Part shown: one piece after another, positions 1 to 64,000 of the stretch | How positions within the stretch are numbered: the stretch's first letter is position 1 | Layout of the letters: every line of letters starts with the position of its first letter | Program-made: the position numbers and the translations under genes | Source: Aequorivita iocasae | GTDB lineage: Bacteria > Bacteroidota > Bacteroidia > Flavobacteriales > Flavobacteriaceae | Reading direction: 5' to 3' | Length of the DNA stretch: 64,000 nucleotides | NCBI RefSeq assembly: GCF_016757735.1 | Contig: NZ_CP068439.1 | Span: 682,001-746,000 of the forward strand | The notes under the pieces: generated by a model | Databases searched by the model: none | What the model saw: only the letters and a program-made list of their open reading frames with translations | Told to the model about the DNA's origin: nothing

Positions 1-64
1 ATTTTTATTGTTGGCTGTGCGCTTTTGGCTATTAGCTCTTCGTTTTGACTCTAGTTACTAGCTT

Positions 65-3000
65 TCAATTTAATTTATAGTGAAACTGTTCTCTTTCCAA
101 TTCATCCAGCAACTCCTTTGAAATATTGATCTTATGCTTTCTGCTGGGCATAGTTAAGTGAATCTTTTCATCATTTTCATAAACCACAAAATACAATTGC
201 TTTTCGCCTTTATGGGTTTTTACCAAATCCTTAAGCGAATCTATTTTTCCTTCCTTTAAATCTTGTAAAGGCATGGTAATGGTCAATTTTTTTCCGTGGG
301 TTTCCATGACATCGTGAAGCAATTGGATGCTGTTATATTGAAGTCGCGGTTCACCTTTTTTTCCTGTTTCGCGGTTGGTCCATCCTTCCTTCACAAAAAC
401 ACGCCCGTAAATGAAGCTATTCGGAACCAGGAAATGGCGCCATTTTAAATATTCTTCCCCAAATATTTTGAAGTCATAACTATCGTCATAATCCTCAACC
501 GTAAAAATAGCCCACCCTTTGCCGGCCTTCGATTCCCGGTGCTGCACATCGCTCACAACCCCTCCGAAACACATTTCCTTGTTCAGAAAATCTTCCAAAT
601 GGTTAAAATTCGAAACTTTGCAGTTGGTAAAGGTTTCCATTTCAATTTTGAAATCGTCCAGCGGATGGCCCGATATATAAACCCCAACAACTTCCTTTTC
701 CTGTTTCAGTTTTTTCATGGTGCCCCATTCCTCACAAGGCGGAACTTCGGGTTCGGGGATTTGTACTTCACTGGCATCGCCAAAAAGACTTACCTGTGAA
801 GAATTCTGCGTTTCCTGATATTTTGCCGCATAACGAAGCACTTTTTCAAGAAACATCACCCCGTCACCATCGTCGTGCAGATATTGCGCGCGGTGAGTGT
901 CAAAACTGTCAAAACCGCCCGCCAATGCTAAGTTCTCAAAGGCTTTTTTATTTGCCGAGCGCAAATCTATTCGCTTGGCCAAATCAAAAACCGATTTGTA
1001 TTTTCCATCTTTTCTGTGCTCAACAATCGTTGCTACGGCACTGCTGCCCACGCCTTTAACGGCCCCCATTCCAAAACGGATGGCGCCTTGGTCATTAACG
1101 GTAAATTTGTGAAAGGATTCGTTTACGTCGGGTCCCAAAACGGTCAAGCCCATCCGTTTGCATTCGTCCATAAAAAAGGTAACCTGCTTTATGTCGCTCA
1201 TATTATTGCTGAGGACTGCCGCCATATATTCCGCGGGATAGTGCGCTTTTAGATAAGCCGTTTGGTAAGCGATCCAAGCATAGCAAGTAGAGTGCGATTT
1301 GTTGAAGGCATAACTCGCAAAGGCTTCCCAATCTTTCCAGATTTTTTCAAGCTTTTCGGGGTCGTGTCCTTTTTCGGCAGCTTGGGCAACAAATTGCGGC
1401 TTCATTTTATCAAGTACCGCTTTCTGCTTTTTCCCCATCGCCTTTCTTAGAACATCGGCTTCCCCTTTCGTAAAACCAGCCAATTTTTGCGACAAAAGCA
1501 TCACCTGCTCCTGATAGACCGTAATTCCGTAGGTTTCTTTTAAATATTCCTCCATCGCGGGAAGATCGTATTCAATCTCTTCCTCGCCGTGTTTTCTTCT
1601 TACGAAACTTGGAATGTATTCCATCGGCCCCGGACGATAAAGCGCGTTCATAGCAATAAGATCTGCAAATACCGTTGGCTTCAATTCCTTCATATATTTC
1701 TGCATTCCGGCAGATTCATACTGAAAAATACCAACCGTATCCCCTCTTTGGAAAAGCTCGTAGGTTTTTTCATCATCGAGCGGAAAGTTATCCGGATCGA
1801 GGTCAATGTTATGTTTGTGCTTTACGAGTTTTACCGTGTCCTTTATTAACGTTAGGGTTTTCAACCCCAAGAAGTCCATCTTTAGCAAACCTGCACTTTC
1901 CACAACCGAGTTGTCGAACTGGGTGACATACAGATCGGAATCTTTTGCCGTAGCGACAGGAACAAAATCGGTAATATCGCTGGGCGTAATAATTACCCCA
2001 CAGGCGTGGATTCCTGTATTTCGAACAGACCCTTCCAGAATTTTTGCTTGATTTATGGTTTGCGCTTCAAGGTCACTTCCTTCGGAAAGATTTAAAAGCT
2101 CGTTTACTTTTGGAAGCTCATCACTTCGGAAACGGCTTCGCAATTCCGCCTCGCTCAAACCGAAGATTTTGTTCAGCTTGGTCATATTCGGAATCAATTT
2201 CGAAATCCGATCGGCTTCATTCAAAGGTAAATCCAAAACCCGCGCCGTATCTCGAATGGAAGATTTGGCGGCCATCGTTCCGTAAGTGATAATCTGTGCC
2301 ACTTGGTTGCTGCCGTATTTGTTGATTACGTAATCCATTACCTTGCTTCGGCCTTCATCATCAAAATCGATGTCGATATCGGGCATACTCACACGGTCTG
2401 GATTCAAAAAACGCTCAAAAAGCAGATCGTACTTAATAGGGCAAATATTTGTGATTCCCAAGCAATACGCCACGGCACTTCCGGCCGCCGAACCACGACC
2501 CGGCCCAACGGAAACACCCATTTGTCGGGCTTCGGCAATAAAATCCTGTACAATCAAAAAGTAACCCGGATAGCCCGTATTGGCGATTACTTCCAGCTCA
2601 AAATCGAGACGCTGTTTTATTTCCTTTACGCGTTGCGAGGCTTCCTCGGGAATTTCAAAATCGGTCAAGGCTTCATAGGAAACTTCCAATAATTCGGGAT
2701 AGCGTTTTTTGGCTCCTTCATACGTTAAGTGGCGCAGATAGGCATTTTCACCCCGCTTGCCCCCATCGATGTCTTCAGCATTCAAAAATTCTTGCGGAAT
2801 ACCAAAATTGGGCAGCAACACATCACGGTGCAAAGAGAAAGGCTGGATTTTTGAAACAACCTCTTCAATATTTAATATCGCTTCTGGAAGGTCTTTGAAC
2901 AAAGCCTTCATTTCATCCTGCGATTTGAAATAATATTCCTGGTTTGGCAGACCGTAGCGATAACCTCGGCCCCGACCAATGGGTGTTGCCTGTTTTTCAC

Positions 3001-4495
3001 CGTCCTTTACGCACAGCAAAATATCGTGCGCATTGGCGTCTTCCTTTTTAATATAATAGGTATTGTTGCAGGCTACGAGTTTTATGTTATTGCGCTTGGC
3101 CATCTCTATGAGCACAGGGTTTACGCGCTTTTCGTCCTCTTGTTCGTGGCGCATAATTTCCACATACAGATCTTCACCAAACATTTCCTTCCACCAAAGC
3201 AAAGCCTCTTCAGCTTGGTTCTCGCCTATGTTCAAAATCTTTCCGGGCACTTCGCCGTAAAGACTCCCTGTTAAAACAATGATGTCTTCCTTATATTTTT
3301 CGACTATATTTTTATCAATTCGCGGGACGTAATAAAACCCTTCAGTATAAGCGATGGAAGCCATTTTTGCCAAATTGTGGTAGCCGTTTTTGTTTTTGGC
3401 AAGCATCACAATTTGGTAGCCGTTGTCTTTATGGTTTTTGTTTAAATGGTCTTCGCACACAAAAAACTCGCAACCAACAATTGCTTTTATTGGCTGTGCT
3501 GAAATTTCTTCATCATCATTTTTTGGCAAATCTGCTAGCGATTTATTATAATTGGCAACAGCTTGCACAAAGTGAAATGCGCCCATCATATTCCCCGAAT
3601 CGGTGATGGAGACCGCCGTCATATTGTTTTCCACGGCTGCGTTTACCAAATCCTGTGTGCTAGAAGTAGATTGTAAAATTGAAAACTGCGAATGGTTGTG
3701 AAGATGAACAAATGGCGCATCCTCCAATGTAGCTACGTTTTCCTTTATTTCTTCGGAAGAAATTCTGTCGCTATCGGAAGCGGCCTGCAGCTGCCTTCGG
3801 ATATTTTCCGAGGCCTTTTTAAGGTTTATATGCTCAAGCCCAATTAATTCAATGGTTTTCGGATTCGCTTCGGAAAAATTTTCGAAGTAATCCGGCTGTA
3901 CGTCCAGTTCCTCAATCGTAAAAATCTGCCGACGAATCAATTCCAAAAAGCAGCGCGTAGTCGCTTCCACATCTGCAGTTGCGTTGTGGGCTTCGGCAAA
4001 AGGTTCACTGAAAAGAAATTCGTGAAGTTCGGTCAGGGTCGGCAGTTTAAACTTTCCGCCGCGACCGCCCGGAATTTGGCAAAGTTGAGCGGTAATTTCT
4101 GTACAGGTGTCCAAAACCCGAAGTTTCGTGAGTGGGTTTTCTATCCCCAAGCGGAAGAATTCCGCGCCCATTATATTTACGTCGAAGTCTACATTTTGAC
4201 CGACGATGAATTTCGTTTTTGAAAGCGCTTCTTGAAATTTTTCAGCAACTTCTTCCAACGAAATCCCTTCAGCAGTGGCAAGTTCAGTTGAAATACCATG
4301 AATTTTTTCGGCATCAAAAGGAATATTGAACCCTTCGGGCTTTACCAAATAATCTTGGTGCTCCAAGAGTTTTCCGTTTGCATCGTGCAACTGCCATGCA
4401 ATCTGGATACAGCGCGGCCAGTTGTCGCTATCGCTCACGGGAGCGTTGAAGCGTTTGGGAAGACCTGTTGTTTCTGTATCGAAGATTAAATACAT
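65..4495 (-). CDS. dnaE: DNA polymerase III alpha subunit with fused N-terminal 3'-5' exonuclease
   Basis: Replicative polymerase carrying its own proofreader. Residues 1-185 form a DnaQ-type DEDDh exonuclease: D6/E8 in FDTETTG, Asp residues at 103/105, and H170/D175 in HNATADVE. A PHP domain opens at HLHNH (264-268). The family C polymerase core follows, with catalytic aspartates in PDIDIDFDD near residue 706. The C-terminal third should hold the helix-hairpin-helix and OB-fold parts. At 1,476 aa it is about 300 aa longer than E. coli DnaE; the excess is the exonuclease. The ATG start sits exactly at the beginning of the exonuclease fold. From family knowledge, this fusion is usual in Flavobacteriia. 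It is transcribed alone; the next gene upstream ends with its own terminator. Confidence 0.97.
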   Translation of the reverse strand: MYLIFDTETTGLPKRFNAPVSDSDNWPRCIQIAWQLHDANGKLLEHQDYLVKPEGFNIPFDAEKIHGISTELATAEGISLEEVAEKFQEALSKTKFIVGQNVDFDVNIMGAEFFRLGIENPLTKLRVLDTCTEITAQLCQIPGGRGGKFKLPTLTELHEFLFSEPFAEAHNATADVEATTRCFLELIRRQIFTIEELDVQPDYFENFSEANPKTIELIGLEHINLKKASENIRRQLQAASDSDRISSEEIKENVATLEDAPFVHLHNHSQFSILQSTSSTQDLVNAAVENNMTAVSITDSGNMMGAFHFVQAVANYNKSLADLPKNDDEEISAQPIKAIVGCEFFVCEDHLNKNHKDNGYQIVMLAKNKNGYHNLAKMASIAYTEGFYYVPRIDKNIVEKYKEDIIVLTGSLYGEVPGKILNIGENQAEEALLWWKEMFGEDLYVEIMRHEQEDEKRVNPVLIEMAKRNNIKLVACNNTYYIKKEDANAHDILLCVKDGEKQATPIGRGRGYRYGLPNQEYYFKSQDEMKALFKDLPEAILNIEEVVSKIQPFSLHRDVLLPNFGIPQEFLNAEDIDGGKRGENAYLRHLTYEGAKKRYPELLEVSYEALTDFEIPEEASQRVKEIKQRLDFELEVIANTGYPGYFLIVQDFIAEARQMGVSVGPGRGSAAGSAVAYCLGITNICPIKYDLLFERFLNPDRVSMPDIDIDFDDEGRSKVMDYVINKYGSNQVAQIITYGTMAAKSSIRDTARVLDLPLNEADRISKLIPNMTKLNKIFGLSEAELRSRFRSDELPKVNELLNLSEGSDLEAQTINQAKILEGSVRNTGIHACGVIITPSDITDFVPVATAKDSDLYVTQFDNSVVESAGLLKMDFLGLKTLTLIKDTVKLVKHKHNIDLDPDNFPLDDEKTYELFQRGDTVGIFQYESAGMQKYMKELKPTVFADLIAMNALYRPGPMEYIPSFVRRKHGEEEIEYDLPAMEEYLKETYGITVYQEQVMLLSQKLAGFTKGEADVLRKAMGKKQKAVLDKMKPQFVAQAAEKGHDPEKLEKIWKDWEAFASYAFNKSHSTCYAWIAYQTAYLKAHYPAEYMAAVLSNNMSDIKQVTFFMDECKRMGLTVLGPDVNESFHKFTVNDQGAIRFGMGAVKGVGSSAVATIVEHRKDGKYKSVFDLAKRIDLRSANKKAFENLALAGGFDSFDTHRAQYLHDDGDGVMFLEKVLRYAAKYQETQNSSQVSLFGDASEVQIPEPEVPPCEEWGTMKKLKQEKEVVGVYISGHPLDDFKIEMETFTNCKVSNFNHLEDFLNKEMCFGGVVSDVQHRESKAGKGWAIFTVEDYDDSYDFKIFGEEYLKWRHFLVPNSFIYGRVFVKEGWTNRETGKKGEPRLQYNSIQLLHDVMETHGKKLTITMPLQDLKEGKIDSLKDLVKTHKGEKQLYFVVYENDEKIHLTMPSRKHKINISKELLDELEREQFHYKLN

Positions 4496-4630
4496 TGGGA
4501 TTAGTGATTTTTGATTTAAGATTGCTGATTTAAGATTTCCGTTCGACTGCGCACAGGGAACATTTTTGGAAAAAGTAAAAATAGAAAAACCTCCCGCTTT
4601 TGGGAAGTTAAATTGTTAGGAGTTGTTCAC

Positions 4631-4668
4631 AAAAAAAACCGTTTCCGGTATTTCCGAAAACGGTTTTC
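4631..4668 (-). terminator. Intrinsic terminator of the PA2169-family gene
   Basis: Near-perfect hairpin: AAAACCGTTT at 4635-4644 pairs with AAACGGTTTT at 4657-4666, extended by a CCGG/CCG step. On the minus strand it is followed by a T-run (the A-run at 4631-4638). It lies just past the stop codon at 4693. T-rich sequence on the other side may make it work in both directions. Confidence 0.8.
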
Positions 4669-4692
4669 TTTCTTCTTTTTCAAGATTATTTA

Positions 4693-5142
4693 TTAGGATA
4701 CTACAGCTTCAAAGTTTTTGGCACTTTGGCATGCATTCTGGATGGCGTCGCGCTGGTTGGTTAGAATTTTCTGTGTTGTAGGAGGCAATGTTGTATCTTG
4801 AATTACTTCATTGTACTCTTCAATAGCAGCTTTTTCACCTTTTTGGACTTCCTCTAAAATTGTTTCTTCATTATTGGAAGAAAAAGCGGTTTCAATATCC
4901 ATCCAAGTTCTGTGCATTGCTCCCGTAGCGCTTCCACCTTTTTCAGGAGTTTCGCCATAGTTTTTGATTTCGTTCTTTATTTCGTGACCAAAATCGTATC
5001 TTTTTGGAGCTTGTTCGTTAAAGAATTGTTTCAGCTTAGTGTTTTCTACATTTTCAGCTGCTTTTTTATAACCCTTTTCGGCGTCATAATTTTTCTCTAA
5101 CAGTTCATTTAATTTGTTCGACATTTTTTCAGTAAACTTCAT
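4693..5142 (-). CDS. PA2169-family four-helix-bundle protein (DUF2383-like)
   Basis: A 149-aa soluble, highly charged, all-helical protein without a signal peptide. It has the ferritin-like layout of the DUF2383/PA2169 family: an N-terminal KLNELLEKNYDAEKGYK helix, a central motif with a conserved Trp (AMHRTWMDIE), and a C-terminal pair of helices with EKAAIEEYNEV. The molecular function of the family is not established; members are often linked to stress or stationary phase. It stands alone, with a hairpin terminator directly after the stop. No clear TAnnTTTG box was seen in the 185 bp upstream. Confidence 0.85.
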   Translation of the reverse strand: MKFTEKMSNKLNELLEKNYDAEKGYKKAAENVENTKLKQFFNEQAPKRYDFGHEIKNEIKNYGETPEKGGSATGAMHRTWMDIETAFSSNNEETILEEVQKGEKAAIEEYNEVIQDTTLPPTTQKILTNQRDAIQNACQSAKNFEAVVS

Positions 5143-5327
5143 ATTCTTTCGTTTTAAATTTTACAGTTGTTTTCTTCATCATCATTCCGCTAAAGACAAC
5201 TGTTCAACTTCATTCGGATATATCCTAATATACCATGAATAAAGGCTTTCAACGAATTATTAACCTAAGTTTAGTGTAATTTAACAAGCTTTAACCTTTT
5301 GTGGGAAAATTGAAGGCTGGAGGTTAA

Positions 5328-6122
5328 CTAATATGTAACATCAAACTCCCCTTCGGTAATTTCTGTCCTATTTGTTATAAAGGAAAAGCTTCCTTTTATA
5401 GTTTGTTCAGAAACATTGTGCTCAAGTACGGTTATCAATCCCTCAACCGTATCTTCAGGCCCCGACACCCCTTGGTATTTTGCTGAAAATCCTCCTCTTG
5501 GCAAAATATACTCACCCGGCTCTACCCCTGCGGTAACTGATATTACCATGGTGGCATTGGCCGTGCTTCCAGAAATTATAATGGTATTTCCCGTATTACG
5601 TGAAGATACGATAACTGGAATATAAGGATTGCCATCCACTTTAGCGCTAAACAAGCCAGCATTTGTGGGATCCACGATATCTCCACCAGTATATGACACA
5701 TTATAAAGGATGCCCTTAGAAACATAGATAGTGTCAATTCCCGGTAAAAAGGCATTAAAATTAAATGTTCCCGAAAGTGTTTTATTGGTTTCGTTAAGTT
5801 CTGAAATAGTCACAACACCTTCTCCATTTGGATTAGTGGTATATATATTTCCGCCCATATCTTCATAAACAGCATAATTAGCGCTGCCCTGCCCAATGCT
5901 AAAGTTGCCTTCGCCTAAACGTGAGAGTTGAATAGTCATAGACTCTTCGTCATTGAACCCCTGGATGGTAAGTGATCCATCCTCATTTAATGCCGCGCGC
6001 GCATCGGCAGATGCATATAGTCTATCATCCACCTTGGCCTGTAGGGCAAGCTCATTGGTTTGTGTATCTTCGCACGAAATAAGCGAGAGGGTAGCTAAAA
6101 GAACAAATAGAAACTTTTTCAT
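5328..6122 (-). CDS. Lipoprotein with two similar domains (DUF6252-like)
   Basis: A 264-aa predicted lipoprotein. The signal sequence ends in the lipobox LISC with Cys17, followed by E and D, which in Bacteroidota can favour surface export. Two halves look alike. Each opens with a phrase of the type AKVDxxxY (LQAKVDDRLY near residue 29, FSAKVDGNPY near residue 159). A glycine-rich beta stretch follows, then a segment ending in GTFNF or GSFSF. This resembles flavobacterial DUF6252 proteins, but the family name is from memory and the function is unknown. It is monocistronic, divergent from rpsP. Confidence 0.7.
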   Translation of the reverse strand: MKKFLFVLLATLSLISCEDTQTNELALQAKVDDRLYASADARAALNEDGSLTIQGFNDEESMTIQLSRLGEGNFSIGQGSANYAVYEDMGGNIYTTNPNGEGVVTISELNETNKTLSGTFNFNAFLPGIDTIYVSKGILYNVSYTGGDIVDPTNAGLFSAKVDGNPYIPVIVSSRNTGNTIIISGSTANATMVISVTAGVEPGEYILPRGGFSAKYQGVSGPEDTVEGLITVLEHNVSEQTIKGSFSFITNRTEITEGEFDVTY

Positions 6123-6172
6123 AGGTTAAGGAGTATTTAGGGATTTTGACAAATGTAAAATAAAAACTTTAA

Positions 6173-6208
6173 TTGGTTGAATTTCAAAAAGAAAATATAC
6201 TATCTTTG
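6173..6208 (+). promoter_or_regulatory. Bacteroidota-type promoter of rpsP operon
   Basis: Consensus -7 box TATCTTTG at 6201-6208. TTG triplets at 6173 and 6177 stand about 21-25 bases upstream, matching the -33 element. The rpsP ATG at 6260 leaves a leader of about 45 nt. The leader contains a short GGGGTCGGGAACCCC dyad near 6226-6240. Confidence 0.75.
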
Positions 6209-6259
6209 CCGTCCTTAATTATAACCGGGGTCGGGAACCCCAAAAATTAATTTTTAAAT

Positions 6260-6862
6260 ATGCCTGTAAAAATCAGACTACAAAGACACGGAAAGAAAGG
6301 TAAACCTTATTTCTGGATCATCGCGGCAGACAGCCGTTCAAAAAGAGATGGTAAATTCCTTGAAAAATTAGGATTTTACAATCCAACTACCAACCCTGCA
6401 CAGATTGACCTAGACGTTGACAGCGCTGTAAAATGGCTTCAAAACGGGGCTCAACCTACAGACACTGCCCGTGCTATTCTTTCTTACAAGGGAGCTTTAA
6501 TGAAAAATCACCTAGCTGGTGGGGTACGTAAAGGTGCTTTGACAGAAGAACAAGCTGAAGCAAAATTCAACGAGTGGCTGGAAAGCAAAAAAGGTGCAAT
6601 CGATCACAAAAAAGCAAGTCTTTCTGAAGCAAAGGAAAAAGAAAAAGCTGAAAAACTTGCTGCCGAAAAAGCCGTAAGCGAAAAACGTGCTGCTGAAGCC
6701 GCTGCCGCTGCCGCCCCTGCCGAAGAGAAAGCTACCGAGGAAAATTATGAAGGCGCTGCCGTAACTGAAGAAGGCGAACCAGAAGCTAACGTAACGAAAG
6801 AAGTAGAAGCGGAAACTGCCGAAGAGGCAAAAGCAGAGGAAAAGAAAGATTCAGAAGCGTAA
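6260..6862 (+). CDS. rpsP: 30S ribosomal protein S16 with long acidic/Ala-rich tail
   Basis: The first ~80 residues are a standard bS16 (start MPVKIRLQRHGKKGKPYFWI, then GFYNPT). The protein is 200 aa against about 80-90 in E. coli. Residues from ~115 on form a low-complexity charged helix rich in Ala, Glu and Lys (for example AAEAAAAAAPAEEKA). From family knowledge, Bacteroidota S16 often has such tails; the role is unknown. It is first in an operon, with rimM following 10 bp after the stop. This fits co-expression of S16 with the 16S maturation factor RimM. Confidence 0.96.
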   Translation: MPVKIRLQRHGKKGKPYFWIIAADSRSKRDGKFLEKLGFYNPTTNPAQIDLDVDSAVKWLQNGAQPTDTARAILSYKGALMKNHLAGGVRKGALTEEQAEAKFNEWLESKKGAIDHKKASLSEAKEKEKAEKLAAEKAVSEKRAAEAAAAAAPAEEKATEENYEGAAVTEEGEPEANVTKEVEAETAEEAKAEEKKDSEA

Positions 6863-6872
6863 ACATTCAGCG

Positions 6873-7397
6873 ATGCAAAAGGAGAATTGCTTCTACTTGG
6901 GCAAAATCGTTAAAAAATACAGCTTTAAGGGGGAACTGCTCATTAAACTAGATACAGATGAACCCGAACTTTTTACCGAAATGGAATCGGTTTTTGTGGA
7001 ACAACGCAAAAACCTGATTCCATTTTTTATTGAGGAAAGCTCATTGCACAAAAGTGAACTACTCCGTGTACGCTTTGAAGATGTAAAAACAGAAGAGGAA
7101 GCAAATGCGTTGATTGGCGCACACCTATACCTCCCTTTGGAATTTCTGCCAAAGCTTACGGGCAATAAATTTTACTATCATGAAATCATCGGTTTTACCG
7201 CCGAAGACGAATCTTTCGGAGAAATCGGTACAATTACCGGTGTAAACGACACTACATCACAAGCTTTGTTTGAAATAGACCGTAACGGAAAACAAATCTT
7301 GATCCCCATGATCGACCATTTCATCAAAAAAGTGAATCGGGAAAACAAAACCATTCTTTTGAAGGTCCCTGAAGGTTTGATAGAAATGTACCTTTAA
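6873..7397 (+). CDS. rimM: Ribosome maturation factor RimM
   Basis: A 174-aa protein with the two-barrel layout of RimM. The N-terminal domain starts FYLGKIVKKYSFKGELLIK (family pattern G-x-I-x-x-x-x-G-x-x-G). The C-terminal PRC-barrel begins at FYYHEIIGFTA and ends with the hallmark PMIDHFIKKVN and VPEGLIEMY. It assists 16S rRNA processing and 30S head assembly by binding S19. It lies 10 bp after rpsP in the same operon, as in many bacteria. The ATG start leaves a full-length N-domain. Confidence 0.95.
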   Translation: MQKENCFYLGKIVKKYSFKGELLIKLDTDEPELFTEMESVFVEQRKNLIPFFIEESSLHKSELLRVRFEDVKTEEEANALIGAHLYLPLEFLPKLTGNKFYYHEIIGFTAEDESFGEIGTITGVNDTTSQALFEIDRNGKQILIPMIDHFIKKVNRENKTILLKVPEGLIEMYL

Positions 7398-7468
7398 TAG
7401 AAATTCCAAATTACAAGCACCAAATTCCAAATAAATCCTAAAAAATAAATCCCAAAATCTTCAATCCT

Positions 7469-8179
7469 TTGAAGCCTTTTAAATTCAAGCAATTTACAAT
7501 AGAACAAGACCGCTGTGCTATGAAAATTGGCACAGATGGCGTTTTGCTTGGCGCTTGGGCTTCTATTAAAAACAGCCCCTTTTCAATTTTGGATATCGGT
7601 GCTGGCACTGGAATTATCGCTTTGCAATTGGCACAACGTTCCCACGCCGAAATGGTTGACGCAATTGAAATTGACGCAAATGCCTACGAACAATGCGTTG
7701 ACAACTTTGAAAATTCCGCTTGGGGCGATCGATTATTTTGCTATCACGCATCCTTGGAAGAGTTTGTTGCCGAAATTGAAGATACATACGACCTCATAGT
7801 TTCCAACCCGCCATTTTATTCAGAAGATTATAAAACTACCGCTGCACCTAGAGACATTGCGCGTTTTAACGACGCGCTTCCTTTTGAGGAACTAATTGAA
7901 AGTGCTTCGATTCTACTCTCAGACGAAGGGATATTTTCGGTAATCATTCCGCGAAAAGAAGAAGAAAATTTTATTAAAATTGCTTCGGAAGTAAATCTAT
8001 TTCCCAACAGAATATGTCGAGTTCGCGGCAATGAATCCTCCGAAGAGAAAAGGAGCATGCTGGAGTTCTCCTTTCAAAATACTCCCGCAAAAATAGAAAA
8101 CCTAACTATTGAAACTTCACGCCACAATTATACCGAGGAATATAAAAAATTAGTCAAGCAGTTTTATTTAAAATTGTAA
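7469..8179 (+). CDS. trmN6: tRNA1(Val) (adenine(37)-N6)-methyltransferase
   Basis: SAM-dependent class I methyltransferase of 236 aa. The SAM-binding loop is LDIGAGTGIIALQLAQR (about 41-57). The N6-adenine catalytic motif NPPF occurs in VSNPPFYSEDY (about 112). The N-terminal signature FKQFTIEQDRCAMKIGTDG is that of YfiC/TrmN6, which modifies A37 of valine tRNA. The start is taken as TTG at 7469 because it includes the conserved FKFKQF segment. The first in-frame ATG (7520) would remove 17 conserved residues. It lies 71 bp after rimM, probably the same transcript. Confidence 0.88.
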   Translation: MKPFKFKQFTIEQDRCAMKIGTDGVLLGAWASIKNSPFSILDIGAGTGIIALQLAQRSHAEMVDAIEIDANAYEQCVDNFENSAWGDRLFCYHASLEEFVAEIEDTYDLIVSNPPFYSEDYKTTAAPRDIARFNDALPFEELIESASILLSDEGIFSVIIPRKEEENFIKIASEVNLFPNRICRVRGNESSEEKRSMLEFSFQNTPAKIENLTIETSRHNYTEEYKKLVKQFYLKL

Positions 8180-8277
8180 TCTCCTATTCAATTTATCTTC
8201 AGCGCGCTCCACATAAAGATACCACCCCTCAATTCCAAATAAATTTATAGTTAACGCTTTTAAATTTTCAAATTTTC

Positions 8278-9279
8278 TTAATTAATGGCGGGACAGTTGC
8301 AATCGTATGGCTCGGGCCTTCCCCCCAGGAAGTCGTACCCCAGGGTGATCTGGTGGAAGCCGCCGCTCTCGAACCTTACGTTTCCAGCCTGGTACGAATA
8401 GGTATAGGCGAACATAAAGTTCTTGTAGTTCACCCCCAGGATGGGCGTGAACCACTGCAGCTTCTGCGCCTTTACCTCTTCGCCGTTTAGGTACTCGGCG
8501 CCATCCAAGCTTCTTCTGTACGATAAGCCCCCCCACAGCTGGCCGAAGTCCATCGCCCTATAGGCCTTGAAGTTCACGTCCACGGCCTGCTCGCCGGTAC
8601 GCTCCGCCCACTGGAAGAGGAACGAGGGCTCGTAGCTCCAGTCCGCGCCGTATCCGCCGATTGCGTATGCAGCGGAAACCAAGTATTTGCGCTGGTTGTT
8701 TGGCTCATATTTTTCAGTATAGATCGACCTATTCTGGAATATGATGTTCTTCACCGTAAAATGCCCCGAAAAATCCAGGAAGTTGTACGAAAGGCCCGCG
8801 TCCACATTAAAATAGGAGGTGCTCTGTATGATGCCGCCGATCACCGGGTCGAAATCCGAAAGGTCAAAATTGGTCTCGTCCAAGCGCGATTGGGTGAGCC
8901 CGGCGCTCAGGCCGAACGACAATTGGTTAAGGTCCGCCTCGCTTCTTGAAAACATAATATGGTGGGCATACGTTAGGTAACCCCCAGTCTGTGAATGATA
9001 ACCGTTTTGGTCATTATAGAATATAGCCCCTACGCCCGACCGTTGCCCAAGCCTTGCGTTAAAGCTCACCGTCTGCAGGTTTGGGGCTTCATCTTGATCG
9101 AACCACTGCTGCCTAGCCGTTAAGCGCAACTGATTGTGCGTTGCGGCACCAGCCATTGACGGATGCAGCAGATACAAATTATCCGAAAGATAGTCGGAAT
9201 ATACCGGAATGCCATCCTGGGAAAATCCATAAAGCGAGGTTAACAAAAGTAGGATAAGGGGGATTCGTTTTATGCTCAT
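8278..9279 (-). CDS. PorP/SprF family type IX secretion membrane protein
   Basis: A 333-aa outer-membrane beta-barrel of the PorP/SprF family. A signal peptide (MSIKRIPLILLLLTSLYGFSQ) precedes the typical YSDYLSDNLYLLHPSMAGA. Aromatic/glycine-rich strands such as LSFGLSAGL follow, and the C-terminal part ends FHQITLGYDFLGGR. The start is the ATG at 9279. A longer frame up to 9405 overlaps the upstream coding sequence and lacks a signal peptide. It follows the giant type B gene by only 8 bp. From family knowledge, type B CTD proteins are secreted with a dedicated SprF-like partner encoded next to them. The 3' third (8281-8680) is GC-rich like the adjacent repeat block. Confidence 0.9.
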   Translation of the reverse strand: MSIKRIPLILLLLTSLYGFSQDGIPVYSDYLSDNLYLLHPSMAGAATHNQLRLTARQQWFDQDEAPNLQTVSFNARLGQRSGVGAIFYNDQNGYHSQTGGYLTYAHHIMFSRSEADLNQLSFGLSAGLTQSRLDETNFDLSDFDPVIGGIIQSTSYFNVDAGLSYNFLDFSGHFTVKNIIFQNRSIYTEKYEPNNQRKYLVSAAYAIGGYGADWSYEPSFLFQWAERTGEQAVDVNFKAYRAMDFGQLWGGLSYRRSLDGAEYLNGEEVKAQKLQWFTPILGVNYKNFMFAYTYSYQAGNVRFESGGFHQITLGYDFLGGRPEPYDCNCPAIN

Positions 9280-9287
9280 AATTACTG

Positions 9288-12200
9288 TTATCGTTTTAGG
9301 GTAAAGTGTCCTTTGAATTCCTTGGCGGCGCCATCCTCGGTGTATTCCACACGGAACCAGTAATCGCTCGAGGGCATCAAGCTGCCGCCATAGGTGCCGT
9401 CCCATCCCGGGCCCAGCGGGCTCAGCTGTTTCAGCAGTTTCCCGAAACGGTCAAAGATATAGATCCTGGCGGCGGGATCGCCCGTGGCGATGCCGATTAT
9501 GTTCCAGGTGTCGTGATAGCCGTCCGCGTTCGGGGTAAAATAGGGCGGGTAATCTATCACGCCGACCTCCAGGGTAACGCTGCCGCAGCCATAGATGTCC
9601 TTGATCGTTATGGTGTGCGCCCCGGGGTCCACGTTCTCAAAGATGTTGCTGTCCTGGAAGGGCCCGTCGTCCAGTTGGTACACATAGGTGCCGTCGCCCG
9701 TGGCCGTGGCCTCAATGATATGGTTCCCCGCAAAGGCGCCGTTCAACAGGCTCGCCCCGTAGGTGAACGGCGGCGAGGAAACGGTGACGGTCGTACCGGC
9801 AGTGCCCTCACAGCCCGTCGCCAGCTCGGTATAGGAAACCGTATAGGCACCTCCCTGCAGCGCTATGATGGAAGGGCCGTTCTCGCCCACGAGGATCATA
9901 CCGTCGAGCTCCCAAACGAAGGAATACAGGGCCGGGTCAAGGCCCGTATCGATCACGGGGGGGGACGGGCTCCCCTCTTCCTCGGCAATGGGGTTCCCGT
10001 TCTCGTCCACGCAAAGGCGGTATTCGCCCTCAAGCAGGACCTCGGGCAGCTGCTCCACCTTAAGGATGACCTCCGCCACCGCATAGCACTGGGGCGAGAA
10101 GGGGTTGGCCGTATTGGTCACCCGCGCATAGATGCGCTGCGGGTTGATGATGTTCGTATAGGGGAAAGCGATGGCGGGAGCCCCCGCCTCTGCAGACCCC
10201 ACCGTCTCATGGAAGGTGATCTCATAGACCGCCGGATCCTGGCCCGCCAGGATCCCGGCGCGAAGGTCCGATACCTGCTGGCTGGAGAGATCGCCAAGGT
10301 CGAACTCGGCAAAACCGTCGCTGGGGGCCACGTTGTCACAGATCACGAAGGGCTCCGCCGGCGCGACCGCGACCGCACCCCGCTGGACAATGAGCTCAAA
10401 GCTCTGGAGCCCACCGATGTAGCAGCCCGTCTCAGTGTTCAATATGCCCGTATAGATAAGCTGCGGGTTGATCGGGTCATTGTTGGCGTCCTTGTTCTGG
10501 TGGGCGGTCGTATTCACGATCGCATTATCCCCGCTCTCCGCATCCGCCGGGTCCAGGTAGAAGCTTACCGCGAAAGGCGGCTGCGGCTGTCCGCCCAGGA
10601 TCTCCCCGACCTTGGTCTCCAGGTTGAAGACCCCGATCTCGCTATCGTCCGGCGCGCAGAGTATGTACGGCGACACCACGGCGGTATCGTCGGGCAAGGG
10701 GTTGACGATCAGCTCCAGCTCCACGATCTCAAAACAGAGCGAGGCGGCATTGGTGGTCCGCACATAAATGGTCTGGGGATTGGAGGTGTTCTGGTACGCG
10801 GTGAGCTCCGGCGCGACAATCTCCGCGTTCTGGTTGACGGCGTCGTCGTAGCTCTCATAGTAGCCAAGCGTCCAGCCGTTCCCGTTGAGTATCTGCGCCT
10901 CCCGAACCGTCAGGTCGAAAAGCTCGGTCTCATCGTAGGGGCCCGGGGGCACGATCACCGTCACGTCGCACAGTTCGATCGGGTCCGGGGCGACGGGGCT
11001 CGGGTTGGCCACCACGCTGATGGTAAGGGTGGTATAGGCGATACAGCCGCTGTTGCTGTCCTCCACGCGCACGTAGAGCACCTGCGGGTTCGAGGTGTTC
11101 GCATAGGCCGTATCGGGGTCGATCGGGTTCTGGCCCTCCTGCGCGTCCTGCTCCGTCTCAAAGTAGTGCACGCCCTGGGTGAGCACCCCGTTGGTGATCT
11201 CCGCATTGCGCGAGGTAAGGTCGAAAAGGGCGGTGCCGTCAAAGGGAACGCCCAGGTCATCGCACTTGGCCCAGGGCTCGGGATCGGTTATCGGGAGGCC
11301 CTCGGTGACCACCAGGTCAAAACTGCCCACCTTGTAGCAGCCCGAGGCGGTATCGGCCAGCCGCACCCAGATGGTCTGCGGGTTGGAGGTGTTGGTATAG
11401 CTCTCGGGCTGCGCGATGAACGGCGTGCCGGCCTCGGCGTCAGCCCGGCTCAAGTGGTAGGTAACCGTAAAATCGTCCGGGTCCTGGCCGCCCAGGACCA
11501 GGTCCTCGTTCTCGCGGAGGTTGAACTCATGGAAGCCGCCCTGGTCACAGGCGGTAAGGTCCGGCAGGTCCTGCGGCAGCTCGGGGCTCTGCGCCACCAC
11601 AAGCTCCATCTCAAGGACCGTGTAGCAGCCCGTGCCCGCCGGCGGTGCGGCAAAGGCAGCCCGTACATACAATGTCTGGTTGAAGAGCACGATGTTCTGG
11701 TAGGGGCTCGTCAAGGCGTACTGGCCGTTCACAGCGTCCAGACGCGTCTCGTGGAAGGTGACCGCCAGGGTCGGGTCCCCGCCCTGTATCTCGGCAATCT
11801 TGCTGTCGAGATCAAACTGGGTAATGCCGTCATTGTCCACATCGCAGCCGAACAGGGGCGAGGGCTGCACGGGCTCCGGGTTGGGAAGGACGGTAATAAA
11901 AAAGCTCTCGGCCGCCCGGCAGCTGTTCTGACCGGCGATCGACACGAAGATCTCCTGCTGCGGGACCACCACGTTCTGGTAGGCGCCCGGGGCCGCGATC
12001 GGGATATCGTTGTCCAGGTCACCCTGGCTGGCATAGTACAGCACCGTAAGGGTCGGGTCGCCGCCCAATATCAGCGGGGTGTTCTGCGTAAGGTCGAAGG
12101 TCGAGACGCCGTCGTCACCGGTGCTCCCGTTGAGCTCGTCGTCGCAGGCCTCCAGGTCGAGCGGGCTCCCGTGGACGGGGAAGGCGCCTACCTCGAGCTG

Positions 12201-15200
12201 GAACTCCGTGATGCGCACGCAGCCCGTGACCGCGCTCTCCAGGCGCACCCAGATGGGCTGGCCCGCGCTCGGGAAGGCACCGGCGGGATCGATAGGGTTG
12301 GCCCCGGCCTGGGCGGCCACAAGGTCCGTATAATAGGTAACGGGAAGAAAGTCCCCGGGATCCTGGGCCCCATAGACCGATGCGTCCTGGGCCGTCAGAT
12401 CGAAGATGGCCTGGCCGTCGCCGTCAAGGTCGCACACCAGGTACGGGTCCATAAAGGTCGCGTCCGGGGCATCGGGCAACGGGACCACGATGAGCTGCAG
12501 CTCCACGAGGGCATAGCAGTCCGTGCTCACGTTCTCCACGCGTGCCCATACGGAGTCGCTGAAGGGGTCGTCGTTCGTGTAGAGGAAGGGCGCGATGATC
12601 TCACCGGGGCCACCGGCCTCCGCCAGCGCACGCTCCGGAAAGTACCGGACCACTACCCCGGGCTCCCCGTTGATGATCTCAGCGGTACGCAGGCTAAGGT
12701 CGAACTCGGCAAAACCGCCCCCCTGGTCGCAAAGCTCCAAGGGCTCCGGCTGCGCCGGGGTGGGCAACGATTCCACTACCAGGGTCAGGGTCACGAGATC
12801 CCTGCAGCCGAAACCGTTCGAGAGACGGGCCACCACCGTCTGGGCATTGGATATGTTCTGGTAGGCGCCCGGGACCGCGATGGGGAGGTCCGCCGCCTCG
12901 TCGGCAGGGGTCTCGAACCACGTAACCAAAAGACCGGGAACCCCGCCCGAGACCTCAAGGTCACGCGTGGTAAGGTCGAAGGTGCTTATCTGGTCCGTGG
13001 GCGTGCTACCGTTGAGCTCGTCGTCGCAAAGACGGTAGTCCGCCGGCTCGACGGCCGTGGGCGCAGGGTCCACGATAAGCTGAAGCGGCACGATATCGTA
13101 GCAGCCGCTGGCACCGTTGTTGGGAGTGGTGTTGGCAGCCGTGCCCACCCCCAGCACGTAAATGGTCTGGGAATTGGGCGTGGCATTGGTATAAGAGCCC
13201 GGATTGCCGATGGCAAGCGAAAAATCCGGCGCCGTAAGGGCAGCCATACCCGCATCGATCGCGTCCTGCTCCTGCTGGTAGAAGTAAAGGTCGTAGCGCA
13301 GGGGGTCCAGACCGTTGAGAACCTCCGAGCGCTTGGCGTTGAGATCGAAAACCTCGAAACCGTCACCGTCACCGTCGCAGAGACGGTAAGGCGTGGGCTC
13401 GGTCAGGACAGGGCTGTCACGGACCTCGAGCAAAAGCTCAACGATGGCATAGCAGCTGGTGGTAGTGCTCTCCACGCGCGCCCAGACACGGTCGTCGTAA
13501 GGGTTGATGTTCACGAACGGGTCCAAAAGCTCGTTCTCGTCCGTCTGCGCGTCAAGGTACGTGTAGTGGTAGGTCACCGTGAGGGCAGGATCGCCGCCCG
13601 TAATGGCAAGATCAGCGTCATGGAGGGTGAACTCCGTATACCCGTCACTGTCAGGATCGCACGAAACCAAAGGATCCGGAGGGGTGTTAGCAATGGGGGG
13701 TGAATCTACGATTATTACAATGGTGGTAGTGTCAAAACAATTTATATCTATAACAGGCTCAATTCTTGCATAAATAGTTTGTCCAGGAACTGGAACTGTG
13801 TATAAATCTGGCAATGGATTGATTCGCATATCGGCATCGTTCTGAGAAATATGATATGAGATATTGTACGCGGCTGCATTTTGACCATTTAAAATTGTTG
13901 CATTAAACTGAACAGGTAGGTTTATTTCTTCACCCCCATTGCCATCTTGATCGCAAGTTGTAAATGGCGGCACAGTATGCGCTTCAACAGGAGTAAAATA
14001 TATCTCAAATTGAGCGAGGTCATAACAGAACTCTTGTGCCCTATCATGAATACGGACATAGATAGTTTGTTGAGGAGGAGTAGCAATGGGATATGCGCCC
14101 GGGTTAGGTATGGCATTAACATTATTTTCGCTATCTGCTTGTGTGGTGAAATATTTTACTTCAAAAACAGTGGGATCTTGTCCTCCTAAAACGTTTTCAT
14201 CATTCTGTGTAAGATTAAAAATTCCAGTATGTGCTCCATTATCACAACGAAAAAGATCAGCCGGAGTATTAGCGATTGGCTGTGGACTAAAGTTAACGAC
14301 AAATGCCGGTGATTCTGAGACAAAGCAAGCTGCCTTAGTTCCGCTTACGGTATAGATTCCTGACTGGGTAACTTGAAGTGTTGGGGTATTGCCACCAATA
14401 GGGTTTCCATTAATGAACCAGTTATAAACATCCAAATCGTTAAAATTAGCAGTTAAGGTTTCGGTTCTGCCCTCACAGCTTTGGTTGTTGCCCAAAATTA
14501 ACAAGCCTTGCTGCGAAAGGTCTATGTTCTGTGAATATTCGTTATTGCCTTCATCGGTTTCCAAAACCACACCATTACCAGTTCCGTCGTCATCTACGAC
14601 GGCTCTTAAGGTAAATAGCTGTGGAGTTCCCAACGGTATATTCAAATTAATCGTTCCGCTTTCAGTACCATCTATAGGGATGTCATTAACTGTCTGGGCT
14701 TGACCTAACAATACTGCATCGGCATAAAAGGCGATAGGTGTGTTGGCGGGCAAAACTGCTGTGCTGTTGAAATTTGCGACAGTATATTCAACCTCCATAT
14801 TCCTATCTTGACAAAGCACACCAATATTGTCTATTACGATTGTGGCATCCGGAAGCTCCGAATTTACGCTCACAATAATATTGTTTACCATAATAAAATC
14901 TTGACCAGAACTTAGTTGGATATCTATCTGGTCGTCTCCCGGCTCTATGATATTCAACCCCTGAAGATCGTAATAATCCAGATCCATATTATACAACAAT
15001 TCTGAATTGGTATAGCTATTGGTACCGTTAAAAGCATTATTGCCAGGATTAAGAGGGGGATTATCTATAAGGATATTGTTAAGTCTGAGACTTTCATTTA
15101 TGTCGATGCCCCGGTCACCTTCCCAAGCCAAGAAGCCTATCTTGGCTGCTTGATCTGAAGCAGCATTTATATTTCCGAGAACAATATTTATATCATTATT

Positions 15201-15749
15201 ATTTCTATCTACATAATCTAAGCCATCAAACAAGGTTATTTGGTTTAGTAATAAGGATGGATCTTCATAAATAACAATAATGGCCCAACCACCAAAATTT
15301 GTACCGCCAGCGCAATAGGGACCTATAGCGCCGGTTAAATCAAGGTTAGAAAGTGTATAGAGTCCTTGTCCATTAAAAGCAACAAGATTGGTAACATCTG
15401 CATAAGCCGAAAAATAGGTTAATCCTGTATTAGCAGTTAATGAAAAAGTACGCTGGGCTGTTATATTTGTACCATTGAGAGTAACATTAAAATCACCACT
15501 TCCCGGACCTGACCAGTAAAGATGGGCAGAGACAAAAGTTTGCGTAGGGCTTAATTGAAAATCTGCACTACTTTGGGTTAAAATTGTACAGTTTGAGAAA
15601 GTCCCATTTTCTTCCGTATTCAGCGTATTTCCAAAGGCAGTAAAATCATAGCGACCATTAAATTGCAAATAACGAGATATTGGAACAACTTGTGAAAAAA
15701 TCAATAGGGGCATCAAAAAAATTAAGATAGAGAGTAGAAGTTTTTTCAT
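9288..15749 (-). CDS. Giant modular T9SS type B surface protein (gliding-motility-associated C-terminal domain)
   Basis: A 2,153-aa secreted protein. A signal peptide occupies residues 1-20. An N-terminal region of about 420 aa resembles a lectin-like/beta-sandwich segment (HLYWSGPGSGDF, GGWAIIVIYED), and an adhesin-like stretch follows to about 490. About 14 tandem modules of ~90 aa plus one degenerate copy then run to about 1,900. Each module starts with a Cys-Asp phrase (CDxDGDG, CDDELNGS) and F-D-L, contains IxGxDP and NPQTIYVRVE, and ends GCYxxxxLxLxV. The type B sorting domain closes the protein (YFTPNADGYHDTWNI to FKGHFTLKR). DxDxDG phrases suggest calcium binding. The first ~680 residues are encoded by AT-rich DNA, the rest by GC-rich DNA. 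Likely a surface adhesin; the ligand is unknown. Confidence 0.93.
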   Translation of the reverse strand: MKKLLLSILIFLMPLLIFSQVVPISRYLQFNGRYDFTAFGNTLNTEENGTFSNCTILTQSSADFQLSPTQTFVSAHLYWSGPGSGDFNVTLNGTNITAQRTFSLTANTGLTYFSAYADVTNLVAFNGQGLYTLSNLDLTGAIGPYCAGGTNFGGWAIIVIYEDPSLLLNQITLFDGLDYVDRNNNDINIVLGNINAASDQAAKIGFLAWEGDRGIDINESLRLNNILIDNPPLNPGNNAFNGTNSYTNSELLYNMDLDYYDLQGLNIIEPGDDQIDIQLSSGQDFIMVNNIIVSVNSELPDATIVIDNIGVLCQDRNMEVEYTVANFNSTAVLPANTPIAFYADAVLLGQAQTVNDIPIDGTESGTINLNIPLGTPQLFTLRAVVDDDGTGNGVVLETDEGNNEYSQNIDLSQQGLLILGNNQSCEGRTETLTANFNDLDVYNWFINGNPIGGNTPTLQVTQSGIYTVSGTKAACFVSESPAFVVNFSPQPIANTPADLFRCDNGAHTGIFNLTQNDENVLGGQDPTVFEVKYFTTQADSENNVNAIPNPGAYPIATPPQQTIYVRIHDRAQEFCYDLAQFEIYFTPVEAHTVPPFTTCDQDGNGGEEINLPVQFNATILNGQNAAAYNISYHISQNDADMRINPLPDLYTVPVPGQTIYARIEPVIDINCFDTTTIVIIVDSPPIANTPPDPLVSCDPDSDGYTEFTLHDADLAITGGDPALTVTYHYTYLDAQTDENELLDPFVNINPYDDRVWARVESTTTSCYAIVELLLEVRDSPVLTEPTPYRLCDGDGDGFEVFDLNAKRSEVLNGLDPLRYDLYFYQQEQDAIDAGMAALTAPDFSLAIGNPGSYTNATPNSQTIYVLGVGTAANTTPNNGASGCYDIVPLQLIVDPAPTAVEPADYRLCDDELNGSTPTDQISTFDLTTRDLEVSGGVPGLLVTWFETPADEAADLPIAVPGAYQNISNAQTVVARLSNGFGCRDLVTLTLVVESLPTPAQPEPLELCDQGGGFAEFDLSLRTAEIINGEPGVVVRYFPERALAEAGGPGEIIAPFLYTNDDPFSDSVWARVENVSTDCYALVELQLIVVPLPDAPDATFMDPYLVCDLDGDGQAIFDLTAQDASVYGAQDPGDFLPVTYYTDLVAAQAGANPIDPAGAFPSAGQPIWVRLESAVTGCVRITEFQLEVGAFPVHGSPLDLEACDDELNGSTGDDGVSTFDLTQNTPLILGGDPTLTVLYYASQGDLDNDIPIAAPGAYQNVVVPQQEIFVSIAGQNSCRAAESFFITVLPNPEPVQPSPLFGCDVDNDGITQFDLDSKIAEIQGGDPTLAVTFHETRLDAVNGQYALTSPYQNIVLFNQTLYVRAAFAAPPAGTGCYTVLEMELVVAQSPELPQDLPDLTACDQGGFHEFNLRENEDLVLGGQDPDDFTVTYHLSRADAEAGTPFIAQPESYTNTSNPQTIWVRLADTASGCYKVGSFDLVVTEGLPITDPEPWAKCDDLGVPFDGTALFDLTSRNAEITNGVLTQGVHYFETEQDAQEGQNPIDPDTAYANTSNPQVLYVRVEDSNSGCIAYTTLTISVVANPSPVAPDPIELCDVTVIVPPGPYDETELFDLTVREAQILNGNGWTLGYYESYDDAVNQNAEIVAPELTAYQNTSNPQTIYVRTTNAASLCFEIVELELIVNPLPDDTAVVSPYILCAPDDSEIGVFNLETKVGEILGGQPQPPFAVSFYLDPADAESGDNAIVNTTAHQNKDANNDPINPQLIYTGILNTETGCYIGGLQSFELIVQRGAVAVAPAEPFVICDNVAPSDGFAEFDLGDLSSQQVSDLRAGILAGQDPAVYEITFHETVGSAEAGAPAIAFPYTNIINPQRIYARVTNTANPFSPQCYAVAEVILKVEQLPEVLLEGEYRLCVDENGNPIAEEEGSPSPPVIDTGLDPALYSFVWELDGMILVGENGPSIIALQGGAYTVSYTELATGCEGTAGTTVTVSSPPFTYGASLLNGAFAGNHIIEATATGDGTYVYQLDDGPFQDSNIFENVDPGAHTITIKDIYGCGSVTLEVGVIDYPPYFTPNADGYHDTWNIIGIATGDPAARIYIFDRFGKLLKQLSPLGPGWDGTYGGSLMPSSDYWFRVEYTEDGAAKEFKGHFTLKR
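9306..13703 (-). repeat. GC-rich block of tandem ~90-residue modules with biased codon use
   Basis: Within the giant gene this stretch encodes modules 3-15 and the sorting domain. It is far richer in G+C than anything else in the window. The complementary strand is open in exact codon register over the whole interval. The gene therefore uses no TTA, CTA or TCA codon for about 1,465 codons, although Leu TTA and Ser TCA are common in neighbouring genes. Composition returns to the AT-rich norm just past 13,690, near the junction between modules 2 and 3. Modules share the order Cys-Asp-rich turn, FDL, IxGxDP, YxNxxNPQTIYVR, GCY. Confidence 0.85.
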
Positions 15750-15769
15750 AATTTAATTAATTAGAATAT

Positions 15770-15777
15770 CAAATATA
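15770..15777 (-). promoter_or_regulatory. Probable -7 box for the giant surface-protein gene
   Basis: Minus-strand TATATTTG, 20 bases before the ATG at 15749, fits the TAnnTTTG consensus. No convincing TTG -33 element was found at the usual distance, in a very AT-rich 250-bp spacer that holds no gene. Confidence 0.45.
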
Positions 15778-15970
15778 TCGAATACAATGCTTTATATTAA
15801 TATTTTACATGCAAAACCTGATAAAAAACAAAAATTTTTATATTAATCAGAAAAATTCTGTGCATTTTTTAAGATTAATATTTTTTTTAAAAGTATCAAT
15901 CCTCCAAAGCTTAATAAAAAACAGAGCAGGAATTTTACTTTAAAATGTAGGTCTTTAAGGTTGTGATTTC

Positions 15971-15978
15971 TACATTTG
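15971..15978 (+). promoter_or_regulatory. Probable -7 box for the acyl-CoA dehydrogenase gene
   Basis: Plus-strand TACATTTG matches TAnnTTTG and lies 21 bases before the ATG at 16000. No clear -33 TTG at 19-21 bases upstream. Confidence 0.5.
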
Positions 15979-15999
15979 TATTCCTTTTAAATATAGCGT

Positions 16000-17178
16000 A
16001 TGAAACCAGATTTATTTGAAGCTCCAGATTATTACAATCTAGACGAATTACTTTCCGACGAACACAAATTGGTACGCCAAGCGGCCCGTGAATGGGTGAA
16101 GCGCGACGTATCACCCATTATAGAGGAATATGCCCAAAAAGCTGAATTTCCCGAACAGATAATCAGCGGGCTTGCTGAGATTGGCGCCTTTGGCCCCTAT
16201 ATTCCGGAGGAATATGGAGGCGCTGGGCTCGACCAAATTTCATATGGATTGATCATGCAGGAAATTGAACGCGGCGATAGTGGTGTTCGCAGTACTGCTT
16301 CGGTACAATCTTCTTTGGTTATGTATCCCATCTGGAAATATGGTAATGAGGAACAACGTAAAAAATATTTACCAAAACTCGCTTCCGGTGAATGGATGGG
16401 TTGTTTCGGGTTGACCGAGCCAGACCACGGTAGTAATCCCGGGGGCATGACTACCAACTTTAAGGACAATGGAGACCATTATCTTTTGAATGGCGCTAAA
16501 ATGTGGATAAGCAATGCACCTTTTGCGCAGGTTGCCGTAGTTTGGGCAAAAAATGAGGAAGGTAGAATTCACGGATTGATCGTGGAACGTGGCATGGAAG
16601 GTTTTTCAACTCCTGAAACACATAACAAATGGTCGCTTCGTGCTTCGGCAACGGGAGAACTTATTTTTGACAATGTAAAAGTTCCCAAGGAAAATCTGCT
16701 TCCAAATAAATCTGGATTGGGCGCACCCCTTGGCTGTCTTGATTCCGCACGCTATGGAATCGCTTGGGGCGCAATCGGTGCGGCGATGGACTGTTACGAT
16801 ACGGCGCTTCGCTATTCAAAAGAACGGATTCAATTTGGAAAACCTATTGGGCAATTCCAACTTCAACAAAAAAAACTGGCCGAGATGATTACCGAAATCA
16901 CAAAAGCACAATTATTGGCTTGGCGCTTGGGCGTTATGCGAAACGCTGGAACCGCAACCAGTGCACAGATTTCAATGGCAAAACGAAACAATGTCGAAAT
17001 GGCTATTAATATTGCGCGCGAAGCAAGACAAATGCTTGGCGGAATGGGAATCACAGGTGAATACAGCATTATGCGCCACTCGATGAATCTTGAAAGCGTT
17101 ATTACCTATGAAGGAACACACGATATTCATTTGTTAATTACCGGTTTGGACATCACTGGTTTAAACGCTATTCAATAA
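16000..17178 (+). CDS. Acyl-CoA dehydrogenase, glutaryl-CoA dehydrogenase-like
   Basis: A 392-aa flavoenzyme of the acyl-CoA dehydrogenase superfamily. The FAD/substrate motif CFGLTEPDHGSNPGGM lies in the middle beta domain, and RIQFGKPIGQFQ and QMLGGMGI in the C-terminal helical domain. The base sits in SVITYEGTHDIH (Glu371), the position used by glutaryl-CoA dehydrogenases. RSTASVQSSLVM around residue 97 matches the GCDH substrate-binding phrase, which favours oxidative decarboxylation of glutaryl-CoA to crotonyl-CoA in lysine/tryptophan breakdown. The specificity is inferred from these motifs only. The stop codon abuts the ATG of the next gene. Confidence 0.9.
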   Translation: MKPDLFEAPDYYNLDELLSDEHKLVRQAAREWVKRDVSPIIEEYAQKAEFPEQIISGLAEIGAFGPYIPEEYGGAGLDQISYGLIMQEIERGDSGVRSTASVQSSLVMYPIWKYGNEEQRKKYLPKLASGEWMGCFGLTEPDHGSNPGGMTTNFKDNGDHYLLNGAKMWISNAPFAQVAVVWAKNEEGRIHGLIVERGMEGFSTPETHNKWSLRASATGELIFDNVKVPKENLLPNKSGLGAPLGCLDSARYGIAWGAIGAAMDCYDTALRYSKERIQFGKPIGQFQLQQKKLAEMITEITKAQLLAWRLGVMRNAGTATSAQISMAKRNNVEMAINIAREARQMLGGMGITGEYSIMRHSMNLESVITYEGTHDIHLLITGLDITGLNAIQ

Positions 17179-17853
17179 ATGAAAAAAAATCTTTTTCTAC
17201 TAGCGATACTGATATGCCTGCAATCTTTTTCACAGGAAAAAGATAAAAAAAACGTAAGTCTAGATGCGCTTTTAAGCGATACGCAGTTTAGTAGCGATAA
17301 CCCCGAAATGTTAGAGTTTGTATGGTGGTTACCAAGAGAATTTTGGGAAGTCTCCTATGCCCAAGACCCAACCTCTTCGGAAGAAGAATTTAAGGAATTG
17401 AACAACATTTTTGGTGATTACGAACTTTTTGGGGTGATTAGAGGAAATATCGGTCATTTTGGCGGCATTACATACCATACCGAGGAAGCCATACTGAAAG
17501 AACTAACCGTACATTATAAGGGAGAGAATCTAATGGTGGTACCAGAAGATGAAATTTCAGCAGATTTTATGAATTTCTTTATGATTATCCAGCCCATGAT
17601 TGGCAATATGCTAGGACAGATGGGCAACAATATACATTTTGTTCTTTATAAAAGCATTCGAGGCAACGAAGTGTTACCCGTAGATCCCTTAGGCAATGGT
17701 GAACTAACCATAAAGCTAGGTGATTTTGAGCGCACGGTGGATCTTCCATTAAATAGTTTATTACTTGAGAAAAAATGTAATGAGGACGGTAAATTATATT
17801 CGGGCAAGTATATTTTTTGCCCCATCCACGGTAAAAAGTTAGTTAATCAATAA
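17179..17853 (+). CDS. Secreted protein of unknown function, coupled to the acyl-CoA dehydrogenase
   Basis: A 224-aa protein with a clear signal peptide (MKKNLFLLAILICLQSFSQ). The mature part has an aromatic phrase (MLEFVWWLPREFWEVSY), a Met-rich hydrophobic stretch (FMNFFMIIQPMIGNMLGQMG), and two late cysteines (Cys in LLEKKCNEDGK and in YIFCPIHGKK). I do not recognise the family. It starts at the base after the preceding stop, so translation is probably coupled. That is odd for a periplasmic protein next to a cytosolic dehydrogenase. A terminator follows 16 bp after the stop. Confidence 0.75.
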   Translation: MKKNLFLLAILICLQSFSQEKDKKNVSLDALLSDTQFSSDNPEMLEFVWWLPREFWEVSYAQDPTSSEEEFKELNNIFGDYELFGVIRGNIGHFGGITYHTEEAILKELTVHYKGENLMVVPEDEISADFMNFFMIIQPMIGNMLGQMGNNIHFVLYKSIRGNEVLPVDPLGNGELTIKLGDFERTVDLPLNSLLLEKKCNEDGKLYSGKYIFCPIHGKKLVNQ

Positions 17854-17868
17854 AAAATTGATTATTTG

Positions 17869-17898
17869 AAAAGCTTCTCCAACTGGGAAGCTTTTTTT
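17869..17898 (+). terminator. Intrinsic terminator after the gcdH-like operon
   Basis: Hairpin AAAAGCTTC (17869-17877) with GAAGCTTTT (17888-17896 region), followed by a run of T. Loop of about nine bases. Confidence 0.85.
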
Positions 17899-17907
17899 AT
17901 TTGCCAT

Positions 17908-17915
17908 TACTTTTG
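17908..17915 (+). promoter_or_regulatory. Probable -7 box for the metallophosphoesterase gene
   Basis: TACTTTTG fits TAnnTTTG, directly behind the upstream terminator and 39 bases before the ATG at 17955. A weaker TATCTTTA lies at 17931-17938. Confidence 0.45.
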
Positions 17916-17954
17916 TACTGTTTCAAATTGTATCTTTAAAAAAACAATTGATAC

Positions 17955-18854
17955 ATGTCTTCTAGAAACCGAATGTCCCGAGCCTACAAGAATGCCCGAC
18001 GTATTCAGTTTAATGACGACTCAAAGTTTATAATTTTTAGCGACTGCCATCGAGGCGACAACAGTTTTGCAGACGATTTCGCCAATAATCGGAATATCTA
18101 TTTCCACGCTTTGCAGGATTACTATAAAAAAGAATTTACTTATTGTGAAATAGGCGATGGAGATGAGCTATGGGAAAACCTTTTTTTTAAGGATATTTTT
18201 GAAGCCCATCAAAATGTGTACGAGCTTTTGAAGCTTTTCTATGCAGAAAATAGACTTTATAGATTGGTCGGCAACCATGACATGGTCTATATGAATCAAA
18301 GATTTGTTGAAAAAACACTTTACACCTATTTTGATAAAATCACAGGTAAGGATGCACCTCTCTTTCCAGGAATTAAATTTACGGAAGGCCTTATTTTAGA
18401 GCACGAAAAAACTGGACAGGAAATCTTTATGATGCACGGGCATCAAGCCGATTGGATGAACTACGTAGGTTGGAAATTTAACCGTTTTATGGTTCGGGCA
18501 CTATGGCGACAATTGCAAATTTTTGGCATTGGCGATCCCACAAGTCCCGCAAAAAATTACAAGGAGCTTATAAAAGTTGAAAGACGCACCAAGCGATGGA
18601 TTGTTGAAAATAAAAACATTTTTACCATAATTGGACATACGCACAGACCGCGTTTTCCAGAGCCGGGAGACATTGCTTTTTTTAATGACGGAAGTTGTGT
18701 ACATCCACGAAGTATAACCGGATTGGAAATAGAAAATGGTGAAATTACATTAATAAAATGGCAAATTTCTACAACAGAAGACGGGACGCTAAAAGTTGTG
18801 AAAATGCTTCTCGAAGGACCACAAAAATTAATTGATTACAAAACTGAATCGTAA
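17955..18854 (+). CDS. Calcineurin-like metallophosphoesterase
   Basis: A 299-aa protein with the five metal-binding motifs of the superfamily in order: D30-x-H32 (FSDCHRG), GDGD at 67-70, GNHD at 106-109, then GHQ (MMHGHQADW), then GHTH (TIIGHTHRPRFP). The catalytic dinuclear-metal site thus looks complete. No signal peptide or membrane segment. The substrate is not evident. It does not look like a standard LpxH, although LpxH belongs to the same superfamily. The SGNH lipoprotein gene begins two bases after its stop, suggesting co-transcription. Confidence 0.85.
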   Translation: MSSRNRMSRAYKNARRIQFNDDSKFIIFSDCHRGDNSFADDFANNRNIYFHALQDYYKKEFTYCEIGDGDELWENLFFKDIFEAHQNVYELLKLFYAENRLYRLVGNHDMVYMNQRFVEKTLYTYFDKITGKDAPLFPGIKFTEGLILEHEKTGQEIFMMHGHQADWMNYVGWKFNRFMVRALWRQLQIFGIGDPTSPAKNYKELIKVERRTKRWIVENKNIFTIIGHTHRPRFPEPGDIAFFNDGSCVHPRSITGLEIENGEITLIKWQISTTEDGTLKVVKMLLEGPQKLIDYKTES

Positions 18855-18855
18855 T

Positions 18856-19548
18856 ATGTTAAATTTCAAGAATTTATTGCTTTTTATAATTTTATCCACA
18901 TTTTCCTGCGCAGTCTCGAAAAAGAATACTCCATCGGAAAAACCAACATATAAATATCTTGCGCTTGGCGATAGCTACACCATTGGCGAAAGCGTTTGCA
19001 GTGACTGCAATTACCCAAAACAACTTACGGATAGTTTAAATACAATTTTAAAAGAAAAAATTTCAGTTAAAATTATTGCCAAAACAGGCTGGACAACAAC
19101 TGATTTGTTGAAGGCGATTGCTGCTGAAAATCCTTCCGAAAATTATGATTTGGTAACATTGCTCATAAGCGTAAACAATCAATACCAAGGGAAACCTTTC
19201 TCGCTTTACGAAAAAGAATTACCAAAATTAATGGATATGGCTATTGATTTTGCAAAAGGCAAAAAGGAAAATGTGATTGTGCTTTCCATTCCAGATTATG
19301 CTTTTACGCCTTTTGGACAGAAATCTGGAAAAAGTGAAAAGATTACTTCGGAACTGATAAAATATAACGCTTTCGCGGAAAAGACTGCTGATGAAAAAGG
19401 AGTGCGGTTTGAAAATATCACACCGATAACGCAACAGGGATTGGAAAAACCAGCATTGGTTGCTTCAGATGGGTTGCATCCTTCAGAAGTTGCCTATAAT
19501 ATGTTTGTGAAAATGATGCTTGGCGACGTGTTGAAAATACTCCGCTAA
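18856..19548 (+). CDS. SGNH/GDSL-type hydrolase, predicted lipoprotein
   Basis: A 230-aa esterase-like protein. Block I is ALGDSYTIGE with nucleophile Ser40 (numbered from the ATG at 18856), block III carries the Asn phrase LISVNNQYQG, and block V is SDGLHPSE with the catalytic Asp and His. The N-terminus is a short hydrophobic signal ending STFSC, so Cys18 is a possible lipidation site; the lipobox is imperfect. The ATG at 18856 is preferred over an in-frame TTG at 18832, which overlaps the upstream gene. The substrate is unknown; lipase, acetyl-esterase or arylesterase are possible. The 3' end overlaps the convergent ferredoxin gene by 4 bp. Confidence 0.85.
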   Translation: MLNFKNLLLFIILSTFSCAVSKKNTPSEKPTYKYLALGDSYTIGESVCSDCNYPKQLTDSLNTILKEKISVKIIAKTGWTTTDLLKAIAAENPSENYDLVTLLISVNNQYQGKPFSLYEKELPKLMDMAIDFAKGKKENVIVLSIPDYAFTPFGQKSGKSEKITSELIKYNAFAEKTADEKGVRFENITPITQQGLEKPALVASDGLHPSEVAYNMFVKMMLGDVLKILR

Positions 19549-19877
19549 ACTTCGGGAGCCAATTCTACTTGCAGGCCATCGAGTTCTTCCTTTATAAAAA
19601 TTTGACACCCCAAACGGCTATTTTCCTTCACATTAAAGGCTTCGGAGAGCATTAAATCTTCATCATAGCTCATTTCGGGAAGTTCATGATTGCTCAAGAC
19701 ATAACATTGGCAGGACGCGCACATTGCCATTCCACCACAGATGCCTATGGTTCCTTCTGGGGCTAATTCGTAAGAACGAACTATCTCCATTAAATTCATG
19801 TTCATATCTGTGGGCGCGTCTACCTCATGTTTTAAGCCTTGACGGTCTATGATAGTAATTTTTACGTCGGCCATCAC
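19545..19877 (-). CDS. 2Fe-2S ferredoxin (adrenodoxin/Isc type)
   Basis: A 110-aa ferredoxin with ligands C47-x5-C53-x2-C56 (GICGGMAMCASC) and C91 (SRLGCQIF), the spacing of vertebrate-type/Isc ferredoxins. An additional Cys58 follows the third ligand. Last gene of a four-gene minus-strand run. Its ATG follows the stop of the FNR-like reductase with no spacer (19878/19877), so the reductase probably passes electrons from NADPH to this ferredoxin. Upstream neighbours are Fe-S assembly genes. Confidence 0.93.
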   Translation of the reverse strand: MMADVKITIIDRQGLKHEVDAPTDMNMNLMEIVRSYELAPEGTIGICGGMAMCASCQCYVLSNHELPEMSYDEDLMLSEAFNVKENSRLGCQIFIKEELDGLQVELAPEV

Positions 19878-20930
19878 TTAATCAATTGATTTAACAATCG
19901 CTTTTGGTGCTTCCTTTTTACTTCCATCAAAACCTTCCACACCTCCAACGGTAGTATATTTCATTACATAACGTTTGTCTGGAAATATGCGTTGGTAGGC
20001 GCTTTGGCACATTAAGGTTGCTTCGTGAAAACCGCAAAGAATCAATTTCAACTTTCCGGGATAAGTGTTTACGTCGCCAATGGCGTAGATACCGGGAATA
20101 TTTGTTTGATAGTCTAGGGTATTATCTACTTTAATTGCATTTTTTTCAATTTCAAGGCCCCAATCGGCTATTGGGCCAAGTTTTGGCGACAAGCCGAACA
20201 AAGGAATAAAATGGTCGCACTCACGGTTGAAGACTTCAGCTCCTTGTTTTATTACTACTTCTTCCAAAGTATTAGTTCCTACCAAACCTATTACTTCGGC
20301 AGGAGTTATAAGTTCAATTTTTCCAAGGTTTTTTAATTCCTGTACTTTTTCAACACTGTCCAAAGCCCCGCGGAATTCATTTCTTCGGTGAATAAGTGTA
20401 ACACTCTTTGCGACATCGGTCAAAAAAATACTCCAATCCAAGGCTGAATCGCCACCGCCAGAAATAACTACATTTTTATCCCGATACATTTCTGGGTCGC
20501 GAATAATGTATTCCACACCTTTATCCTCATAGTCTGAAAGATTGGTAATAGGAGGTTTGCGAGGTTCAAAACTTCCCAGTCCACCTGCAATTGCAACAAT
20601 TGGGGCGTGATGCTTTGTGCCTTTATCTGTAGTAACTATGAAAGAACCATCCTCGAGTTTTTCAATTGTATCAGCGCGTTCGCCAAGTGTAAAGCCAGGT
20701 TGAAATGGTTCAATCTGCTTCATTAAATTTTTCACCAACTCCCCCGCCAAAACTTCTGGAAAACCGGGAATGTCGTAAATTGGTTTTTTAGGATATATTT
20801 CTGTACACTGACCCCCTGCTTGTGGAAGTGCGTCAATCAAATGACATTTCAGTTTAAGTAATCCTGCTTCAAAAACAGTGAAAAGACCCGTAGGTCCCGC
20901 ACCAATAATGAGAATATCTGTTTTTATCAT
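19878..20930 (-). CDS. Thioredoxin-reductase-like ferredoxin/flavodoxin-NADP+ reductase
   Basis: A 350-aa flavoprotein of the YumC-type FNR family. The FAD dinucleotide-binding motif is GAGPTG at 10-15, followed by QAGGQC and IYDIPGFP. The NAD(P) site is VISGGGDSALDW with the basic LIHRRNEFRG, typical of NADPH binding. A second FAD motif is IYAIGDVNTYPGKLKLI. The CxxC redox pair of true thioredoxin reductases is absent, as expected for an FNR. Its direct junction with the ferredoxin gene supports this assignment. Confidence 0.9.
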   Translation of the reverse strand: MIKTDILIIGAGPTGLFTVFEAGLLKLKCHLIDALPQAGGQCTEIYPKKPIYDIPGFPEVLAGELVKNLMKQIEPFQPGFTLGERADTIEKLEDGSFIVTTDKGTKHHAPIVAIAGGLGSFEPRKPPITNLSDYEDKGVEYIIRDPEMYRDKNVVISGGGDSALDWSIFLTDVAKSVTLIHRRNEFRGALDSVEKVQELKNLGKIELITPAEVIGLVGTNTLEEVVIKQGAEVFNRECDHFIPLFGLSPKLGPIADWGLEIEKNAIKVDNTLDYQTNIPGIYAIGDVNTYPGKLKLILCGFHEATLMCQSAYQRIFPDKRYVMKYTTVGGVEGFDGSKKEAPKAIVKSID

Positions 20931-20996
20931 GAAAGACTATCTCTTAAATTTTTATTCAAATTAAGTGGTTAAAATGTTAGGAATAAATGACGATGG

Positions 20997-21242
20997 TCAT
21001 TGTTGTGCAACGCTAACAACCCTTTCTATTTGAGGAGCGTATTTTTTAATGGTTATTTCAACCCCGCTCTTGAGTGTCATTTGGTTTACCGAGCAACCCA
21101 CACAAGCACCCTGAAGCTGAACGTTTACCACTTTATTATTTTCAATGGAAACAAGTGAAATATCTCCACCATCACTTTGTAAAAATGGACGGATTTCATT
21201 TAATGCTTCCTCTACCTTGATTGTTAGTTCTTGCGTTGTCAT
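20997..21242 (-). CDS. NifU C-terminal-domain Fe-S scaffold/carrier
   Basis: An 81-aa stand-alone NifU C-terminal domain. The N-terminal helix is followed by LQSDGGDISLV and by the cluster-binding pair C47-x-x-C50 in GACVGCSVNQMTL, all hallmark phrases. Such proteins bind and pass on Fe-S clusters. It sits two bp after the Mrp ATPase gene and 66 bp before the reductase, inside the Fe-S operon. Confidence 0.95.
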   Translation of the reverse strand: MTTQELTIKVEEALNEIRPFLQSDGGDISLVSIENNKVVNVQLQGACVGCSVNQMTLKSGVEITIKKYAPQIERVVSVAQQ

Positions 21243-21243
21243 A

Positions 21244-22383
21244 TTACTTTTTTACGGCGCTGCAACCTGCCATGGTTGTTATTTTTATCGCTTCGGTTGG
21301 CGGAAGGTTTTCATTTCTTCTTACGGTTTCTTCAACAACGTTTCTTGTAATTACTTCAAAAGCCTCCTCAATTTGTGTGGCGGTTTGAAGTGCTGCAGGC
21401 CTTCCGGCATCACCAGCTTCACGAATACTTTGTACTAATGGAACTTCGCCCAAAAATGGTACTTCCAAATCTTCAGCCAAATGTTTTGCACCTTCTTTTC
21501 CAAAGATATAATATTTATTATCAGGAAGTTCGGATGGTGTAAAAAAGGCCATGTTTTCAATGATTCCCAAAACTGGGACATCTATATTTTCTTGACGAAA
21601 CATAGCCACGCCTTTTCGCGCATCGGCCAAAGCAACGTTTTGTGGTGTGCTAACAACGACCGCGCCCGTAATGGGCAATGACTGCATAATGCTTAAATGA
21701 ATATCTCCCGTTCCCGGAGGAAGGTCTATCAACATAAAGTCCAGCTCTCCCCAAGCGGCATCAAAAATAAGTTGGTTTAAGGCCTTGGCGGCCATAGGAC
21801 CGCGCCAGATAACAGCTTGATCAGGTTGAGTGAAAAAACCAATGGAAAGTATTTTTACACCATAATTTTCTATGGGTTTCATTTTACTTTTGCCCCCACT
21901 ATTTACCGAAAGTGGTTTTTCCATGGCAACATCAAACATTATGGGGATTGAAGGTCCGTAAATATCGGCATCCAAAACACCGACCTTAAAACCCATTTTG
22001 GAAAGTGTAACTGCCAAATTTGCCGCAACTGTAGATTTGCCAACACCGCCTTTTCCGGACGCTACAGCGATTATATTTTGGATTCCAGGAATTGGTTTTC
22101 CTTTAATTAAATTAGGGTTTTGTGGTTTTGTGGGTGCTTCTACTTTTATATTTACTTGTACTTTGGCATTTGCATCCACTTTTTCGTGAATGGTTTTAAT
22201 AACATCTGCCTCGGCGCGTTTTTTTATATGAAGTGCTGGCGTGGAAAGTTTCAAGTCCACGATAATTTCATCTGCGAAAGTCACCACGTTTTGCACAGCG
22301 CCACTCTCCACCATATTTTTTCCTTCACCTGAAACGGTAATATTTTCAAGGGCTTGAAGGATATCTTGTTTTGAAATGCTCAT
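21244..22383 (-). CDS. Mrp/ApbC-type Fe-S cluster carrier ATPase
   Basis: A 379-aa P-loop protein. A DUF59/MIP18-like domain covers about 1-95. The deviant Walker A motif ASGKGGVGKST is near 108-118, followed by DADIYGPSIP and DLPPGTGDIHLS. In most Mrp/Nbp35 proteins a C-x-x-C motif follows the phrase ENM; here the sequence reads ENMAFFTPSELPDN with no cysteine. The whole protein has a single Cys, in the C-terminal MAGCSAVKK. It heads the Fe-S operon and is directly followed by the NifU-domain gene. Confidence 0.92.
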   Translation of the reverse strand: MSISKQDILQALENITVSGEGKNMVESGAVQNVVTFADEIIVDLKLSTPALHIKKRAEADVIKTIHEKVDANAKVQVNIKVEAPTKPQNPNLIKGKPIPGIQNIIAVASGKGGVGKSTVAANLAVTLSKMGFKVGVLDADIYGPSIPIMFDVAMEKPLSVNSGGKSKMKPIENYGVKILSIGFFTQPDQAVIWRGPMAAKALNQLIFDAAWGELDFMLIDLPPGTGDIHLSIMQSLPITGAVVVSTPQNVALADARKGVAMFRQENIDVPVLGIIENMAFFTPSELPDNKYYIFGKEGAKHLAEDLEVPFLGEVPLVQSIREAGDAGRPAALQTATQIEEAFEVITRNVVEETVRRNENLPPTEAIKITTMAGCSAVKK

Positions 22384-22418
22384 TTTTTATCTGTAATATT
22401 TAGATTGATTCTAAAGTG

Positions 22419-22426
22419 CAAATATA
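22419..22426 (-). promoter_or_regulatory. Probable -7 box of the Fe-S/redox operon
   Basis: Minus-strand TATATTTG, 35 bases upstream of the mrp ATG at 22383. Matches TAnnTTTG; the -33 element is not clear. Confidence 0.5.
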
Positions 22427-22568
22427 ATGGGAATACTTCGGAAAACGAAGCCGTAGGATTGAAATGATTTATGGCTGGATAGTTAGAATTTTAGATTGCT
22501 GGAATATTAGTTTTCTGAAGTTTTTGAATTTCCAATTATTTGTAAATTTTTAAAAATTAGGAAATAAA

Positions 22569-22892
22569 TCAGAGTTCCTTCATTGGGTCCCAAAAATACT
22601 TCTCAAAATTTTGTATTTTATTTTCCACAACTTCAACACCCTCACTCTCTAAAAGTTGCTGCATCAAATTTGTGCCTTGAAAATGATGTTTACCTGTTAG
22701 CAAGCCATTTCGGTTTACAACCCTATGTGCCGGAACATCTTTTTTTACACTTCCGTTCATTGCCCAGCCTACCATTCTGGCACTTCCCGAGGCGCCCAGA
22801 TAGTTTGCGATTGCGCCATAGGATGTCACTCTTCCATAAGGAATTAATTTTGCTATTTCATAGACTTTTTCAAAAAAACCTTCATGGGCCAT
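22569..22892 (-). CDS. Alkyltransferase-like (ATL) protein of the MGMT family
   Basis: A 107-aa homologue of the O6-alkylguanine DNA alkyltransferase C-terminal domain. The DNA-binding helix is GRVTSYGAIANYLG and the Arg-finger phrase SARMVGWAMN is present. The active-site PCHRV of MGMT is here PAHRV, so the alkyl-accepting Cys is Ala. From family knowledge, such ATLs bind O6-alkylguanine without repairing it and channel it to nucleotide excision repair. It follows the LysE-type gene by 2 bp on the same strand. Confidence 0.9.
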   Translation of the reverse strand: MAHEGFFEKVYEIAKLIPYGRVTSYGAIANYLGASGSARMVGWAMNGSVKKDVPAHRVVNRNGLLTGKHHFQGTNLMQQLLESEGVEVVENKIQNFEKYFWDPMKEL

Positions 22893-22894
22893 TT

Positions 22895-23521
22895 TTAGAT
22901 CTGTCTTAAAATTTTGAAGAATGTAATTATGGAAATGACCGCTGTAACCAGCCCAATAACATAATTCATATTTAACTTTAGTTTTCGAGAATCTTCTTTT
23001 GGCCTAAAGAACTGCACATATAGTGCAAGGCTCGAAAAAGTGCCTATGCCAGAAGCTATAACAGCTACCAAAAGTTGCGGTTGTGTAAAAGAAAATGCGC
23101 CAAAGGCTGAAAAAGTAATGCTGAGGTACATCCAGTATGGCAATGGAAGCAGGTTGAGCATTGCTATAAAAATTCCTAAAAAGAAACGATTTTTTTTTGA
23201 GTTTTCGCCGTGGTCGCGAAATTCCCTGCGCGTATCTTTTGCTATAAAAATAAAGTAAATGGTAAGGCTTATGAAAATGCCCAAAGCCACCTTTTGAAGC
23301 ATACTTACAATCTCGGGATGTTTGCCTATATAGCGTGCAAAAATCAAAGCTATGTATGTTTGCAACATAACGGTAATGCACACACCTACTGAAAAAAGCA
23401 GGCCTCTCTTCCTGCCTTCTTTCATGCTTATCTTGGCAGCGTACATATTTATTAAACCAGGTGGAAGTACCCCAATAAATGACCCAAAAAATCCTATGAT
23501 TAAATTATAAAAAAGAGCCAT
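22895..23521 (-). CDS. LysE/RhtB-type amino acid exporter family membrane protein
   Basis: A 208-aa inner-membrane protein with about six hydrophobic segments. The N-terminal phrase GFFGSFIGVLPPGLINMYAAK matches the LysE family pattern (G-x-x-P-G-P). A central positively charged loop (KDTRREFRDHGENSKKN) separates the two halves. Probable efflux of amino acids or similar small solutes; the substrate is not predictable. It is followed after 2 bp by the ATL gene. Confidence 0.8.
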   Translation of the reverse strand: MALFYNLIIGFFGSFIGVLPPGLINMYAAKISMKEGRKRGLLFSVGVCITVMLQTYIALIFARYIGKHPEIVSMLQKVALGIFISLTIYFIFIAKDTRREFRDHGENSKKNRFFLGIFIAMLNLLPLPYWMYLSITFSAFGAFSFTQPQLLVAVIASGIGTFSSLALYVQFFRPKEDSRKLKLNMNYVIGLVTAVISIITFFKILRQI

Positions 23522-23559
23522 TTAGGGCGGTTGTTTCTGTGAATATACTGAAATTATTT

Positions 23560-24234
23560 CTAACGGAATTTAAACCGGATGTAAGTGATTTTTTTTCCTA
23601 TCTCAAGATATTGCTGTTCATAAAAGGTTTGAATGTTCGTTACAGCTTCTGGAGTTCCTTGGCTTCCATATACATCGTGATGGGCGTATTCAATTTCTTC
23701 TTCCAAACCATGGAGCAGCCCGAGGGTGTAGCCGTGCATAAATTCACTGTCGGTCTTTAGGTGAACCACACCATTGGGCTTTAATATTTTTTTATATTTC
23801 CGAAGAAAATCTTTGTTGGTTAAACGGTGTTTGGTACGTTTATACTTTATTTGTGGATCGGGAAAAGTTATCCAGATTTCCGCTACTTCGCTCTCTTCAA
23901 ATATAAGATCCACAAGTTCAATCTGTGTTCTTAAAAAACCAACGTTATTCAGGTTTTCCTCCAAAGCGGTTTTTGCTCCCCGCCAAAAACGGGCACCTTT
24001 AATATCTATTCCTAAAAAATTTACATCGGGATATGCTTTTGCAAGATTTACCGAATATTCCCCTTTTCCACAACCCAGTTCCAAAACCAAAGGATTTTCA
24101 TTTTTGAAGAATTTTTTGCTCCAGTTCCCTTTTAATTTCAGCGCATCGCTTAACACTTCCTCTCTTGAAGGTTGTACTACATTGTCAAAAGTTTCATTCT
24201 CCTTAAAACGCCTCAGTTTATTTTTACTTCCCAA
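23560..24234 (-). CDS. trmB: tRNA (guanosine(46)-N7)-methyltransferase
   Basis: A 224-aa class I methyltransferase. The SAM loop is LELGCGKGEYSVNLA near 52-66 and the TrmB signature IWITFPDPQIKYKRTKHRLT is near 121-140. The flavobacterial N-terminus GSKNKLRRFKENETF is complete from the ATG. It makes m7G46 in the variable loop of tRNAs. It is divergent from a glycosyltransferase gene with 66 bp between starts. Confidence 0.95.
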   Translation of the reverse strand: MGSKNKLRRFKENETFDNVVQPSREEVLSDALKLKGNWSKKFFKNENPLVLELGCGKGEYSVNLAKAYPDVNFLGIDIKGARFWRGAKTALEENLNNVGFLRTQIELVDLIFEESEVAEIWITFPDPQIKYKRTKHRLTNKDFLRKYKKILKPNGVVHLKTDSEFMHGYTLGLLHGLEEEIEYAHHDVYGSQGTPEAVTNIQTFYEQQYLEIGKKITYIRFKFR

Positions 24235-24287
24235 AATTTTAAATTTTCGGTAAAATTAAGGAAATATACTGCCGCAGCAATTATTGC

Positions 24288-24295
24288 TACCTTTG
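24288..24295 (+). promoter_or_regulatory. -7 box placed for a near-leaderless transcript
   Basis: TACCTTTG matches TAnnTTTG and ends only five bases before the ATG at 24301. If transcription starts the usual few bases after the box, the mRNA has essentially no 5' leader. Confidence 0.5.
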
Positions 24296-24300
24296 TTTTT

Positions 24301-25368
24301 ATGCCAAACAAGAAGAACATTCTAGTTGCTCCCTTGCATTGGGGGCTGGGCCACGCAACACGTTGCATTCCTATAATAAGGGCGCTTTTGGAGTATGGCT
24401 TCAATGTTGTCGTGGCTTCAGATGGGGCTGCGCTGCTATTGCTGCAAAAAGAATTTCCTCATTTGGAAGCTGTGGCACTCCCTTCTTACAATATTACGTA
24501 TCCAAAAAAGGGGGGGCTTTTTAAATGGAAAATTCTTTTAAAATTTCCGCAGATTAAAAAAACCATGGCTGCAGAAAAAAGGTTAGTCAATCAACTTGTG
24601 GAGGCAGGAAAGATTCAGGGAATCATTAGCGATAACCGTTTTGGGGTTAGGAGTAAAACCATTCCTTCGGTTTACATTTCGCATCAACTAAATGTTCTAA
24701 CCGGAAGCACTTCCTTTTTAAGCAGCAAATTGCATCAAAATGTCATTAAAAAGTTTGACGCTTGCTGGGTACCGGACGTCGATGATGTGGTTATGAACCT
24801 AAGCGGAAAATTAGGCCACCTTAAAAAAGAACCGTTCCCCATTCAGTACATGGGGATTTTGAGCCGCCTGGAGAAAAAAGAACTTCCCAAAACGATAGAC
24901 GTTCTGTTATTACTTTCTGGACCAGAGCCTCAGCGCACCTTGTTTGAGGAAAAATTGAAAAATATTTTTAAAGGAAGTGAAAAAAATATTTTATTGGTCC
25001 GTGGTTTGGTTGAAAAAACACAGAAATGGATGAATTTTGAAAACATCCAAATGGTGAATTTTATGCAAAGCGCAGAACTGCAAGAGACCATCAATAAAAG
25101 TGAAATAGTTGTTTCCCGGTCTGGATATACCACAATTATGGATTTGGCATTACTCGAGAAAAAAGTATTTTTCGTGCCCACACCGGGTCAATATGAGCAG
25201 GAATATCTGGCAAAGCGCCTAAAGAGTTTAGGGGTAGCCCCTTCATGCAAACAAGAAAATTTTAAACTGAAAAAACTAAATAAGGTGGCAGTTTATAAGG
25301 GATTGAAAACTTTATCTCAGCAACCAGTAAATTTTTCAGAATTATTTTCCCTCTTCGAGCGTAAATGA
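24301..25368 (+). CDS. MurG-like glycosyltransferase family protein (GT-B fold)
   Basis: A 355-aa protein. The N-terminal phrase LVAPLHWGLGHATRCIPII has the glycine-rich loop seen in MurG and related GT-B enzymes. In the C-terminal half, VVSRSGYTTIMDLALLEKKVFFVPTPGQYEQEYLA matches the nucleotide-sugar donor site of family 28 enzymes. The start is the ATG at 24301; a longer frame from 24172 runs antisense to trmB and has no supporting features. True murG would lie in a cell-wall cluster, so this is probably another glycosyltransferase. The last 27 bp overlap the convergent histidine kinase gene. Confidence 0.75.
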   Translation: MPNKKNILVAPLHWGLGHATRCIPIIRALLEYGFNVVVASDGAALLLLQKEFPHLEAVALPSYNITYPKKGGLFKWKILLKFPQIKKTMAAEKRLVNQLVEAGKIQGIISDNRFGVRSKTIPSVYISHQLNVLTGSTSFLSSKLHQNVIKKFDACWVPDVDDVVMNLSGKLGHLKKEPFPIQYMGILSRLEKKELPKTIDVLLLLSGPEPQRTLFEEKLKNIFKGSEKNILLVRGLVEKTQKWMNFENIQMVNFMQSAELQETINKSEIVVSRSGYTTIMDLALLEKKVFFVPTPGQYEQEYLAKRLKSLGVAPSCKQENFKLKKLNKVAVYKGLKTLSQQPVNFSELFSLFERK

Positions 25369-26379
25369 AAACTCTGAGCCAATAGCCAGTTGGCTTTCCA
25401 CATAAATTTTTTCATTGTGGGCTTCCACAATATGCTTTACTATGGAAAGTCCAAGTCCACTGCCCCCTTCCTTTCGGGAGCCACTTTTATCAACACGGTA
25501 AAAACGTTCAAAGATACGAGGAAGGTTTTCTTTTGAAATGCCTTCGCCATTGTCTGTTACGCGTATTAAAAATTTATTTTTTGAGAGACTTTCAACACCC
25601 ACTTCTGTAGTTCCGTCCTGTTTGCCATATTTCAGAGAATTTACAATAAGGTTGGTAAGCACCTGTTCAATTCGCTCTTTGTCTGCATGCACGATTATTT
25701 CATCAAAATATTCCTTGTCAAAAACAAGTGAAATGTTCTTCTTTGCGGCTTTCATCTCAAGCAGGTCAAACACATTCTGTACCATAGTGAGAATATTAAA
25801 ATTTTCTTTATTGAGAATTAGCCCGCCCACTTCAAGTTTGGTAATCATATCCAAATCCTTGATAATATAAATGAGTCTTTCCACCCCTTTATTGGCCCGT
25901 TGCAGATATTTTTTACGCACTTTTTTGTCTTTCATTGCCCCATCTAAAAGGGTAAGGATATAACCTTGAACGGTGAAGAGGGGGGTTTTAAGTTCGTGCG
26001 ATATATTTCCCATGAACTCCTTCCGATAGTTTTCGCGAATATTTAAGGTTTCTATCTCTAGTTTTTTGTCTTGGGCAAATCGTTCCACTTCACGCGTTAG
26101 CACTTCCATATCAGTTGTAATGGAGGGCTTTGTAAAGTTATTTTCATCTAAAAGGCGAACGTCTTCGTATATTTTTTTTATTCGAGTGTAAATAAATTTT
26201 TCCACACGATATTGAAGTATGAAAAACGAAAGTATAAAGGAAAAAAGGAAAAAAAGTAGCAGCCAAAGGAATACAATCTCTAAAACTGCGTATAAAAAAA
26301 TGGCCATTGCGAGTGTTGAGAAGACCGCAATTAACAAAGATGTGGAGGCTGCAAAATTATATTTTTTGGAAAATTTCAT
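25342..26379 (-). CDS. Two-component sensor histidine kinase, PhoR-like
   Basis: A 345-aa membrane kinase. Two adjacent transmembrane segments occupy residues ~9-52 with almost no periplasmic loop. The HisKA box is FMGNISHELKTPLF, and HATPase motifs follow: N box TNLIVNSLKYG, G1 VTDNGEGI, F box IFERFYRVD, G2 GGSGLGLSIVK. No PAS domain is visible. It is encoded 92 bp after the OmpR-type regulator and is its likely partner. With such a small sensory region it may sense membrane state or work through another protein (inference). Confidence 0.9.
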   Translation of the reverse strand: MKFSKKYNFAASTSLLIAVFSTLAMAIFLYAVLEIVFLWLLLFFLFSFILSFFILQYRVEKFIYTRIKKIYEDVRLLDENNFTKPSITTDMEVLTREVERFAQDKKLEIETLNIRENYRKEFMGNISHELKTPLFTVQGYILTLLDGAMKDKKVRKKYLQRANKGVERLIYIIKDLDMITKLEVGGLILNKENFNILTMVQNVFDLLEMKAAKKNISLVFDKEYFDEIIVHADKERIEQVLTNLIVNSLKYGKQDGTTEVGVESLSKNKFLIRVTDNGEGISKENLPRIFERFYRVDKSGSRKEGGSGLGLSIVKHIVEAHNEKIYVESQLAIGSEFSFTLEEGK

Positions 26380-26471
26380 CTGCTTTAATATTTTTTTAAG
26401 GTCAGATGGAACATCTTACTTGCACCTTTAAATAAATAATGCACACGTTAAACTTAGATGTTTCATTTCCG

Positions 26472-27152
26472 CTAAACTACAAACTTATAGCCAACTCCTT
26501 TTACTGTTTTAAATTTATCGTCGCCTATTTTTTCACGAAGTTTTCTAATATGAACATCTATGGTGCGCCCACCTACGATAACTTCATTGCCCCAGATGGA
26601 GTCAAGAATGTCCTCGCGTTTAAAAACTTTGCCGGGTTTAGATGCTAAAAGGGCCAATAGCTCAAATTCCTTTCTAGGCAGGACCATTTCTTTTTTACCC
26701 AGTATAATTTTATATTCCTCGCGATTTATCGTCAGGTTTCCGAGTTTTATTTTTTCATCTTCTTCTTCCTCCTTAAATCTACGTAACAATGCTTTTACCT
26801 TACTCACCAACACTTTTGGCTTTATGGGCTTTGTTATGTAATCATCCGCACCCGCTTCAAAACCTGCCATTTGGGAGTAATCCTCACCTCTAGCGGTTAA
26901 AAAAGTAATTACGGTTTCGGCTAGTTCAGGGATGTTTCTTATTTTTTCACACGCTTCAATACCATCCATTTTTGGCATCATTACATCCATGATAATTAGC
27001 TGGGGCCTTACATTTTTTGCTTGTTCTATTGCTTCTAGCCCGTTTTCGGCAGTTTCGACTGTATAGCCTTCGGAAGTAAGATTGTATCTAATTATTTCAA
27101 GAATATCCGGTTCATCATCAACCAACAAAATTGTAATATCCCTTTTTTTCAT
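26472..27152 (-). CDS. OmpR/PhoB-family response regulator
   Basis: A 226-aa regulator. The receiver domain has the acidic pair in LLVDDEPDILE, the phospho-acceptor Asp in LIIMDVMMPKMDG (near 56), the Thr in TFLTARGEDY and the Lys in YITKPIKPK. A winged-helix DNA-binding domain follows with RKEFELLALLASKPGKVF and the terminal phrase VKGVGYKFVV. It is first in a two-gene operon with the kinase. A consensus promoter with both elements lies about 90 bp upstream. Confidence 0.95.
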   Translation of the reverse strand: MKKRDITILLVDDEPDILEIIRYNLTSEGYTVETAENGLEAIEQAKNVRPQLIIMDVMMPKMDGIEACEKIRNIPELAETVITFLTARGEDYSQMAGFEAGADDYITKPIKPKVLVSKVKALLRRFKEEEEDEKIKLGNLTINREEYKIILGKKEMVLPRKEFELLALLASKPGKVFKREDILDSIWGNEVIVGGRTIDVHIRKLREKIGDDKFKTVKGVGYKFVV

Positions 27153-27242
27153 CTTTATAGCTGTTTATTAAAGTGAAATACAGGCTGTGAATATCTGGAG
27201 GCGTGCCTCACTGATTGCGAGTATTTCATAATTTTAATGTTT

Positions 27243-27272
27243 CAAAGATACCATTATTTAACCTGAGCCCAA
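27243..27272 (-). promoter_or_regulatory. Bacteroidota-type promoter of the response-regulator/kinase operon
   Basis: The best promoter in the window. Minus-strand TTG (27272-27270), then 19 bases, then TATCTTTG (27250-27243). It leaves a leader of about 85 nt before the ATG at 27152. Confidence 0.75.
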
Positions 27273-27408
27273 GTTTAGCACGTTTATTGTTAACCATTAA
27301 ATAACGTTATGGTAACATCTCGAATTAGGTGTTTATAATACGAAGTTATCATTTCGTTAAAATAAGAATTTCCTTTAATATCAATCTTTTAAACCTAAAA
27401 CATTTATT

Positions 27409-27416
27409 TATCTTTG
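27409..27416 (+). promoter_or_regulatory. Probable -7 box for the T9SS type A protein gene
   Basis: TATCTTTG (27409-27416) matches TAnnTTTG, 24 bases before the ATG at 27441. No TTG at the -33 distance. Confidence 0.5.
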
Positions 27417-27440
27417 CACAATAATTTTAAAAAAACTCTA

Positions 27441-28376
27441 ATGAAAAAAATTACATTACTTGCGGCTCTTTTTATTGGCGCCGTTTCTTTTGCCCAAGTT
27501 GCGGGAACCAGTTTTGAAGAGCCAGCACTTTTTCCTGGCCAATATACAGACACAGGAGACCCAAACACAGCACATGATTTAGTAAACAATACAGATGAAC
27601 CACTAGTAGATTACACAAATACTGGTGCCGAATTGGGCTTTGATGCTTCTTACGCTCCTTACGACACGCCTGGGGAAGGTTTGACTGACGGTGATTTTGT
27701 GGGCGTTACTGATTTTGCCCCAACTCCTTCCGATCCTTATACTGATGGAACTCAAGGCTACCAAATAAGTGACGTGGACGGCAACTACACTTTAACTTTC
27801 GATGCAGTAGACCTAACCGGAGTAGCCAATCCAGCAATCAGCTTGGATTATTTTATTTCTGAAACCGGATATGAAGGCGATGGAACTTCAAACGAATCTG
27901 GTTCTGACAGATTACGCATCTATGTAAGGGATTTAACTAACAGTACCGAGATTGATATTCTTAATACTCAAGGAAACGATATCAACGATCTTGGCATTGA
28001 AGGTGCTTGGATTACGGGAAATGCAGTTTTAACCTCAAACACAAATGTGCAGTTGGTTATAGAAGCTAGAACAAATGCAAGTGCAGAAGCTTTCTTTTTT
28101 GATAATATTATTTTTTCAGGAACTTTGGGAACAAACACACAATCTGAAACTCAATTTGCAGTATATCCAAACCCTGCAAGCAAAGGGTATGTGAATATTA
28201 TTTCAAAAGTTGCCGGCGCCAAGAATGTATCTATCTTTGATGTACTTGGCAAGCAGGTTGTTAAAACTACACTTATTGGTGATAGATTAGACATTTCAAA
28301 ATTGAACAGTGGTGTTTACATTGTAAAAATAGAACAAGGAAAAACTTCAACTACCAAAAAATTGGTCGTTAGGTAA
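27441..28376 (+). CDS. Secreted T9SS type A sorting-domain protein
   Basis: A 311-aa exported protein. Signal peptide MKKITLLAALFIGAVSFAQ. A beta-rich middle part has many Asp/Thr/Gly residues and resembles a carbohydrate-binding or jelly-roll domain (LTFDAVDLTGVANPAISLDYF, then AFFFDNIIFSG). The C-terminal type A sorting domain spans about residues 238-311 (FAVYPNPASKGYVNI, NVSIFDVLGKQV, LNSGVYIVKIEQG, KKLVV). The domain directs T9SS export and surface attachment or release. The ATG at 27441 gives a proper signal peptide; a frame from 27414 does not. No enzyme motif seen. Confidence 0.88.
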   Translation: MKKITLLAALFIGAVSFAQVAGTSFEEPALFPGQYTDTGDPNTAHDLVNNTDEPLVDYTNTGAELGFDASYAPYDTPGEGLTDGDFVGVTDFAPTPSDPYTDGTQGYQISDVDGNYTLTFDAVDLTGVANPAISLDYFISETGYEGDGTSNESGSDRLRIYVRDLTNSTEIDILNTQGNDINDLGIEGAWITGNAVLTSNTNVQLVIEARTNASAEAFFFDNIIFSGTLGTNTQSETQFAVYPNPASKGYVNIISKVAGAKNVSIFDVLGKQVVKTTLIGDRLDISKLNSGVYIVKIEQGKTSTTKKLVVR

Positions 28377-28396
28377 TCCACTTCAAAAATATATTT

Positions 28397-28428
28397 TAAA
28401 AGCTCCTGTTTCGGCAGGAGCTTTTTTA
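28397..28428 (+). terminator. Intrinsic terminator after the T9SS type A gene
   Basis: Perfect hairpin AAAGCTCCTG / CAGGAGCTTT (28399-28408 with 28415-28424), six-base loop, then TTTT. Confidence 0.92.
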
Positions 28429-28434
28429 TTTGCC

Positions 28435-28442
28435 TATTTTTG
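28435..28442 (+). promoter_or_regulatory. Probable -7 box for the LuxE-like gene
   Basis: TATTTTTG fits TAnnTTTG and lies just after the upstream terminator, 24 bases before the ATG at 28467. Confidence 0.4.
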
Positions 28443-28466
28443 GAAAAAATTGCCTAGTACAAAGAC

Positions 28467-29441
28467 ATGCTTGAAAACGAAATTTTTAAAATTAAAACCG
28501 CAACGGAATTTCAGCGCCTTGCTATTGAAGTATTCCGCTTTCAGTATGAAAATGTCCGTGTTTATCGTAATTTCTGTAATCTTTTGAACATTAAAGTTTC
28601 CGATGTAAAAACCATTAAAGACATTCCGTTTCTTCCCATTCAATTTTTTAAAAGCCATAAAATAATTGCTGAAAATATTTCCGAAGAAACAATTTTTACC
28701 AGCAGTGGCACCTCAGGTAGCATCACCAGCAAACATCACATTGCCAATTTAAAAATATACGAAACAAGCTTCTTGAAGGCTTTTGAAATGCAATACGGCA
28801 ATCCTTCAAATTTTGTGATTTTGGCCTTGCTTCCATCATATTTGGAGCGCGAAGGCTCTTCCTTAATTTTTATGGCTGAAAAGCTCATTGAAAAAAACAA
28901 TAATCCCCACAGCGGTTTTTATTTATATGAAATGGATGCGCTTATTGAAAAGTTGGATGCTTTGGAAAAGAGCGGCCAAAAAACATTACTTATTGGAGTT
29001 TCCTATGCCCTACTCGATTTAATCGAAAAAAGAAAATTCCAGCTAAAAAATACAATTGTCATGGAAACCGGCGGAATGAAAGGCCGCCGAAAGGAAATGA
29101 TAAAGGAGGAACTTCACGAAATTTTAAAAAAAGGTTTTGGCGTAGCCAAAATACACAGTGAATATGGTATGACCGAATTGCTTTCCCAAGCCTATTCCGT
29201 TGGGGATGGAATTTTTAATTGCCCTCCTTGGATGAAAATCTTAACGCGTGATGCGGAAGATGCGCTTACCTACATTTTTGGAAAAACTGGCGGAATAAAC
29301 GTAGTTGATTTGGCCAATATTTACTCCTGCGCCTTCATCGCCACCCAAGATTTGGGAAAAACCTTTCCCGACGGATCTTTTGAAGTTTTGGGGCGCTTTG
29401 ACAGTAGCGACATCCGTGGTTGCAATCTGATGGTTTTTTAA
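28467..29441 (+). CDS. LuxE-like acyl-protein synthetase / acyltransferase family protein
   Basis: A 324-aa protein of the LuxE/ANL-related adenylate-forming group. The phosphate-binding loop is TIFTSSGTSGS (about 74-84). The later phrase KIHSEYGMTELLSQAYS corresponds to the Y-G-x-T-E adenylate motif, and the distal DLGKTFPDGSFEVLGRFDSSDIRG matches the GRxxD region. Family members activate a carboxylic acid as an acyl-adenylate. In Bacteroidota the substrate of these stand-alone proteins is not established, and no lux genes are nearby. It is complete and probably monocistronic. Confidence 0.75.
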   Translation: MLENEIFKIKTATEFQRLAIEVFRFQYENVRVYRNFCNLLNIKVSDVKTIKDIPFLPIQFFKSHKIIAENISEETIFTSSGTSGSITSKHHIANLKIYETSFLKAFEMQYGNPSNFVILALLPSYLEREGSSLIFMAEKLIEKNNNPHSGFYLYEMDALIEKLDALEKSGQKTLLIGVSYALLDLIEKRKFQLKNTIVMETGGMKGRRKEMIKEELHEILKKGFGVAKIHSEYGMTELLSQAYSVGDGIFNCPPWMKILTRDAEDALTYIFGKTGGINVVDLANIYSCAFIATQDLGKTFPDGSFEVLGRFDSSDIRGCNLMVF

Positions 29442-29554
29442 AAAAAATTTAACACAAACCAGTGAAATACCGCGTAAGCTATTAAATAATTGTCCGACCA
29501 AACCATTGTGAAAAACTGATGATTTTTCATAATTTGGTTGGTTAGTTAATTGAG

Positions 29555-29587
29555 AAATCCCCGTGCAATCTTTGCCGGGGATTTTTT
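29555..29587. terminator. Bidirectional terminator between the LuxE-like gene and tyrS
   Basis: Stem AATCCCCG (29556-29563) with CGGGGATT (29576-29583), continued inside the loop by GCAA/TTGC. T-run on the plus side, A-tract on the other. It lies between two convergent genes. Confidence 0.8.
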
Positions 29588-29607
29588 ATATAGTTATAAA
29601 CCTGAAA

Positions 29608-30906
29608 TTATATCGCCTTGATGATGAAATAATTTTTCTTGCCTCTTTGCAGTAATACAAATTGCCCGTTTATCAGATCATTTTCCGAAATAGTATAACC
29701 CTCAGAAACCTTTTCTTTGTTTACCGAAATTGAATTTTCTTTCAATGCCCTACGTGCTTCCCCATTTGATTTTAAAAAGCCCGTTATTTCGGCCAAACCT
29801 GTCACAATATCAATTCCTTGTAATATTTCTTCTTTTGAAATTTCTGCTTGTGGAACGCCTTCAAAAATATCGAGAAAGATTTTCTCGTCAAATGTTTTTA
29901 AATCTTCGGAAGTAGAATTGCCAAACAATATTTCAGAAGCCTTTACGGCCTTTTCAAACTCTTCAGCACTGTGTACCGTCGTGGTCACCTCCTGTGCCAA
30001 ACGTTTTTGAAGCAAGCGCATATGTGGTGCTTCCTTATGTTCAGAAACTAGAGAGTTTATGGTTTCCTTATCTAAAAATGTAAAAATCTTGATGTATTTT
30101 TCGGCATCCTGATCGCTGGTATTCAACCAATATTGGTAAAATTTATAGGGTGAAGTGCGGTTTGCATCCAGCCAAATATTTCCGCCTTCACTTTTACCAA
30201 ATTTGCTGCCGTCACTTTTAGTGATTAATGGGCAGGTTAATGCATATCCTTTTCCGCCAGCGATTCTACGTATTAGTTCAGTACCCGTGGTAATATTTCC
30301 CCATTGATCGCTACCGCCCATTTGAAGGGTACAGTTCTGATTTCTGTAAAGGTGAAGAAAATCGTAGCCCTGTATTAATTGATATGTAAATTCAGTAAAG
30401 GAAAGTCCATCGGCACTCTCGCCGCTCAATCTTGTTTTTACGGAATCTTTCGCCATCATATAATTTACGGTGATGTGCTTGCCCACATTTCTGATGAAGT
30501 CAAGAAATGAAAACTCCTTCATCCAATCGTAATTGTTCACCATTAAAGCTTGATTTTCCGCTCCCGATGAAAAATCCAAAAACTGGGAAAGCTGGTTTTT
30601 CACACACTCTTGATTGTGGCGCAAGGCAGCCTCGTCCAGCAGATTTCTTTCGGCGCTTTTACCTGAAGGGTCACCAATCATTCCCGTGGCACCGCCCACC
30701 AATGCGACGGGTTTGTGGCCACAGCGCTGATAGAACGACAAAAGCATAATGGGCACCAAATTGCCAATGTGCAACGAATCTGCAGTAGGGTCAAAGCCCA
30801 CATATGCAGAACGCATGGTTTCCATAAGGTGTGCTTCGGTTTCGGGCATTACATCGTGTACCATGCCCCGCCATTGTAGTTCTTCAACGAAATTTTTCAG
30901 CTTCAT
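29608..30906 (-). CDS. tyrS: Tyrosyl-tRNA synthetase
   Basis: A 432-aa class I aminoacyl-tRNA synthetase. The HIGH motif appears as [11 protein letters not shown] near 43-53 and the KMSKS motif as [10 protein letters not shown] near 232-241. The tyrosine pocket phrase [12 protein letters not shown] is present. The C-terminal ~60 residues ([12 protein letters not shown] to [10 protein letters not shown]) form an S4-like RNA-binding domain. Length and motifs fit the bacterial TyrRS with S4 domain. Monocistronic. Confidence 0.97.
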
Positions 30907-30922
30907 TTTTATAAATTTTGTG

Positions 30923-30930
30923 CAAAGATA
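30923..30930 (-). promoter_or_regulatory. Probable -7 box of tyrS
   Basis: Minus-strand TATCTTTG (30930-30923), 16 bases before the tyrS ATG. A -33 TTG was not found. Confidence 0.5.
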
Positions 30931-31013
30931 GGGTTCTCAGCGAATAATTAAGAATGGAAGTGCTGAATATAATCTGCTAAAATTTCTTCAGTAAAAAACA
31001 GTATTTTCGCTTT

Positions 31014-32024
31014 ATGATATTAGTTACCGGCGGCACAGGCTTAGTAGGTTCGCACCTATTGTATTTTCTGTTGATGGAAAATGCACACGTGCGCGCCATT
31101 CACAGGAAGAACAGTAACATACAGGGTGTAAAAAACGTTTTTGAACTTTATACTGCTGAAGTTGATGCGCTGTTTAACAAAATAGAATGGGTTGAAGCAA
31201 ATATTACTGATATTCCCGCGCTTACGGAAGCTTTCATGGGTGTTACAAAAGTGTACCATTGCGCAGCTTTTATCTCTTTTAATCCTTCAAAATATAAGGC
31301 TCTTAAAAAAGCCAATGTGGAAGGCACTGCAAATATTGTGAACCTCTGTTTGGCCAATAACATTGAAAAACTTTGCTATGTAAGTTCTGTTGCCACTTTG
31401 GGAAGCAATTTAAAAGATAAATTAATTTCCGAAGAAACACCCTGGAATCCTGACGCTAAAAATAGCGTTTACGCCATAACAAAATATGGAGCCGAAATGG
31501 AAGTGTGGCGTGGCACCCAAGAAGGTTTGGATGCCGTCATTGTAAATCCCGGTGTAATTCTGGGCACCTCGCCCGATGGTGATGGAAGCAGTGTAATAAT
31601 TTCTTTGGGCGCCAGCGGTATCCCTTTTTATCCGTCGGGGGCAATGGGCATCGTAGATGTAAAAGATGCTGTGAAAGCCATGATGGAATTAATAAAGTCT
31701 GAAATTAAAAACGAGCAATTTATTTTGGTGGGAGAAAACGTAACCTATAAAGAATTGCTTTCAAGACTTGCACCGCTATTTGGAAAAAAAACGCCCACAA
31801 AAAAACTTTCGAAAAACTTGATGTATTTTTTAAGCGGAATGGATTGGCTCTCGCATAAGCTATTCAATACAAAAAGAAGGGTTGTGAAAGCTACGGTGCG
31901 GTCTATGTTTACAATTTCGCTTTATGATACATTTAAAATAAAAAACGCAATTGACTTTCAATTTACACCTACGGAAGATACGTTAAAGCGAATTGTAGCA
32001 GAAAAGAAAAATGCATCAGATTAA
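31014..32024 (+). CDS. NAD-dependent epimerase/dehydratase family protein (extended SDR)
   Basis: A 336-aa extended short-chain dehydrogenase. The cofactor loop is VTGGTGLVGSHL (4-15). The active-site pair Y-x-x-x-K lies in NSVYAITKYGAE, and the Ser is probably in CYVSSVATLG. The later VNPGVILG is typical of dihydroflavonol-reductase/3-beta-HSD-like members. The substrate is unknown. Upstream, TATTTTCG at 31002-31009 resembles a -7 box only four bases before the ATG. The 3' end overlaps the convergent DUF4296 gene by 9 bp. Confidence 0.85.
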   Translation: MILVTGGTGLVGSHLLYFLLMENAHVRAIHRKNSNIQGVKNVFELYTAEVDALFNKIEWVEANITDIPALTEAFMGVTKVYHCAAFISFNPSKYKALKKANVEGTANIVNLCLANNIEKLCYVSSVATLGSNLKDKLISEETPWNPDAKNSVYAITKYGAEMEVWRGTQEGLDAVIVNPGVILGTSPDGDGSSVIISLGASGIPFYPSGAMGIVDVKDAVKAMMELIKSEIKNEQFILVGENVTYKELLSRLAPLFGKKTPTKKLSKNLMYFLSGMDWLSHKLFNTKRRVVKATVRSMFTISLYDTFKIKNAIDFQFTPTEDTLKRIVAEKKNASD

Positions 32025-32447
32025 GCTGTCCTTTACAGGTTCAACACTTGCTTTTTCTTCAATTTTTTTTATTTCTATAGTGTCTTTTCTGTTTTTCTCT
32101 ACTTCGCGGATACTGTCCATTTTCTTTTGCATTGCTACAAGTCTAGCTTCCACTTTTTGAAAAATTTCCATATACGTATTCACATCGGCTGCATAGTAGG
32201 CATTACTATTTGCAAACTGAAGGCTGTCCACCCCAAAATTTTTATAGATTAAAGAATCCATTTTTATTCCTTTATCAATAATAGCTTGATTATTCACGCT
32301 TCGTGCCGCATTTGCCAAATACGCCTCAGTAAGCAAATCGACCATTTTTTCTTTTGAAATAAGGTCTTTTGGCTTTTCAGGCTGCGCAACATTTTGACAG
32401 CCAATAAAGCTTAAAGCTAATAGTAAAAGAAGAAGCAGGTGTTTCAT
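32016..32447 (-). CDS. DUF4296 lipoprotein
   Basis: A 143-aa predicted lipoprotein. The hydrophobic signal ends ALSFIGC (Cys17). The mature part is helical, with the DUF4296 pattern KMVDLLTEAYLANAAR and SLIYKNFGVDSLQFANSNAYYAAD, then a coiled-coil-like stretch (FQKVEARLVAMQKKMDSI). Function unknown. Its start codon directly abuts the stop of the dihydroorotase gene, so the two are co-translated. The order GT2-DHOase-DUF4296 is, from general knowledge, conserved in Flavobacteriaceae. Confidence 0.88.
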   Translation of the reverse strand: MKHLLLLLLLALSFIGCQNVAQPEKPKDLISKEKMVDLLTEAYLANAARSVNNQAIIDKGIKMDSLIYKNFGVDSLQFANSNAYYAADVNTYMEIFQKVEARLVAMQKKMDSIREVEKNRKDTIEIKKIEEKASVEPVKDSLI

Positions 32448-33787
32448 TATCTGTTAAAGGTAAGTCTTTCCGGATTGCTTTTGTTTGGGAACTTTGAATT
32501 CTCATAAACCACTATTCCGTTTACCAACGTATGCGTTACTCGCGATTTAAATATGGTTCCTTCAAAAGGAGACCAGCCACATTTGTATAGCAAATTTTCC
32601 CTTTTAACGGTCCAAGGGGAATTGAGATCTACTAAAACCAAGTCTGCTTTGTAACCTTTTCGAATATATCCCCGCTCTTTAATTTGAAATAAAATCGCTG
32701 GGTTGTGTGCGGTTTTTTCCACGATTTTTTCCAAGGAAATTTTTCCTTTGTGATACATTTCCAAAAGAACAACCAGTGCATGCTGCACCAAAGGTCCGCC
32801 CGATGGGGCGTTTAGATATTTATTGTTTTTTTCCTCTATAGTGTGTGGTGCGTGGTCTGTAGCAATTACATCTATGCGGTCATCCAGTAAAGCTTTAAGC
32901 AAACCATCTTTGTCTTTTTCTGTTTTTACCGCAGGGTTCCATTTTATTTTTGTACCCTTTGTTTTATAATCCGCATCCGTAAACCATAAATGATGAATGC
33001 AAACCTCTGCCGTTATCTTTTTTTCGGAAAGGGGCTTTTTATTGCTGAAAAGATGCGTTTCCTTTTCGGTTGAAAGGTGAAAAACATGAAATCGCGCCCC
33101 TGTTTTCTCGGCCAGTTTTATGGCTTTTGAAGAAGAAATATAGCAAGCCTCTTCGCTGCGTATTTTCGGGTGAAGTTCTATAGGAATATCTTCTCCGTAT
33201 TCGGCTTTATATTTTTCTAAATTCTTTTTAATTGTACCCTCGTCCTCGCAATGTGCCGAAATGAGCAACTTAGTTTTGCTGAAGATTTCTTCCAATGTTT
33301 TAGGGTCATCAACTAGCATATTCCCTGTGGACGAACCTAAAAACAATTTCAGGCCGGCGACCTTTTGAGGATCTACTTTTAAAATTTCATCTAAATTATC
33401 ATTCGTGCCACCAAACATAAAGGAATAATTGGCCCAAGAGGTATTGGAGGCGATATCAAATTTTTCTTCCAGCAACTCAATGGTTGTAGCCTGCGGAATG
33501 GTGTTGGGCATTTCAATAAAAGAGGTGATTCCGCCTGCAACAGCAGCCTTTGATTCGGTTTCAATGGTTGCTTTGTGCGTTAATCCCGGCTCACGAAAGT
33601 GTACTTGGTCGTCTATCATGCCAGGAAGCAAGTAGCTTCCGTCTGCATCAATAACTTTTGTATCGGAAGATTTTGCACTAATGGTTTCGGAAATTTCCGC
33701 AATACGGCCATCCTGAACAAGCACGTCACCTTTTACGATTTTTCCTTCGTTTACAATATTTGCGTTTTTAATTAAAACTGCTTTCAT
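32447..33787 (-). CDS. pyrC: Dihydroorotase
   Basis: A 446-aa amidohydrolase of pyrimidine synthesis (carbamoyl-aspartate to dihydroorotate). Motifs: IDDQVHFREPGLTHK near 58-72, PNTIPQ, GLKLFLGSSTGN, ISAHCEDE, FHVFHLSTEKE and ATDHAPHT. In most class I enzymes the first metal-binding motif is H-x-H; here it reads Q-V-H, so the first His is replaced by Gln. The other His/Asp ligands are present. The ATG at 33787 is chosen because MKAVLIKNANIV is the usual N-terminus; it overlaps the upstream glycosyltransferase by 20 bp. An upstream in-frame ATG at 33811 would add eight unlikely residues. Confidence 0.9.
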   Translation of the reverse strand: MKAVLIKNANIVNEGKIVKGDVLVQDGRIAEISETISAKSSDTKVIDADGSYLLPGMIDDQVHFREPGLTHKATIETESKAAVAGGITSFIEMPNTIPQATTIELLEEKFDIASNTSWANYSFMFGGTNDNLDEILKVDPQKVAGLKLFLGSSTGNMLVDDPKTLEEIFSKTKLLISAHCEDEGTIKKNLEKYKAEYGEDIPIELHPKIRSEEACYISSSKAIKLAEKTGARFHVFHLSTEKETHLFSNKKPLSEKKITAEVCIHHLWFTDADYKTKGTKIKWNPAVKTEKDKDGLLKALLDDRIDVIATDHAPHTIEEKNNKYLNAPSGGPLVQHALVVLLEMYHKGKISLEKIVEKTAHNPAILFQIKERGYIRKGYKADLVLVDLNSPWTVKRENLLYKCGWSPFEGTIFKSRVTHTLVNGIVVYENSKFPNKSNPERLTFNR

Positions 33788-34517
33788 TAAATTTCTTTCT
33801 GTTAAATACACTTTTAAATTTCATTGCGAGCACTCCAAAAATAGCTTCAGAGATAATTCCCGAACTCATTTTTGACTCGCCTTTTGTACGATCTGTAAAT
33901 ATTACGGGCACTTCCTTAATTTTAAATTTGCTGAGATACGCCTTAAATTTCATTTCAATCTGAAAAGCATAACCCACAAAACGGATGTTGTCTAGGTTTA
34001 TTTTCTCAAGCACGCTACGTCGGTAACAAATAAATCCGGCAGTGGTATCATAAATATCAATCCCCATCACGAACCGCACATATTTTGAGGCCAACCAAGA
34101 CATTAAAACTCTGCTCATGGGCCAGTTTACCACATTAACGCCCTTCACATAACGCGAACCTATGGCTACATCGCTACCACCTTTATGGCAGGCGTTAAAA
34201 AGCCTGATAAGATCATTGGGGTTATGCGAAAAATCGGCATCCATCTCAAAAATGTAGTCGTAACCGTTTTCCAACGCCCACTTAAAACCAGCAATATATG
34301 CAGTTCCCAGACCATTTTTCTCGGCTCTTTTCAGCAAAAAAAGTTTTTCTGGATAATTTTTAAAATTTGCCTCAACAACTGTTGCTGTGCCGTCGGGTGA
34401 ATTGTCATCAACTACCAAAACGTGAAACTCACGCTGCAACGAAAAAACAGTACGCAGCAGTCGCTCTATATTTTCAATTTCATTGTAGGTTGGCACCACC
34501 ACTACCGCCTTGGACAT
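33768..34517 (-). CDS. Polyprenol monophosphomannose synthase-like glycosyltransferase, family 2
   Basis: A 249-aa GT-A enzyme of the DPM1 type. The N-terminal phrase VVVPTYNEIENIERLL is followed by VLVVDDNSPDGTA (nucleotide binding), EMDADFSHNP (D-x-D), GSRYVKG and the acceptor region TAGFICYRR. No C-terminal membrane domain is present, as in the short soluble Dpm1 class. It probably transfers mannose or a related sugar to polyprenyl phosphate at the inner membrane. First gene of the three-gene run with dihydroorotase and DUF4296. Confidence 0.88.
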   Translation of the reverse strand: MSKAVVVVPTYNEIENIERLLRTVFSLQREFHVLVVDDNSPDGTATVVEANFKNYPEKLFLLKRAEKNGLGTAYIAGFKWALENGYDYIFEMDADFSHNPNDLIRLFNACHKGGSDVAIGSRYVKGVNVVNWPMSRVLMSWLASKYVRFVMGIDIYDTTAGFICYRRSVLEKINLDNIRFVGYAFQIEMKFKAYLSKFKIKEVPVIFTDRTKGESKMSSGIISEAIFGVLAMKFKSVFNRKKFNESSFN

Positions 34518-34625
34518 ACTGCTATTTTAGCGCAAATGTACCTTTTTTTGAATAAATAAATGGGAAGTAAATTCTAATTAGACACTAAAAAAGGGAAAAT
34601 ATTTTACACTACCTTTACCAAAAAA

Positions 34626-35285
34626 TTGAAGGTGGATTTCAGCGAAAGACTTATAGACTCAACCGATTGGGCGACCTATATGCTGCTGTTATGTTTTGTC
34701 CTTTTGGCACTAGCAAAGTATTTCTATCCAAAAAGATTCCATGAATTTTCACTGCTACCTTTGACCAACCAGTATTTTTTTGTGCACGGTAAAAATGACG
34801 AGTTGAACCATCCCTTCAACATGATGTTATTTGTGGTACAAATAGTTTGTGTTTCTATCTTTGTTTATCTGCTTTTTGAGGTTTTAAACCCTACTGAGGT
34901 TCAACAAAACGAATGGCTTTTTCTTCAAATTTGTACAGCGTACAGTGTTTTCATTTTAGTAAAATTTTCCATGGAAAAAATTGTCGCAAATGTTTTTTCC
35001 ATAGATGCCGTAATCAATAATTATCTCTATCAAAAGTTAAGCTATCGAAACTTTTTGGGCATTTTGTTTTTTGCCGGCAACCTATTCTTTCTTTATGTAT
35101 ACCCTCCCACAACTTCAGCATTGTTTATTTTTGGGGGAAGTTTATTAATGCTTAATGCTATTGCGCTGCTTTACAGCTACAAGAAAAATGGAAAATTGAT
35201 ATTAAGCAATTTCTTCTATTTTATTTTGTATCTTTGCGCACTTGAAATTTCACCATATATTATCCTTTACAAAACCTTTGTTTAA
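34626..35285 (+). CDS. DUF4271 integral membrane protein
   Basis: A 219-aa membrane protein with about six hydrophobic helices, no signal peptide and no catalytic motif. It matches the DUF4271 type: N-terminal DWATYMLLLCFVLLALAKYFYPKRF and C-terminal LCALEISPYIILYKTF. A TTG at 34626 is used because no ATG precedes the conserved segment; the next ATG (34680) would remove about 18 residues. A TACCTTTA box at 34610-34617 stands eight bases before it. It precedes hemD by 31 bp, an arrangement common in Flavobacteriaceae. Confidence 0.85.
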   Translation: MKVDFSERLIDSTDWATYMLLLCFVLLALAKYFYPKRFHEFSLLPLTNQYFFVHGKNDELNHPFNMMLFVVQIVCVSIFVYLLFEVLNPTEVQQNEWLFLQICTAYSVFILVKFSMEKIVANVFSIDAVINNYLYQKLSYRNFLGILFFAGNLFFLYVYPPTTSALFIFGGSLLMLNAIALLYSYKKNGKLILSNFFYFILYLCALEISPYIILYKTFV

Positions 35286-35316
35286 GGCGTAATATTTAAA
35301 AAAATCAGGACTATCT

Positions 35317-36066
35317 ATGAAAGTGAAAACTATTTTGGTTTCCCAGCCCGAGCCTAAAATTGAGAATTCTCCCTATTTTGATTTAATAGAAAAACAAAAG
35401 GTAAAAATAGATTTTCGGCCTTTCATACACGTTGAAGGTGTATCAGGCAAAGATGTACGGGCCCAAAAAGTTGACCTTACTAATTATACTGCAATTATTC
35501 TTACCAGCAGAAATTCGGTAGACCATTACTTCAGAATTGCCGAGGAGCTACGTTTTAAGGTGCCGGATACCATGAAATATTTTTGTTTAAGTGAGGCTGT
35601 AGCCTACTACCTTCAAAAATATGTAGTCTACAGAAAGCGAAAAATCTATGTGGGGAAAAGAACTTTTTCTGAACTTGCCCCGCTCATCAAGAAATATAAA
35701 AACGAAAAATTCCTGCTTCCCACTTCAGATAAGTTGAAGCCCGAAGTCCCACAGGTTTTAAATGAGTTGAAAGTAGATTGGAAAGAAGCTACTTTCTACA
35801 AAACGGTTATCAGCGATCTTTCAGATTTGCGCGATGTATATTATGATATTTTGGTGTTTTTCAGCCCCAGTGGAATACAATCGCTGTTGGAAAATTTCCC
35901 AGATTTCAAACAAAACGAAACGCGTATTGCGGTATTCGGAAATACTACCGTAAAAGCCGCCACCGAGGTAGGCTTACGCGTGGACATTCAGGCCCCAACC
36001 CCCGAAACCCCTTCAATGACGATGGCTCTGGAAAAGTATATTAAAGAAGTGAATAATAAAAAATAA
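35317..36066 (+). CDS. hemD: Uroporphyrinogen-III synthase
   Basis: A 249-aa HemD-like protein with the weakly conserved family pattern: N-terminal ILVSQPEPKIENSPYF, AIILTSRNSVDHYF, then FFSPSGIQSLLENFP, AVFGNTTVKAATEVGL and APTPETPSMTMAL. It closes and inverts ring D of hydroxymethylbilane to form uroporphyrinogen III in haem synthesis. It is co-directional with DUF4271 and followed by a strong hairpin terminator. Confidence 0.9.
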   Translation: MKVKTILVSQPEPKIENSPYFDLIEKQKVKIDFRPFIHVEGVSGKDVRAQKVDLTNYTAIILTSRNSVDHYFRIAEELRFKVPDTMKYFCLSEAVAYYLQKYVVYRKRKIYVGKRTFSELAPLIKKYKNEKFLLPTSDKLKPEVPQVLNELKVDWKEATFYKTVISDLSDLRDVYYDILVFFSPSGIQSLLENFPDFKQNETRIAVFGNTTVKAATEVGLRVDIQAPTPETPSMTMALEKYIKEVNNKK

Positions 36067-36083
36067 GCTAGATACAATTGCAA

Positions 36084-36118
36084 TAAAAAAGGCTTGCCGC
36101 ACTGGCAAGCCTTTTTTT
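36084..36118. terminator. Strong bidirectional terminator between hemD and pckA
   Basis: Perfect stem AAAAAGGCTTGCC (36086-36098) with GGCAAGCCTTTTT (36104-36116), five-base loop, T-run on the plus strand and A-run on the other. Placed between convergent genes. Confidence 0.93.
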
Positions 36119-36136
36119 GTAATATATTTTTAGACT

Positions 36137-37738
36137 CTATGCCGAAGCAGGGGCGCCGGAAAGAATTTCTTCATTAGCATAGGCTTCAAACTTGGCGAAA
36201 TTTTCTTTAAATGAATTTGCCAATTCCTTTGCTTGAATGTCATAAGCCTTCTTGTTTTTCCAAGTTTCCTTCGGGTTTAAAATTTCTGAAGGAACATTTG
36301 GGCACGATTTCGGCATCATCAGATTGAAAATTGGATGCTTTTCAAATTCAACATTCTTTAATTTTCCTTCCAAAGCAGCAGCAATCATGGCTCTTGTGTA
36401 TTTCAATTTCATTCTGCTACCTACTCCATAAGGACCGCCGGTCCAGCCAGTATTGACCAGCCAAACGTTCACTCCAGAATCTTTCATTTTCTTGCTCAAC
36501 ATTTCGGCATATTCTGTAGGGTGAAGAGGCATAAATGGCGCACCAAAACACGCAGAAAAATTTGGCGTTGGCTCGTTAACACCTTCCTCAGTTCCGGCAA
36601 CTTTTGCCGTATAGCCACTAATGAAATGGTAAGCGGCCTGTCCTGGAGTCAATTTTGAAATAGGAGGCAAAACACCAAATGCATCTGCCGTTAAAAAGAA
36701 TATATTCCTTGGGTTGTGGCCAATGGATGGCACTTGAATATTGTTAATGTGATAGATAGGATAACTTACCCGTGTATTTTGTGTGATAGAAGTATCGGAA
36801 AAATCAACTTCGCCATTTTCATCCATTACCACATTTTCTAAGATTGCCCCGGGTTTAATGGCGTGATAAATATCTGGTTCGTTTTCTTCAGAAAGGTTAA
36901 TAACCTTTGCATAACAACCGCCTTCAAAATTAAAGATTTTGTTATCCTCAGTCCATCCGTGCTCGTCATCGCCAATTAATTTACGGTCGGGATCTGCAGA
37001 TAAAGTGGTTTTACCGGTTCCGGAAAGGCCAAAGAAAATTGCAGTCTCGCCATCTTCGCCAACGTTGGCAGAGCAGTGCATTGGCATTGTATTTTTATCT
37101 ACCGGAAGAATAAAGTTAAGGGCAGAGAATATACCTTTTTTAATTTCGCCAGTATAACCAGTTCCGCCAATTAAAGCAATTTTTCTCGTGAAGTTCAGAA
37201 TGGCAAAATTATGTTGCCTGGTTCCGTCAACTTCTGGGTCAGCTTTAAAACCTGGTGCATTCACAATAATCCACTCTGGATCAAAGGATGCCAATTCCTT
37301 TTCCGTAGGGCGCAGAAACATATTGTGGGCAAACATATTGGACCAGGGCGTTTCGTTAATTACACGGATGTTTAATTTGTATTTTTCATCGGCGCAGGCA
37401 TAGCTGTCGCGCACATAAATTTCCTTTTCAGAAAGATAATTCACAACTTTATCATAAAGCCTGTCAAACATATCTGGAGGAAATGGAATATTTATATTTC
37501 CCCACCACACTTTTTCGCGCGTTACGTTGTCTTTTACGATAAACCTGTCTTTCGGGGATCTTCCAGTAAACTCTCCGGTATTTACCGCCAAGGCGCCGCT
37601 AGCAGCTTCTTTTCCTTGACCTTTTTGCAATGTTTCGTGGTGAAGTTCTTCAGAAGAAAGTTGATATTTAACTTTTGCGTTTTTGATTCCGTATTTCTCA
37701 ACGGAAATCGTTTTTGTAGCTTGGTTTTTATCGACCAT
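36137..37738 (-). CDS. pckA: Phosphoenolpyruvate carboxykinase (ATP)
   Basis: A 533-aa gluconeogenic enzyme (oxaloacetate + ATP to PEP + CO2 + ADP). Signatures: substrate phrase GRSPKDRF near 60, CSANVGEDG, P-loop FFGLSGTGKTTLSAD (about 236-250), metal site LIGDDEHGW and the late FSACFGAPFMPLHPTEYA. The length is typical. The ATG at 37738 (MVDKNQ) is preferred; 12 extra residues from 37774 are not conserved. A consensus -7 box lies 24 bases upstream of it. Confidence 0.97.
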   Translation of the reverse strand: MVDKNQATKTISVEKYGIKNAKVKYQLSSEELHHETLQKGQGKEAASGALAVNTGEFTGRSPKDRFIVKDNVTREKVWWGNINIPFPPDMFDRLYDKVVNYLSEKEIYVRDSYACADEKYKLNIRVINETPWSNMFAHNMFLRPTEKELASFDPEWIIVNAPGFKADPEVDGTRQHNFAILNFTRKIALIGGTGYTGEIKKGIFSALNFILPVDKNTMPMHCSANVGEDGETAIFFGLSGTGKTTLSADPDRKLIGDDEHGWTEDNKIFNFEGGCYAKVINLSEENEPDIYHAIKPGAILENVVMDENGEVDFSDTSITQNTRVSYPIYHINNIQVPSIGHNPRNIFFLTADAFGVLPPISKLTPGQAAYHFISGYTAKVAGTEEGVNEPTPNFSACFGAPFMPLHPTEYAEMLSKKMKDSGVNVWLVNTGWTGGPYGVGSRMKLKYTRAMIAAALEGKLKNVEFEKHPIFNLMMPKSCPNVPSEILNPKETWKNKKAYDIQAKELANSFKENFAKFEAYANEEILSGAPASA

Positions 37739-37762
37739 ACCTTTTTTAAATTTTGTAGAGTA

Positions 37763-37770
37763 CAAAAGTA
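37763..37770 (-). promoter_or_regulatory. Probable -7 box of pckA
   Basis: Minus-strand TACTTTTG (37770-37763), 24 bases before the ATG at 37738. Its position inside the longer upstream frame also supports the shorter start. Confidence 0.55.
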
Positions 37771-37808
37771 GCAAATCTTAGAGAGATTGAAGAAAATATG
37801 AAAAACAT

Positions 37809-38207
37809 TTATTGCTTCTTTAACGAAAGCATTTTAAACGCAAACCAAATCCAGCCAATTATAAATAACAACCCGCCGATTGGGGTAATAAATCCAATTT
37901 TTGCCGAATTGAAGGGCAAAACCTCATTCAGCGCAAGCAGATAAATAGAGCCGGAAAAAAGCAATATTCCTAAAATGAAAAGCCAAAAGACGGTTTTTTT
38001 AATTTTTTCTGGAATGGAAGGGGCCAATCCCAATATCAGCAAGGCAAGACAATGATACATTTGATACCGGATGCCAGTTTCAAAAGTATTTAATGCCTCA
38101 ATTTCCACCATATTCTTTAAACCGTGTGCCCCAAAGGCTCCCATTGCAATTGTAACCGCCGTAAGAAAGGAAGCCGTTATCACTATATTTTTATCAAAAA
38201 CCGTCAT
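37809..38207 (-). CDS. DUF423 small membrane protein
   Basis: A 132-aa protein with four predicted membrane helices. It has the DUF423 phrases AMGAFGAHGLKN near 21-32, FETGIRYQMYHCLALL, and GFITPIGGLLFIIGWIWFA. The function of the family is not established. Probably monocistronic; it lies 71 bp upstream of pckA on the same strand. A -7 box is seen 47 bp upstream of its ATG. Confidence 0.92.
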   Translation of the reverse strand: MTVFDKNIVITASFLTAVTIAMGAFGAHGLKNMVEIEALNTFETGIRYQMYHCLALLILGLAPSIPEKIKKTVFWLFILGILLFSGSIYLLALNEVLPFNSAKIGFITPIGGLLFIIGWIWFAFKMLSLKKQ

Positions 38208-38254
38208 TTTTAAAATTTGGAATTAGTAATTTCGTTCTTTACAAAATCTATCCT

Positions 38255-38262
38255 CAAAGTTA
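38255..38262 (-). promoter_or_regulatory. Probable -7 box for the DUF423 gene
   Basis: Minus-strand TAACTTTG (38262-38255) matches TAnnTTTG in the 71-bp divergent spacer shared with the saccharopine-dehydrogenase-family gene. Confidence 0.45.
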
Positions 38263-38278
38263 ACAAAAAACTCCCCCA

Positions 38279-39646
38279 ATGAGAAACATATTAATAATAG
38301 GCGCAGGGAGATCTGCCACAAGTTTAATCCGCTATTTGCTAGACAAAAGTGATGAAGAAGAACTCTTTATCACCATAGGGGATATATCCATTCAATCTGC
38401 GCAAAAATTCACTTCTAACCACCCCAACGCCCGTGGAATAATGCTTGACGTTTTTAATGACGTTCAGCGAAAAGAAGCCGTTGAGAGCAGCGATTTGGTA
38501 ATTTCCATGCTGCCCGCACGCTACCACATTGAAGTGGCGCGCGACTGTATTGAATTTGGAAAACATATGGTTACGGCCTCATACGTAAGCAATGAAATGC
38601 AGGCCCTGAACCACAAAGCCGAATCAAAAGGCTTGGTCTTTATGAATGAAATCGGCCTCGATCCTGGTATTGACCATATGAGTGCCATGCAGATAATAGA
38701 TAGAATTCGTGCCAAAGGAGGAAAAATGCTGCTTTTTGAATCATTTTGTGGCGGATTGATTGCTCCGGAAAGTGATGACAACCTTTGGAATTATAAATTT
38801 ACCTGGAACCCTCGCAACGTAGTTTTGGCAGGGCAAGGTGGCGCTGCGGAATTTATTCAGGAAGGAAAATACAAGTATATTCCGTATCACCGATTGTTCC
38901 GAAGAACAGAATTCATCAATATTGAAGGCTACGGTAAGTTTGAAGTCTACGCCAATCGAAATTCATTGAAATATCAATCTGTTTACGGTATGGAAAACAT
39001 TCTCACTCTATACCGTGGAACTATACGCCGAGTAGGCTATAGTCGCGCTTGGAATATGTTTGTGCAGTTGGGCATGACGGACGACAGTTATACCATTCCC
39101 GATTCTGAAAATATGAGCTATCGCGAATTCGTAAACCTATTTCTTCCCTACTCTCCCTCAGATACGGTGGAATTGAAGCTTCGCCATGCGTTAAAAATAG
39201 ACCAAGACGATTTAATGTGGGAAAAGCTGGAAGAACTTGATCTTTTTACCAAAGAAAAAAAGCTGGGGATTAAAGACGCAACACCAGCGATGGGACTTCA
39301 AAAAATATTAGAAGACAAATGGACGCTGGCGCCACACGATAAAGATATGATTGTGATGTACCACAAATTTGGTTACGAACTTGACGGGAAAAAATACCAG
39401 ATTGACAGTCATATGACGCTTATTGGTGAAGACCAAACCCACACGGCGATGGCAAAAACCGTTGGACTTCCGGTAGCAATTGCCGCCCTTAAAATTTTAA
39501 ATGAAGAAATAACCACACCTGGCGTTCAACTTCCAATTGCGAAAGAAGTTTATGAACCAATCTTAAAGGAACTGGAAGAAAATGGAATCATTTTTCACGA
39601 AAAAGAAGTGAAATATTTGGGCTATAATCCTGATAATGTGCAGTAA
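38279..39646 (+). CDS. Saccharopine dehydrogenase family protein
   Basis: A 455-aa oxidoreductase. The N-terminal Rossmann loop is LIIGAGRSATSLIRYL. The family phrases VISMLPARYHIEVARDCIEFGKHMVTASY and EIGLDPGIDHMSAMQIID follow (the latter near 127-142), with the substrate region FCGGLIAPESDDNLWNYKF. The C-terminal part carries DKDMIVMYHKFGYE and TAMAKTVGLPVAIAAL. It resembles lysine-pathway saccharopine reductases/dehydrogenases, but the exact reaction cannot be fixed. With the glutaryl-CoA-dehydrogenase-like gene at 16 kb it hints at lysine degradation (inference). Confidence 0.87.
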   Translation: MRNILIIGAGRSATSLIRYLLDKSDEEELFITIGDISIQSAQKFTSNHPNARGIMLDVFNDVQRKEAVESSDLVISMLPARYHIEVARDCIEFGKHMVTASYVSNEMQALNHKAESKGLVFMNEIGLDPGIDHMSAMQIIDRIRAKGGKMLLFESFCGGLIAPESDDNLWNYKFTWNPRNVVLAGQGGAAEFIQEGKYKYIPYHRLFRRTEFINIEGYGKFEVYANRNSLKYQSVYGMENILTLYRGTIRRVGYSRAWNMFVQLGMTDDSYTIPDSENMSYREFVNLFLPYSPSDTVELKLRHALKIDQDDLMWEKLEELDLFTKEKKLGIKDATPAMGLQKILEDKWTLAPHDKDMIVMYHKFGYELDGKKYQIDSHMTLIGEDQTHTAMAKTVGLPVAIAALKILNEEITTPGVQLPIAKEVYEPILKELEENGIIFHEKEVKYLGYNPDNVQ

Positions 39647-39666
39647 TTGTAAAGTAATATTCAATA

Positions 39667-39694
39667 AAAAACCCGCACTATTTGCGGGTTTTCT
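39667..39694. terminator. Bidirectional terminator between two convergent genes
   Basis: Perfect stem AAAACCCGCA (39668-39677) with TGCGGGTTTT (39683-39692), five-base loop. Confidence 0.9.
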
Positions 39695-39717
39695 ATTTTA
39701 TTAAAATTTTATTTCGT

Positions 39718-40407
39718 TTATCTTCTTCCCAAGAAAATTGAGATGAAATATAGCAAGGTTGCCAAAGAACCAAGTGCTGCAACTACATATGTTCTGGCGG
39801 CCCATTTAAGTGCATCTTTTGCACCAGCATGTTCCTGTGGTGTAACCATATTATTAGTTTCCAACCAAACAAGCGCTCTTTTACTCGCGTCAAATTCTAC
39901 AGGAAGTGTGATAAAAGCAAATGCAGTTGTAACCGCAAAGAGTAAAATTCCTACTCCGAAAATCCAAGTTCCAAAAGTAGAACCAGTTGCAAAAAGAATA
40001 ATCCCAGCCATTATCACAAAATTGGAAAGTTTGCTCGAAACACTTACCGCCGGAACGATAGTGGAACGAAGTTTCAACCAACTGTAAGCAGTAGCATGTT
40101 GCACAGCGTGACCACACTCGTGTGCCGCAACCGCTGCCGCCGCTGCATTTCGCTGCATATAAACCGGCTCGCTCAAATTCACCGTTTTCTTTGAAGGATC
40201 GTAATGGTCCGTTAACTGTCCTGGGACCGAAATAACCTGTACATCGGTAATTCCGTTATCTGCTAACATTTTTTCGGCAATTTCCTTTCCACTCATTCCA
40301 TTTTGAAGGTGGATTTTGCTGTATTCCTTAAATTTGCTTTTCAATTTGTGGCTAACGTACCAACTCACCAAAAAGATAATTCCGGCAATTATATAGTATC
40401 CAAACAT
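39718..40407 (-). CDS. Membrane zinc metallopeptidase (YugP-like, Zn_peptidase_2)
   Basis: A 229-aa membrane-bound protease-like protein. One N-terminal helix anchors it. The zinc motif HECGH (HExxH type) in AAVAAHECGHAVQHA is near 115-129. Two to three helices follow (IMAGIILFATG, WIFGVGILLFAVTTAFAF), then the conserved PVEFDASKRAL, which supplies the third zinc ligand region, and a C-terminal helix. The substrate is unknown. Its own -7 box lies 25 bases upstream of the ATG. Confidence 0.9.
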   Translation of the reverse strand: MFGYYIIAGIIFLVSWYVSHKLKSKFKEYSKIHLQNGMSGKEIAEKMLADNGITDVQVISVPGQLTDHYDPSKKTVNLSEPVYMQRNAAAAAVAAHECGHAVQHATAYSWLKLRSTIVPAVSVSSKLSNFVIMAGIILFATGSTFGTWIFGVGILLFAVTTAFAFITLPVEFDASKRALVWLETNNMVTPQEHAGAKDALKWAARTYVVAALGSLATLLYFISIFLGRR

Positions 40408-40432
40408 TTTTTTAGTTTTTAAATTCTTACTT

Positions 40433-40440
40433 CAAATTTA
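40433..40440 (-). promoter_or_regulatory. Probable -7 box for the zinc metallopeptidase gene
   Basis: Minus-strand TAAATTTG (40440-40433), in the short spacer after the leuS stop codon. Confidence 0.45.
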
Positions 40441-40460
40441 ATCAAAAAGCGTGCAAATTT

Positions 40461-43445
40461 TTAACCCACGATATTTACGATTTTTCCGGGCACGATAATT
40501 ACCTTTTTCGGCGTGCGCCCCTCTAAATACTGGGCTGTCTTTTCATGTGCCATTACGGCAGATTCTATTTCTTCTTTTGAAATATCCAATGGCAATTCCA
40601 ACGTAAAACGCATTTTTCCGTTAAAGGAGATTGGGTATTCCTTAGTGCTTTCCACCAAATATTTCTCTTCAAATTTTGGGAAAGACGCTGTGGAAATACT
40701 TTCCGAATGTCCCAATTTCTCCCAAAGCTCTTCCGCAATGTGCGGCGCGTAAGGCGAAATAAGAATTGCCAACGGCTCCAAAACCTCGCGTGAATTACAT
40801 TTCTTTGCCGAAAGTTCGTTCACCGCAATCATAAAAGAGGAAACCGAAGTATTAAAACTAAAGTTCTCAATATCTTCCTGTACTTTTTTGATGGTTTTGT
40901 GAAGCGTTTTCAAACTGTCTTTTGAAGCCGAATCATCCGAAACATTAAAACTTTCATTTTCACCCGAATGATACAATTTCCAAAGTTTTTTTAGGAACCC
41001 GTGTACGCCCGTAATACCCGCGGTATTCCAAGGTTTTGCCTGCTCCAGTGGGCCGAGGAACATTTCATACATTCTTAAAGTATCGGCGCCGTATTGCTCG
41101 CAAATATCATCGGGATTTACCACGTTGTATTTGCTTTTGGACATTTTTTCTACTTCGCGGGATATTTTAAAGACACCATTCCCTTCGTCCATAAATGTGA
41201 AGCTATCTGAAGTCTCATATCTCCAATTTTTAAATTTATTCAAATCCAATTCATTTGAATTATTCACAAAAGAAACATCTACGTGAGATTTTATTAGATT
41301 ATCGTAAATTAAATCTTTCATTGGCGAAAGACTTGATTTAAAATATTCAAGCATATGAATATACATATTTCTTCTATAAACATCTTTATTATCTTTTCCT
41401 TTTATCTCCAATATAAATTTATCTAGATCTTCAAACCTTAACTTTTTATTTAATAAGTCATTTGCATAATATTCTGAGATATAGAAATGATATTTCGGAA
41501 TTGTATAAATAAACGCACTCTCCCCCAAAATCATCCCTTGGTTTATCAGTTTTTTAAAAGGTTCGTCAACAGGAACCAAACCGCGGTCGTGCATAAATTT
41601 CACCCAAAAACGGCTGTACAATAAATGGCCGGTGGCGTGCTCGCTGCCCCCAATGTACAGATCCACATTTTTCCAATAATTCAACGCTTCCTGTGAGGCA
41701 AAAACTTCGTCGCGTTTTTCACTTTCCATATAGCGGAAAAAGTACCAACTGCTGCCCGCCCAACCCGGCATGGTGTTCAATTCTAAAGGAAAAACGGTTT
41801 TGTGGTCAATCAAATCGTTGCTTACAACTTCATTGGTTTCGGTATTCCAAGCCCAAACATCGGCGCGGCCCAAAGGCGGTTCGCCTTCTTCTGTTGGCAA
41901 ATATTTTTCAACTTCGGGAAGGCGCAACGGCAAACATTCGGTTGGGATAATTTGCGGCATTCCATCCTTATAATAAATAGGGAACGGCTCGCCCCAATAG
42001 CGTTGGCGGCTAAAAACGGCATCGCGTAAACGGTAATTTATCTTTCCTTTTCCAATTCCTTTTTCTTCCAAAGCAGCGATTATTTTTTCCATCGCTTCGG
42101 AATAGGTCATTCCATTTAAAAAATCACTGTTAGTGATGATTGTATTTTCCTTATCGGAATAGGCTTCCGAAGAAATATTCGCATCCTTAAATATATTCGG
42201 AATCGGCAGATTGAAATGTTTTGCAAAATCATAATCGCGCTGATCGCCACAGGGAACGCTCATTACCGCACCCGTTCCGTAGCCTGCCAAAACATAATCC
42301 CCAATCCAAATTGGGATTTGTTTTCCGGTGAAGGGATGCTCCGCATACGCGCCCGTGAAAACACCTGTAATGGTTTTAACATCGGCCATGCGCTCGCGCT
42401 CACTTCGTTTTGCCGTAGCTTCAACATACTTTTCAACTGCTTCTTTCTGTTCGGGAGTGGTGATTTTTGAAACCAAATCGTGCTCCGGTGCCAAAACCAT
42501 AAAACTTACGCCGAAGATGGTATCGGGACGTGTAGTAAAAACAGGGATTCTAAACTCTGAATTCTGAATTTTGAATTCGACAGTTGCTCCTTTGCTTCTT
42601 CCAATCCAATTGGTCTGTGAATCCTTCAATGGTTGCGGCCAATCTATTTTATCGAGTCCGTCAAGTAAACGCTGGGCGTAGGCCGTGATGCGCATACTCC
42701 ACTGTTTCATTTTCTTACGGACAACGGAATAGCCACCACGTTCGGAAACGCCGTTTACTATTTCATCATTTGCCAAAACGGTACCGAGCTGTGGGCACCA
42801 GTTTACTTCGGTTTCGGCGAGATAGGTCAATCTATATTTTAAAAGGATTTCCTGCTTTTTCGTTTCAGAAAAACCAAGCCATTCCGAAGCTGTGAAATGC
42901 GCACTTCCCTCATCGCAGACTGCATTTATGTGAACATTTCCTTCGGAAGAAAAAATGGCGCGAAGCTCTTCAATGGAACGGGCTTTATCTAAATCTTTAT
43001 CGTACCAACTTTCAAAAAGCTGGATGAAAATCCACTGCGTCCATTTGTAATATTCAGGATTTGAAGTACGCACTTCGCGGCTCCAATCAAAAGAAAACCC
43101 TATTTTATCAAGCTGTTCACGGTAACGCGCGATGTTCTCCTCGGTAGTTTTTGCGGGATGCTGCCCTGTTTGGATTGCATATTGCTCTGCCGGAAGTCCG
43201 AATGAATCATAACCCTGCGGATGTAACACATTGAAACCTTGGTGGCGTTTGTAGCGCGCATAAATATCACTGGCAATGTACCCGAGCGGATGCCCTACGT
43301 GCAAGCCCGCGCCGGACGGATAGGGAAACATGTCCAAAACATAGTATTTTGGCTTTTCGCTATGGTTATCGGCTTTAAAAGTTTGGTTATCGGCCCAATA
43401 TTTTTGCCACTTATCTTCTATTTTGTTGAAGTGATATTTGCTCAT
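40461..43445 (-). CDS. leuS: Leucyl-tRNA synthetase
   Basis: A 994-aa class I synthetase. The HIGH motif is in PSGAGLHVGHPLGY near 43-56. The editing domain carries FTTRPDTIFGVSFM. The KMSKS motif is EKMSKSKYNVV near 762-772, and the anticodon-binding region follows. It is longer than most bacterial LeuRS (about 860-950 aa). An AT-rich stretch around residues 645-750, just before KMSKS, contains unusually Lys/Tyr/Ile-rich sequence (for example KYHFYISEYYANDLLNKK) compared with the rest of the gene. A consensus -7 box lies 47 bases before the ATG. Confidence 0.97.
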   Translation of the reverse strand: MSKYHFNKIEDKWQKYWADNQTFKADNHSEKPKYYVLDMFPYPSGAGLHVGHPLGYIASDIYARYKRHQGFNVLHPQGYDSFGLPAEQYAIQTGQHPAKTTEENIARYREQLDKIGFSFDWSREVRTSNPEYYKWTQWIFIQLFESWYDKDLDKARSIEELRAIFSSEGNVHINAVCDEGSAHFTASEWLGFSETKKQEILLKYRLTYLAETEVNWCPQLGTVLANDEIVNGVSERGGYSVVRKKMKQWSMRITAYAQRLLDGLDKIDWPQPLKDSQTNWIGRSKGATVEFKIQNSEFRIPVFTTRPDTIFGVSFMVLAPEHDLVSKITTPEQKEAVEKYVEATAKRSERERMADVKTITGVFTGAYAEHPFTGKQIPIWIGDYVLAGYGTGAVMSVPCGDQRDYDFAKHFNLPIPNIFKDANISSEAYSDKENTIITNSDFLNGMTYSEAMEKIIAALEEKGIGKGKINYRLRDAVFSRQRYWGEPFPIYYKDGMPQIIPTECLPLRLPEVEKYLPTEEGEPPLGRADVWAWNTETNEVVSNDLIDHKTVFPLELNTMPGWAGSSWYFFRYMESEKRDEVFASQEALNYWKNVDLYIGGSEHATGHLLYSRFWVKFMHDRGLVPVDEPFKKLINQGMILGESAFIYTIPKYHFYISEYYANDLLNKKLRFEDLDKFILEIKGKDNKDVYRRNMYIHMLEYFKSSLSPMKDLIYDNLIKSHVDVSFVNNSNELDLNKFKNWRYETSDSFTFMDEGNGVFKISREVEKMSKSKYNVVNPDDICEQYGADTLRMYEMFLGPLEQAKPWNTAGITGVHGFLKKLWKLYHSGENESFNVSDDSASKDSLKTLHKTIKKVQEDIENFSFNTSVSSFMIAVNELSAKKCNSREVLEPLAILISPYAPHIAEELWEKLGHSESISTASFPKFEEKYLVESTKEYPISFNGKMRFTLELPLDISKEEIESAVMAHEKTAQYLEGRTPKKVIIVPGKIVNIVG

Positions 43446-43492
43446 CTTCTTTTATTTCTTTTGAAAATTATTTCCAATGGTGGAAAGAGCCG

Positions 43493-43500
43493 CAAATTTA
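43493..43500 (-). promoter_or_regulatory. Probable -7 box of leuS
   Basis: Minus-strand TAAATTTG (43500-43493), 47 bases upstream of the leuS ATG. Confidence 0.5.
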
Positions 43501-43531
43501 AGGTTTATTGGAAGAAGTAAAACCCTATATT

Positions 43532-44332
43532 TTAAAAATTTGGATGCAGCAGATTTCCTGAATAAAGTACCCAAACCATCGAAAGAATTGCGGAAATGTT
43601 GATGGCGATTCCGAAGAGTTTCATTTGTTTCAAATTGTAGGGCTTATCTTTAAAAAAAATGAAAATATCCAAGATTAGCCAAATGGAGAACGCTGCCAAA
43701 AAGGAAGACAGCACCCAATCGTTAAACCAAAATTTCAAGATATATGCTTCAAATAAAAGCAGGAAAAGCATTAAAAACTTTGCTTTTTTTCTTCCTATTA
43801 AAACTGCAGTAGTTTTCTTTCCCACTAATCTATCTGGCTCGATATCCATAATTTCCCCCGCAATATGGGCTTGGAATGCAAAAAGTGAAAGATAGAGCAG
43901 AGTTTGCCACGGAATCATTTCCAAATCATTTAAGAGTATGCTGAAAAGTGCGGTGAAAACATAGCCAATTTGAATTAAAATCTCGAATGGTGGGCGTTCT
44001 TTCAAACGAAAGGGCTTGTAGTTGTAAATGATATTAATAACAATCATAAACAACAGCAAAATGAAGAGTTCGCCCCCTCCGATGTATGAAAAATATGCCA
44101 AAAAAGGAACCATCACGAAACAGATTTGCCATGGTACGTTTGTTAATTCTTCTTTGCTCAATTTGGCACCAAAAAGATAATTTCCCTTTCGCGGATTTAA
44201 TGAATCTGCCTTTCCGTCGGTAAAGTCATTCAAGCCATATACCAAAAAATTTAAAGGAAAAGTGACAAAGAAGAGCCCAACCCAAAAAAGTGGCCTTTCC
44301 CAAAAATTTGAAGATAGGTCAAAAGGAACCAT
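43532..44332 (-). CDS. UbiA-family prenyltransferase (N-terminus probably longer than the ATG start)
   Basis: A membrane prenyltransferase. The first Asp-rich motif is NDFTDGKAD near 35-43 (from this ATG), the second is DIEPD, and eight to nine hydrophobic helices are present. The first ATG (44332) gives 266 aa, but the frame is open upstream to a stop at 44411-44413. That stretch encodes LKISRPGLWFPTIWIY, a phrase typical of the start of this family. It contains no ATG, GTG, TTG or CTG; only ATT (44410, 44407) and ATC (44404) could initiate. A -7 box at 44427-44434 fits a start near 44410. The prenyl acceptor is unknown. Confidence 0.85.
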   Translation of the reverse strand: MVPFDLSSNFWERPLFWVGLFFVTFPLNFLVYGLNDFTDGKADSLNPRKGNYLFGAKLSKEELTNVPWQICFVMVPFLAYFSYIGGGELFILLLFMIVINIIYNYKPFRLKERPPFEILIQIGYVFTALFSILLNDLEMIPWQTLLYLSLFAFQAHIAGEIMDIEPDRLVGKKTTAVLIGRKKAKFLMLFLLLFEAYILKFWFNDWVLSSFLAAFSIWLILDIFIFFKDKPYNLKQMKLFGIAINISAILSMVWVLYSGNLLHPNF

Positions 44333-44426
44333 ATAAATCCAAATGGTTGGAAACCAAAGTCCGGGGCGGGAAATTTTTAGGGATTCTAGTAGGGTGTTTT
44401 TGATAATAATTTAATTTAAGGCACCC

Positions 44427-44434
44427 CAAATTTA
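44427..44434 (-). promoter_or_regulatory. Probable -7 box of the UbiA gene
   Basis: Minus-strand TAAATTTG (44434-44427). Transcription would start around 44420, only about 10 bases before the first ATT codon of the open frame at 44410 and nearly 90 bases before the ATG at 44332. Confidence 0.5.
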
Positions 44435-44524
44435 ATCTTATTATAACAAATTGGAAACTTTCGGCGTTGTTTAACACAAGATGCAAAATTACTTGTATTT
44501 TTACGGCAAAATTCAAAAAACCCT

Positions 44525-45403
44525 ATGAGTTCTTCTTTTGAAAAATATCAAAAACGCAGATTGATTTCTTCCTATTTTTCAGTGGTCATCAGTATTTCGC
44601 TGGTGCTTTTTCTATTGGGATTATTGGGATTGTTGGTTTTGAATTCAAAAAAAGTTGCCGATTATTTTAAGGAACAAATAGCGATTACCGTTTTTTTGAA
44701 AGATACCGCTAAAGAAGTTGAAATCACGCAACTCAAGCAAAGTCTAGCTTTGGCGGAATACACAAAATCTGCAACTTTTGTTTCAAAGGAAGACGCCGCG
44801 AAGGAGCACCAAGAAACCTTGGGCGAAAATTTCATTGAATATTTGGGTGAAAATCCACTGCAAAACAGCATTGACGTTTACATACTTGCAGATTACGTTA
44901 CGCCACAAAAAATGGAGGAAATAACCAATGAGCTGAAAAGCAAGGATTTTGTGGATGACGTAATTTATGACAAGCCTTTGATTGCACAGCTCACCGAAAA
45001 TGTAAAACGCATCAGTTTTTGGGTTTTGGTAATCAGTGGAATTTTCACGTTTATCGCCGTATTGCTTATAAATAGCAGCATTCGCTTGAGTATTTACGCA
45101 AAACGATTTACAATTAAAACAATGCAAATGGTTGGCGCGACAAAAAAATTTATTCGCAAACCTTTTGTTTGGAAAAGTGTACGCCTTGGAATAGTTGGCG
45201 CCATTGTAGCTATGATTGGAATGGGCATAGTGCTTTATTACCTCAACCAAAGCTTCCCCCAATTACAATTATTGGGAGATCCTGTGCTTTTGGCAGTGCT
45301 GTTTATATTTATATTTTTAATGGGCGTTTTAATAACGTGGATCAGTACATTTATAGCTACGCAGCGCTTTTTGAACCTGCGAACCGATGATTTGTATTAT
45401 TGA
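44525..45403 (+). CDS. ftsX: Cell division protein FtsX
   Basis: A 292-aa membrane permease of the FtsX family. One N-terminal helix (LISSYFSVVISISLVLFLLGLLGLL) precedes an extracytoplasmic domain of about 120 residues. Three C-terminal helices follow, with the conserved KTMQMVGATKKFIRKPFVWKS loop. It works with FtsE to control peptidoglycan hydrolases at the septum. No ftsE is in the window, as is common in Bacteroidota. It heads a co-directional group with DUF3098, uppP and truB. Confidence 0.93.
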   Translation: MSSSFEKYQKRRLISSYFSVVISISLVLFLLGLLGLLVLNSKKVADYFKEQIAITVFLKDTAKEVEITQLKQSLALAEYTKSATFVSKEDAAKEHQETLGENFIEYLGENPLQNSIDVYILADYVTPQKMEEITNELKSKDFVDDVIYDKPLIAQLTENVKRISFWVLVISGIFTFIAVLLINSSIRLSIYAKRFTIKTMQMVGATKKFIRKPFVWKSVRLGIVGAIVAMIGMGIVLYYLNQSFPQLQLLGDPVLLAVLFIFIFLMGVLITWISTFIATQRFLNLRTDDLYY

Positions 45404-45466
45404 TAGTTTCTTTACAAATCAGTGAAACCTGTAACTTTGAACTTGAAACCTGAAACTTTTTAAACG

Positions 45467-45730
45467 ATGGGAGAGAAAAAACGAAAAGAAAATTACGAGC
45501 CGCAGTTTGTTTTTGATAAAAGAAACTACAAATTCATGCTTATTGGCGTGGCTTTTATTGCCCTAGGTTTTATACTTATGACCGGCGGCGGAAGCGACGA
45601 TCCCAACGTTTTTAATCCTGAAATCTACAATTGGAGAAGAATCCGCTTGGCTCCCGCACTGGTGCTTTTAGGCTTTGCAATTGAAGTGTACGCCATATTA
45701 TTGAAACCCGATAGCAAAGAAGAAAATTAG
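45467..45730 (+). CDS. DUF3098 membrane protein
   Basis: An 87-aa protein with two transmembrane helices (FMLIGVAFIALGFILM and LAPALVLLGFAIEVYAILL). The conserved linker GGGSDDPNVFNPEIYNWRRI defines the Bacteroidota DUF3098 family. Function unknown. Its constant position between ftsX and uppP suggests a role at the cell envelope (inference). The stop codon shares one base with the GTG start of uppP. Confidence 0.93.
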   Translation: MGEKKRKENYEPQFVFDKRNYKFMLIGVAFIALGFILMTGGGSDDPNVFNPEIYNWRRIRLAPALVLLGFAIEVYAILLKPDSKEEN

Positions 45731-46524
45731 TGGATTATCTAGACGCCATTATTCTTGGTATTATACAAGGTTTTACGGAATTTCTGCCCGTTTCCTCCAG
45801 CGGCCATCTCGAAATAGGAAAAGCAATTTTGGGAGATACTTCCGTGCCCGAGGAAAGTTTGCTTTTTACGGTAATTCTCCACTTTGCTACGGCGCTCAGT
45901 ACGCTCGTGGTTTTTAGAAAAGATATTATTCAGATTTTTGGAGGTATTCTGAAATTTCAATGGAATGAAGAGACGCAATTTGCTTTCAAAATCGTTCTTT
46001 CCATGCTTCCTGCCGTTATAATCGGTTTGCTTTTTGAACAGAAATTGGAATCATTTTTCGGCGGAAGCATTGCTTTCGTAGGGGCTATGCTCATAATTAC
46101 CGCTGTCCTTTTGTGGTTGGCAGATCGTTCCAAAAACACTGGAAAGCCAGTAACCATTAAGGATTCCATTATTATAGGAGTAGCGCAGGCCGTGGCTATG
46201 TTACCCGGAATTTCCCGAAGTGGCGCCACTATTTCAACCTCTGTTCTTTTAGGGAACGACAAAACTAAAGCTGCCCGGTTTTCATTCTTAATGGTCGTCC
46301 CCTTAATCTTCGGAAAAATAGCAAAAGACCTTTTAAGTGGCGAAATAGCTACACACAACTCACATTTGGGCGTTATGGGCGTAGGTTTTTTGGCCGCATT
46401 TATCTGCGGACTTATAGCCTGCACTTGGATGATTTCACTTGTTAAAAAAAGCAAGCTGCGCTACTTTTCAATCTATTGCGTACTCATTGGCCTTATTGCT
46501 ATCATTTCAAGTTTTTACGTGTAA
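45730..46524 (+). CDS. uppP: Undecaprenyl-diphosphatase (bacitracin resistance type)
   Basis: A 264-aa multi-pass membrane enzyme that dephosphorylates undecaprenyl pyrophosphate to recycle the lipid carrier of wall synthesis. Signatures: IIQGFTEFLPVSSSGHLEI (13-31) with the conserved Glu/Ser/His, and the second motif LPGISRSGATISTS near 158-171. The start is GTG at 45730, overlapping the preceding stop by one base (TAGTG). The 3' end overlaps truB as TAATG. The tight junctions show one operon. Confidence 0.96.
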   Translation: MDYLDAIILGIIQGFTEFLPVSSSGHLEIGKAILGDTSVPEESLLFTVILHFATALSTLVVFRKDIIQIFGGILKFQWNEETQFAFKIVLSMLPAVIIGLLFEQKLESFFGGSIAFVGAMLIITAVLLWLADRSKNTGKPVTIKDSIIIGVAQAVAMLPGISRSGATISTSVLLGNDKTKAARFSFLMVVPLIFGKIAKDLLSGEIATHNSHLGVMGVGFLAAFICGLIACTWMISLVKKSKLRYFSIYCVLIGLIAIISSFYV

Positions 46525-47213
46525 TGATTGCAGAGGATTACAAAGAAGGCCAAGTAATTTTGATAGATAAACCCTTGGAATGGACATCTTTCCAAGCGGT
46601 AAACAAAGTGCGTTGGCTCATCCGGAAATCCTTCGGAATCAAAAAAATAAAAGTGGGCCACGCCGGCACGCTCGATCCTTTGGCCACGGGGCTTTTAATT
46701 ATTTGCACTGGAAAATTCACCAAAAAAATAGACACTTTCCAAGCACAGGAGAAGGAATACACGGGTACTTTTACACTTGGCGCCACTACGCCCAGCTACG
46801 ATTTGGAAACGGAGATTGACCAAACCTTTGACATTTCAGAAATTACTTCGGAAGAAATTTACGAAGCCACAAAACAATTCATTGGTGAAATTCAACAGCA
46901 ACCGCCCGTTTTTTCGGCCTTGAAAAAAGATGGAAAACGTTTGTATGAATTTGCCCGAAGTGGCGAAGAGGTTGAAATTCCTTTTCGAACCATTACAATT
47001 TCAGAATTTGAAATCACAGAGATTGCGCTTCCAAAAGTAGATTTTCGCGTGATTTGCAGCAAAGGCACGTATATCCGCTCCTTGGCAAACGATTTTGGAA
47101 AGGCATTAAACAACGGCGCACATCTTTCTGCCCTGCGCAGAACCCGAATAGGTGAATTTTCAGTTGAAGACGCAGTGGGAATTGAAGCTTTTGAGGCCTC
47201 GCTTCCAAGTTAA
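46524..47213 (+). CDS. truB: tRNA pseudouridine(55) synthase
   Basis: A 229-aa enzyme making pseudouridine 55 in the T-loop of tRNAs. Motif I is ILIDKPLEWTSFQAVNKVR and the catalytic motif II is KVGHAGTLDPLATGLLI with the active Asp, followed by YTGTFTLGATTPSYDLE and the late CSKGTYIRSLANDFG. The ATG at 46524 overlaps the uppP stop (TAATG); a longer frame from 46476 lies inside uppP and is rejected. The C-terminal PUA-like extension is minimal. Confidence 0.96.
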   Translation: MIAEDYKEGQVILIDKPLEWTSFQAVNKVRWLIRKSFGIKKIKVGHAGTLDPLATGLLIICTGKFTKKIDTFQAQEKEYTGTFTLGATTPSYDLETEIDQTFDISEITSEEIYEATKQFIGEIQQQPPVFSALKKDGKRLYEFARSGEEVEIPFRTITISEFEITEIALPKVDFRVICSKGTYIRSLANDFGKALNNGAHLSALRRTRIGEFSVEDAVGIEAFEASLPS

Positions 47214-47284
47214 AATATCTTTAATACCGTCTTAATTTTCAGCAGTTTTGTGGAATTTTGCACAAAATTTCGGTACTTGCAATA

Positions 47285-48007
47285 ATGAATTTCAATTATT
47301 CATACAGAGCATTCCTCATAACTTCACTGCTTACGGGCAGTTTGGTGCTTTTTCTATTCAGTGTAAAACTTTCAAAAGAACAGGAAGAAAACACTGAAGA
47401 AACCTATGATGTAGTGATGGCTCCCGAGGAATTGCTTCCCGAAGACCTCGCCATTGCAGAACTCACTCCCGAAAATGTAAAGATTGAAACCAATCGAGCC
47501 TATAACGAAGCCGAAAAATTTATTTCCTCGGTTGAAAATGAAGACGAAGAAATAACTGAAACTACCGAAGGTAAGCTTCAAGAAATGAACGATGCAATGG
47601 AAAATTCCAAAAACGATAGTGGTATTGGAACTTCAATTACACCAAAGACTGAAAAAGAAAAAAAGAAGAAATTCTCAAATAGTGATAGCGGTAAAGATGC
47701 CGAGGCAGTTGTTAAAGGAGGTAACCGAAATACAACAATAAGTTACCAATTGGTAAACCGAAAAGATATTGACCTGCCCAATCCCGTTTATACCTGTTAC
47801 GGTTCTGGAAAGGTGGTGATAAATGTTGAAGTGAACAATTTGGGAAAGGTTGTGAAAAATTCTTACAACAAGACGGCTTCTACAACCGCAAATGAATGTT
47901 TGATTGATGCTGCGCTGGAATATTCAGAACAAGCACGTTTTACCACAGATGCTTCAAAAGCGAGGCAATTGGGCACGATAACCTTTAACTTCCCGGGCCA
48001 ACAATAA
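47285..48007 (+). CDS. TonB-like energy transducer / TonB C-terminal-like periplasmic protein
   Basis: A 240-aa protein with one N-terminal membrane anchor (FLITSLLTGSLVLFLFSVKL). A long charged, Glu-rich periplasmic linker follows, then a C-terminal domain with GKVVINVEVNNLGKVVKNSY and ALEYSEQARF. That order resembles TonB C-terminal domains in Bacteroidota. No Pro-rich repeat is present. It may transduce energy to outer-membrane receptors or be a structural relative; which one cannot be told. Start at ATG 47285. The tag gene begins 13 bp after its stop. Confidence 0.75.
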   Translation: MNFNYSYRAFLITSLLTGSLVLFLFSVKLSKEQEENTEETYDVVMAPEELLPEDLAIAELTPENVKIETNRAYNEAEKFISSVENEDEEITETTEGKLQEMNDAMENSKNDSGIGTSITPKTEKEKKKKFSNSDSGKDAEAVVKGGNRNTTISYQLVNRKDIDLPNPVYTCYGSGKVVINVEVNNLGKVVKNSYNKTASTTANECLIDAALEYSEQARFTTDASKARQLGTITFNFPGQQ

Positions 48008-48020
48008 ATAACTATAAAAT

Positions 48021-48590
48021 ATGAGTTCAGAAAAAATTCGCTGTGGCTGGTGCGGAACCGACCCACTATATGTAAAATATCATGACGAGGAATGGGGTGT
48101 GCCAGTTAAGGACGATGAAACAATGTTTGAATTTCTTCTTTTGGAAACCTTTCAGGCAGGACTGAGCTGGATTACGATTCTTCGGAAGCGTGAAAATTTC
48201 AGAAAAGCCTTTGACAATTTCGACTATAAAAAAATAGCCAAATACGACCAAGCAAAAATTGATTCACTTCTGCAGGATGAAGGCATTATTCGCAATAAAT
48301 TAAAAGTAACTTCTGCGGTTACGAACGCAAAAGCTTTTATGGAAATCCAAAAAGAGTTTGGAAGTTTTACTGAATATATTTGGAAATTTGTAAATCACAA
48401 GCCTATTAAAAACTTTTGGGAAACACATAAAGATGCGCAGGCCACAAGCGCCGAAAGTGATGCCTTGAGTAAAGATTTAAAAAAGCGAGGCTTTAAATTT
48501 GTGGGCAGCACAGTTGTTTACGCACATATGCAAGCAACGGGAATGGTGAACGACCATATTGAGGATTGCTTCCGCTTTCTCGAGGTGTGA
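48021..48590 (+). CDS. tag: DNA-3-methyladenine glycosylase I
   Basis: A 189-aa base-excision repair enzyme. The N-terminal zinc/fold signature is RCGWCGTDPLYVKYHDEEWGVP, with the substrate pocket phrase LLETFQAGLSWITILRKRENFR. The C-terminal HMQATGMVNDHIEDCFRF completes the Cys/His zinc site. It removes 3-methyladenine from alkylated DNA. Its 3' end is five bp from the convergent small secreted protein gene. Confidence 0.95.
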   Translation: MSSEKIRCGWCGTDPLYVKYHDEEWGVPVKDDETMFEFLLLETFQAGLSWITILRKRENFRKAFDNFDYKKIAKYDQAKIDSLLQDEGIIRNKLKVTSAVTNAKAFMEIQKEFGSFTEYIWKFVNHKPIKNFWETHKDAQATSAESDALSKDLKKRGFKFVGSTVVYAHMQATGMVNDHIEDCFRFLEV

Positions 48591-48595
48591 TTATT

Positions 48596-48937
48596 TCAGA
48601 AAATATCTTTTTTTGAATTTTTTGAATTGGCTGCAGCAACTGCTTTCAATGCCTGATTATATTGATGGGCAAGTTCTGGATCTGTACTTTTTTCTTCCGA
48701 AAATAATTTTTGAAACCAAGAAACTGCTTTATCATATTCACTTTTAAAATAATAAGCTGTGGCCAACTTTTTATAAATAAAGGGAGTGCCATAGCCTTCT
48801 TCCACAACTTGCTCATATACTCGAACCACATCAATGTCTTTATTTACATCTGTTTTGTGTGTTTTTGTTTGTGAGAAAGAAATGGTGCAAATGCTGACAA
48901 ATAAAAATAAGGCAAGCAGGTTACGCTTTGTAATCAT
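48596..48937 (-). CDS. Small secreted TPR-like protein, paralogue 1
   Basis: A 113-aa protein with a signal peptide (LLALFLFVSICTISFSQ). It has one to one-and-a-half TPR-like helices: YKKLATAYYFKSEYDKAVSWFQKLF. The stretch DVNKDIDVVRVYEQVV followed by EGYGT is shared almost unchanged with the gene at 49096-49431, so the pair is a tandem duplication. Similar TPR segments occur at the N-terminus of flavobacterial OmpA-family proteins, but here the OmpA part is missing. Function unknown. Confidence 0.75.
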   Translation of the reverse strand: MITKRNLLALFLFVSICTISFSQTKTHKTDVNKDIDVVRVYEQVVEEGYGTPFIYKKLATAYYFKSEYDKAVSWFQKLFSEEKSTDPELAHQYNQALKAVAAANSKNSKKDIF

Positions 48938-48995
48938 TGGGGATATTGAGTTTAATGCAAACAGGCTATATGGGGATATAACTGCTCACGAGGTT

Positions 48996-49020
48996 TGTTT
49001 TTCAAAAAAACTGAAAAACA
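48996..49020. repeat. Inverted repeat between the two paralogues
   Basis: Perfect 9-bp arms TGTTTTTCA (48996-49004) and TGAAAAACA (49012-49020), seven-base A-rich spacer. Too AT-rich for a strong terminator. It could attenuate transcription from the upstream paralogue or be an operator of the downstream one. Confidence 0.45.
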
Positions 49021-49095
49021 CTCAATATATTGCCAATACGCAATAATTTAACAAATTCAGCCGCCAACCTTATTTAAGTCGTAAAAAATCAAATC

Positions 49096-49431
49096 TTAAA
49101 GTTTTACCACAGCTTTTGAATTTTCAGAAGATTTTACAGCCTTGAGCGTTTGTTTATAACGTTGTAAAATATCTGGATCATTTGTTTTTTCAGCTTCAAA
49201 AAGTTTTTCAAACCATAAAAGCGCTTTTTTATAATCACTTTTGAAATAATAGGCATTAGCCAATTCCTTATAGATAAATGCCGTGCCGTAACCTTCTGAT
49301 ACTACTTGTTCATATACACGAACTACATCAATATCTTTATTGACGTCGGTTTTTGTGGCTGATTGTGAAAAGGAAACGGATGTGATTCCTGCAAATAGCA
49401 GGAACGCAAGTAGGTTAGACTTGAATTTCAT
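49096..49431 (-). CDS. Small secreted TPR-like protein, paralogue 2
   Basis: A 111-aa sister of the preceding gene. Signal peptide LLAFLLFAGITSVSFSQ, then DVNKDIDVVRVYEQVV, EGYGT and YKELANAYYFKSDYKKALLWFEKLF. The two proteins are nearly identical in the middle ~45 residues and differ in the signal peptide and the last 30 residues. An inverted repeat stands 20 bp upstream of this ATG. It is not known whether the two proteins act together. Confidence 0.75.
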   Translation of the reverse strand: MKFKSNLLAFLLFAGITSVSFSQSATKTDVNKDIDVVRVYEQVVSEGYGTAFIYKELANAYYFKSDYKKALLWFEKLFEAEKTNDPDILQRYKQTLKAVKSSENSKAVVKL

Positions 49432-49450
49432 TTGGGGCTAGATTTTAGTT

Positions 49451-49490
49451 ACAAACCGCTGTAGTAAAATGTAGGTTTACAGTGGTTTGT
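49451..49490. promoter_or_regulatory. Inverted repeat upstream of paralogue 2
   Basis: Arms ACAAACCGCTGTA (49451-49463) and TACAGTGGTTTGT (49478-49490) pair at 12 of 13 positions across a 14-base spacer. No T-run follows on the minus strand. It lies just upstream of a start codon, so an operator or 5'-UTR hairpin is more likely than a terminator. Confidence 0.5.
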
Positions 49491-49512
49491 GTAGGTTAAT
49501 GAAGTAAAAAAA

Positions 49513-49546
49513 CAAAAAAATCCACAATAAATTGTGGATTTTTTGA
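49513..49546 (-). terminator. Terminator of the deiminase-like gene
   Basis: Perfect stem AAAAAATCCACAAT (49515-49528) with ATTGTGGATTTTTT (49531-49544), 30 bp after the stop codon at 49573. The tight two-base spacer implies a slightly opened loop. Confidence 0.85.
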
Positions 49547-49572
49547 AAAATTTTGATTTTTAACTAAATCAG

Positions 49573-51321
49573 TTACAGCTTAATAACTCTTTTGTGGATC
49601 TTTCCGAAGTCGCCTTCAAAAGTTACCAAGAGTGTTCCCTTCCAGTTTTGGTTCAGGTCCAAAGTGATTTTTCCGTTGCCGTTTTCAATCTTTGCTTCAT
49701 ATAATTTCTGACCCAAAAGGTTGTGAATTTTCACATTTACAAGCCCTTGAATGGCATTGATATTAAAAGAAACTTTGCCATTTGTTGGGTTTGGATATGC
49801 TGCTGAAATATGGTTCTGTGCCCACTCATCAGCTGATAACGTTTCCACTTGAATAGTCCAATACCCTTCCGGTGCTACAATGGGACGATTTAATTCCTTT
49901 CCGGAAATAGCCTTCGCCCAAATATAATATTCAATATTCACGGACGAATTTGGAATGGTAAAATCTACTGCCCAATTATCACCGTTTGATGGAGCCATTT
50001 CAATTTCGTTATAAGTAGTTGCCCCCTCCTCACGCCAAAAAACCTTTGCCTGCGCTACGCCAGAATTATGTTTAATCATGGCTTCAATAGTAACTGTACT
50101 TCCGGCGTTGGCCTCATCAATTGGTTGGTGAACTATCCAAAGTGGATCAGCAACTCCAATAGTATGAGTAATGCAATGGATTGCTCCTAATGAATTTATC
50201 AAATTTTCACCTGGATTATCCACATCAATCCCTACTACATTGTAACCTGGTAACATTTCCTGATATTGTGCTAATGCAGGGGCGTCAACCTCTGGACGGT
50301 AGGTGGGCACCATAATAGTCTTATTGACAAAAACGGCGTTGCTATAGGTGTTGTATGGCCCTCCAGTATTTGGATAATTTCCGTTTGTACTAGGTGGGGC
50401 GTCAATCCATTCAATCTCATAGGGAGTACCAAAAGGTGATTGAAAATTATCCAAAACATACTGGATATTCGCCTCAATCTGTGGACCATCAGCAACTCCG
50501 GGAGGATATTTGCTCACAAGTATTGTCTCTTCATCCAATAATTTCATATGCATATCAATATGATGAATTTGATCGTACGGAAGGGTATTCATTTTCACAA
50601 AACGGTTAATACCCATATATTCCTGCATAATACCATCTATTTGAGCTTCGGTTTTTACACTTACTCCGTAAGGGTTTCCAGCAGCATTTTCGTTCAAAAT
50701 AAGTTTAGAGGCAAAGGCATTACCCAAGCCATCACTCATATAATTTCCACCCGTGTTTACCAAATCGTTTGTTCCAGAATTGGTGGTGTAAAGTGGAATT
50801 CCCACTTGTGCGGCGTGCGCCGCTGGCATCACGTCATCGCTTGGGCGCGGACGGTTATAAATCCAATCGGTCAGGGCAAGTTCGCCCACATCATCGGAAT
50901 AAATTGTGTTTCCGGCATAATCGCGAATCCAGATACTGTTCCACGGCACGTTTAAAAAAGTTACATTCGTGATATCAACACCGTTGGTAGTAAGATAATT
51001 GGATACTGAAGCTTGATTTTGGGTTGTAATAATAACTTTACACTCCTGCACACCAGCTTGTACTATTTGCCGAAGAATATTGGGGTAAGAAGGATTCCAA
51101 GTAACTAAAAGATACTCCACCTCTTCCCATTCTGCTGCTGCTCGCACAGGGCCCGAAGGTGGCGGTGAAAATCTTGGACTTGTAAATTGAAAATCGGAAA
51201 CGAGACCTTTCTCCGTTTCGGTGAGATTGTGTGGAAGATTTGGTTTTTCCTGTGAAGTGGCCAAAGCAGTTTGTAGTGCCATCAACAATACCAAAAGATA
51301 TTTTGTGTATTTATGTTTCAT
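49573..51321 (-). CDS. Secreted peptidylarginine-deiminase-like protein with T9SS type A sorting domain
   Basis: A 582-aa exported protein. The signal peptide ends about residue 23. A guanidino-group-modifying enzyme domain spans about 45-390, and a linker of Ig/beta type about 400-505. A type A sorting domain (YPNPTNGKVSFNI, LLGQKLYEAKI) runs to the end. Catalytic residues of Porphyromonas PPAD are all recognisable: D134 (WIRDYAG), H254/D256 (HHIDMH), N328 (TYSNAV), C383 (AIHCITH). R157 and R159 (YNRPRPSDD) match the pair that grips the C-terminal carboxylate of peptide substrates in PPAD. It should deiminate arginine to citrulline; a plain agmatine deiminase remains possible. Confidence 0.87.
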   Translation of the reverse strand: MKHKYTKYLLVLLMALQTALATSQEKPNLPHNLTETEKGLVSDFQFTSPRFSPPPSGPVRAAAEWEEVEYLLVTWNPSYPNILRQIVQAGVQECKVIITTQNQASVSNYLTTNGVDITNVTFLNVPWNSIWIRDYAGNTIYSDDVGELALTDWIYNRPRPSDDVMPAAHAAQVGIPLYTTNSGTNDLVNTGGNYMSDGLGNAFASKLILNENAAGNPYGVSVKTEAQIDGIMQEYMGINRFVKMNTLPYDQIHHIDMHMKLLDEETILVSKYPPGVADGPQIEANIQYVLDNFQSPFGTPYEIEWIDAPPSTNGNYPNTGGPYNTYSNAVFVNKTIMVPTYRPEVDAPALAQYQEMLPGYNVVGIDVDNPGENLINSLGAIHCITHTIGVADPLWIVHQPIDEANAGSTVTIEAMIKHNSGVAQAKVFWREEGATTYNEIEMAPSNGDNWAVDFTIPNSSVNIEYYIWAKAISGKELNRPIVAPEGYWTIQVETLSADEWAQNHISAAYPNPTNGKVSFNINAIQGLVNVKIHNLLGQKLYEAKIENGNGKITLDLNQNWKGTLLVTFEGDFGKIHKRVIKL

Positions 51322-51391
51322 TTGAAAAGTGAATTGTGGATTACGAAGATAGAGCTTTATATTATTTTATAATAAACTGTTTGTCGTAATT

Positions 51392-52036
51392 TTAAAACTC
51401 CAGCATTTCCAAAAACTCCCCTCTCCCAATCTCCTCCGCTCCAAGACTTTCTAAATGTTCATTATAAATTTGGCAATCAATAAACTTGTAATCCTTGCTT
51501 TTTACGTATTCCGCAAGATAGTAAAAAGCCACTTTTGAAGCATCGCTCACCAAACTGAACATGCTTTCGCCACAAAACACTTTTTTCTGCGGAAGATCAA
51601 TTCCGTACAATCCGCCGACTAGCTTTTCATTTTCCCAAACCTCAACAGAAATAGCATGTCTCGCTTTATGTAAGGCAGCATACGCTTCCTGCATTTCTCG
51701 TGTAATCCACGTTCCGGACTGTCCCTTTCGTGGAACCGTTGCACAGTTTATTATAACTTCCTCAAAATTTCGATTAAAAGTAATTTTGAATTTTTCGCTT
51801 TTTAAAGTCTTTCGAAGACTTTTTGAAACTTTAAATTTTTCCGGAAACAAAACCATCCGTGGGTCTGGGCTCCACCACAAAATGGGTTGATCATCTACAT
51901 ACCACGGAAAAATTCCAGAATTATACGCCAATAACAAACGCTCCACCGAAAGATCGCCGCCAATAGCAAGCAAACCATCTTCAGTTGCATTTTTAGGATT
52001 TGGAAACCATAGCGTATCGGTTAAATAATACATCAT
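51392..52036 (-). CDS. aat: Leucyl/phenylalanyl-tRNA-protein transferase
   Basis: A 214-aa aminoacyl transferase of the N-end rule pathway. Motifs: FPNPKNATEDGLLAIGGDLS near 12-31, AYNSGIFPWY, LWWSPDPRMVL, SGTWITREMQEAY, GLYGIDLPQKKVFCGESMFS and DCQIYNEHLESLGA. It adds Leu or Phe to N-terminal Lys or Arg of proteins to mark them for ClpAP. Two adjacent ATGs at the start (MM) make the exact first codon uncertain by one. Confidence 0.96.
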   Translation of the reverse strand: MMYYLTDTLWFPNPKNATEDGLLAIGGDLSVERLLLAYNSGIFPWYVDDQPILWWSPDPRMVLFPEKFKVSKSLRKTLKSEKFKITFNRNFEEVIINCATVPRKGQSGTWITREMQEAYAALHKARHAISVEVWENEKLVGGLYGIDLPQKKVFCGESMFSLVSDASKVAFYYLAEYVKSKDYKFIDCQIYNEHLESLGAEEIGRGEFLEMLEF

Positions 52037-52057
52037 TCAAAATGTATGAAATTTTTT

Positions 52058-52098
52058 AAATAAAAAGACCCCAGAGTATCGAGAATTTCTGGGGTCTT
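52058..52098 (-). terminator. Terminator of the flavin reductase-DUF3127 operon
   Basis: Stem AAGACCCCAGA (52065-52075) with TCTGGGGTCTT (52088-52098), followed on the minus strand by a T-run. Located 40 bp after the stop of the DUF3127 gene. Confidence 0.9.
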
Positions 52099-52137
52099 AA
52101 TTACTAACCAAAAACCTATGGTCGAAAAATATATTTA

Positions 52138-52515
52138 TTAAAAAGGAAGATCGTCGTGTTCTTCTTCGTTAAAATCGTTTGCAGGTTCAAAAGCTTCCGC
52201 CGGAGGCATTGGGGGCATATCGCCATTCGCTGATGCTTGCGAAAGGTTTTCAATACGCCAGCCTTGAATACTGTTGAAATATTTGGTTTCTCCCTGTGGG
52301 TTTACCCATTCGCGACCACGGACGTTGATGCTCACTTTTACATCTTGGCCTACATTATAATTGTTCAGTAAATCTGTTTTGTCCTGCACAAATTCAATCA
52401 TTATATGCTGCGGATATTGCTCTTCGGTAGTAATTACCATCTCACGTTTCCGAAACCCATTATTGCCATAGGTTTTGGTTTCATCTATCATTTTAATTTT
52501 TCCTTGTAGTTCCAT
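52138..52515 (-). CDS. DUF3127 protein (OB-fold, SSB-like)
   Basis: A 125-aa acidic-tailed protein. The OB-fold-like part runs from ELQGKIKMIDETKTYGNNGF through REMVITTEEQYPQHIMIEF to VKVSINVRGREWVNPQGETKYFNSIQGWRIE. A short acidic tail ending HDDLPF is much like the C-terminal DDDIPF-type tip of bacterial SSB, which binds partner proteins. The function is not established. It follows the flavin reductase gene by 30 bp. Confidence 0.88.
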   Translation of the reverse strand: MELQGKIKMIDETKTYGNNGFRKREMVITTEEQYPQHIMIEFVQDKTDLLNNYNVGQDVKVSINVRGREWVNPQGETKYFNSIQGWRIENLSQASANGDMPPMPPAEAFEPANDFNEEEHDDLPF

Positions 52516-52545
52516 TTTATTACTTAAATATTTATTGTTCTTCTT

Positions 52546-53421
52546 CTATTTTCTGCTTAAAAGCACTTTCCAAGCTTCCTCAATCTTACCTTCGCAAAGA
52601 AAGTCTTGGGCTTTTTTGTGTATTTCTAAAACATTGCCCTCATCCCGCAGCCATTTCAATTCTTCTGAAGCATTTATAAAGGTATTAATTTCTTCTGAAT
52701 TTGGGAAATTTTCTATGTTGCCCAACATTCCCAAATCATTGCCCGTCAAAACTTTACTGTGCCTTATTTCTTCGGGAAGCATATCCACGCCCATGCCCAA
52801 GGTTGTCAAAGGTTTTGGTACTTCAAAAAGACCTACCTTGGCACGGCTGTACCAATTGCCGCCAAGCCGTGAAACTGTATCAATCTTAAAAGGGTCGATA
52901 CTGCCATCTTCGGCTAAAATTTCTTCTTTTATGTGAAGTTTTACCACTTCACAAATTACCAAATTTCCGGCACCGCCTTCTTTTCCGAGGGAAATAACTT
53001 GGTTCACTTTACATTCCAATTGAACGGGAGCTTCTGCAACACGCGGCGGTTTTACTATTTCGGAAGCCATTTCCGTAAAGCCTGCTTTTTTAAATTCGTT
53101 GACCCCCTTGGCATATTCCGTAGAGGAAAGCGACATTTGCTGCACCATGTTAAAACTCACAATGTTAATAACTACCTCGGGGACTTCCAAAACATTTTCA
53201 TAGGTATGTTTGGTAGTATTGTCACGTCCACGCCTTGCCGGCGAAAAAACCAAAATAGGCGGTTTTGCACTAAAAACATTAAAAAAACTAAAAGGGGAAA
53301 GGTTTACATTTCCCTCTTTGTCAATGGTACTTGCAAAGCAAATAGGCCGCGGAGACACCGCGCCCAAAAGGTAGCCGTGCAGTTTTCCGGTGGATAGTTC
53401 GTGTGGTTCGATAGATATCAT
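52546..53421 (-). CDS. Flavin reductase (FMN-binding split barrel) family protein
   Basis: A 291-aa protein of the flavin-reductase-like family. The FMN barrel phrase is GAVSPRPICFASTIDKEGNVNLSPFSFFN (split: SPRPICFAST, then LSPFSFFN) near 20-48. Then come RDNTTKHTYEN, EVVINIVSF and APVQLECKVNQV. About 80 helical residues after the barrel (from EEIRHSKVLTG on) make it longer than a minimal reductase. The ATG at 53421 is chosen because the preceding frame (to 53484) lacks conserved residues and contains the promoter box. The electron acceptor is not known. Confidence 0.85.
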   Translation of the reverse strand: MISIEPHELSTGKLHGYLLGAVSPRPICFASTIDKEGNVNLSPFSFFNVFSAKPPILVFSPARRGRDNTTKHTYENVLEVPEVVINIVSFNMVQQMSLSSTEYAKGVNEFKKAGFTEMASEIVKPPRVAEAPVQLECKVNQVISLGKEGGAGNLVICEVVKLHIKEEILAEDGSIDPFKIDTVSRLGGNWYSRAKVGLFEVPKPLTTLGMGVDMLPEEIRHSKVLTGNDLGMLGNIENFPNSEEINTFINASEELKWLRDEGNVLEIHKKAQDFLCEGKIEEAWKVLLSRK

Positions 53422-53427
53422 TACTTG

Positions 53428-53435
53428 CAAATGTA
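53428..53435 (-). promoter_or_regulatory. -7 box placed for a near-leaderless transcript
   Basis: Minus-strand TACATTTG (53435-53428) with only six bases between the box and the ATG at 53421. Confidence 0.5.
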
Positions 53436-53517
53436 CCCAAAGATTATAGCTTGTAAAAACTTGGTTGTACAATAATATTAACATATTTGCTTTATATTTA
53501 AACTGAAAAAAATCTTT

Positions 53518-54672
53518 ATGCTGCGCAACAAATCATTCTCCCGTTGGGGTTTTATTTTAGCTTCCCTTATTGTAATCACTCTTATTTTATGGAATACGTA
53601 TGCGTTTTTCACCCAATTAAAGGCGAACGAACGCGCCAAAATGGAGATATGGGCAGTTGCTCAAGAAGAATTGGCCCAAAGCCTTTCTGGCGAGGGTAAT
53701 TCTGTTAGCGAGACGGCACTTGCCATTATCCAAAGCAATAGCACTACACCCATGATATTGCATACCTTAAAGGAAGACAGTTATACAGGCAGAAATATTG
53801 ACGAAAAGGTATTGGAGAGCGAAAGAGCCAGAAAAAAGAAAATCGAACAATTTATTTCAGAATACAAACCTCTTGAAGTAACTTACAATGATCAAGTTCT
53901 TTCTATAATTTATTTTGGAAATTCTCCATTAATAAACAAACTAAAATACTATCCGGCAGCATTAATATTGATAATCTTCCTCTTCATCTTAGCCATATAT
54001 TTGTTTTACAAAACCTCAAAATCTGCCGAACAGAACAGACTTTGGGCCGGAATGGCCAAAGAGACGGCACACCAGATTGGCACGCCGCTTTCCTCTTTGG
54101 TGGGATGGACCGAAATTTTAAAAAGTGAAAATGTAAACCCCGAATATGTAGCAGAAATGGAGAAAGACATTTCACGTCTGGAAACGATTACGGATCGTTT
54201 TTCAAAAATAGGCTCTGTGCCGAAATTAGAACGTTGTGATTTGGTTGAAGAAACAAAAGCCACTTTTTATTATTTACAAAAACGTACTTCAAAACTTATC
54301 GATTTTCAGCTTAACATTCCTGAAAGCCCTGTTCTAGTTCAAATGAACCCCCAACTTTTTAGTTGGACACTAGAAAATCTGGTTAAGAACGGCATCGATG
54401 CCATGAAAGGAAAAGGCACCATAAACATTTCTATTGAAAAAAATTCAAAATGTGCATTAGTCCATGTTTCAGATACCGGAAAAGGGCTAACGAAAAGTGA
54501 ATACCGGAAAATTTTTACTCCTGGTTACACTACTAAGAAACGTGGTTGGGGACTGGGGCTTTCACTTGCAAAACGAATTATAGAGGAATACCATAATGGA
54601 AAAATACGTGTTTCAAAAAGCATCCCGAACCAAGGCACTACTATGGAGATAGCCCTAAAGACAATAAATTAG
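53518..54672 (+). CDS. Membrane sensor histidine kinase (NtrB/DHp-type H box)
   Basis: A 384-aa kinase with two transmembrane helices (residues ~11-32 and ~143-162) flanking a periplasmic region of about 110 aa with no recognised domain. The phospho-acceptor motif is AKETAHQIGTPLSSLVGWTEIL rather than the common SHELRTPL (split: AHQIGTPLSSL). The N box is LENLVKNGIDAM, G1 is VSDTGKGL and G2 is KRGWGLGLSLAKRI. No response regulator is adjacent, so it is an orphan in this window. The next gene starts two bases after the stop. Confidence 0.87.
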   Translation: MLRNKSFSRWGFILASLIVITLILWNTYAFFTQLKANERAKMEIWAVAQEELAQSLSGEGNSVSETALAIIQSNSTTPMILHTLKEDSYTGRNIDEKVLESERARKKKIEQFISEYKPLEVTYNDQVLSIIYFGNSPLINKLKYYPAALILIIFLFILAIYLFYKTSKSAEQNRLWAGMAKETAHQIGTPLSSLVGWTEILKSENVNPEYVAEMEKDISRLETITDRFSKIGSVPKLERCDLVEETKATFYYLQKRTSKLIDFQLNIPESPVLVQMNPQLFSWTLENLVKNGIDAMKGKGTINISIEKNSKCALVHVSDTGKGLTKSEYRKIFTPGYTTKKRGWGLGLSLAKRIIEEYHNGKIRVSKSIPNQGTTMEIALKTIN

Positions 54673-54673
54673 A

Positions 54674-55021
54674 ATGAGCTCTAAAACCCATACACTTCAT
54701 ACTTCGCGATTAAAGAATAACTGCCCAACGTGCTTTGGAACGGATGGTCTGGAATTTACTTTCACGCAGGAAGAAAAAGAAACGCCTTTTTTCAAAAAAC
54801 CAGCTACAGAAATAAATCACAAATTATATTGCCATACCTGCAAAAACGATATTTATCCCGTAAACTGGACAGAGGATATTGAGCGTGTTTTTGATTACAA
54901 CAAAAAAATAGCGGAAACCAATAAACAATATTTAAAGGTGAAACCTCTATTTTATGTTTTGGTAATTGTGGCAATTGTTTTGGTTGCCGCAATAGTTTAT
55001 TTATTAATTCCTACGGTTTAA
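54674..55021 (+). CDS. Small membrane protein with a zinc-ribbon-like Cys motif
   Basis: A 115-aa protein with two Cys pairs, NCPTC near 16-20 and CHTC near 54-57, spaced as in a zinc ribbon. A C-terminal transmembrane helix (FYVLVIVAIVLVAAIVYLLI) follows. No signal peptide, so the ribbon should face the cytoplasm. I do not recognise a named family. It starts two bases after the histidine kinase stop, suggesting a partner or regulator of that kinase (inference). The 3' end overlaps the convergent HIT gene by 11 bp. Confidence 0.75.
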   Translation: MSSKTHTLHTSRLKNNCPTCFGTDGLEFTFTQEEKETPFFKKPATEINHKLYCHTCKNDIYPVNWTEDIERVFDYNKKIAETNKQYLKVKPLFYVLVIVAIVLVAAIVYLLIPTV

Positions 55022-55406
55022 GTTTTTCGGAAATAGCTTCGGCCAACATTTCAAACTCTTCCGAAGTCATTTTAACCTTTTTGGTAAAGCGCATATCGTC
55101 CATGTCATTCAATGGTATTAAATGTACGTGTACGTGCGGCACTTCCAACCCTACAACGGCCATCCCCACACGTTTGCAGGGAACGGTTTTTTCCAAAGCA
55201 CGAGCAACTTTTCGGGAAAATTGCATCAGTTGTAGGTACATATGCTCTCCCATATCAAAAATTTTATCGATTTCTTCCTTGGGAACACAAAGTGTATGGC
55301 CTTTAGCGTTTGGATTTATATCCAAAAAAGCAATAAAATTATCATCTTCAGCAATTTTGTAACAAGGAATTTCACCTTCTATAATTTGTGTGAAAATTGA
55401 CGCCAT
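55011..55406 (-). CDS. HIT family nucleotide-binding protein
   Basis: A 131-aa histidine-triad hydrolase. The triad is HVHVHLIPL near 95-103. The N-terminal FTQIIEGEIPCYKIAEDDNF and DINPNAKGHTLCVPKEE are hallmark HIT phrases. Family members hydrolyse nucleoside phosphoramidates or similar conjugates; the physiological substrate is unknown. It starts two bp after the greA stop, so the two form an operon. Confidence 0.95.
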   Translation of the reverse strand: MASIFTQIIEGEIPCYKIAEDDNFIAFLDINPNAKGHTLCVPKEEIDKIFDMGEHMYLQLMQFSRKVARALEKTVPCKRVGMAVVGLEVPHVHVHLIPLNDMDDMRFTKKVKMTSEEFEMLAEAISEKLKP

Positions 55407-55408
55407 AA

Positions 55409-55885
55409 TTAATCTCTTGAAATTTCCAATATCTCGAATTTAAGCACCCCGTTGGGTACTTTTATCTCCGCAACTTCACCTACTTCCTTGCCCAACAAAC
55501 CGTGGCCTATAGGGGAATCTACCGAGATTTTCCCAGTTTTTAAATCGGCTTCGCTTTGCGCAACCAACTTATAGGTCATTTCCATACCATTATTCAGATT
55601 CTTGATTTTTACGGTGGAATGCACTAAAACCTTACTCAAATCAAGTTGCGATTCGTCAATTAATCGGGCGTTGGCAAGTATTTCCTCTAATTTGGCGATT
55701 CGCATTTCCAGCATTCCCTGTGCTTCCTTGGCGGCATCATATTCTGCATTCTCGCTCAAATCGCCTTTATCACGCGCTTCGGCAATCGCATTAGAGGCTT
55801 TAGGGCGCTCCACATCGCGTAGATGATCTACTTCATCCCTTAACTTTTTTAACCCTTCGGCTGTATAATAAGATACTTTACTCAT
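55409..55885 (-). CDS. greA: Transcription elongation factor GreA
   Basis: A 158-aa secondary-channel factor that stimulates transcript cleavage by stalled RNA polymerase. The N-terminal coiled coil has the tip DLSENAEYDAAKEAQ with the catalytic Asp/Glu pair. The C-terminal FKBP-like domain includes DSPIGHGLLGKEVGEVAEIKVP. Start at ATG 55885; eight more upstream residues (from 55909) are not part of the family. First gene of a two-gene operon with HIT. Confidence 0.96.
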   Translation of the reverse strand: MSKVSYYTAEGLKKLRDEVDHLRDVERPKASNAIAEARDKGDLSENAEYDAAKEAQGMLEMRIAKLEEILANARLIDESQLDLSKVLVHSTVKIKNLNNGMEMTYKLVAQSEADLKTGKISVDSPIGHGLLGKEVGEVAEIKVPNGVLKFEILEISRD

Positions 55886-55943
55886 AACTTCATCGTTTGC
55901 GTATAACAAACCCTTTTTTAATTCTTAAATTCTATATAATAAG

Positions 55944-55990
55944 ATTCCCGCCTACGCGGGAATAGAAAAATCCCATACGATGACGGGATT
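55944..55990. repeat. REP-like pair of short palindromes
   Basis: Two neighbouring hairpins lie in the greA upstream region. ATTCCCGC (55944-55951) pairs with GCGGGAAT (55956-55963) around a 4-base loop. AATCCC (55969-55974) pairs with GGGATT (55985-55990) around TATACGATGAC-like loop sequence. The GC-rich stem in an AT-rich spacer resembles repetitive extragenic palindromes. Only one copy was noticed in the window. Confidence 0.5.
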
Positions 55991-56066
55991 GTGTTTAACA
56001 AATATACTAAAAATTTACTTGTTCTATTTATTGTTGTAATTTCGTCATTAAAATTTTGCCTAATTC

Positions 56067-56504
56067 ATGAAAAATATTTTTCTTTTCCTACTCGCCCTTG
56101 TATTACACGTTTCCTGTTCAAAAAATGATGACCAGCGAGAGCGGAACCCATATTTAACAGATCCGGTGGTGAGCCTAAATTTAAACCTTAACTTACCGGA
56201 ATACAACCCCTTGCGATTTCCTGGAAGCTCCGTAATTACTTCACAAGGCATTAAGGGCATTGTGGTTTATTGCGTAAGTGAAACACAATATTTTGCATTT
56301 GACCTCACCGATCCGAACCATATTCCCAGTGAGTGTTCCCGAATGGAAATCAACGGCCCAATTGCTACTTGCCCTTGTTCAAATGATGACAACGAGTATA
56401 ACCTTGTTAATTTTGGAAGACATACTACAGAACCCGATGCTAAATACCCCATGCAATCTTATCGTGCCGAACGCAATGGGAATACCGTTGTAATTAGTAA
56501 TTAA
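56067..56504 (+). CDS. Lipoprotein with a Rieske-like fold but non-canonical ligands
   Basis: A 145-aa predicted lipoprotein (lipobox-like VSC, Cys17). The C-terminal ~85 residues read like the Rieske-like proteins of Bacteroidota. YFAFDLTDPNH sits in the usual first-ligand region, NGPIATCPCSND in the second, and YRAERNGNTVVISN is a typical last strand. The canonical C-x-H and C-x-x-H pairs are not intact: a His and a Cys are separated, and the second motif reads CPC. Whether it binds a cluster is therefore doubtful. Monocistronic. Confidence 0.6.
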   Translation: MKNIFLFLLALVLHVSCSKNDDQRERNPYLTDPVVSLNLNLNLPEYNPLRFPGSSVITSQGIKGIVVYCVSETQYFAFDLTDPNHIPSECSRMEINGPIATCPCSNDDNEYNLVNFGRHTTEPDAKYPMQSYRAERNGNTVVISN

Positions 56505-56529
56505 TTGTTTTAAGCCTGAATAAAATTTT

Positions 56530-58722
56530 CTAAAACTTTATAATAGCTCCCACTAAAAAATTAATCGTTGCCTGCGGATAATAGCCCGCACCTTCAATTG
56601 TTGTAATTGTTCCCGGATTGCTGAAATCGTCATCGTAAGTATAAAAATAGCCGTTGGAAATATATTTTACATTAAATATATTGTTTACCAAAGCCGAAAA
56701 AACAACTTCTTTTACCCACGGAAGTGTGTCCAAGGTGTAAACGATATTTAGATCATTGATGAAATAGCTATCCAATTTTGAAACCTCGCTGTCAATATTA
56801 CCCATATATTGCTCGCCCACAAACTTTGAAAGAAAGCCTAATTGCAATTTCTTCATGGGTGAATATTCCAGCATGTTTCCTGCAACTACAGCAGGCGAAA
56901 ACGAAATATTGGTGTTGCCTAAATTCACTAATTCGCCATCGCGAGAAGCAACGAAATCTACATTTTTATTGGTACTCAAAGCAATATTTGGAAGCGTTCT
57001 CAAATTTTTCAAAAGCTGTATTTCGGCATCCACTTCCAATCCCAAACGGTAGCTTTTTCCGCTGCTGGTTCTTAAGGCCGCACCCACGTCGTTCAATTCG
57101 CCAGAAAGGACTAATTGGTCTTTGTAATTCATATAAAACACATTTGTATTCACTTTTGTTTTTTCTGAAGCGAAACGCCAACCCAATTCAAAATCGTCCA
57201 GTTTTTCCGGAGTAATAATTCCTTGTTCATAATCGTTTCGGGAAGGCTCGCGATGGGCTTTTCCATATGAAAAATAGAATTGATTTGAAAGATTCAATTT
57301 ATAAGTCAATCCCGCTTTTGGGTTGAAAAACGAATAGTTTTCATCTACATTCAAAGGAACCAAATCTGAAGTAATCCCAGAAGTTTTATAATTCAAAAAC
57401 CTACCCTGCAAATCGCCAAAAACGCTCCACTGCTCGTCAATTTTATAGGTTGCCTTTGAAAAAACGGTGAACTCACTTTTCTCGCCATTTCCTTCGTAAT
57501 AACGATCTCGAATTTCCGAATCGCTGGCGTAGCGCGCCCAGATTACTTCGCCGTAATGGTCGCCAGTGTAATAACTGTAAAAAGCGCCACCGGTAAAATC
57601 AATTTTGTTGTTTTTGTAATTCACGTTTGCATTTGCTGCATAAAAATCATTATCCAACCAACGACGGCGGATTACATCGGTTGTATTTATTGTATCGTTG
57701 CCAATTTCAATCGGTTCAAAACCGTAGGTTTCAAAATCTTCGTCTTCTTTATATTGCTCAAAATAACCCTTTCCTTTTGTGTAATTGAAAGAAACATTTG
57801 TGCTCCAATTGTTATTGAAACGTTGGTTCCAAAGCAATTGATAGTGATCTTGCGCATAATTATCCACTTCGTTATCATAAAACTGAAGGTTCCCATTTTC
57901 ATCAGTGTACATTCCAACGGTATTGTAAGTTCTGTCGTTTTTAAGCTTTTCGGGATCTTCCAAACCGTTCCAGGATTGGTAGGTTTCTTCTCTTCCGCCA
58001 AAAACCAAAGATTTAATTAAGGTGTTTCTATTTACAAAAGCCCCCTGTAGAAAATACGATTTCAAATCGGAACTGGCTCTGTCTATATAACCATCCGATT
58101 GAATGGTTGACAACCTTCCCGCTAATTCAAACTGGTTGGAAAGCAAGCCAGTGCTGAACTTGACGTTATGTTTGTGTGTATTATAACTTCCGAAGGAATT
58201 TGCAATTTCGCCATACGCTTCATTTGAAACGACATCACTCAACAAATTCAAACTTGCACCAAAAGCGCCCGAACCGTTGGTTGAAGTACCCACGCCCCGC
58301 TGCAATTGCAAACTTTGCACAGAAGAAGTAAAATCGGGCAAATTCACCCAAAACGTGCCTTGGCTTTCAGAATCATTATACGGAATTCCGTTCAAGGTAA
58401 CATTTACGCGCGAAGCATCACTTCCGCGAACCCGAATGTAGGTATAGCCCACACCCGCTCCCGCATCGCTGGTGGTAACAACCGACGGAAGATAATTGAG
58501 CATATATGGAATATCCTGACCAAGATTTCTTTTTTCAAGCTCTTCTGTGTCAAGATTTGAGTGGGTAATGGGCGAATCTGCTTCAACACGGACGGCTTTT
58601 ACCAAAACTTCGTCCAATGATTCAACTTTTGTGGAATCTTTCGTTTTTTCCTGCGGCGTTTCCTGTGCAGAAACGGAAATAAACAATAAACTGAAAACTG
58701 CGGAAATCAATAACTTTTTCAT
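56530..58722 (-). CDS. TonB-dependent outer-membrane receptor, probably for thiamine
   Basis: A 730-aa receptor. The signal peptide ends near residue 19. A TonB-box-like LDEVLVKAVRV is near 35-45. The plug domain carries YIRVRGSDASRVNVTLNGIPYNDS and the barrel ends VGAIIKF. No carboxypeptidase-like N-terminal domain precedes the plug. A TPP riboswitch and terminator in the 5' leader strongly suggest uptake of thiamine or a precursor. From family knowledge, thiamine-regulated TonB receptors are known in Bacteroidota. No thi biosynthesis gene is adjacent. Confidence 0.9.
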   Translation of the reverse strand: MKKLLISAVFSLLFISVSAQETPQEKTKDSTKVESLDEVLVKAVRVEADSPITHSNLDTEELEKRNLGQDIPYMLNYLPSVVTTSDAGAGVGYTYIRVRGSDASRVNVTLNGIPYNDSESQGTFWVNLPDFTSSVQSLQLQRGVGTSTNGSGAFGASLNLLSDVVSNEAYGEIANSFGSYNTHKHNVKFSTGLLSNQFELAGRLSTIQSDGYIDRASSDLKSYFLQGAFVNRNTLIKSLVFGGREETYQSWNGLEDPEKLKNDRTYNTVGMYTDENGNLQFYDNEVDNYAQDHYQLLWNQRFNNNWSTNVSFNYTKGKGYFEQYKEDEDFETYGFEPIEIGNDTINTTDVIRRRWLDNDFYAANANVNYKNNKIDFTGGAFYSYYTGDHYGEVIWARYASDSEIRDRYYEGNGEKSEFTVFSKATYKIDEQWSVFGDLQGRFLNYKTSGITSDLVPLNVDENYSFFNPKAGLTYKLNLSNQFYFSYGKAHREPSRNDYEQGIITPEKLDDFELGWRFASEKTKVNTNVFYMNYKDQLVLSGELNDVGAALRTSSGKSYRLGLEVDAEIQLLKNLRTLPNIALSTNKNVDFVASRDGELVNLGNTNISFSPAVVAGNMLEYSPMKKLQLGFLSKFVGEQYMGNIDSEVSKLDSYFINDLNIVYTLDTLPWVKEVVFSALVNNIFNVKYISNGYFYTYDDDFSNPGTITTIEGAGYYPQATINFLVGAIIKF

Positions 58723-58785
58723 TCGTAAAAAATAATTTTATACGAATAAAAGGGGCGTTATTCTTGGTTTATTAAATGGTTTTAT

Positions 58786-58826
58786 AAAAAAACCCTGAGA
58801 ATATTGCGTCGTGCAATATTACAGGG
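58786..58826 (-). terminator. Riboswitch-controlled intrinsic terminator
   Basis: Minus-strand stem CCCTG-AATATTGC (58826-58813) with GCAATATT-CAGGG (58807-58793), interrupted by small bulges, then a run of seven T (58792-58786). It lies between the TPP aptamer and the receptor gene. Confidence 0.85.
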
Positions 58827-58976
58827 GGTTCCTATTTGTTATCCCTTGGCGGCATTACCCGCCCAGGTTCTTTGGGTATAATCTCAGCCTTTTGAAGTTG
58901 GAATTTTGAGCGACGAGCGACGAAATAGTTTCGTAACTCGTATCTCCAATTTCGTACTTCCAAAAGCACCCCTTTG
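58827..58976 (-). ncRNA. TPP (thiamine pyrophosphate) riboswitch
   Basis: On the minus strand the THI-element signatures appear in order: GGGGTGC (58972-58966), CTGAGA (58887-58882), TACCC, GAACCTG, the GGGTAATGCC region (58870-58851) and GGGAT (58845-58841). These are the conserved P2/J, pyrimidine-sensor and pyrophosphate-sensor segments. Between GGGGTGC and CTGAGA lie about 78 nt that fold into a long P3/P3a arm (TTTTGGAAGT with ACTTCAAAA, then ACGAG/CTCGT and ACGAAA/TTTCGT). Binding TPP should favour the downstream terminator and switch off the receptor. The 390-bp spacer holds no coding gene. Confidence 0.93.
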
Positions 58977-58986
58977 AGATGTTCGG

Positions 58987-58994
58987 CAAAAGTA
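58987..58994 (-). promoter_or_regulatory. Promoter -7 box of the riboswitch/receptor transcript
   Basis: Minus-strand TACTTTTG (58994-58987), about 15 bases before the GGGGTGC of the aptamer. TTG triplets occur 12 and 22 bases upstream. Confidence 0.6.
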
Positions 58995-59101
58995 CATTTC
59001 TTTTTTCAATTTCTTCCAATACTTCGGCATCGTTTTAGTTTTTGATTTCGATTTCGATTTTTTTTACCATATTCTTAATACTTCCTCTTTTTTTTAGTCT
59101 T

Positions 59102-59109
59102 TACATTTG
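59102..59109 (+). promoter_or_regulatory. -7 box placed for a near-leaderless transcript
   Basis: TACATTTG ends four bases before the ATG at 59114. Confidence 0.5.
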
Positions 59110-59113
59110 AACG

Positions 59114-61567
59114 ATGGCCACTTCAAAAAATAAATTCACCTTTAAAATTATTCTTAGCTACCTCGTTTTGGGAGCTTTATCGGTTTTGGTTGGCGCTTTT
59201 TTATATTCTGAATTCAAAAATTTCACTGCCGAATCTACTGAAACAAAAGGCGAAAAAAAATTCATTGAAACCGGAACGCTCATCAATCTGGTTTACGAAA
59301 CAGACGGATTTTCAAGACTTGCGCTCTTAACGGAAAGCGATGAAGATTTTGAAAAATATATGGCCAAAACCGATTCGCTTTTTAAAAAAATTGAAGAAAT
59401 AAAGTCGCTCACAAATAATGATTTTCAATTAAAGCAACTTGACAGTGTAAAATCTTTATTAAAAGATAAAAACCGAAATATTGAACAGCTTCGTATTCTT
59501 CGATTGACCAACAAAAAAGACACTTCGCTGGACGATATTATGCGCGAAGTGCGTAAACTAGAAGCTTCTGTTGGCCTGAACTCAGTAGAGTCATTAATTA
59601 GAAATCCCTCGAAATTAAACTCCCAAGAACGCAGAATATGGCAAAACTATGCCGATTACCTCAACAGTGACGCCACGCGCGATACTTCTACCGTAAAATC
59701 GAAAACAGTAGATTCTATGCTGCTTGCAGCGCGGTATATTGTTGCCGAAGCCAAAAAAGAAAACTCGAGAATTCGGGAATCTTTGATACAAAAAGAGAAT
59801 GAATTGATTCGAAACGACCTCAATATTTCAGAACGTTTGCGGGAAATAATTGCCAGTTTTGACCTCGAAATTGCAAAAAACAATAATCTGGAAAAACAAC
59901 AGCGGGCCGAATCTATGGAACGCACAAAGGAAATTCTGAAGTTTGCGGGCATCTTGGGCGGCATCGTGGTTTTGTTATTTTCATATTTTATACTTTCAGA
60001 TTTTTTTAGGGCAGAACGCTTTAAAAAGAATTTGGAGGAATCCAAAAATTATGCTGAATCATTACTGAAAAGTCGCGAGCAGCTTATTTCCACGGTAAGC
60101 CACGATCTAAAAACACCTTTGAATACAATCAGCGGTTATTCCGAACTATTTGAAAATTCAAACCTTTCGGAAAAGCAGAAATACTATTTGGGGCAAATCA
60201 CTTCAAGCTCACATTTTATTTCACATTTGGTGGATGATTTGCTGGATTTCTCCAAACTGGAAGCAGGAAAATTGCCTATTGAAAGCGTTCCATTTTCTTT
60301 GGAAAATATCATCGTTGAGGCTGGAAATGCTGTGAAACAACAATTTCCGCAAAAAGCTGTTGATTTAAAGCTTTCCATTTCAGAGAAAATAAAAAGTAAA
60401 ATTTTTGAGAGCGACCCGTTACGGATTCGTCAGATAGTGAATAATCTCGTGGGCAATGCCTTTAAATTTACTGAAAAGGGAAGGGTTGAAATTAAGGTTG
60501 AGGAAATTCAGGAAGTTGGTAAAATTTCAACGGTTCAAATTTCAGTAATAGATACGGGGATTGGAATTTCCAAAGAAAAACAGCAACTTATTTTCAATGA
60601 ATTCACACAGGCCGAAACTGAGATTGCACACAAATTTGGCGGTAGCGGTCTGGGATTGGCCATTTCAAAAAAAATCACTGAGCTTTTGGGTGGAAGCCTA
60701 AAGGTGGAAAGTGTTTTGGGTGAGGGAAGCAACTTTATTTTAACCCTTCCGCTGAAAAATTCAGATAGGATTTTGACGAAAAACATTCCGAAGGAACACA
60801 TTTCGTTTGAAGGTCTGAAAGCCGTAATTATTGACGATGACGAATCGATGCGCGCACTTTTACAGGAAATTTTTGAACAGATGAATATTGCTTCCCAAGC
60901 ATTTCAAAGTTACAACGATTTCAAAGCTTACAGTTTGGGGGTTGATTTTGATTTTGTCCTAACAGATATCCAAATGCCAAAAACCGACGGTTTTACTGTT
61001 TTGGAAAAATTGAAAAATGGCGAAATAAATTCTTATAAAAACCAGCCAGTTATTGCAATGACTGGAAGTAGGGAGCACAGTCGTGATTTTTACCTCAAAA
61101 AAGGATTTTCTGAAATGCTTCCAAAACCCTTTTCAAAACAGGAGCTCGTTGTGGTTTTGGAGCGCATTTTTCCAAGCCGCAGGAATTTTTCGGAAGAAAA
61201 AATTGTGGATGAAATTTTCAAATCAGATTCCACAGCCAACGAAAAATTTGACCTTTCCCTTTTAAAATCCTTTTTAAATACGCCTCAAGCCTTGGAAGAA
61301 GTCCTGGAGGTTTTCAACGCCCAAACCGAAAAAGATTTGCAACAAATAAAAAATTCTATTGCCGAAAATGAAACAAAAACTATTTCTGAAATTGCCCACC
61401 GAATGCTCACGATGTTCCGCCAAATAAGGGCGAAGGAAGTTATTCCCATTCTCGAAAAAATGGAGGATTACACTGCAGAAACAGTGGAATCTGGGGAAAT
61501 GAAGATGGATTTTGAAAAGCTGGAAATGAACTTCCGCGATTTGCGAAAAGCACTTTCAATCCGATAA
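59114..61567 (+). CDS. Hybrid sensor histidine kinase with receiver and HPt domains
   Basis: An 817-aa tripartite phosphorelay protein. The first membrane helix is at ~11-31. A periplasmic helical region of about 240 aa is rich in heptads (KEILK, KENSRIRESL). The second helix is at ~277-296 (FAGILGGIVVLLFSYFIL). HisKA H330 is in VSHDLKTPLN, with HATPase motifs NNLVGNAFKF, DTGIGI and GSGLGLAISKK. The receiver has DDDES and phospho-Asp618 (VLTDIQMPKTDG). The C-terminal HPt has His762 in EIAHRMLTMFRQI. All relay residues His-Asp-His are present. The final acceptor is plausibly the sigma-54 regulator encoded convergently 3 bp away. Confidence 0.93.
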   Translation: MATSKNKFTFKIILSYLVLGALSVLVGAFLYSEFKNFTAESTETKGEKKFIETGTLINLVYETDGFSRLALLTESDEDFEKYMAKTDSLFKKIEEIKSLTNNDFQLKQLDSVKSLLKDKNRNIEQLRILRLTNKKDTSLDDIMREVRKLEASVGLNSVESLIRNPSKLNSQERRIWQNYADYLNSDATRDTSTVKSKTVDSMLLAARYIVAEAKKENSRIRESLIQKENELIRNDLNISERLREIIASFDLEIAKNNNLEKQQRAESMERTKEILKFAGILGGIVVLLFSYFILSDFFRAERFKKNLEESKNYAESLLKSREQLISTVSHDLKTPLNTISGYSELFENSNLSEKQKYYLGQITSSSHFISHLVDDLLDFSKLEAGKLPIESVPFSLENIIVEAGNAVKQQFPQKAVDLKLSISEKIKSKIFESDPLRIRQIVNNLVGNAFKFTEKGRVEIKVEEIQEVGKISTVQISVIDTGIGISKEKQQLIFNEFTQAETEIAHKFGGSGLGLAISKKITELLGGSLKVESVLGEGSNFILTLPLKNSDRILTKNIPKEHISFEGLKAVIIDDDESMRALLQEIFEQMNIASQAFQSYNDFKAYSLGVDFDFVLTDIQMPKTDGFTVLEKLKNGEINSYKNQPVIAMTGSREHSRDFYLKKGFSEMLPKPFSKQELVVVLERIFPSRRNFSEEKIVDEIFKSDSTANEKFDLSLLKSFLNTPQALEEVLEVFNAQTEKDLQQIKNSIAENETKTISEIAHRMLTMFRQIRAKEVIPILEKMEDYTAETVESGEMKMDFEKLEMNFRDLRKALSIR

Positions 61568-61570
61568 ACC

Positions 61571-62932
61571 TTACAATTCTATTTGATAATGCTCCAGTTT
61601 GTTATAAAGCGTTTTTCGGGTAATATTCAGCAGTTTTGCGGCCTTAGTTTTATTGAAATCGGTTTCCTTTAAAGCGTTCAAAATAAGTTGTTTTTCGTTG
61701 CTTTCCTTTGAAAAATCAACGGTTTCCTTTTTCGTATTTGCAGAAAAAAGAACTTCCCGCGGAATTACTTCCAACGGAATCAATTGTGAATTGGTCAACA
61801 AAACGGAACGTTTGATTACGTTTTTCAACTCGCGCAAATTGCCCGGCCAAGCGTAGTTTTTAAACGCTTCCTCCACTTCTTTGGAAAGTCCGATTACTTC
61901 CTTTCCCAAAGATTTGTTCGCTTGGTTTAAAAAATATTCAATAAACAAAAAAAGGTCCTCTTTCCGTTCGTGCAACGATGGAATGCGGATTGAAAATTCA
62001 TTCAATCGATGGTACAAATCCTCCCTAAATTTCCCCTCGGAAACGGCTTTCAGCAAGTCTTCATTCGTTGCGGAAAGTATCCGTACATCCACGTCAATTT
62101 CGGTATTGCTGCCCACGGGTTTTATGCGCCGTTCCTGCAAAGCGCGAAGTAATTGAATTTGGTTTTCATAGGAAAGATTACCGACTTCATCCAAAAAAAG
62201 TGTGCCTCCGTCTGCCGCTTCAAAATGGCCTTTTTTGTCATTTACCGCGCCCGTAAAACTTCCCTTTACGTGGCCGAAAAATTCGCTCGCGGCAATCTCT
62301 TTCGGAATAGCGCCGCAATCTACTGCCACAAAATTTTTGTCTTTTCGGGAACTATAATTGTGGATTGCCTTTGCGGCAACTTCCTTTCCAGTTCCGCTTT
62401 CACCTTGAATAAGAACGCACATATCCGTTGGCCCGACGAGTTTTAAATATTCGTTGAATTTTTTGGAGGCTTCGCTGATGCCGATTACAAATTTGGACTT
62501 TTCAGAACTTGGTTGGGAAGCAGGTTGTTTCGGCTCAACAGTTTCTGAAATATGCTCTTCGGCAGATTCCCTATTTTGAGAATCCGCTTCAATAATCATC
62601 AACAATTCCTCCGGCCGGAACGGTTTCGAAATATAATCCAGCGCCCCTTTCTTTATGGCTTTTACCGCAGTATCCACTTCAGCATAACCTGTCATTAAAA
62701 TCACTTTTGTTTTCGGGGAAGTTTTTTGTGAAAATTCAAGCAAGTCAAGACCCGAATCGTCCGGCAGCTTTAAATCCGTAATCAGCAAATCAAAATTGCT
62801 TTCAGAAATTGTTTTTCGCGCCTTTTCGCCTGAAAGCGAAACAGTGACATTAAAACCTTTTCGTTCCAAAAAAGAAGTGAGCATTTTGCCAAAAGCTACA
62901 TCGTCTTCAACTATATGTATTTGTTGCGCCAT
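61571..62932 (-). CDS. Sigma-54-dependent NtrC-family response regulator
   Basis: A 453-aa regulator. The receiver has phospho-Asp53 in LLITDLKLPDDSG and Lys in YISKPFRPEE. The AAA+ domain carries Walker A GESGTGKE, the sigma-54 loop as GSFTGA (usual GAFTGA), Walker B GGTLFLDEVGNL and the Arg-finger region. The C-terminal Fis-type helix-turn-helix is KTKAAKLLNITRKTLYNKLEHY. Start at ATG 62932 (MAQQIHIVEDD); 15 more residues from 62977 are not conserved. It activates sigma-54 promoters when phosphorylated. An imperfect dyad lies just upstream of the start. Confidence 0.94.
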   Translation of the reverse strand: MAQQIHIVEDDVAFGKMLTSFLERKGFNVTVSLSGEKARKTISESNFDLLITDLKLPDDSGLDLLEFSQKTSPKTKVILMTGYAEVDTAVKAIKKGALDYISKPFRPEELLMIIEADSQNRESAEEHISETVEPKQPASQPSSEKSKFVIGISEASKKFNEYLKLVGPTDMCVLIQGESGTGKEVAAKAIHNYSSRKDKNFVAVDCGAIPKEIAASEFFGHVKGSFTGAVNDKKGHFEAADGGTLFLDEVGNLSYENQIQLLRALQERRIKPVGSNTEIDVDVRILSATNEDLLKAVSEGKFREDLYHRLNEFSIRIPSLHERKEDLFLFIEYFLNQANKSLGKEVIGLSKEVEEAFKNYAWPGNLRELKNVIKRSVLLTNSQLIPLEVIPREVLFSANTKKETVDFSKESNEKQLILNALKETDFNKTKAAKLLNITRKTLYNKLEHYQIEL

Positions 62933-62993
62933 TACGTTTTCTGAGAACGTAAAAATAGTGAGTATATGGCTGGGCAAACTTTAAATTTATCAT

Positions 62994-63024
62994 AAAAAAA
63001 GGCGCCCATTTTATGGACGCCTTT
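62994..63024 (-). terminator. Terminator of the PepSY-like gene
   Basis: Minus-strand hairpin AAAGGCG-CCAT with ATGG-CGCCTTT and a T-run (A-run 62994-63000). About 33 bp after the stop codon at 63057. Confidence 0.87.
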
Positions 63025-63056
63025 CCCAGAAGTATTGAATCTAAAATACCTGCAGC

Positions 63057-63467
63057 TTACTGCTTCTTCATATCGTTTTTAATCCACTCACCTTTTGCGT
63101 TAGCATAAACCGTTGCAGCTTTTTTATCTGCAGTGGCAAGGTCAAGTTTATATTCTCCATTGGCATTCACATAAGCCTTAGAAATAGTGGCACCGCTAAA
63201 GTCTTTAGCTACGGCGTCTTTAACGGTTTGTGGTACCTCAGAAGCTTTTACTTCTTTAAAATCTTGTACGGGGGCTGCAATCACAGCTGTTTCGGCATCA
63301 ACTACATCAGCAGTTTCAGCATCTTGTGCAGCTTCAATTCTGCTTTCCACTTGCGCTTCAACGGCAGTTTGTTTTTGCTCGTTCATTGCAGTCGGCTCTT
63401 TATCTTGTGCGGTTGCTGCGGTTAAACCTCCTAATACGATTGCTGTACTTAAAATTAACTTTTTCAT
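63057..63467 (-). CDS. Secreted PepSY-like protein
   Basis: A 136-aa periplasmic protein with signal peptide MKKLILSTAIVLGGLTAATAQ. The middle is a low-complexity Ala/Glu/Asp/Val stretch (VEAQVESRIEAAQDAETADVV). The C-terminal PepSY-like domain reads VPQTVKDAVAKDFSGATISKAYVNANGEYKLDL and ends TVYANAKGEWIKND (each phrase split from the next by a loop). Such domains are common in exported Bacteroidota proteins of unknown role. Monocistronic with its own terminator. Confidence 0.8.
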   Translation of the reverse strand: MKKLILSTAIVLGGLTAATAQDKEPTAMNEQKQTAVEAQVESRIEAAQDAETADVVDAETAVIAAPVQDFKEVKASEVPQTVKDAVAKDFSGATISKAYVNANGEYKLDLATADKKAATVYANAKGEWIKNDMKKQ

Positions 63468-63654
63468 TTGTTTTTGTTTTTAATAATTATTTATTCGTTT
63501 CTCTAAGTTTGTTTGTTGTCTTGTATATAGAAAAAGTAGTGCCATAGAAAATATGGAACAGAAAAAACCATTAAATAACTGCAAAACAGTTATTTAAAGA
63601 TTATTCAATTGTTTTGAATTTTAAGAAAAGTGTATAATGGAAAGAACAGTTGTA

Positions 63655-63680
63655 TAAAAATTACACAGTTTTTGTGTAAA
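63655..63680 (-). terminator. Terminator of the arfB-type gene
   Basis: Minus-strand stem TTACACA with TGTGTAA (63679-63673 and 63667-63661) around five bases, followed by TTTTTATA. It begins just after the stop codon at 63683. Confidence 0.7.
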
Positions 63681-63682
63681 CA

Positions 63683-64000
63683 CTATTCAATTTTTGGTGG
63701 TTTGCGGTTGGATTTTTTAAAGGCATTTTCCTTTTTGGATTTTAAACGTCTTTCAATCGCTCCTTTTGAAGGTTTTGTTTTCTTTCGCGGTTTTGCGACT
63801 TTAAGGGTTTTCTGAAGCAATTCAACAAGCCTTTCAATAACGATAGCCTTGTTGCGGTGCTGACTTCGGGTTTCGCCGCATTGAAGAACTATTATTCCTT
63901 CGGAAGAAATTTTTGTGGAAAGTTTTGTTCGAAGACGTTCCTTTTCAATTTCTGAAAGTGCTTCGGAATTTTCTAAACTAAATGAAACCTCAACTTTTGA
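63683..64000 (-). CDS. arfB: Alternative ribosome-rescue factor ArfB (YaeJ type), C-terminal part only
   Basis: The last 105 residues of a release-factor-like protein; the N-terminal part with the GGQ motif lies beyond the window edge. The visible sequence has the family phrases VEVSFSLENSEALSEIEK, VLQCGETRSQHRNKAIVIERL and TKPSKGAIERRLKSKK, ending in a basic tail (KKSNRKPPKIE) that in ArfB enters the mRNA channel of stalled ribosomes. It hydrolyses peptidyl-tRNA on ribosomes lacking a stop codon. Truncation is due to the window border, not the gene. Confidence 0.88.
   Translation of the reverse strand, partial: SKVEVSFSLENSEALSEIEKERLRTKLSTKISSEGIIVLQCGETRSQHRNKAIVIERLVELLQKTLKVAKPRKKTKPSKGAIERRLKSKKENAFKKSNRKPPKIE

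What the first reader, a model, noticed from the sequence alone, without database searches (positions are those of the whole stretch)
9306..13703. 4.4-kb GC-rich, codon-restricted block inside one AT-rich gene
The giant surface-protein gene changes composition inside a single open frame. From about 13,690 down to 9,300 it is very GC-rich and the complementary strand is open in exact codon register. It therefore uses no TTA, CTA or TCA codon for about 1,465 codons. Neighbouring genes use TTA and TCA freely, and so does the first third of this same gene. The change lies near the junction between modules 2 and 3. Possible explanations: import of a repeat block from a GC-rich relative, expansion of one GC-rich founder module, or selection on codons for translating and secreting a huge protein. 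Finding the block cut near a module boundary favours recombination or expansion.
Basis: partly seen in the sequence, partly recalled or inferred. Interest (0 to 1): 0.75.

Follow-up and report, generated by a model that had tools for sequence, protein, structure and literature searches.

The report
GC-enriched twin adhesin gene tract
In a marine bacterium with AT-rich DNA, the part of a giant surface-protein gene that also exists as an exact second copy elsewhere in the chromosome has become far richer in G and C, and related species repeat the pattern, which is what repeated copy-and-correct repair biased towards G and C would produce, a process long disputed in bacteria.

Summary
The genome belongs to the Flavobacteriaceae genus Aequorivita. 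Window 8273-13692 (3' two thirds of a T9SS type-B adhesin gene plus the porP/sprF gene after it) is 100.000% identical over 5,420 bp to a second chromosomal copy about 740 kb away, joined there to a different AT-rich 5' part. GC3 jumps from 0.31 to 0.82 at the edge of the shared tract.

Across the genus, 13 of 14 genomes with homogenised copies have GC3 about 0.5-0.9 inside the shared tract and 0.2-0.35 in the unique 5' parts; the 14th is intermediate (~0.45). Four single-copy genes and two genomes with two diverged copies are AT-rich throughout. In five genomes the GC3 change-point lies on or close to the tract edge. porP is GC-rich only where the tract covers it, though its protein is 92% identical to AT-rich orthologues. 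Codon use is opposite to ribosomal-protein genes.

Best explanation: concerted evolution by GC-biased gene conversion. Import from a GC-rich donor, founder-module expansion, translational selection and misassembly fit poorly. Caveats: few phylogenetically independent contrasts, inconclusive mutation polarity, and homogenised but AT-rich repeats in several other genera.

The parts
9288..15749 (-). Giant cell-surface adhesin gene, 2,153 aa: N-terminal signal peptide-like stretch, unique N-terminal region with a CARDB domain, 14 modules of about 100 aa, type-B T9SS sorting domain
   Evidence: TIGR04131 7.4e-34, PF13585 6.6e-11, PF07705 1.5e-5
13693..15749 (-). Unique AT-rich 5' part (GC3 0.31), including modules M1 and M2 (GC3 0.22 and 0.26)
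8273..13692 (-). Homogenised tract: 5,420 bp, 100.000% identical to G000:C1:1430506-1435925 (L016:7507-12926); GC3 0.82 in the adhesin part
10041..13688 (-). Modules M3-M14 (12 modules, GC3 0.74-0.88), about 95-117 aa each with two invariant cysteines; compact alpha/beta module model, pLDDT 94.7, only weak resemblance to Ig-like/PKD folds
9291..9557 (-). Type-B T9SS C-terminal sorting domain (residues 2065-2153)
8278..9279 (-). PorP/SprF-family outer-membrane protein gene (partner of type-B cargo), GC3 0.68, wholly inside the tract
   Evidence: TIGR03519 8e-56, PF11751 2.5e-68; composition
9306..13703 (+).

Best explanation
The block is the shared 3' tract of two paralogous adhesin genes (locus A at 1.43 Mb, locus B in this window) that is kept identical by recurrent gene conversion (concerted evolution), and the conversion is biased towards G/C when mismatches in heteroduplex DNA are resolved. 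Over evolutionary time this drives every convertible site in the tract, synonymous sites most, to G or C, while the unique 5' parts of the same genes, which have no partner to convert with, stay at the host's AT-rich equilibrium. The composition boundary is therefore the boundary of shared homology, which falls at a module junction. Shown: the identity, the coincident boundaries, the genus-wide association, the orthology of GC-rich and AT-rich versions, the opposition to translationally preferred codons. Inferred: that gene conversion (not repeated re-duplication) keeps the copies alike, and that repair bias rather than mutation bias or selection gives the direction. If the GC3 difference reflects an equilibrium, the log-odds inside versus outside (1.7-2.6) is the scaled strength of the bias.
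For: (1) 5,420 bp with zero differences between two loci whose flanks differ; same in other genomes: G016 99.6% over 6,986 bp, G002 97.8% over 5,397 bp, G003 99.7% over 3,962 bp. (2) GC3 per 75 codons: 13 homogenised Aequorivita genomes about 0.5-0.9 in tract, 0.2-0.35 outside; single-copy G001, G013, G020, G022 and two-copy-but-diverged G015, G023 are 0.15-0.45 throughout (C-terminal 253 aa, one-sided Mann-Whitney p 9e-5, not phylogenetically corrected). (3) GC3 change-point versus tract start: 0 codons apart in both G016 copies, 0 and 10 in G025, 1-2 in G003, 15 inside the tract in G000; in G002 identity climbs 0.65, 0.76, 0.84, 0.99 as GC climbs 0.38, 0.44, 0.48, 0.65, and both fall together at the 3' end. 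(4) porP GC3 0.61-0.76 where the tract covers it (G000, G010, G025), 0.28-0.45 elsewhere. (5) porP of G000 versus G005: 92% aa identity, same-amino-acid third-position differences 133 towards G/C against 18 (p 7e-23); two AT-rich single-copy genes compared with each other give 42:41. Amino-acid replacements also lean to Gly/Ala/Arg/Pro (about 3-5 to 1). (6) Codon use opposes ribosomal-protein genes (GAG 93% v 26%, CAG 98% v 25%, r -0.41) and both C and G rise at third positions. (7) In 862 kb sampled from G000 the 1-kb windows above 0.52 GC fall in the tract, rRNA, or multicopy insertion sequences. (8) Same step in another genus: the two Luteirhabdus 5' ends share 752 bp (96.7%) at GC3 0.88-0.95, 0.21-0.39 outside; Altibacter copies 98.1% over 4,450 bp, GC3 about 0.53 against about 0.35.
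Against: Homogenised, contig-collapsed relatives in Ulvibacter litoralis, Bizionia, Lacinutrix, Flavobacterium and Aquaticitalea are AT-rich (GC3 0.22-0.28), so homogenisation alone is not sufficient; one has to suppose lower conversion rates, younger duplications or no repair bias there. Polarised differences between copies give 18 S-to-W against 14 W-to-S, from distant outgroups in part, which neither shows the AT-biased mutation input the model expects nor excludes a W-to-S mutation bias. Only 3 phylogenetically independent pairs (all in the expected direction, sign test p 0.25), and the protein data do not formally reject one GC-rich clade (AU p 0.083). In draft genomes the duplication is inferred from contig breaks at the tract edges.
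Confidence: 0.72

Rival explanations
1. A recombination-associated mutation bias: repair synthesis during frequent recombination in the tract introduces A/T-to-G/C mutations, with no bias in which strand is kept.
For: Makes the same predictions for boundary and composition. Polarised differences between copies are 14 W-to-S against 18 S-to-W although the tract is about 64% GC, i.e. a higher rate per W site.
Against: Counts are small, outgroups in G016 and G002 are 17-33% diverged, so polarity is unreliable; spontaneous mutation is AT-biased in the bacteria studied (PMC2936529, PMC4450053).
Confidence: 0.1
2. Import: a GC-rich adhesin cassette came from a GC-rich donor and replaced the 3' ends of both genes; the GC-rich forms spread between species.
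For: Sharp boundary at a module junction; the C-terminal protein tree does not follow the species tree in all details, so exchange between species has probably happened; one GC-rich clade is not formally rejected (AU p 0.083).
Against: porP, also inside the tract, is 92% identical in protein to AT-rich congeneric orthologues with 133:18 synonymous differences towards G/C; modules M3-M14 are collinear one-to-one orthologues of AT-rich modules in G022; GC-rich and AT-rich rows interleave in the best tree, log-likelihood 20 better than one clade; tract limits differ between species (porP inside in G000, G010, G025 but outside in G016, G002, G003). No donor seen among 77 loci.
Confidence: 0.07
3. 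Selection: the shared tract is under selection for GC-rich codons or GC content (expression, mRNA structure, secretion of a huge protein).
For: The gene is large and secreted; natural selection on GC can mimic biased conversion.
Against: Orthologous full-length adhesins of 2,800 codons in single-copy species are AT-rich; the bias stops inside the gene at the edge of homology; it includes porP only when porP is duplicated; it opposes the codons of ribosomal-protein genes; it changes amino acids too.
Confidence: 0.06
4. Assembly artefact or read-polishing artefact producing two identical copies and a chimeric gene.
For: An exact 5.4-kb identity is what a mis-resolved repeat would also show; no reads were available.
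Against: Single-contig assembly, both copies sit in different conserved gene contexts; copies in G016, G002 and G003 are not identical (28, 117 and 11 differences); drafts break at the tract edges as real repeats do. The composition step does not depend on the second copy being exact.
Confidence: 0.03
5. Expansion of one GC-rich founder module.
For: All GC-rich units are modules of one kind.
Against: Modules are 24-49% identical to each other and each is far closer to its own AT-rich orthologue in G022; porP and the sorting domain share the composition.
Confidence: 0.02

Closest known systems
Concerted evolution of duplicated bacterial genes by gene conversion (tuf in Salmonella, nifH in Rhizobium, rRNA operons; reviewed in PMC8223754)
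   Same: Two paralogous segments far apart on one chromosome are nearly identical within a species and diverged between species; unique flanks are not homogenised.
   Different: Tract of 5-7 kb rather than a few hundred bases per event, on the shared part of otherwise different surface-protein genes, with a large base-composition shift confined to the tract.
GC-biased gene conversion in bacteria (Lassalle et al. 2015, PMC4450053; contested in Hildebrand et al. 2010, PMC2936529, and Ely 2021, PMC8153448)
   Same: Recombining DNA is richer in G+C than non-recombining DNA of the same genome, at synonymous sites, against the optimal codons.
   Different: Published evidence is a genome-wide correlation of modest size between alleles of different strains; here the contrast lies within one gene, between ectopic copies, with GC3 0.31 to 0.82 at a base-defined edge, and with congeneric single-copy controls.
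T9SS type-B cargo adhesins with their PorP/SprF partner, such as SprB/SprF of Flavobacterium johnsoniae (PMC9143113)
   Same: Type-B C-terminal sorting domain, long repetitive stalk, PorP-family gene immediately downstream.
   Different: Different repeat modules; here the stalk, sorting domain and partner gene are duplicated as one identical cassette behind two unrelated N-terminal parts.

Membership tests
GC-biased gene conversion | Recombining sequence richer in G+C than comparable non-recombining sequence | tested here: met
   13 of 14 homogenised Aequorivita tracts against 6 non-homogenised genomes and against the unique 5' parts
GC-biased gene conversion | Composition limits coincide with limits of recombination/homology | tested here: met
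   five genomes, change-point on or near the tract edge
GC-biased gene conversion | Not explained by preferred codons; affects all site classes | tested here: met
   anti-correlation with ribosomal-protein codons; amino-acid replacements lean the same way
GC-biased gene conversion | Mutation input is AT-biased, so that fixation and not mutation favours G/C | tested here: inconclusive
   18 S-to-W against 14 W-to-S differences between copies
GC-biased gene conversion | Direct observation that heteroduplex mismatches resolve towards G/C | not testable with these tools
   needs conversion assays or strain resequencing
GC-biased gene conversion | Homogenised repeats elsewhere show it too | tested here: inconclusive
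   met in Luteirhabdus, Altibacter, Thermobacterium and others; not met in Ulvibacter litoralis, Bizionia, Lacinutrix, Flavobacterium, Aquaticitalea
Concerted evolution of paralogues | Paralogues within a genome more alike than orthologues between species | tested here: met
   97.8-100% within, about 67-79% between most species; copies of one genome are always neighbours in the tree; the close sister G010 is 97%
T9SS type-B cargo with PorP partner | TIGR04131 sorting domain and PorP/SprF gene next to it | tested here: met
T9SS type-B cargo with PorP partner | Surface exposure and binding of cargo by its PorP partner | not testable with these tools
   known for SprB/SprF and PG1035/PorP (PMC9143113)
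Horizontally acquired GC-rich island | Closest relatives of its proteins lie in a GC-rich donor group | tested here: not met
   closest relatives are congeneric, including AT-rich orthologues

The most novel reading that the evidence does not exclude
GC-biased gene conversion acts strongly enough in a bacterium to raise third-position GC from about 0.3 to 0.8-0.9 within one gene wherever the gene has an ectopic partner, making these adhesin pairs a natural experiment that demonstrates biased conversion in bacteria and separates it from selection and mutation.
Probability: 0.6. Interest if true: 0.9.

Novelty: new variant of a known kind. Interest (0 to 1): 0.82.

Why it matters
[quoted passage not shown] Here the candidate signal is large, lies within single genes, has a boundary defined to the base, and comes with internal controls (unique 5' parts), congeneric controls (single-copy orthologues) and a passenger control (porP). 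It turns the question into something that can be tested in culturable species. It also warns that a sharp GC step inside a gene is not proof of horizontal transfer.

Tried and rejected
Copy direction from composition: an early guess that the GC-rich part of locus A starts upstream of the identity limit was wrong; the extra antisense-open stretch there is AT-rich, and both copies step at the same limit. Dome-shaped GC profile as a mark of conversion: only faint, and porP rises towards the 3' edge, so not used. Import, founder expansion, translational selection: rejected as above. Antisense gene: rejected. Mutation polarity from copy differences: inconclusive. The low dnaE identity of G000 and G010 (0.877) comes from a fragmented dnaE in that MAG; the flanks are 93-96% identical, so the 97% tract identity between them is not special. 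Pfam has no family for the modules; the best PDB fold matches are Ig-like but weak (E 0.02). Literature searches for gene conversion of T9SS adhesins or GC-biased conversion between bacterial paralogues found nothing.
Full report
WHAT WAS REPORTED AND WHAT IS THERE. The finding describes a GC-rich, codon-restricted block inside one AT-rich gene. It is there: GC rises from about 0.39 to 0.62-0.66, GC3 from 0.31 to 0.82, with a change-point likelihood ratio of 547. The gene (9288-15749, minus strand) encodes a 2,153-residue surface protein with a type-B T9SS sorting domain, followed by a PorP/SprF-family gene. The pair fits the known partnership of type-B cargo and PorP-like proteins (PMC9143113). 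The closest named relatives are Aequorivita.

THE KEY FACT. Window 8273-13692 is identical, base for base over 5,420 bp, to a second place on the same 3.35-Mb chromosome (G000:C1:1430506-1435925), in opposite orientation and about 740 kb away. There it is joined to a different AT-rich 5' part and lies in a different, genus-conserved neighbourhood (locus A). The duplicated unit is 12 modules, the sorting domain and porP; it ends a few bases after the porP stop. The composition step is the edge of this unit.

GENUS-WIDE COMPARISON. I compared 27 Aequorivita genomes in which the locus could be read. In single-contig genomes the same architecture recurs: G016 has two copies 99.6% identical over 6,986 bp, G002 97.8% over 5,397 bp; in the draft G003 99.7% over 3,962 bp. 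In most drafts the contigs break at the edges of the tract, and the tract itself is a separate short contig, as a collapsed repeat would be. GC3 inside these shared tracts is about 0.5-0.9, and 0.2-0.35 in the unique 5' parts; G009 is intermediate (about 0.45). Four genomes with one full-length gene (G001, G013, G020, G022) and two genomes with two diverged genes (G015, G023) are AT-rich throughout. So the length of the protein, the module type and the mere presence of a paralogue do not predict GC-richness; near-identity of the copies does.

BOUNDARIES. GC3 change-points were fitted without reference to the second copy. They fall 0 codons from the tract start in both G016 genes, 0 and 10 in G025, 1-2 in G003 and 15 codons inside it in G000. 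In G002 the copies become alike gradually (identity 0.65, 0.76, 0.84, 0.99 per 150 columns) and GC rises with it (0.38, 0.44, 0.48, 0.65); both drop together at the other end.

PASSENGER CONTROL. porP is inside the tract in G000, G010 and G025 and outside it in most others. Its GC3 is 0.61-0.76 in the first group and 0.28-0.45 in the rest, although the proteins are up to 92% identical. At codons for the same amino acid, G000 and G005 differ 133 times with G/C in G000 and 18 times the other way (p 7e-23); comparing two single-copy AT-rich genes in the C-terminal region gives 42:41. Replacements in the C-terminal 253 residues also lean to Gly, Ala, Arg, Pro in the GC-rich forms.

RIVALS. Translational selection: third positions are C 47%, G 34%, T 15%, A 3%, and codon use anti-correlates with ribosomal-protein genes of the same genome (r -0.41; GAG 93% v 26%, CAG 98% v 25%). 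Import: each module M3-M14 is collinear with and 62-84% identical to a module of the AT-rich G022 gene, while modules are 24-49% identical among themselves; this removes founder expansion too. In the C-terminal protein tree GC-rich and AT-rich rows interleave; forcing one GC-rich clade costs 20 log-likelihood units, but the AU test gives p 0.083, so it is not formally rejected. Misassembly: see the recurrence in other genomes and the conserved, different contexts of the copies.

GENOME BACKGROUND. In 862 kb sampled from this chromosome, the 1-kb windows above 0.52 GC are the tract, an rRNA operon and copies of a transposase gene. Multicopy DNA is thus the GC-rich DNA of this genome in general; for transposons and rRNA other reasons exist, so I count this as weak support.

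OTHER GENERA. The same step occurs in Luteirhabdus (GC3 0.21-0.39 outside, 0.88-0.95 in the part shared by two 5' ends) and, weaker, in Altibacter (98.1% over 4,450 bp, about 0.53 inside, about 0.35 outside). Thermobacterium and two MAGs have GC3 about 0.9 in the same region. But collapsed repeats of the same kind are AT-rich in Ulvibacter litoralis, Bizionia, Lacinutrix, Flavobacterium and Aquaticitalea. Homogenisation is therefore not sufficient everywhere. This is the main gap in the account.

MECHANISM. Most likely: a new mutation in one copy makes a mismatch when the copies pair; repair prefers G or C; the corrected base spreads to both copies. Without a partner a segment stays at the AT-biased equilibrium. 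If GC3 inside and outside are equilibria, the log-odds difference (1.7-2.6 in five genomes) is the scaled strength of the bias. Published ectopic conversion rates in bacteria, about 1e-4 to 1e-7 per site per generation (PMC8223754), with large bacterial populations make such a value possible; this last step is inference. Not shown: conversion as such (as opposed to repeated re-duplication) and the direction of repair. Polarised differences between copies (18 S-to-W, 14 W-to-S) are too few and too uncertain to tell repair bias from mutation bias.

VERDICT. The elements (concerted evolution, biased conversion, T9SS adhesins) are known kinds; their combination as a base-resolved, internally controlled contrast in a bacterium I have not found described, within the limits of an open-access library.

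Noticed in passing
window 6218-6251 (+): S16-Flavobacteria ribosomal-protein leader upstream of a long rpsP gene at 6260-6862.
   Followed up: no
L066 (NODE_24_length_6820_cov_595), L103 (cov_655), L090 (cov_372): The tract appears as small, high-coverage, stand-alone contigs in many short-read assemblies, so these adhesin genes are systematically broken and under-annotated in databases.
   Followed up: partly
L079, L083, L084: MAGs labelled Legionellaceae, Gammaproteobacteria and Cyclobacteriaceae hold contigs of these flavobacterial adhesins, probably mis-binned (L079 has the sharp GC step).
   Followed up: no
L044, L046 (G010): In this MAG the N-terminal part of locus A is joined to the downstream side of locus B; either assembly confusion through the repeat or a real exchange between the loci.
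   Followed up: partly
L346:4497-6062, L346:1878-2933: Two multicopy transposase-like genes in G000 (521 aa, GC3 0.64, at least three copies 99.6-99.9% identical; 351 aa, GC3 0.55, two copies 98.4%) are also GC-richer than the genome.
   Followed up: partly
L049 and L050 (G002), L051: In G002 the two adhesin copies sit at locus B and at a third place, and locus A keeps porP without an adhesin, so the pair of loci that exchange differs between species.
   Followed up: partly
L160 (G026), first 150 codons: GC3 is 0.55 and 0.41 next to the contig break and 0.2-0.3 further on; perhaps a short or young shared tract.
   Followed up: no
window 10041-14270: The module of about 100 aa with two invariant cysteines has no Pfam family and models with pLDDT 94.7 as a mixed alpha/beta unit without a close PDB match.
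   Followed up: partly

Follow-up and report, generated by a model that had tools for sequence, protein, structure and literature searches.

A probable P1-less TPP riboswitch with an exchangeable P3 arm before a putative thiamine receptor gene of Flavobacteriaceae

The element that precedes a TonB-dependent receptor gene on the minus strand of the window (the whole stretch of 64,000 nucleotides that was analyzed) probably represents a P1-less TPP riboswitch subtype of Flavobacteriaceae, controlling a TonB-dependent thiamine receptor; the probability of this reading is put at about 0.68. Judged from its conserved parts, the element is a genuine TPP riboswitch, with predicted binding of TPP, before a probable thiamine receptor. 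A more detailed reading, in which the RNA would start at the aptamer, its AAAGGGG would switch between the aptamer and a hairpin at the start codon, and P3 would be a docking place for repeat hairpins swapped by recombination, is held tentatively, at somewhat less than an even chance. The genome of the window (3.35 Mb, one contig) is placed in or beside Aequorivita, and its nearest relative by the receptor is A. soesokkakensis with 95% receptor identity. The comparative set consists of the window and 80 loci from a protein search with the receptor, which belong to Flavobacteriaceae or to unplaced Bacteroidota.

A covariance search of 421 nt matched the TPP riboswitch model RF00059 over its full length at 58983-58825 of the minus strand (34.7 bits, E 3.2e-5), with a block of 69 nt skipped as an insertion. 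The motifs GGGGUG, CUGAGA, ACCC, GAACCUG, and UAAUGCC were all found in this order in the core. The conserved THI-element segments that an earlier note had read on this strand are thus present, and the spacing between GGGGTGC and CTGAGA, given there as about 78 nt, measures exactly 78 nt. In the covariance check which that note proposed, the match spans the model, with a score lower than the Rfam gathering score of 54.3; for this reason, a plain Rfam scan of the whole window omits the aptamer, and its sole entry is an S16 leader. Folding of the 209-nt stretch gave -67.4 kcal/mol, with a z of -4.3, and 0 out of 200 dinucleotide shuffles were as low. The upper boundary of the RNA had been set too far at 58994, which is the first base of the TACTTTTG promoter box instead (table 1).

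Table 1. Positions of the predicted riboswitch elements and adjacent genes in the window
Feature	Position	Strand	Evidence
TACTTTTG, TAnnTTTG promoter box	58987..58994	minus	TAnnTTTG spacing conserved in 81/81 loci
AUCUCA at predicted transcript start, complementary to aptamer UGAGAU	58975..58980	minus	TCTCA conservation, alternative helix
GGGGUGC, P2 5' strand of TPP aptamer, AAA just before	58966..58972	minus	RF00059 alignment
P3 arm of 78 nt, folding as a hairpin built from 7-nt repeats (arm family TACGA)	58888..58965	minus	Repeat, fold, and arm-family analyses
Remaining TPP aptamer core: CUGAGA, P2 3' strand ACCC, P4/P5	58841..58887	minus	RF00059 alignment
Intrinsic terminator (AACCCCCUG...CUCAGGGUU + U7)	58786..58830	minus	-15.5 kcal/mol before T7
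Proposed antisequestor hairpin GAAUAA-CGCCCCUU-UUAUUC, CCCC loop	58744..58763	minus	Alignment, pair counts, covariance model
Proposed sequestor AUUCGUA...UACGAAU(G), overlapping the receptor start codon	58721..58747	minus	Pair counts, energies
Gene of the TonB-dependent receptor (730 aa), probably for thiamine	56530..58722	minus	Plug PF07715, barrel PF00593
Divergent hybrid histidine kinase gene, neighbor outside the switch	59114..61567	plus	Opposite-strand kinase upstream in relatives

Both aptamer anchors stand before the receptor in the window and in 80/80 relatives, with as many as three mismatches allowed for the right anchor. The aptamer core precedes the orthologous receptor in all 80 relatives, whose loci were fetched by receptor similarity. 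These leaders share with the RF00059 riboswitches the GGGGUG, UGAGA, and ACCC motifs, the P4/P5 with UAAUGCC, the position before a thiamine-related gene, and a terminator or a start-codon platform. On the contrary, they are without P1, their transcript is predicted to start at the core with a UCUCA able to pair with UGAGA, P3 is very long in about half of them, and none of the 81 aptamers reaches the gathering score. Annotation by the Rfam cut-off overlooks the riboswitches of these receptors.

Every P1 pair of the window is marked as nonstandard in the RF00059 alignment. P1 was measured as the longest helix that the 11 nt upstream of GGGG can form with the 16 nt downstream of the 3' strand of P4; by this measure, none of the 81 receptor aptamers had at least 6 bp and two had exactly 5 bp. 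In the control, that is, 16 TPP riboswitches of thi operons directly after the receptor, at least 5 bp were found in all 16 and 6 bp in 14. The TAnnTTTG sequence, which we take to be the -7 promoter box of Bacteroidetes, is located 20-26 nt upstream of GGGGTG in 81/81 loci, and TCTCA lies 7-10 nt upstream of it in 77/81. From these spacings, the RNA is predicted to start at or just before UCUCA, so that no room is left for the 5' strand of P1. A scan found no sigma-70 consensus promoter at the locus, as expected for Bacteroidetes. The comparison of the loci shows that the aptamer core is reached within a few bases of the predicted start of the transcript and that P1 cannot form. UCUCA complements the UGAGA that binds the ligand, and the ligand-free alternative helix differs from the aptamer fold by no more than 0.3 kcal/mol. 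L081 and L085 keep the aptamer, but they have neither UCUCA nor the conserved element at the AUG. In the known class, P1 is the switch helix and makes no contact with TPP, as stated in an excerpt of PMC11477058; its absence marks a variant and is compatible with TPP sensing for this reason.

Just before the receptor start, 78/81 leaders contain GAAUAA-NNN(NN)-CCCC-UUUUAUUCGUA-loop-UACGAAUG, with variations. These 78 rows form the alignment of the AUG element, with L019 (element farther upstream) and the two leaders devoid of it (L081 and L085) left out. Two helices were proposed. The antisequestor GAAUAA:UUAUUC shows standard pairing in 99.3% of cells, with two pairs (three cells) changed on both sides, and the sequestor AUUCGUA:UACGAAU in 95.7%, with three such pairs (eight cells). 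Both exceed the slid controls on paired cells; in the double changes of the sequestor, the slid control at -1 has 10 cells against the eight observed. The covariation rests on few rows (including L045, L046, L077, and L090), because most columns of the element are nearly invariant.

A covariance model of the AUG element recovered the site of the window in its genome (E 1.5e-11), and no other match there fell below 0.6. Across 149 Bacteroidia genomes, five matches were obtained, the window's included. The other four are located 108-183 nt after a TPP core, and Rfam confirmed the three that were submitted. The start codon of the receptor is overlapped by a conserved, predicted pair of hairpins, which, by the modeled energies, can hide it; the sequestor is more stable than the antisequestor in 67/78 rows. 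In addition, pairing is possible between the CCCC stretch and the AAAGGGG at the 5' side of the RNA (mean -9.1 kcal/mol, 80 rows). This loop pairing is a pseudoknot outside the scoring of the folding program, and it is closed to a covariation test because the aptamer fixes GGGG.

From these parts, switching without P1 may be outlined as follows. Binding of TPP would stabilize P2 (GGGU:ACCC) and the core, by which the 5' strand AAAGGGG would be withdrawn and UGAGA freed from the UCUCA of the 5' end. Without TPP, AAAGGGG would pair with the CCCC loop in the hairpin near the AUG, the antisequestor would be kept in place, and the receptor would thus be made; we infer that this pairing is what the TPP-driven formation of P2 removes. 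With TPP, the more stable sequestor would hide the AUG and, in the species having a terminator, the terminator would form too.

The hairpin with seven T after the aptamer, already recognized in the earlier note, is present (table 1), and it is absent from the list of a generic terminator scan with rules of its own. Terminator-like hairpins before at least T5 were found in 39/81 leaders, the window's among them. This would suit an ordinary transcriptional TPP riboswitch, in which TPP favors the terminator, P3 is neutral padding, and the AUG hairpins are an unrelated feature of translation initiation. The retention of the core across P3 lengths from 9 to 95 nt and the optional P3a in the known class (PMC2258182, in excerpt) agree with it as well. 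However, about half of the 81 leaders have no such terminator and yet keep the aptamer and the AUG element, which in this genome is found only before the receptor and elsewhere follows a TPP core, and P1, the normal switch helix of the class, is absent. A purely transcriptional riboswitch is unlikely on these grounds, and switching without P1 at the start codon is preferred. The use of the terminator as the platform, with a nested antiterminator AGGGG:CCCCU, was rejected, with a cost of ~7 kcal/mol and a predicted probability of zero at equilibrium. Another repeat class, consisting of GC-rich palindromes such as TCGAGCGCAGTCGAGA or TAAGCGCAGCGAAGAAT, was seen within the receptor leaders of L042, L075, and L090.

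The receptor has both the Plug and the barrel domain above cut-off, and no homologue was found in the PDB at E 1e-5. Its gene starts 165 nt after the first base of CTGAGA. In seven loci (L028, L030, L031, L079, L083, L084, and L087), the similarity to the receptor starts near residue 30 and the upstream frame is ~290 nt longer, which suggests that these receptors carry an extra N-terminal region.

Directly after the receptor, 16/80 relatives have a canonical TPP riboswitch with a score exceeding the Rfam cut-off (7/20, 0/20, 3/20, and 6/20 in batches of 20). In the two loci whose reading frames were examined, L057 and L080, it is followed by thiS- and thiC-like genes, and Pfam confirms these calls for L057. 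In the genome of the window, a six-frame search with positive controls gave no match for ThiC and none for the TMP-TENI (ThiE) family, which bears, for these two families, on the question raised earlier of whether the genome lacks thi genes. ThiC is found in 2/28 genomes of the genus. The import of thiamine or of a precursor, as previously proposed, is supported by the downstream riboswitches, the absence of ThiC and ThiE, and the likeness to BT2390 (OMthi) of Bacteroides thetaiotaomicron, which matters for thiamine uptake (PMC5613172, in excerpt). Very probably, the gene encodes a receptor of thiamine or a precursor, this substrate being a prediction. OMthi is of the same gene type and regulation class, with a TPP riboswitch preceding it, according to the same excerpt. 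It differs from the case of the window, where the genome is without a ThiC or ThiE-family match, and the likeness is drawn on the gene type and the regulation class. The excerpt also calls the function of TPP riboswitches in Bacteroidetes uncertain and reports that no significant transcript change was seen for the transport operons.

The genome has no match for TPK_catalytic (PF04263) either. This result is not simple to fit in, since free thiamine would need another kinase, and could indicate a different substrate, such as TPP itself or one of the precursors (pyrimidine or thiazole). For precursors alone, however, no known route would be left to join them, as neither ThiC nor a ThiE-family protein was matched, and BT2390 acts in the uptake of thiamine (PMC5613172, in excerpt). 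A different substrate is quite unlikely compared with thiamine.

The statement of the earlier note that no thiamine genes are nearby holds inside the window. Just past the window end, however, the genes of a PnuC-family transporter and a NadR-like kinase are located on the receptor strand, ~7.5 kb upstream, in a cluster with DUF4301 and ArfB-like genes. The NadR-like kinase gene is found beside pnuC in a genome with no match for ThiC, TMP-TENI, or TPK_catalytic, and no TPP riboswitch was found on pnuC. In 28/80 relatives, the receptor has the nearest genes of this cluster upstream on its own strand, and a divergent histidine kinase is upstream of the receptor in 49/80, as in the window.

The extended P3/P3a arm of the earlier note stands as far as the long P3 is concerned; a separate P3a hairpin was ruled out, as the arm folds as one long stem. 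The length of P3 is bimodal, with 9-33 nt in 39/81 aptamers, 43-46 nt in 3/81, and 55-95 nt in 39/81. Among the 39 long arms, self-match is best at lag 7 in 19 arms and at lag 14 in 13, and the mean match at lag 7 is 0.50 compared with 0.30 in shuffles. The cut-off for the heptad label (0.45, set by the authors, as were the arm families) was passed by 30/39 long arms. On the receptor tree, this label requires at least 10 changes, nine of which are forced by starred branches.

Hairpins with z of -2 or less are formed by 29/30 heptad arms and 9/9 of the other long arms, compared with 7/47 heptad arrays elsewhere (sampled genome, best of three windows) and 22/100 random segments. This potential in 38/39 long arms, their clustering at 78-95 nt, and the presence of an arm of 68-98 nt in 24/28 Aequorivita genomes could be explained by a selected regulatory module which binds a protein or an RNA or times transcription. 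Nevertheless, the 39 sequences with the shortest P3 manage with 9-33 nt, the freely interchanging arm families have no sequence relation to one another, and P3 has to close in any case, which by itself leads one to expect that a hairpin is retained. A selected module is accordingly considered doubtful, and a tolerated repeat cassette is favored.

A derivation of the arm from a hairpin element dispersed in the same genome was rejected, the best other matches being partial (15-34 nt, E 0.0016-0.9). Several of them fall in heptad arrays. Degenerate arrays of this kind are common in the genome of the window: at threshold 20, 29 arrays have period 7 and 0-6 have each of the other periods from 4 to 11; at the loosest threshold of 16, periods 6 and 9 reach 83 and 77 arrays against 76 for period 7. 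Many of them lie in G000 C1:2695001-2710000 (L111) and other sampled stretches, and they are dense around 2.70 Mb. An ungapped strict search of 459 kb found 10 strong hairpins, of which the P3 arm is the only heptad hairpin, and would miss looser ones. An example of the latter is a heptad hairpin of the GATT type in the genome of L024 (L183:515-615), which is flanked by two apparent genes and shares 71% identity with the P3 arm of that genome. Direct repeats of the heptamer TAACTGA are known from intergenic regions of five Bacteroidetes, including Aequorivita sublithincola, according to an excerpt of PMC4679880. Those are direct arrays of one heptamer, whereas here degenerate heptads form an inverted hairpin arm inside a riboswitch aptamer.

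Within Aequorivita, the arm tree includes 26 taxa, namely the 24 pattern-bearing genomes, L019, and L028; four of the 28 genus genomes failed the pattern. Three arm families with end sequences of their own (TACGA, GATT, and GAGTT) account for 22/26 taxa and are scattered over the gene tree. The grouping of each family as one receptor-gene clade was rejected (AU p 1.3e-8, 9e-133, and 1e-60). Over 325 pairs of the 26 taxa, the identity of the arm is unrelated to that of the gene (rho 0.03, gaps ignored), whereas the 3' core block follows it (rho 0.85). In three gene rows, N-terminal differences lower the identities when gaps are counted. The 120 nt upstream show a rho of 0.06, which fits two kinds of upstream neighbor.

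The clearest contrast is between L168, a metagenome assembly, and L179. Their flanks differ by one base in ~250 upstream and by none in the core block, the leader, and the first 250 bases of the gene, and yet their arms of 83 and 78 nt are unrelated. The isolates L032 and L023 show the same contrast, with 90-100% identity in the flanks and 54% in the arms.

Families that are old alleles sorted differently by lineage, or a recombination of the gene rather than the arm, could also produce such conflicts. The gene tree is weakly supported (5/23 inner branches starred), so that the starred branches alone force only one to two changes per family, and L168 and L179 share ~700 nearly identical bases around the arm, by which a larger tract would have moved too. 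These two loci, however, differ in the arm alone within nearly identical flanks, the single-clade grouping was rejected for every family, and the neighboring 3' core block tracks the gene. Old alleles or a moving gene are improbable in view of this. The P3 arm is evidently free to vary and has been exchanged between species as a self-complementary cassette of 7-nt repeats, and its spread probably proceeded by short-tract homologous recombination via the near-identical core on both sides. Such an exchange is a rare case in which the replacement of one RNA domain as a cassette can be seen cleanly, with the other parts of the riboswitch tracking the gene tree.

TPP riboswitches are described as switched by P1, and a family-wide subtype invisible to Rfam would offer a defined alternative for Bacteroidetes, that is, an aptamer at the start of the transcript without P1 and with a conserved AUG platform, testable on short RNAs. 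Judged by title and the start of the abstract, none of the open-licence PMC papers searched describes heptad arms, P3 insertions, P1-less TPP riboswitches, or riboswitch recombination.

A second TPP aptamer (48.6 bits) is located at G000 C1:2969673-2969773 on the minus strand (L014:9673-9773 -), with its own terminator-like hairpin directly after it. No ORF of at least 150 aa directly follows on that strand, and the aptamer is possibly a stand-alone TPP-responsive RNA. An element of this second type with a terminator is also found in another member of the genus (L181:about 5604-5735 +), convergent to prfB. In the window itself, the S16-Flavobacteria ribosomal protein leader (RF03138) lies at 6218-6251 of the plus strand with 42.5 bits.
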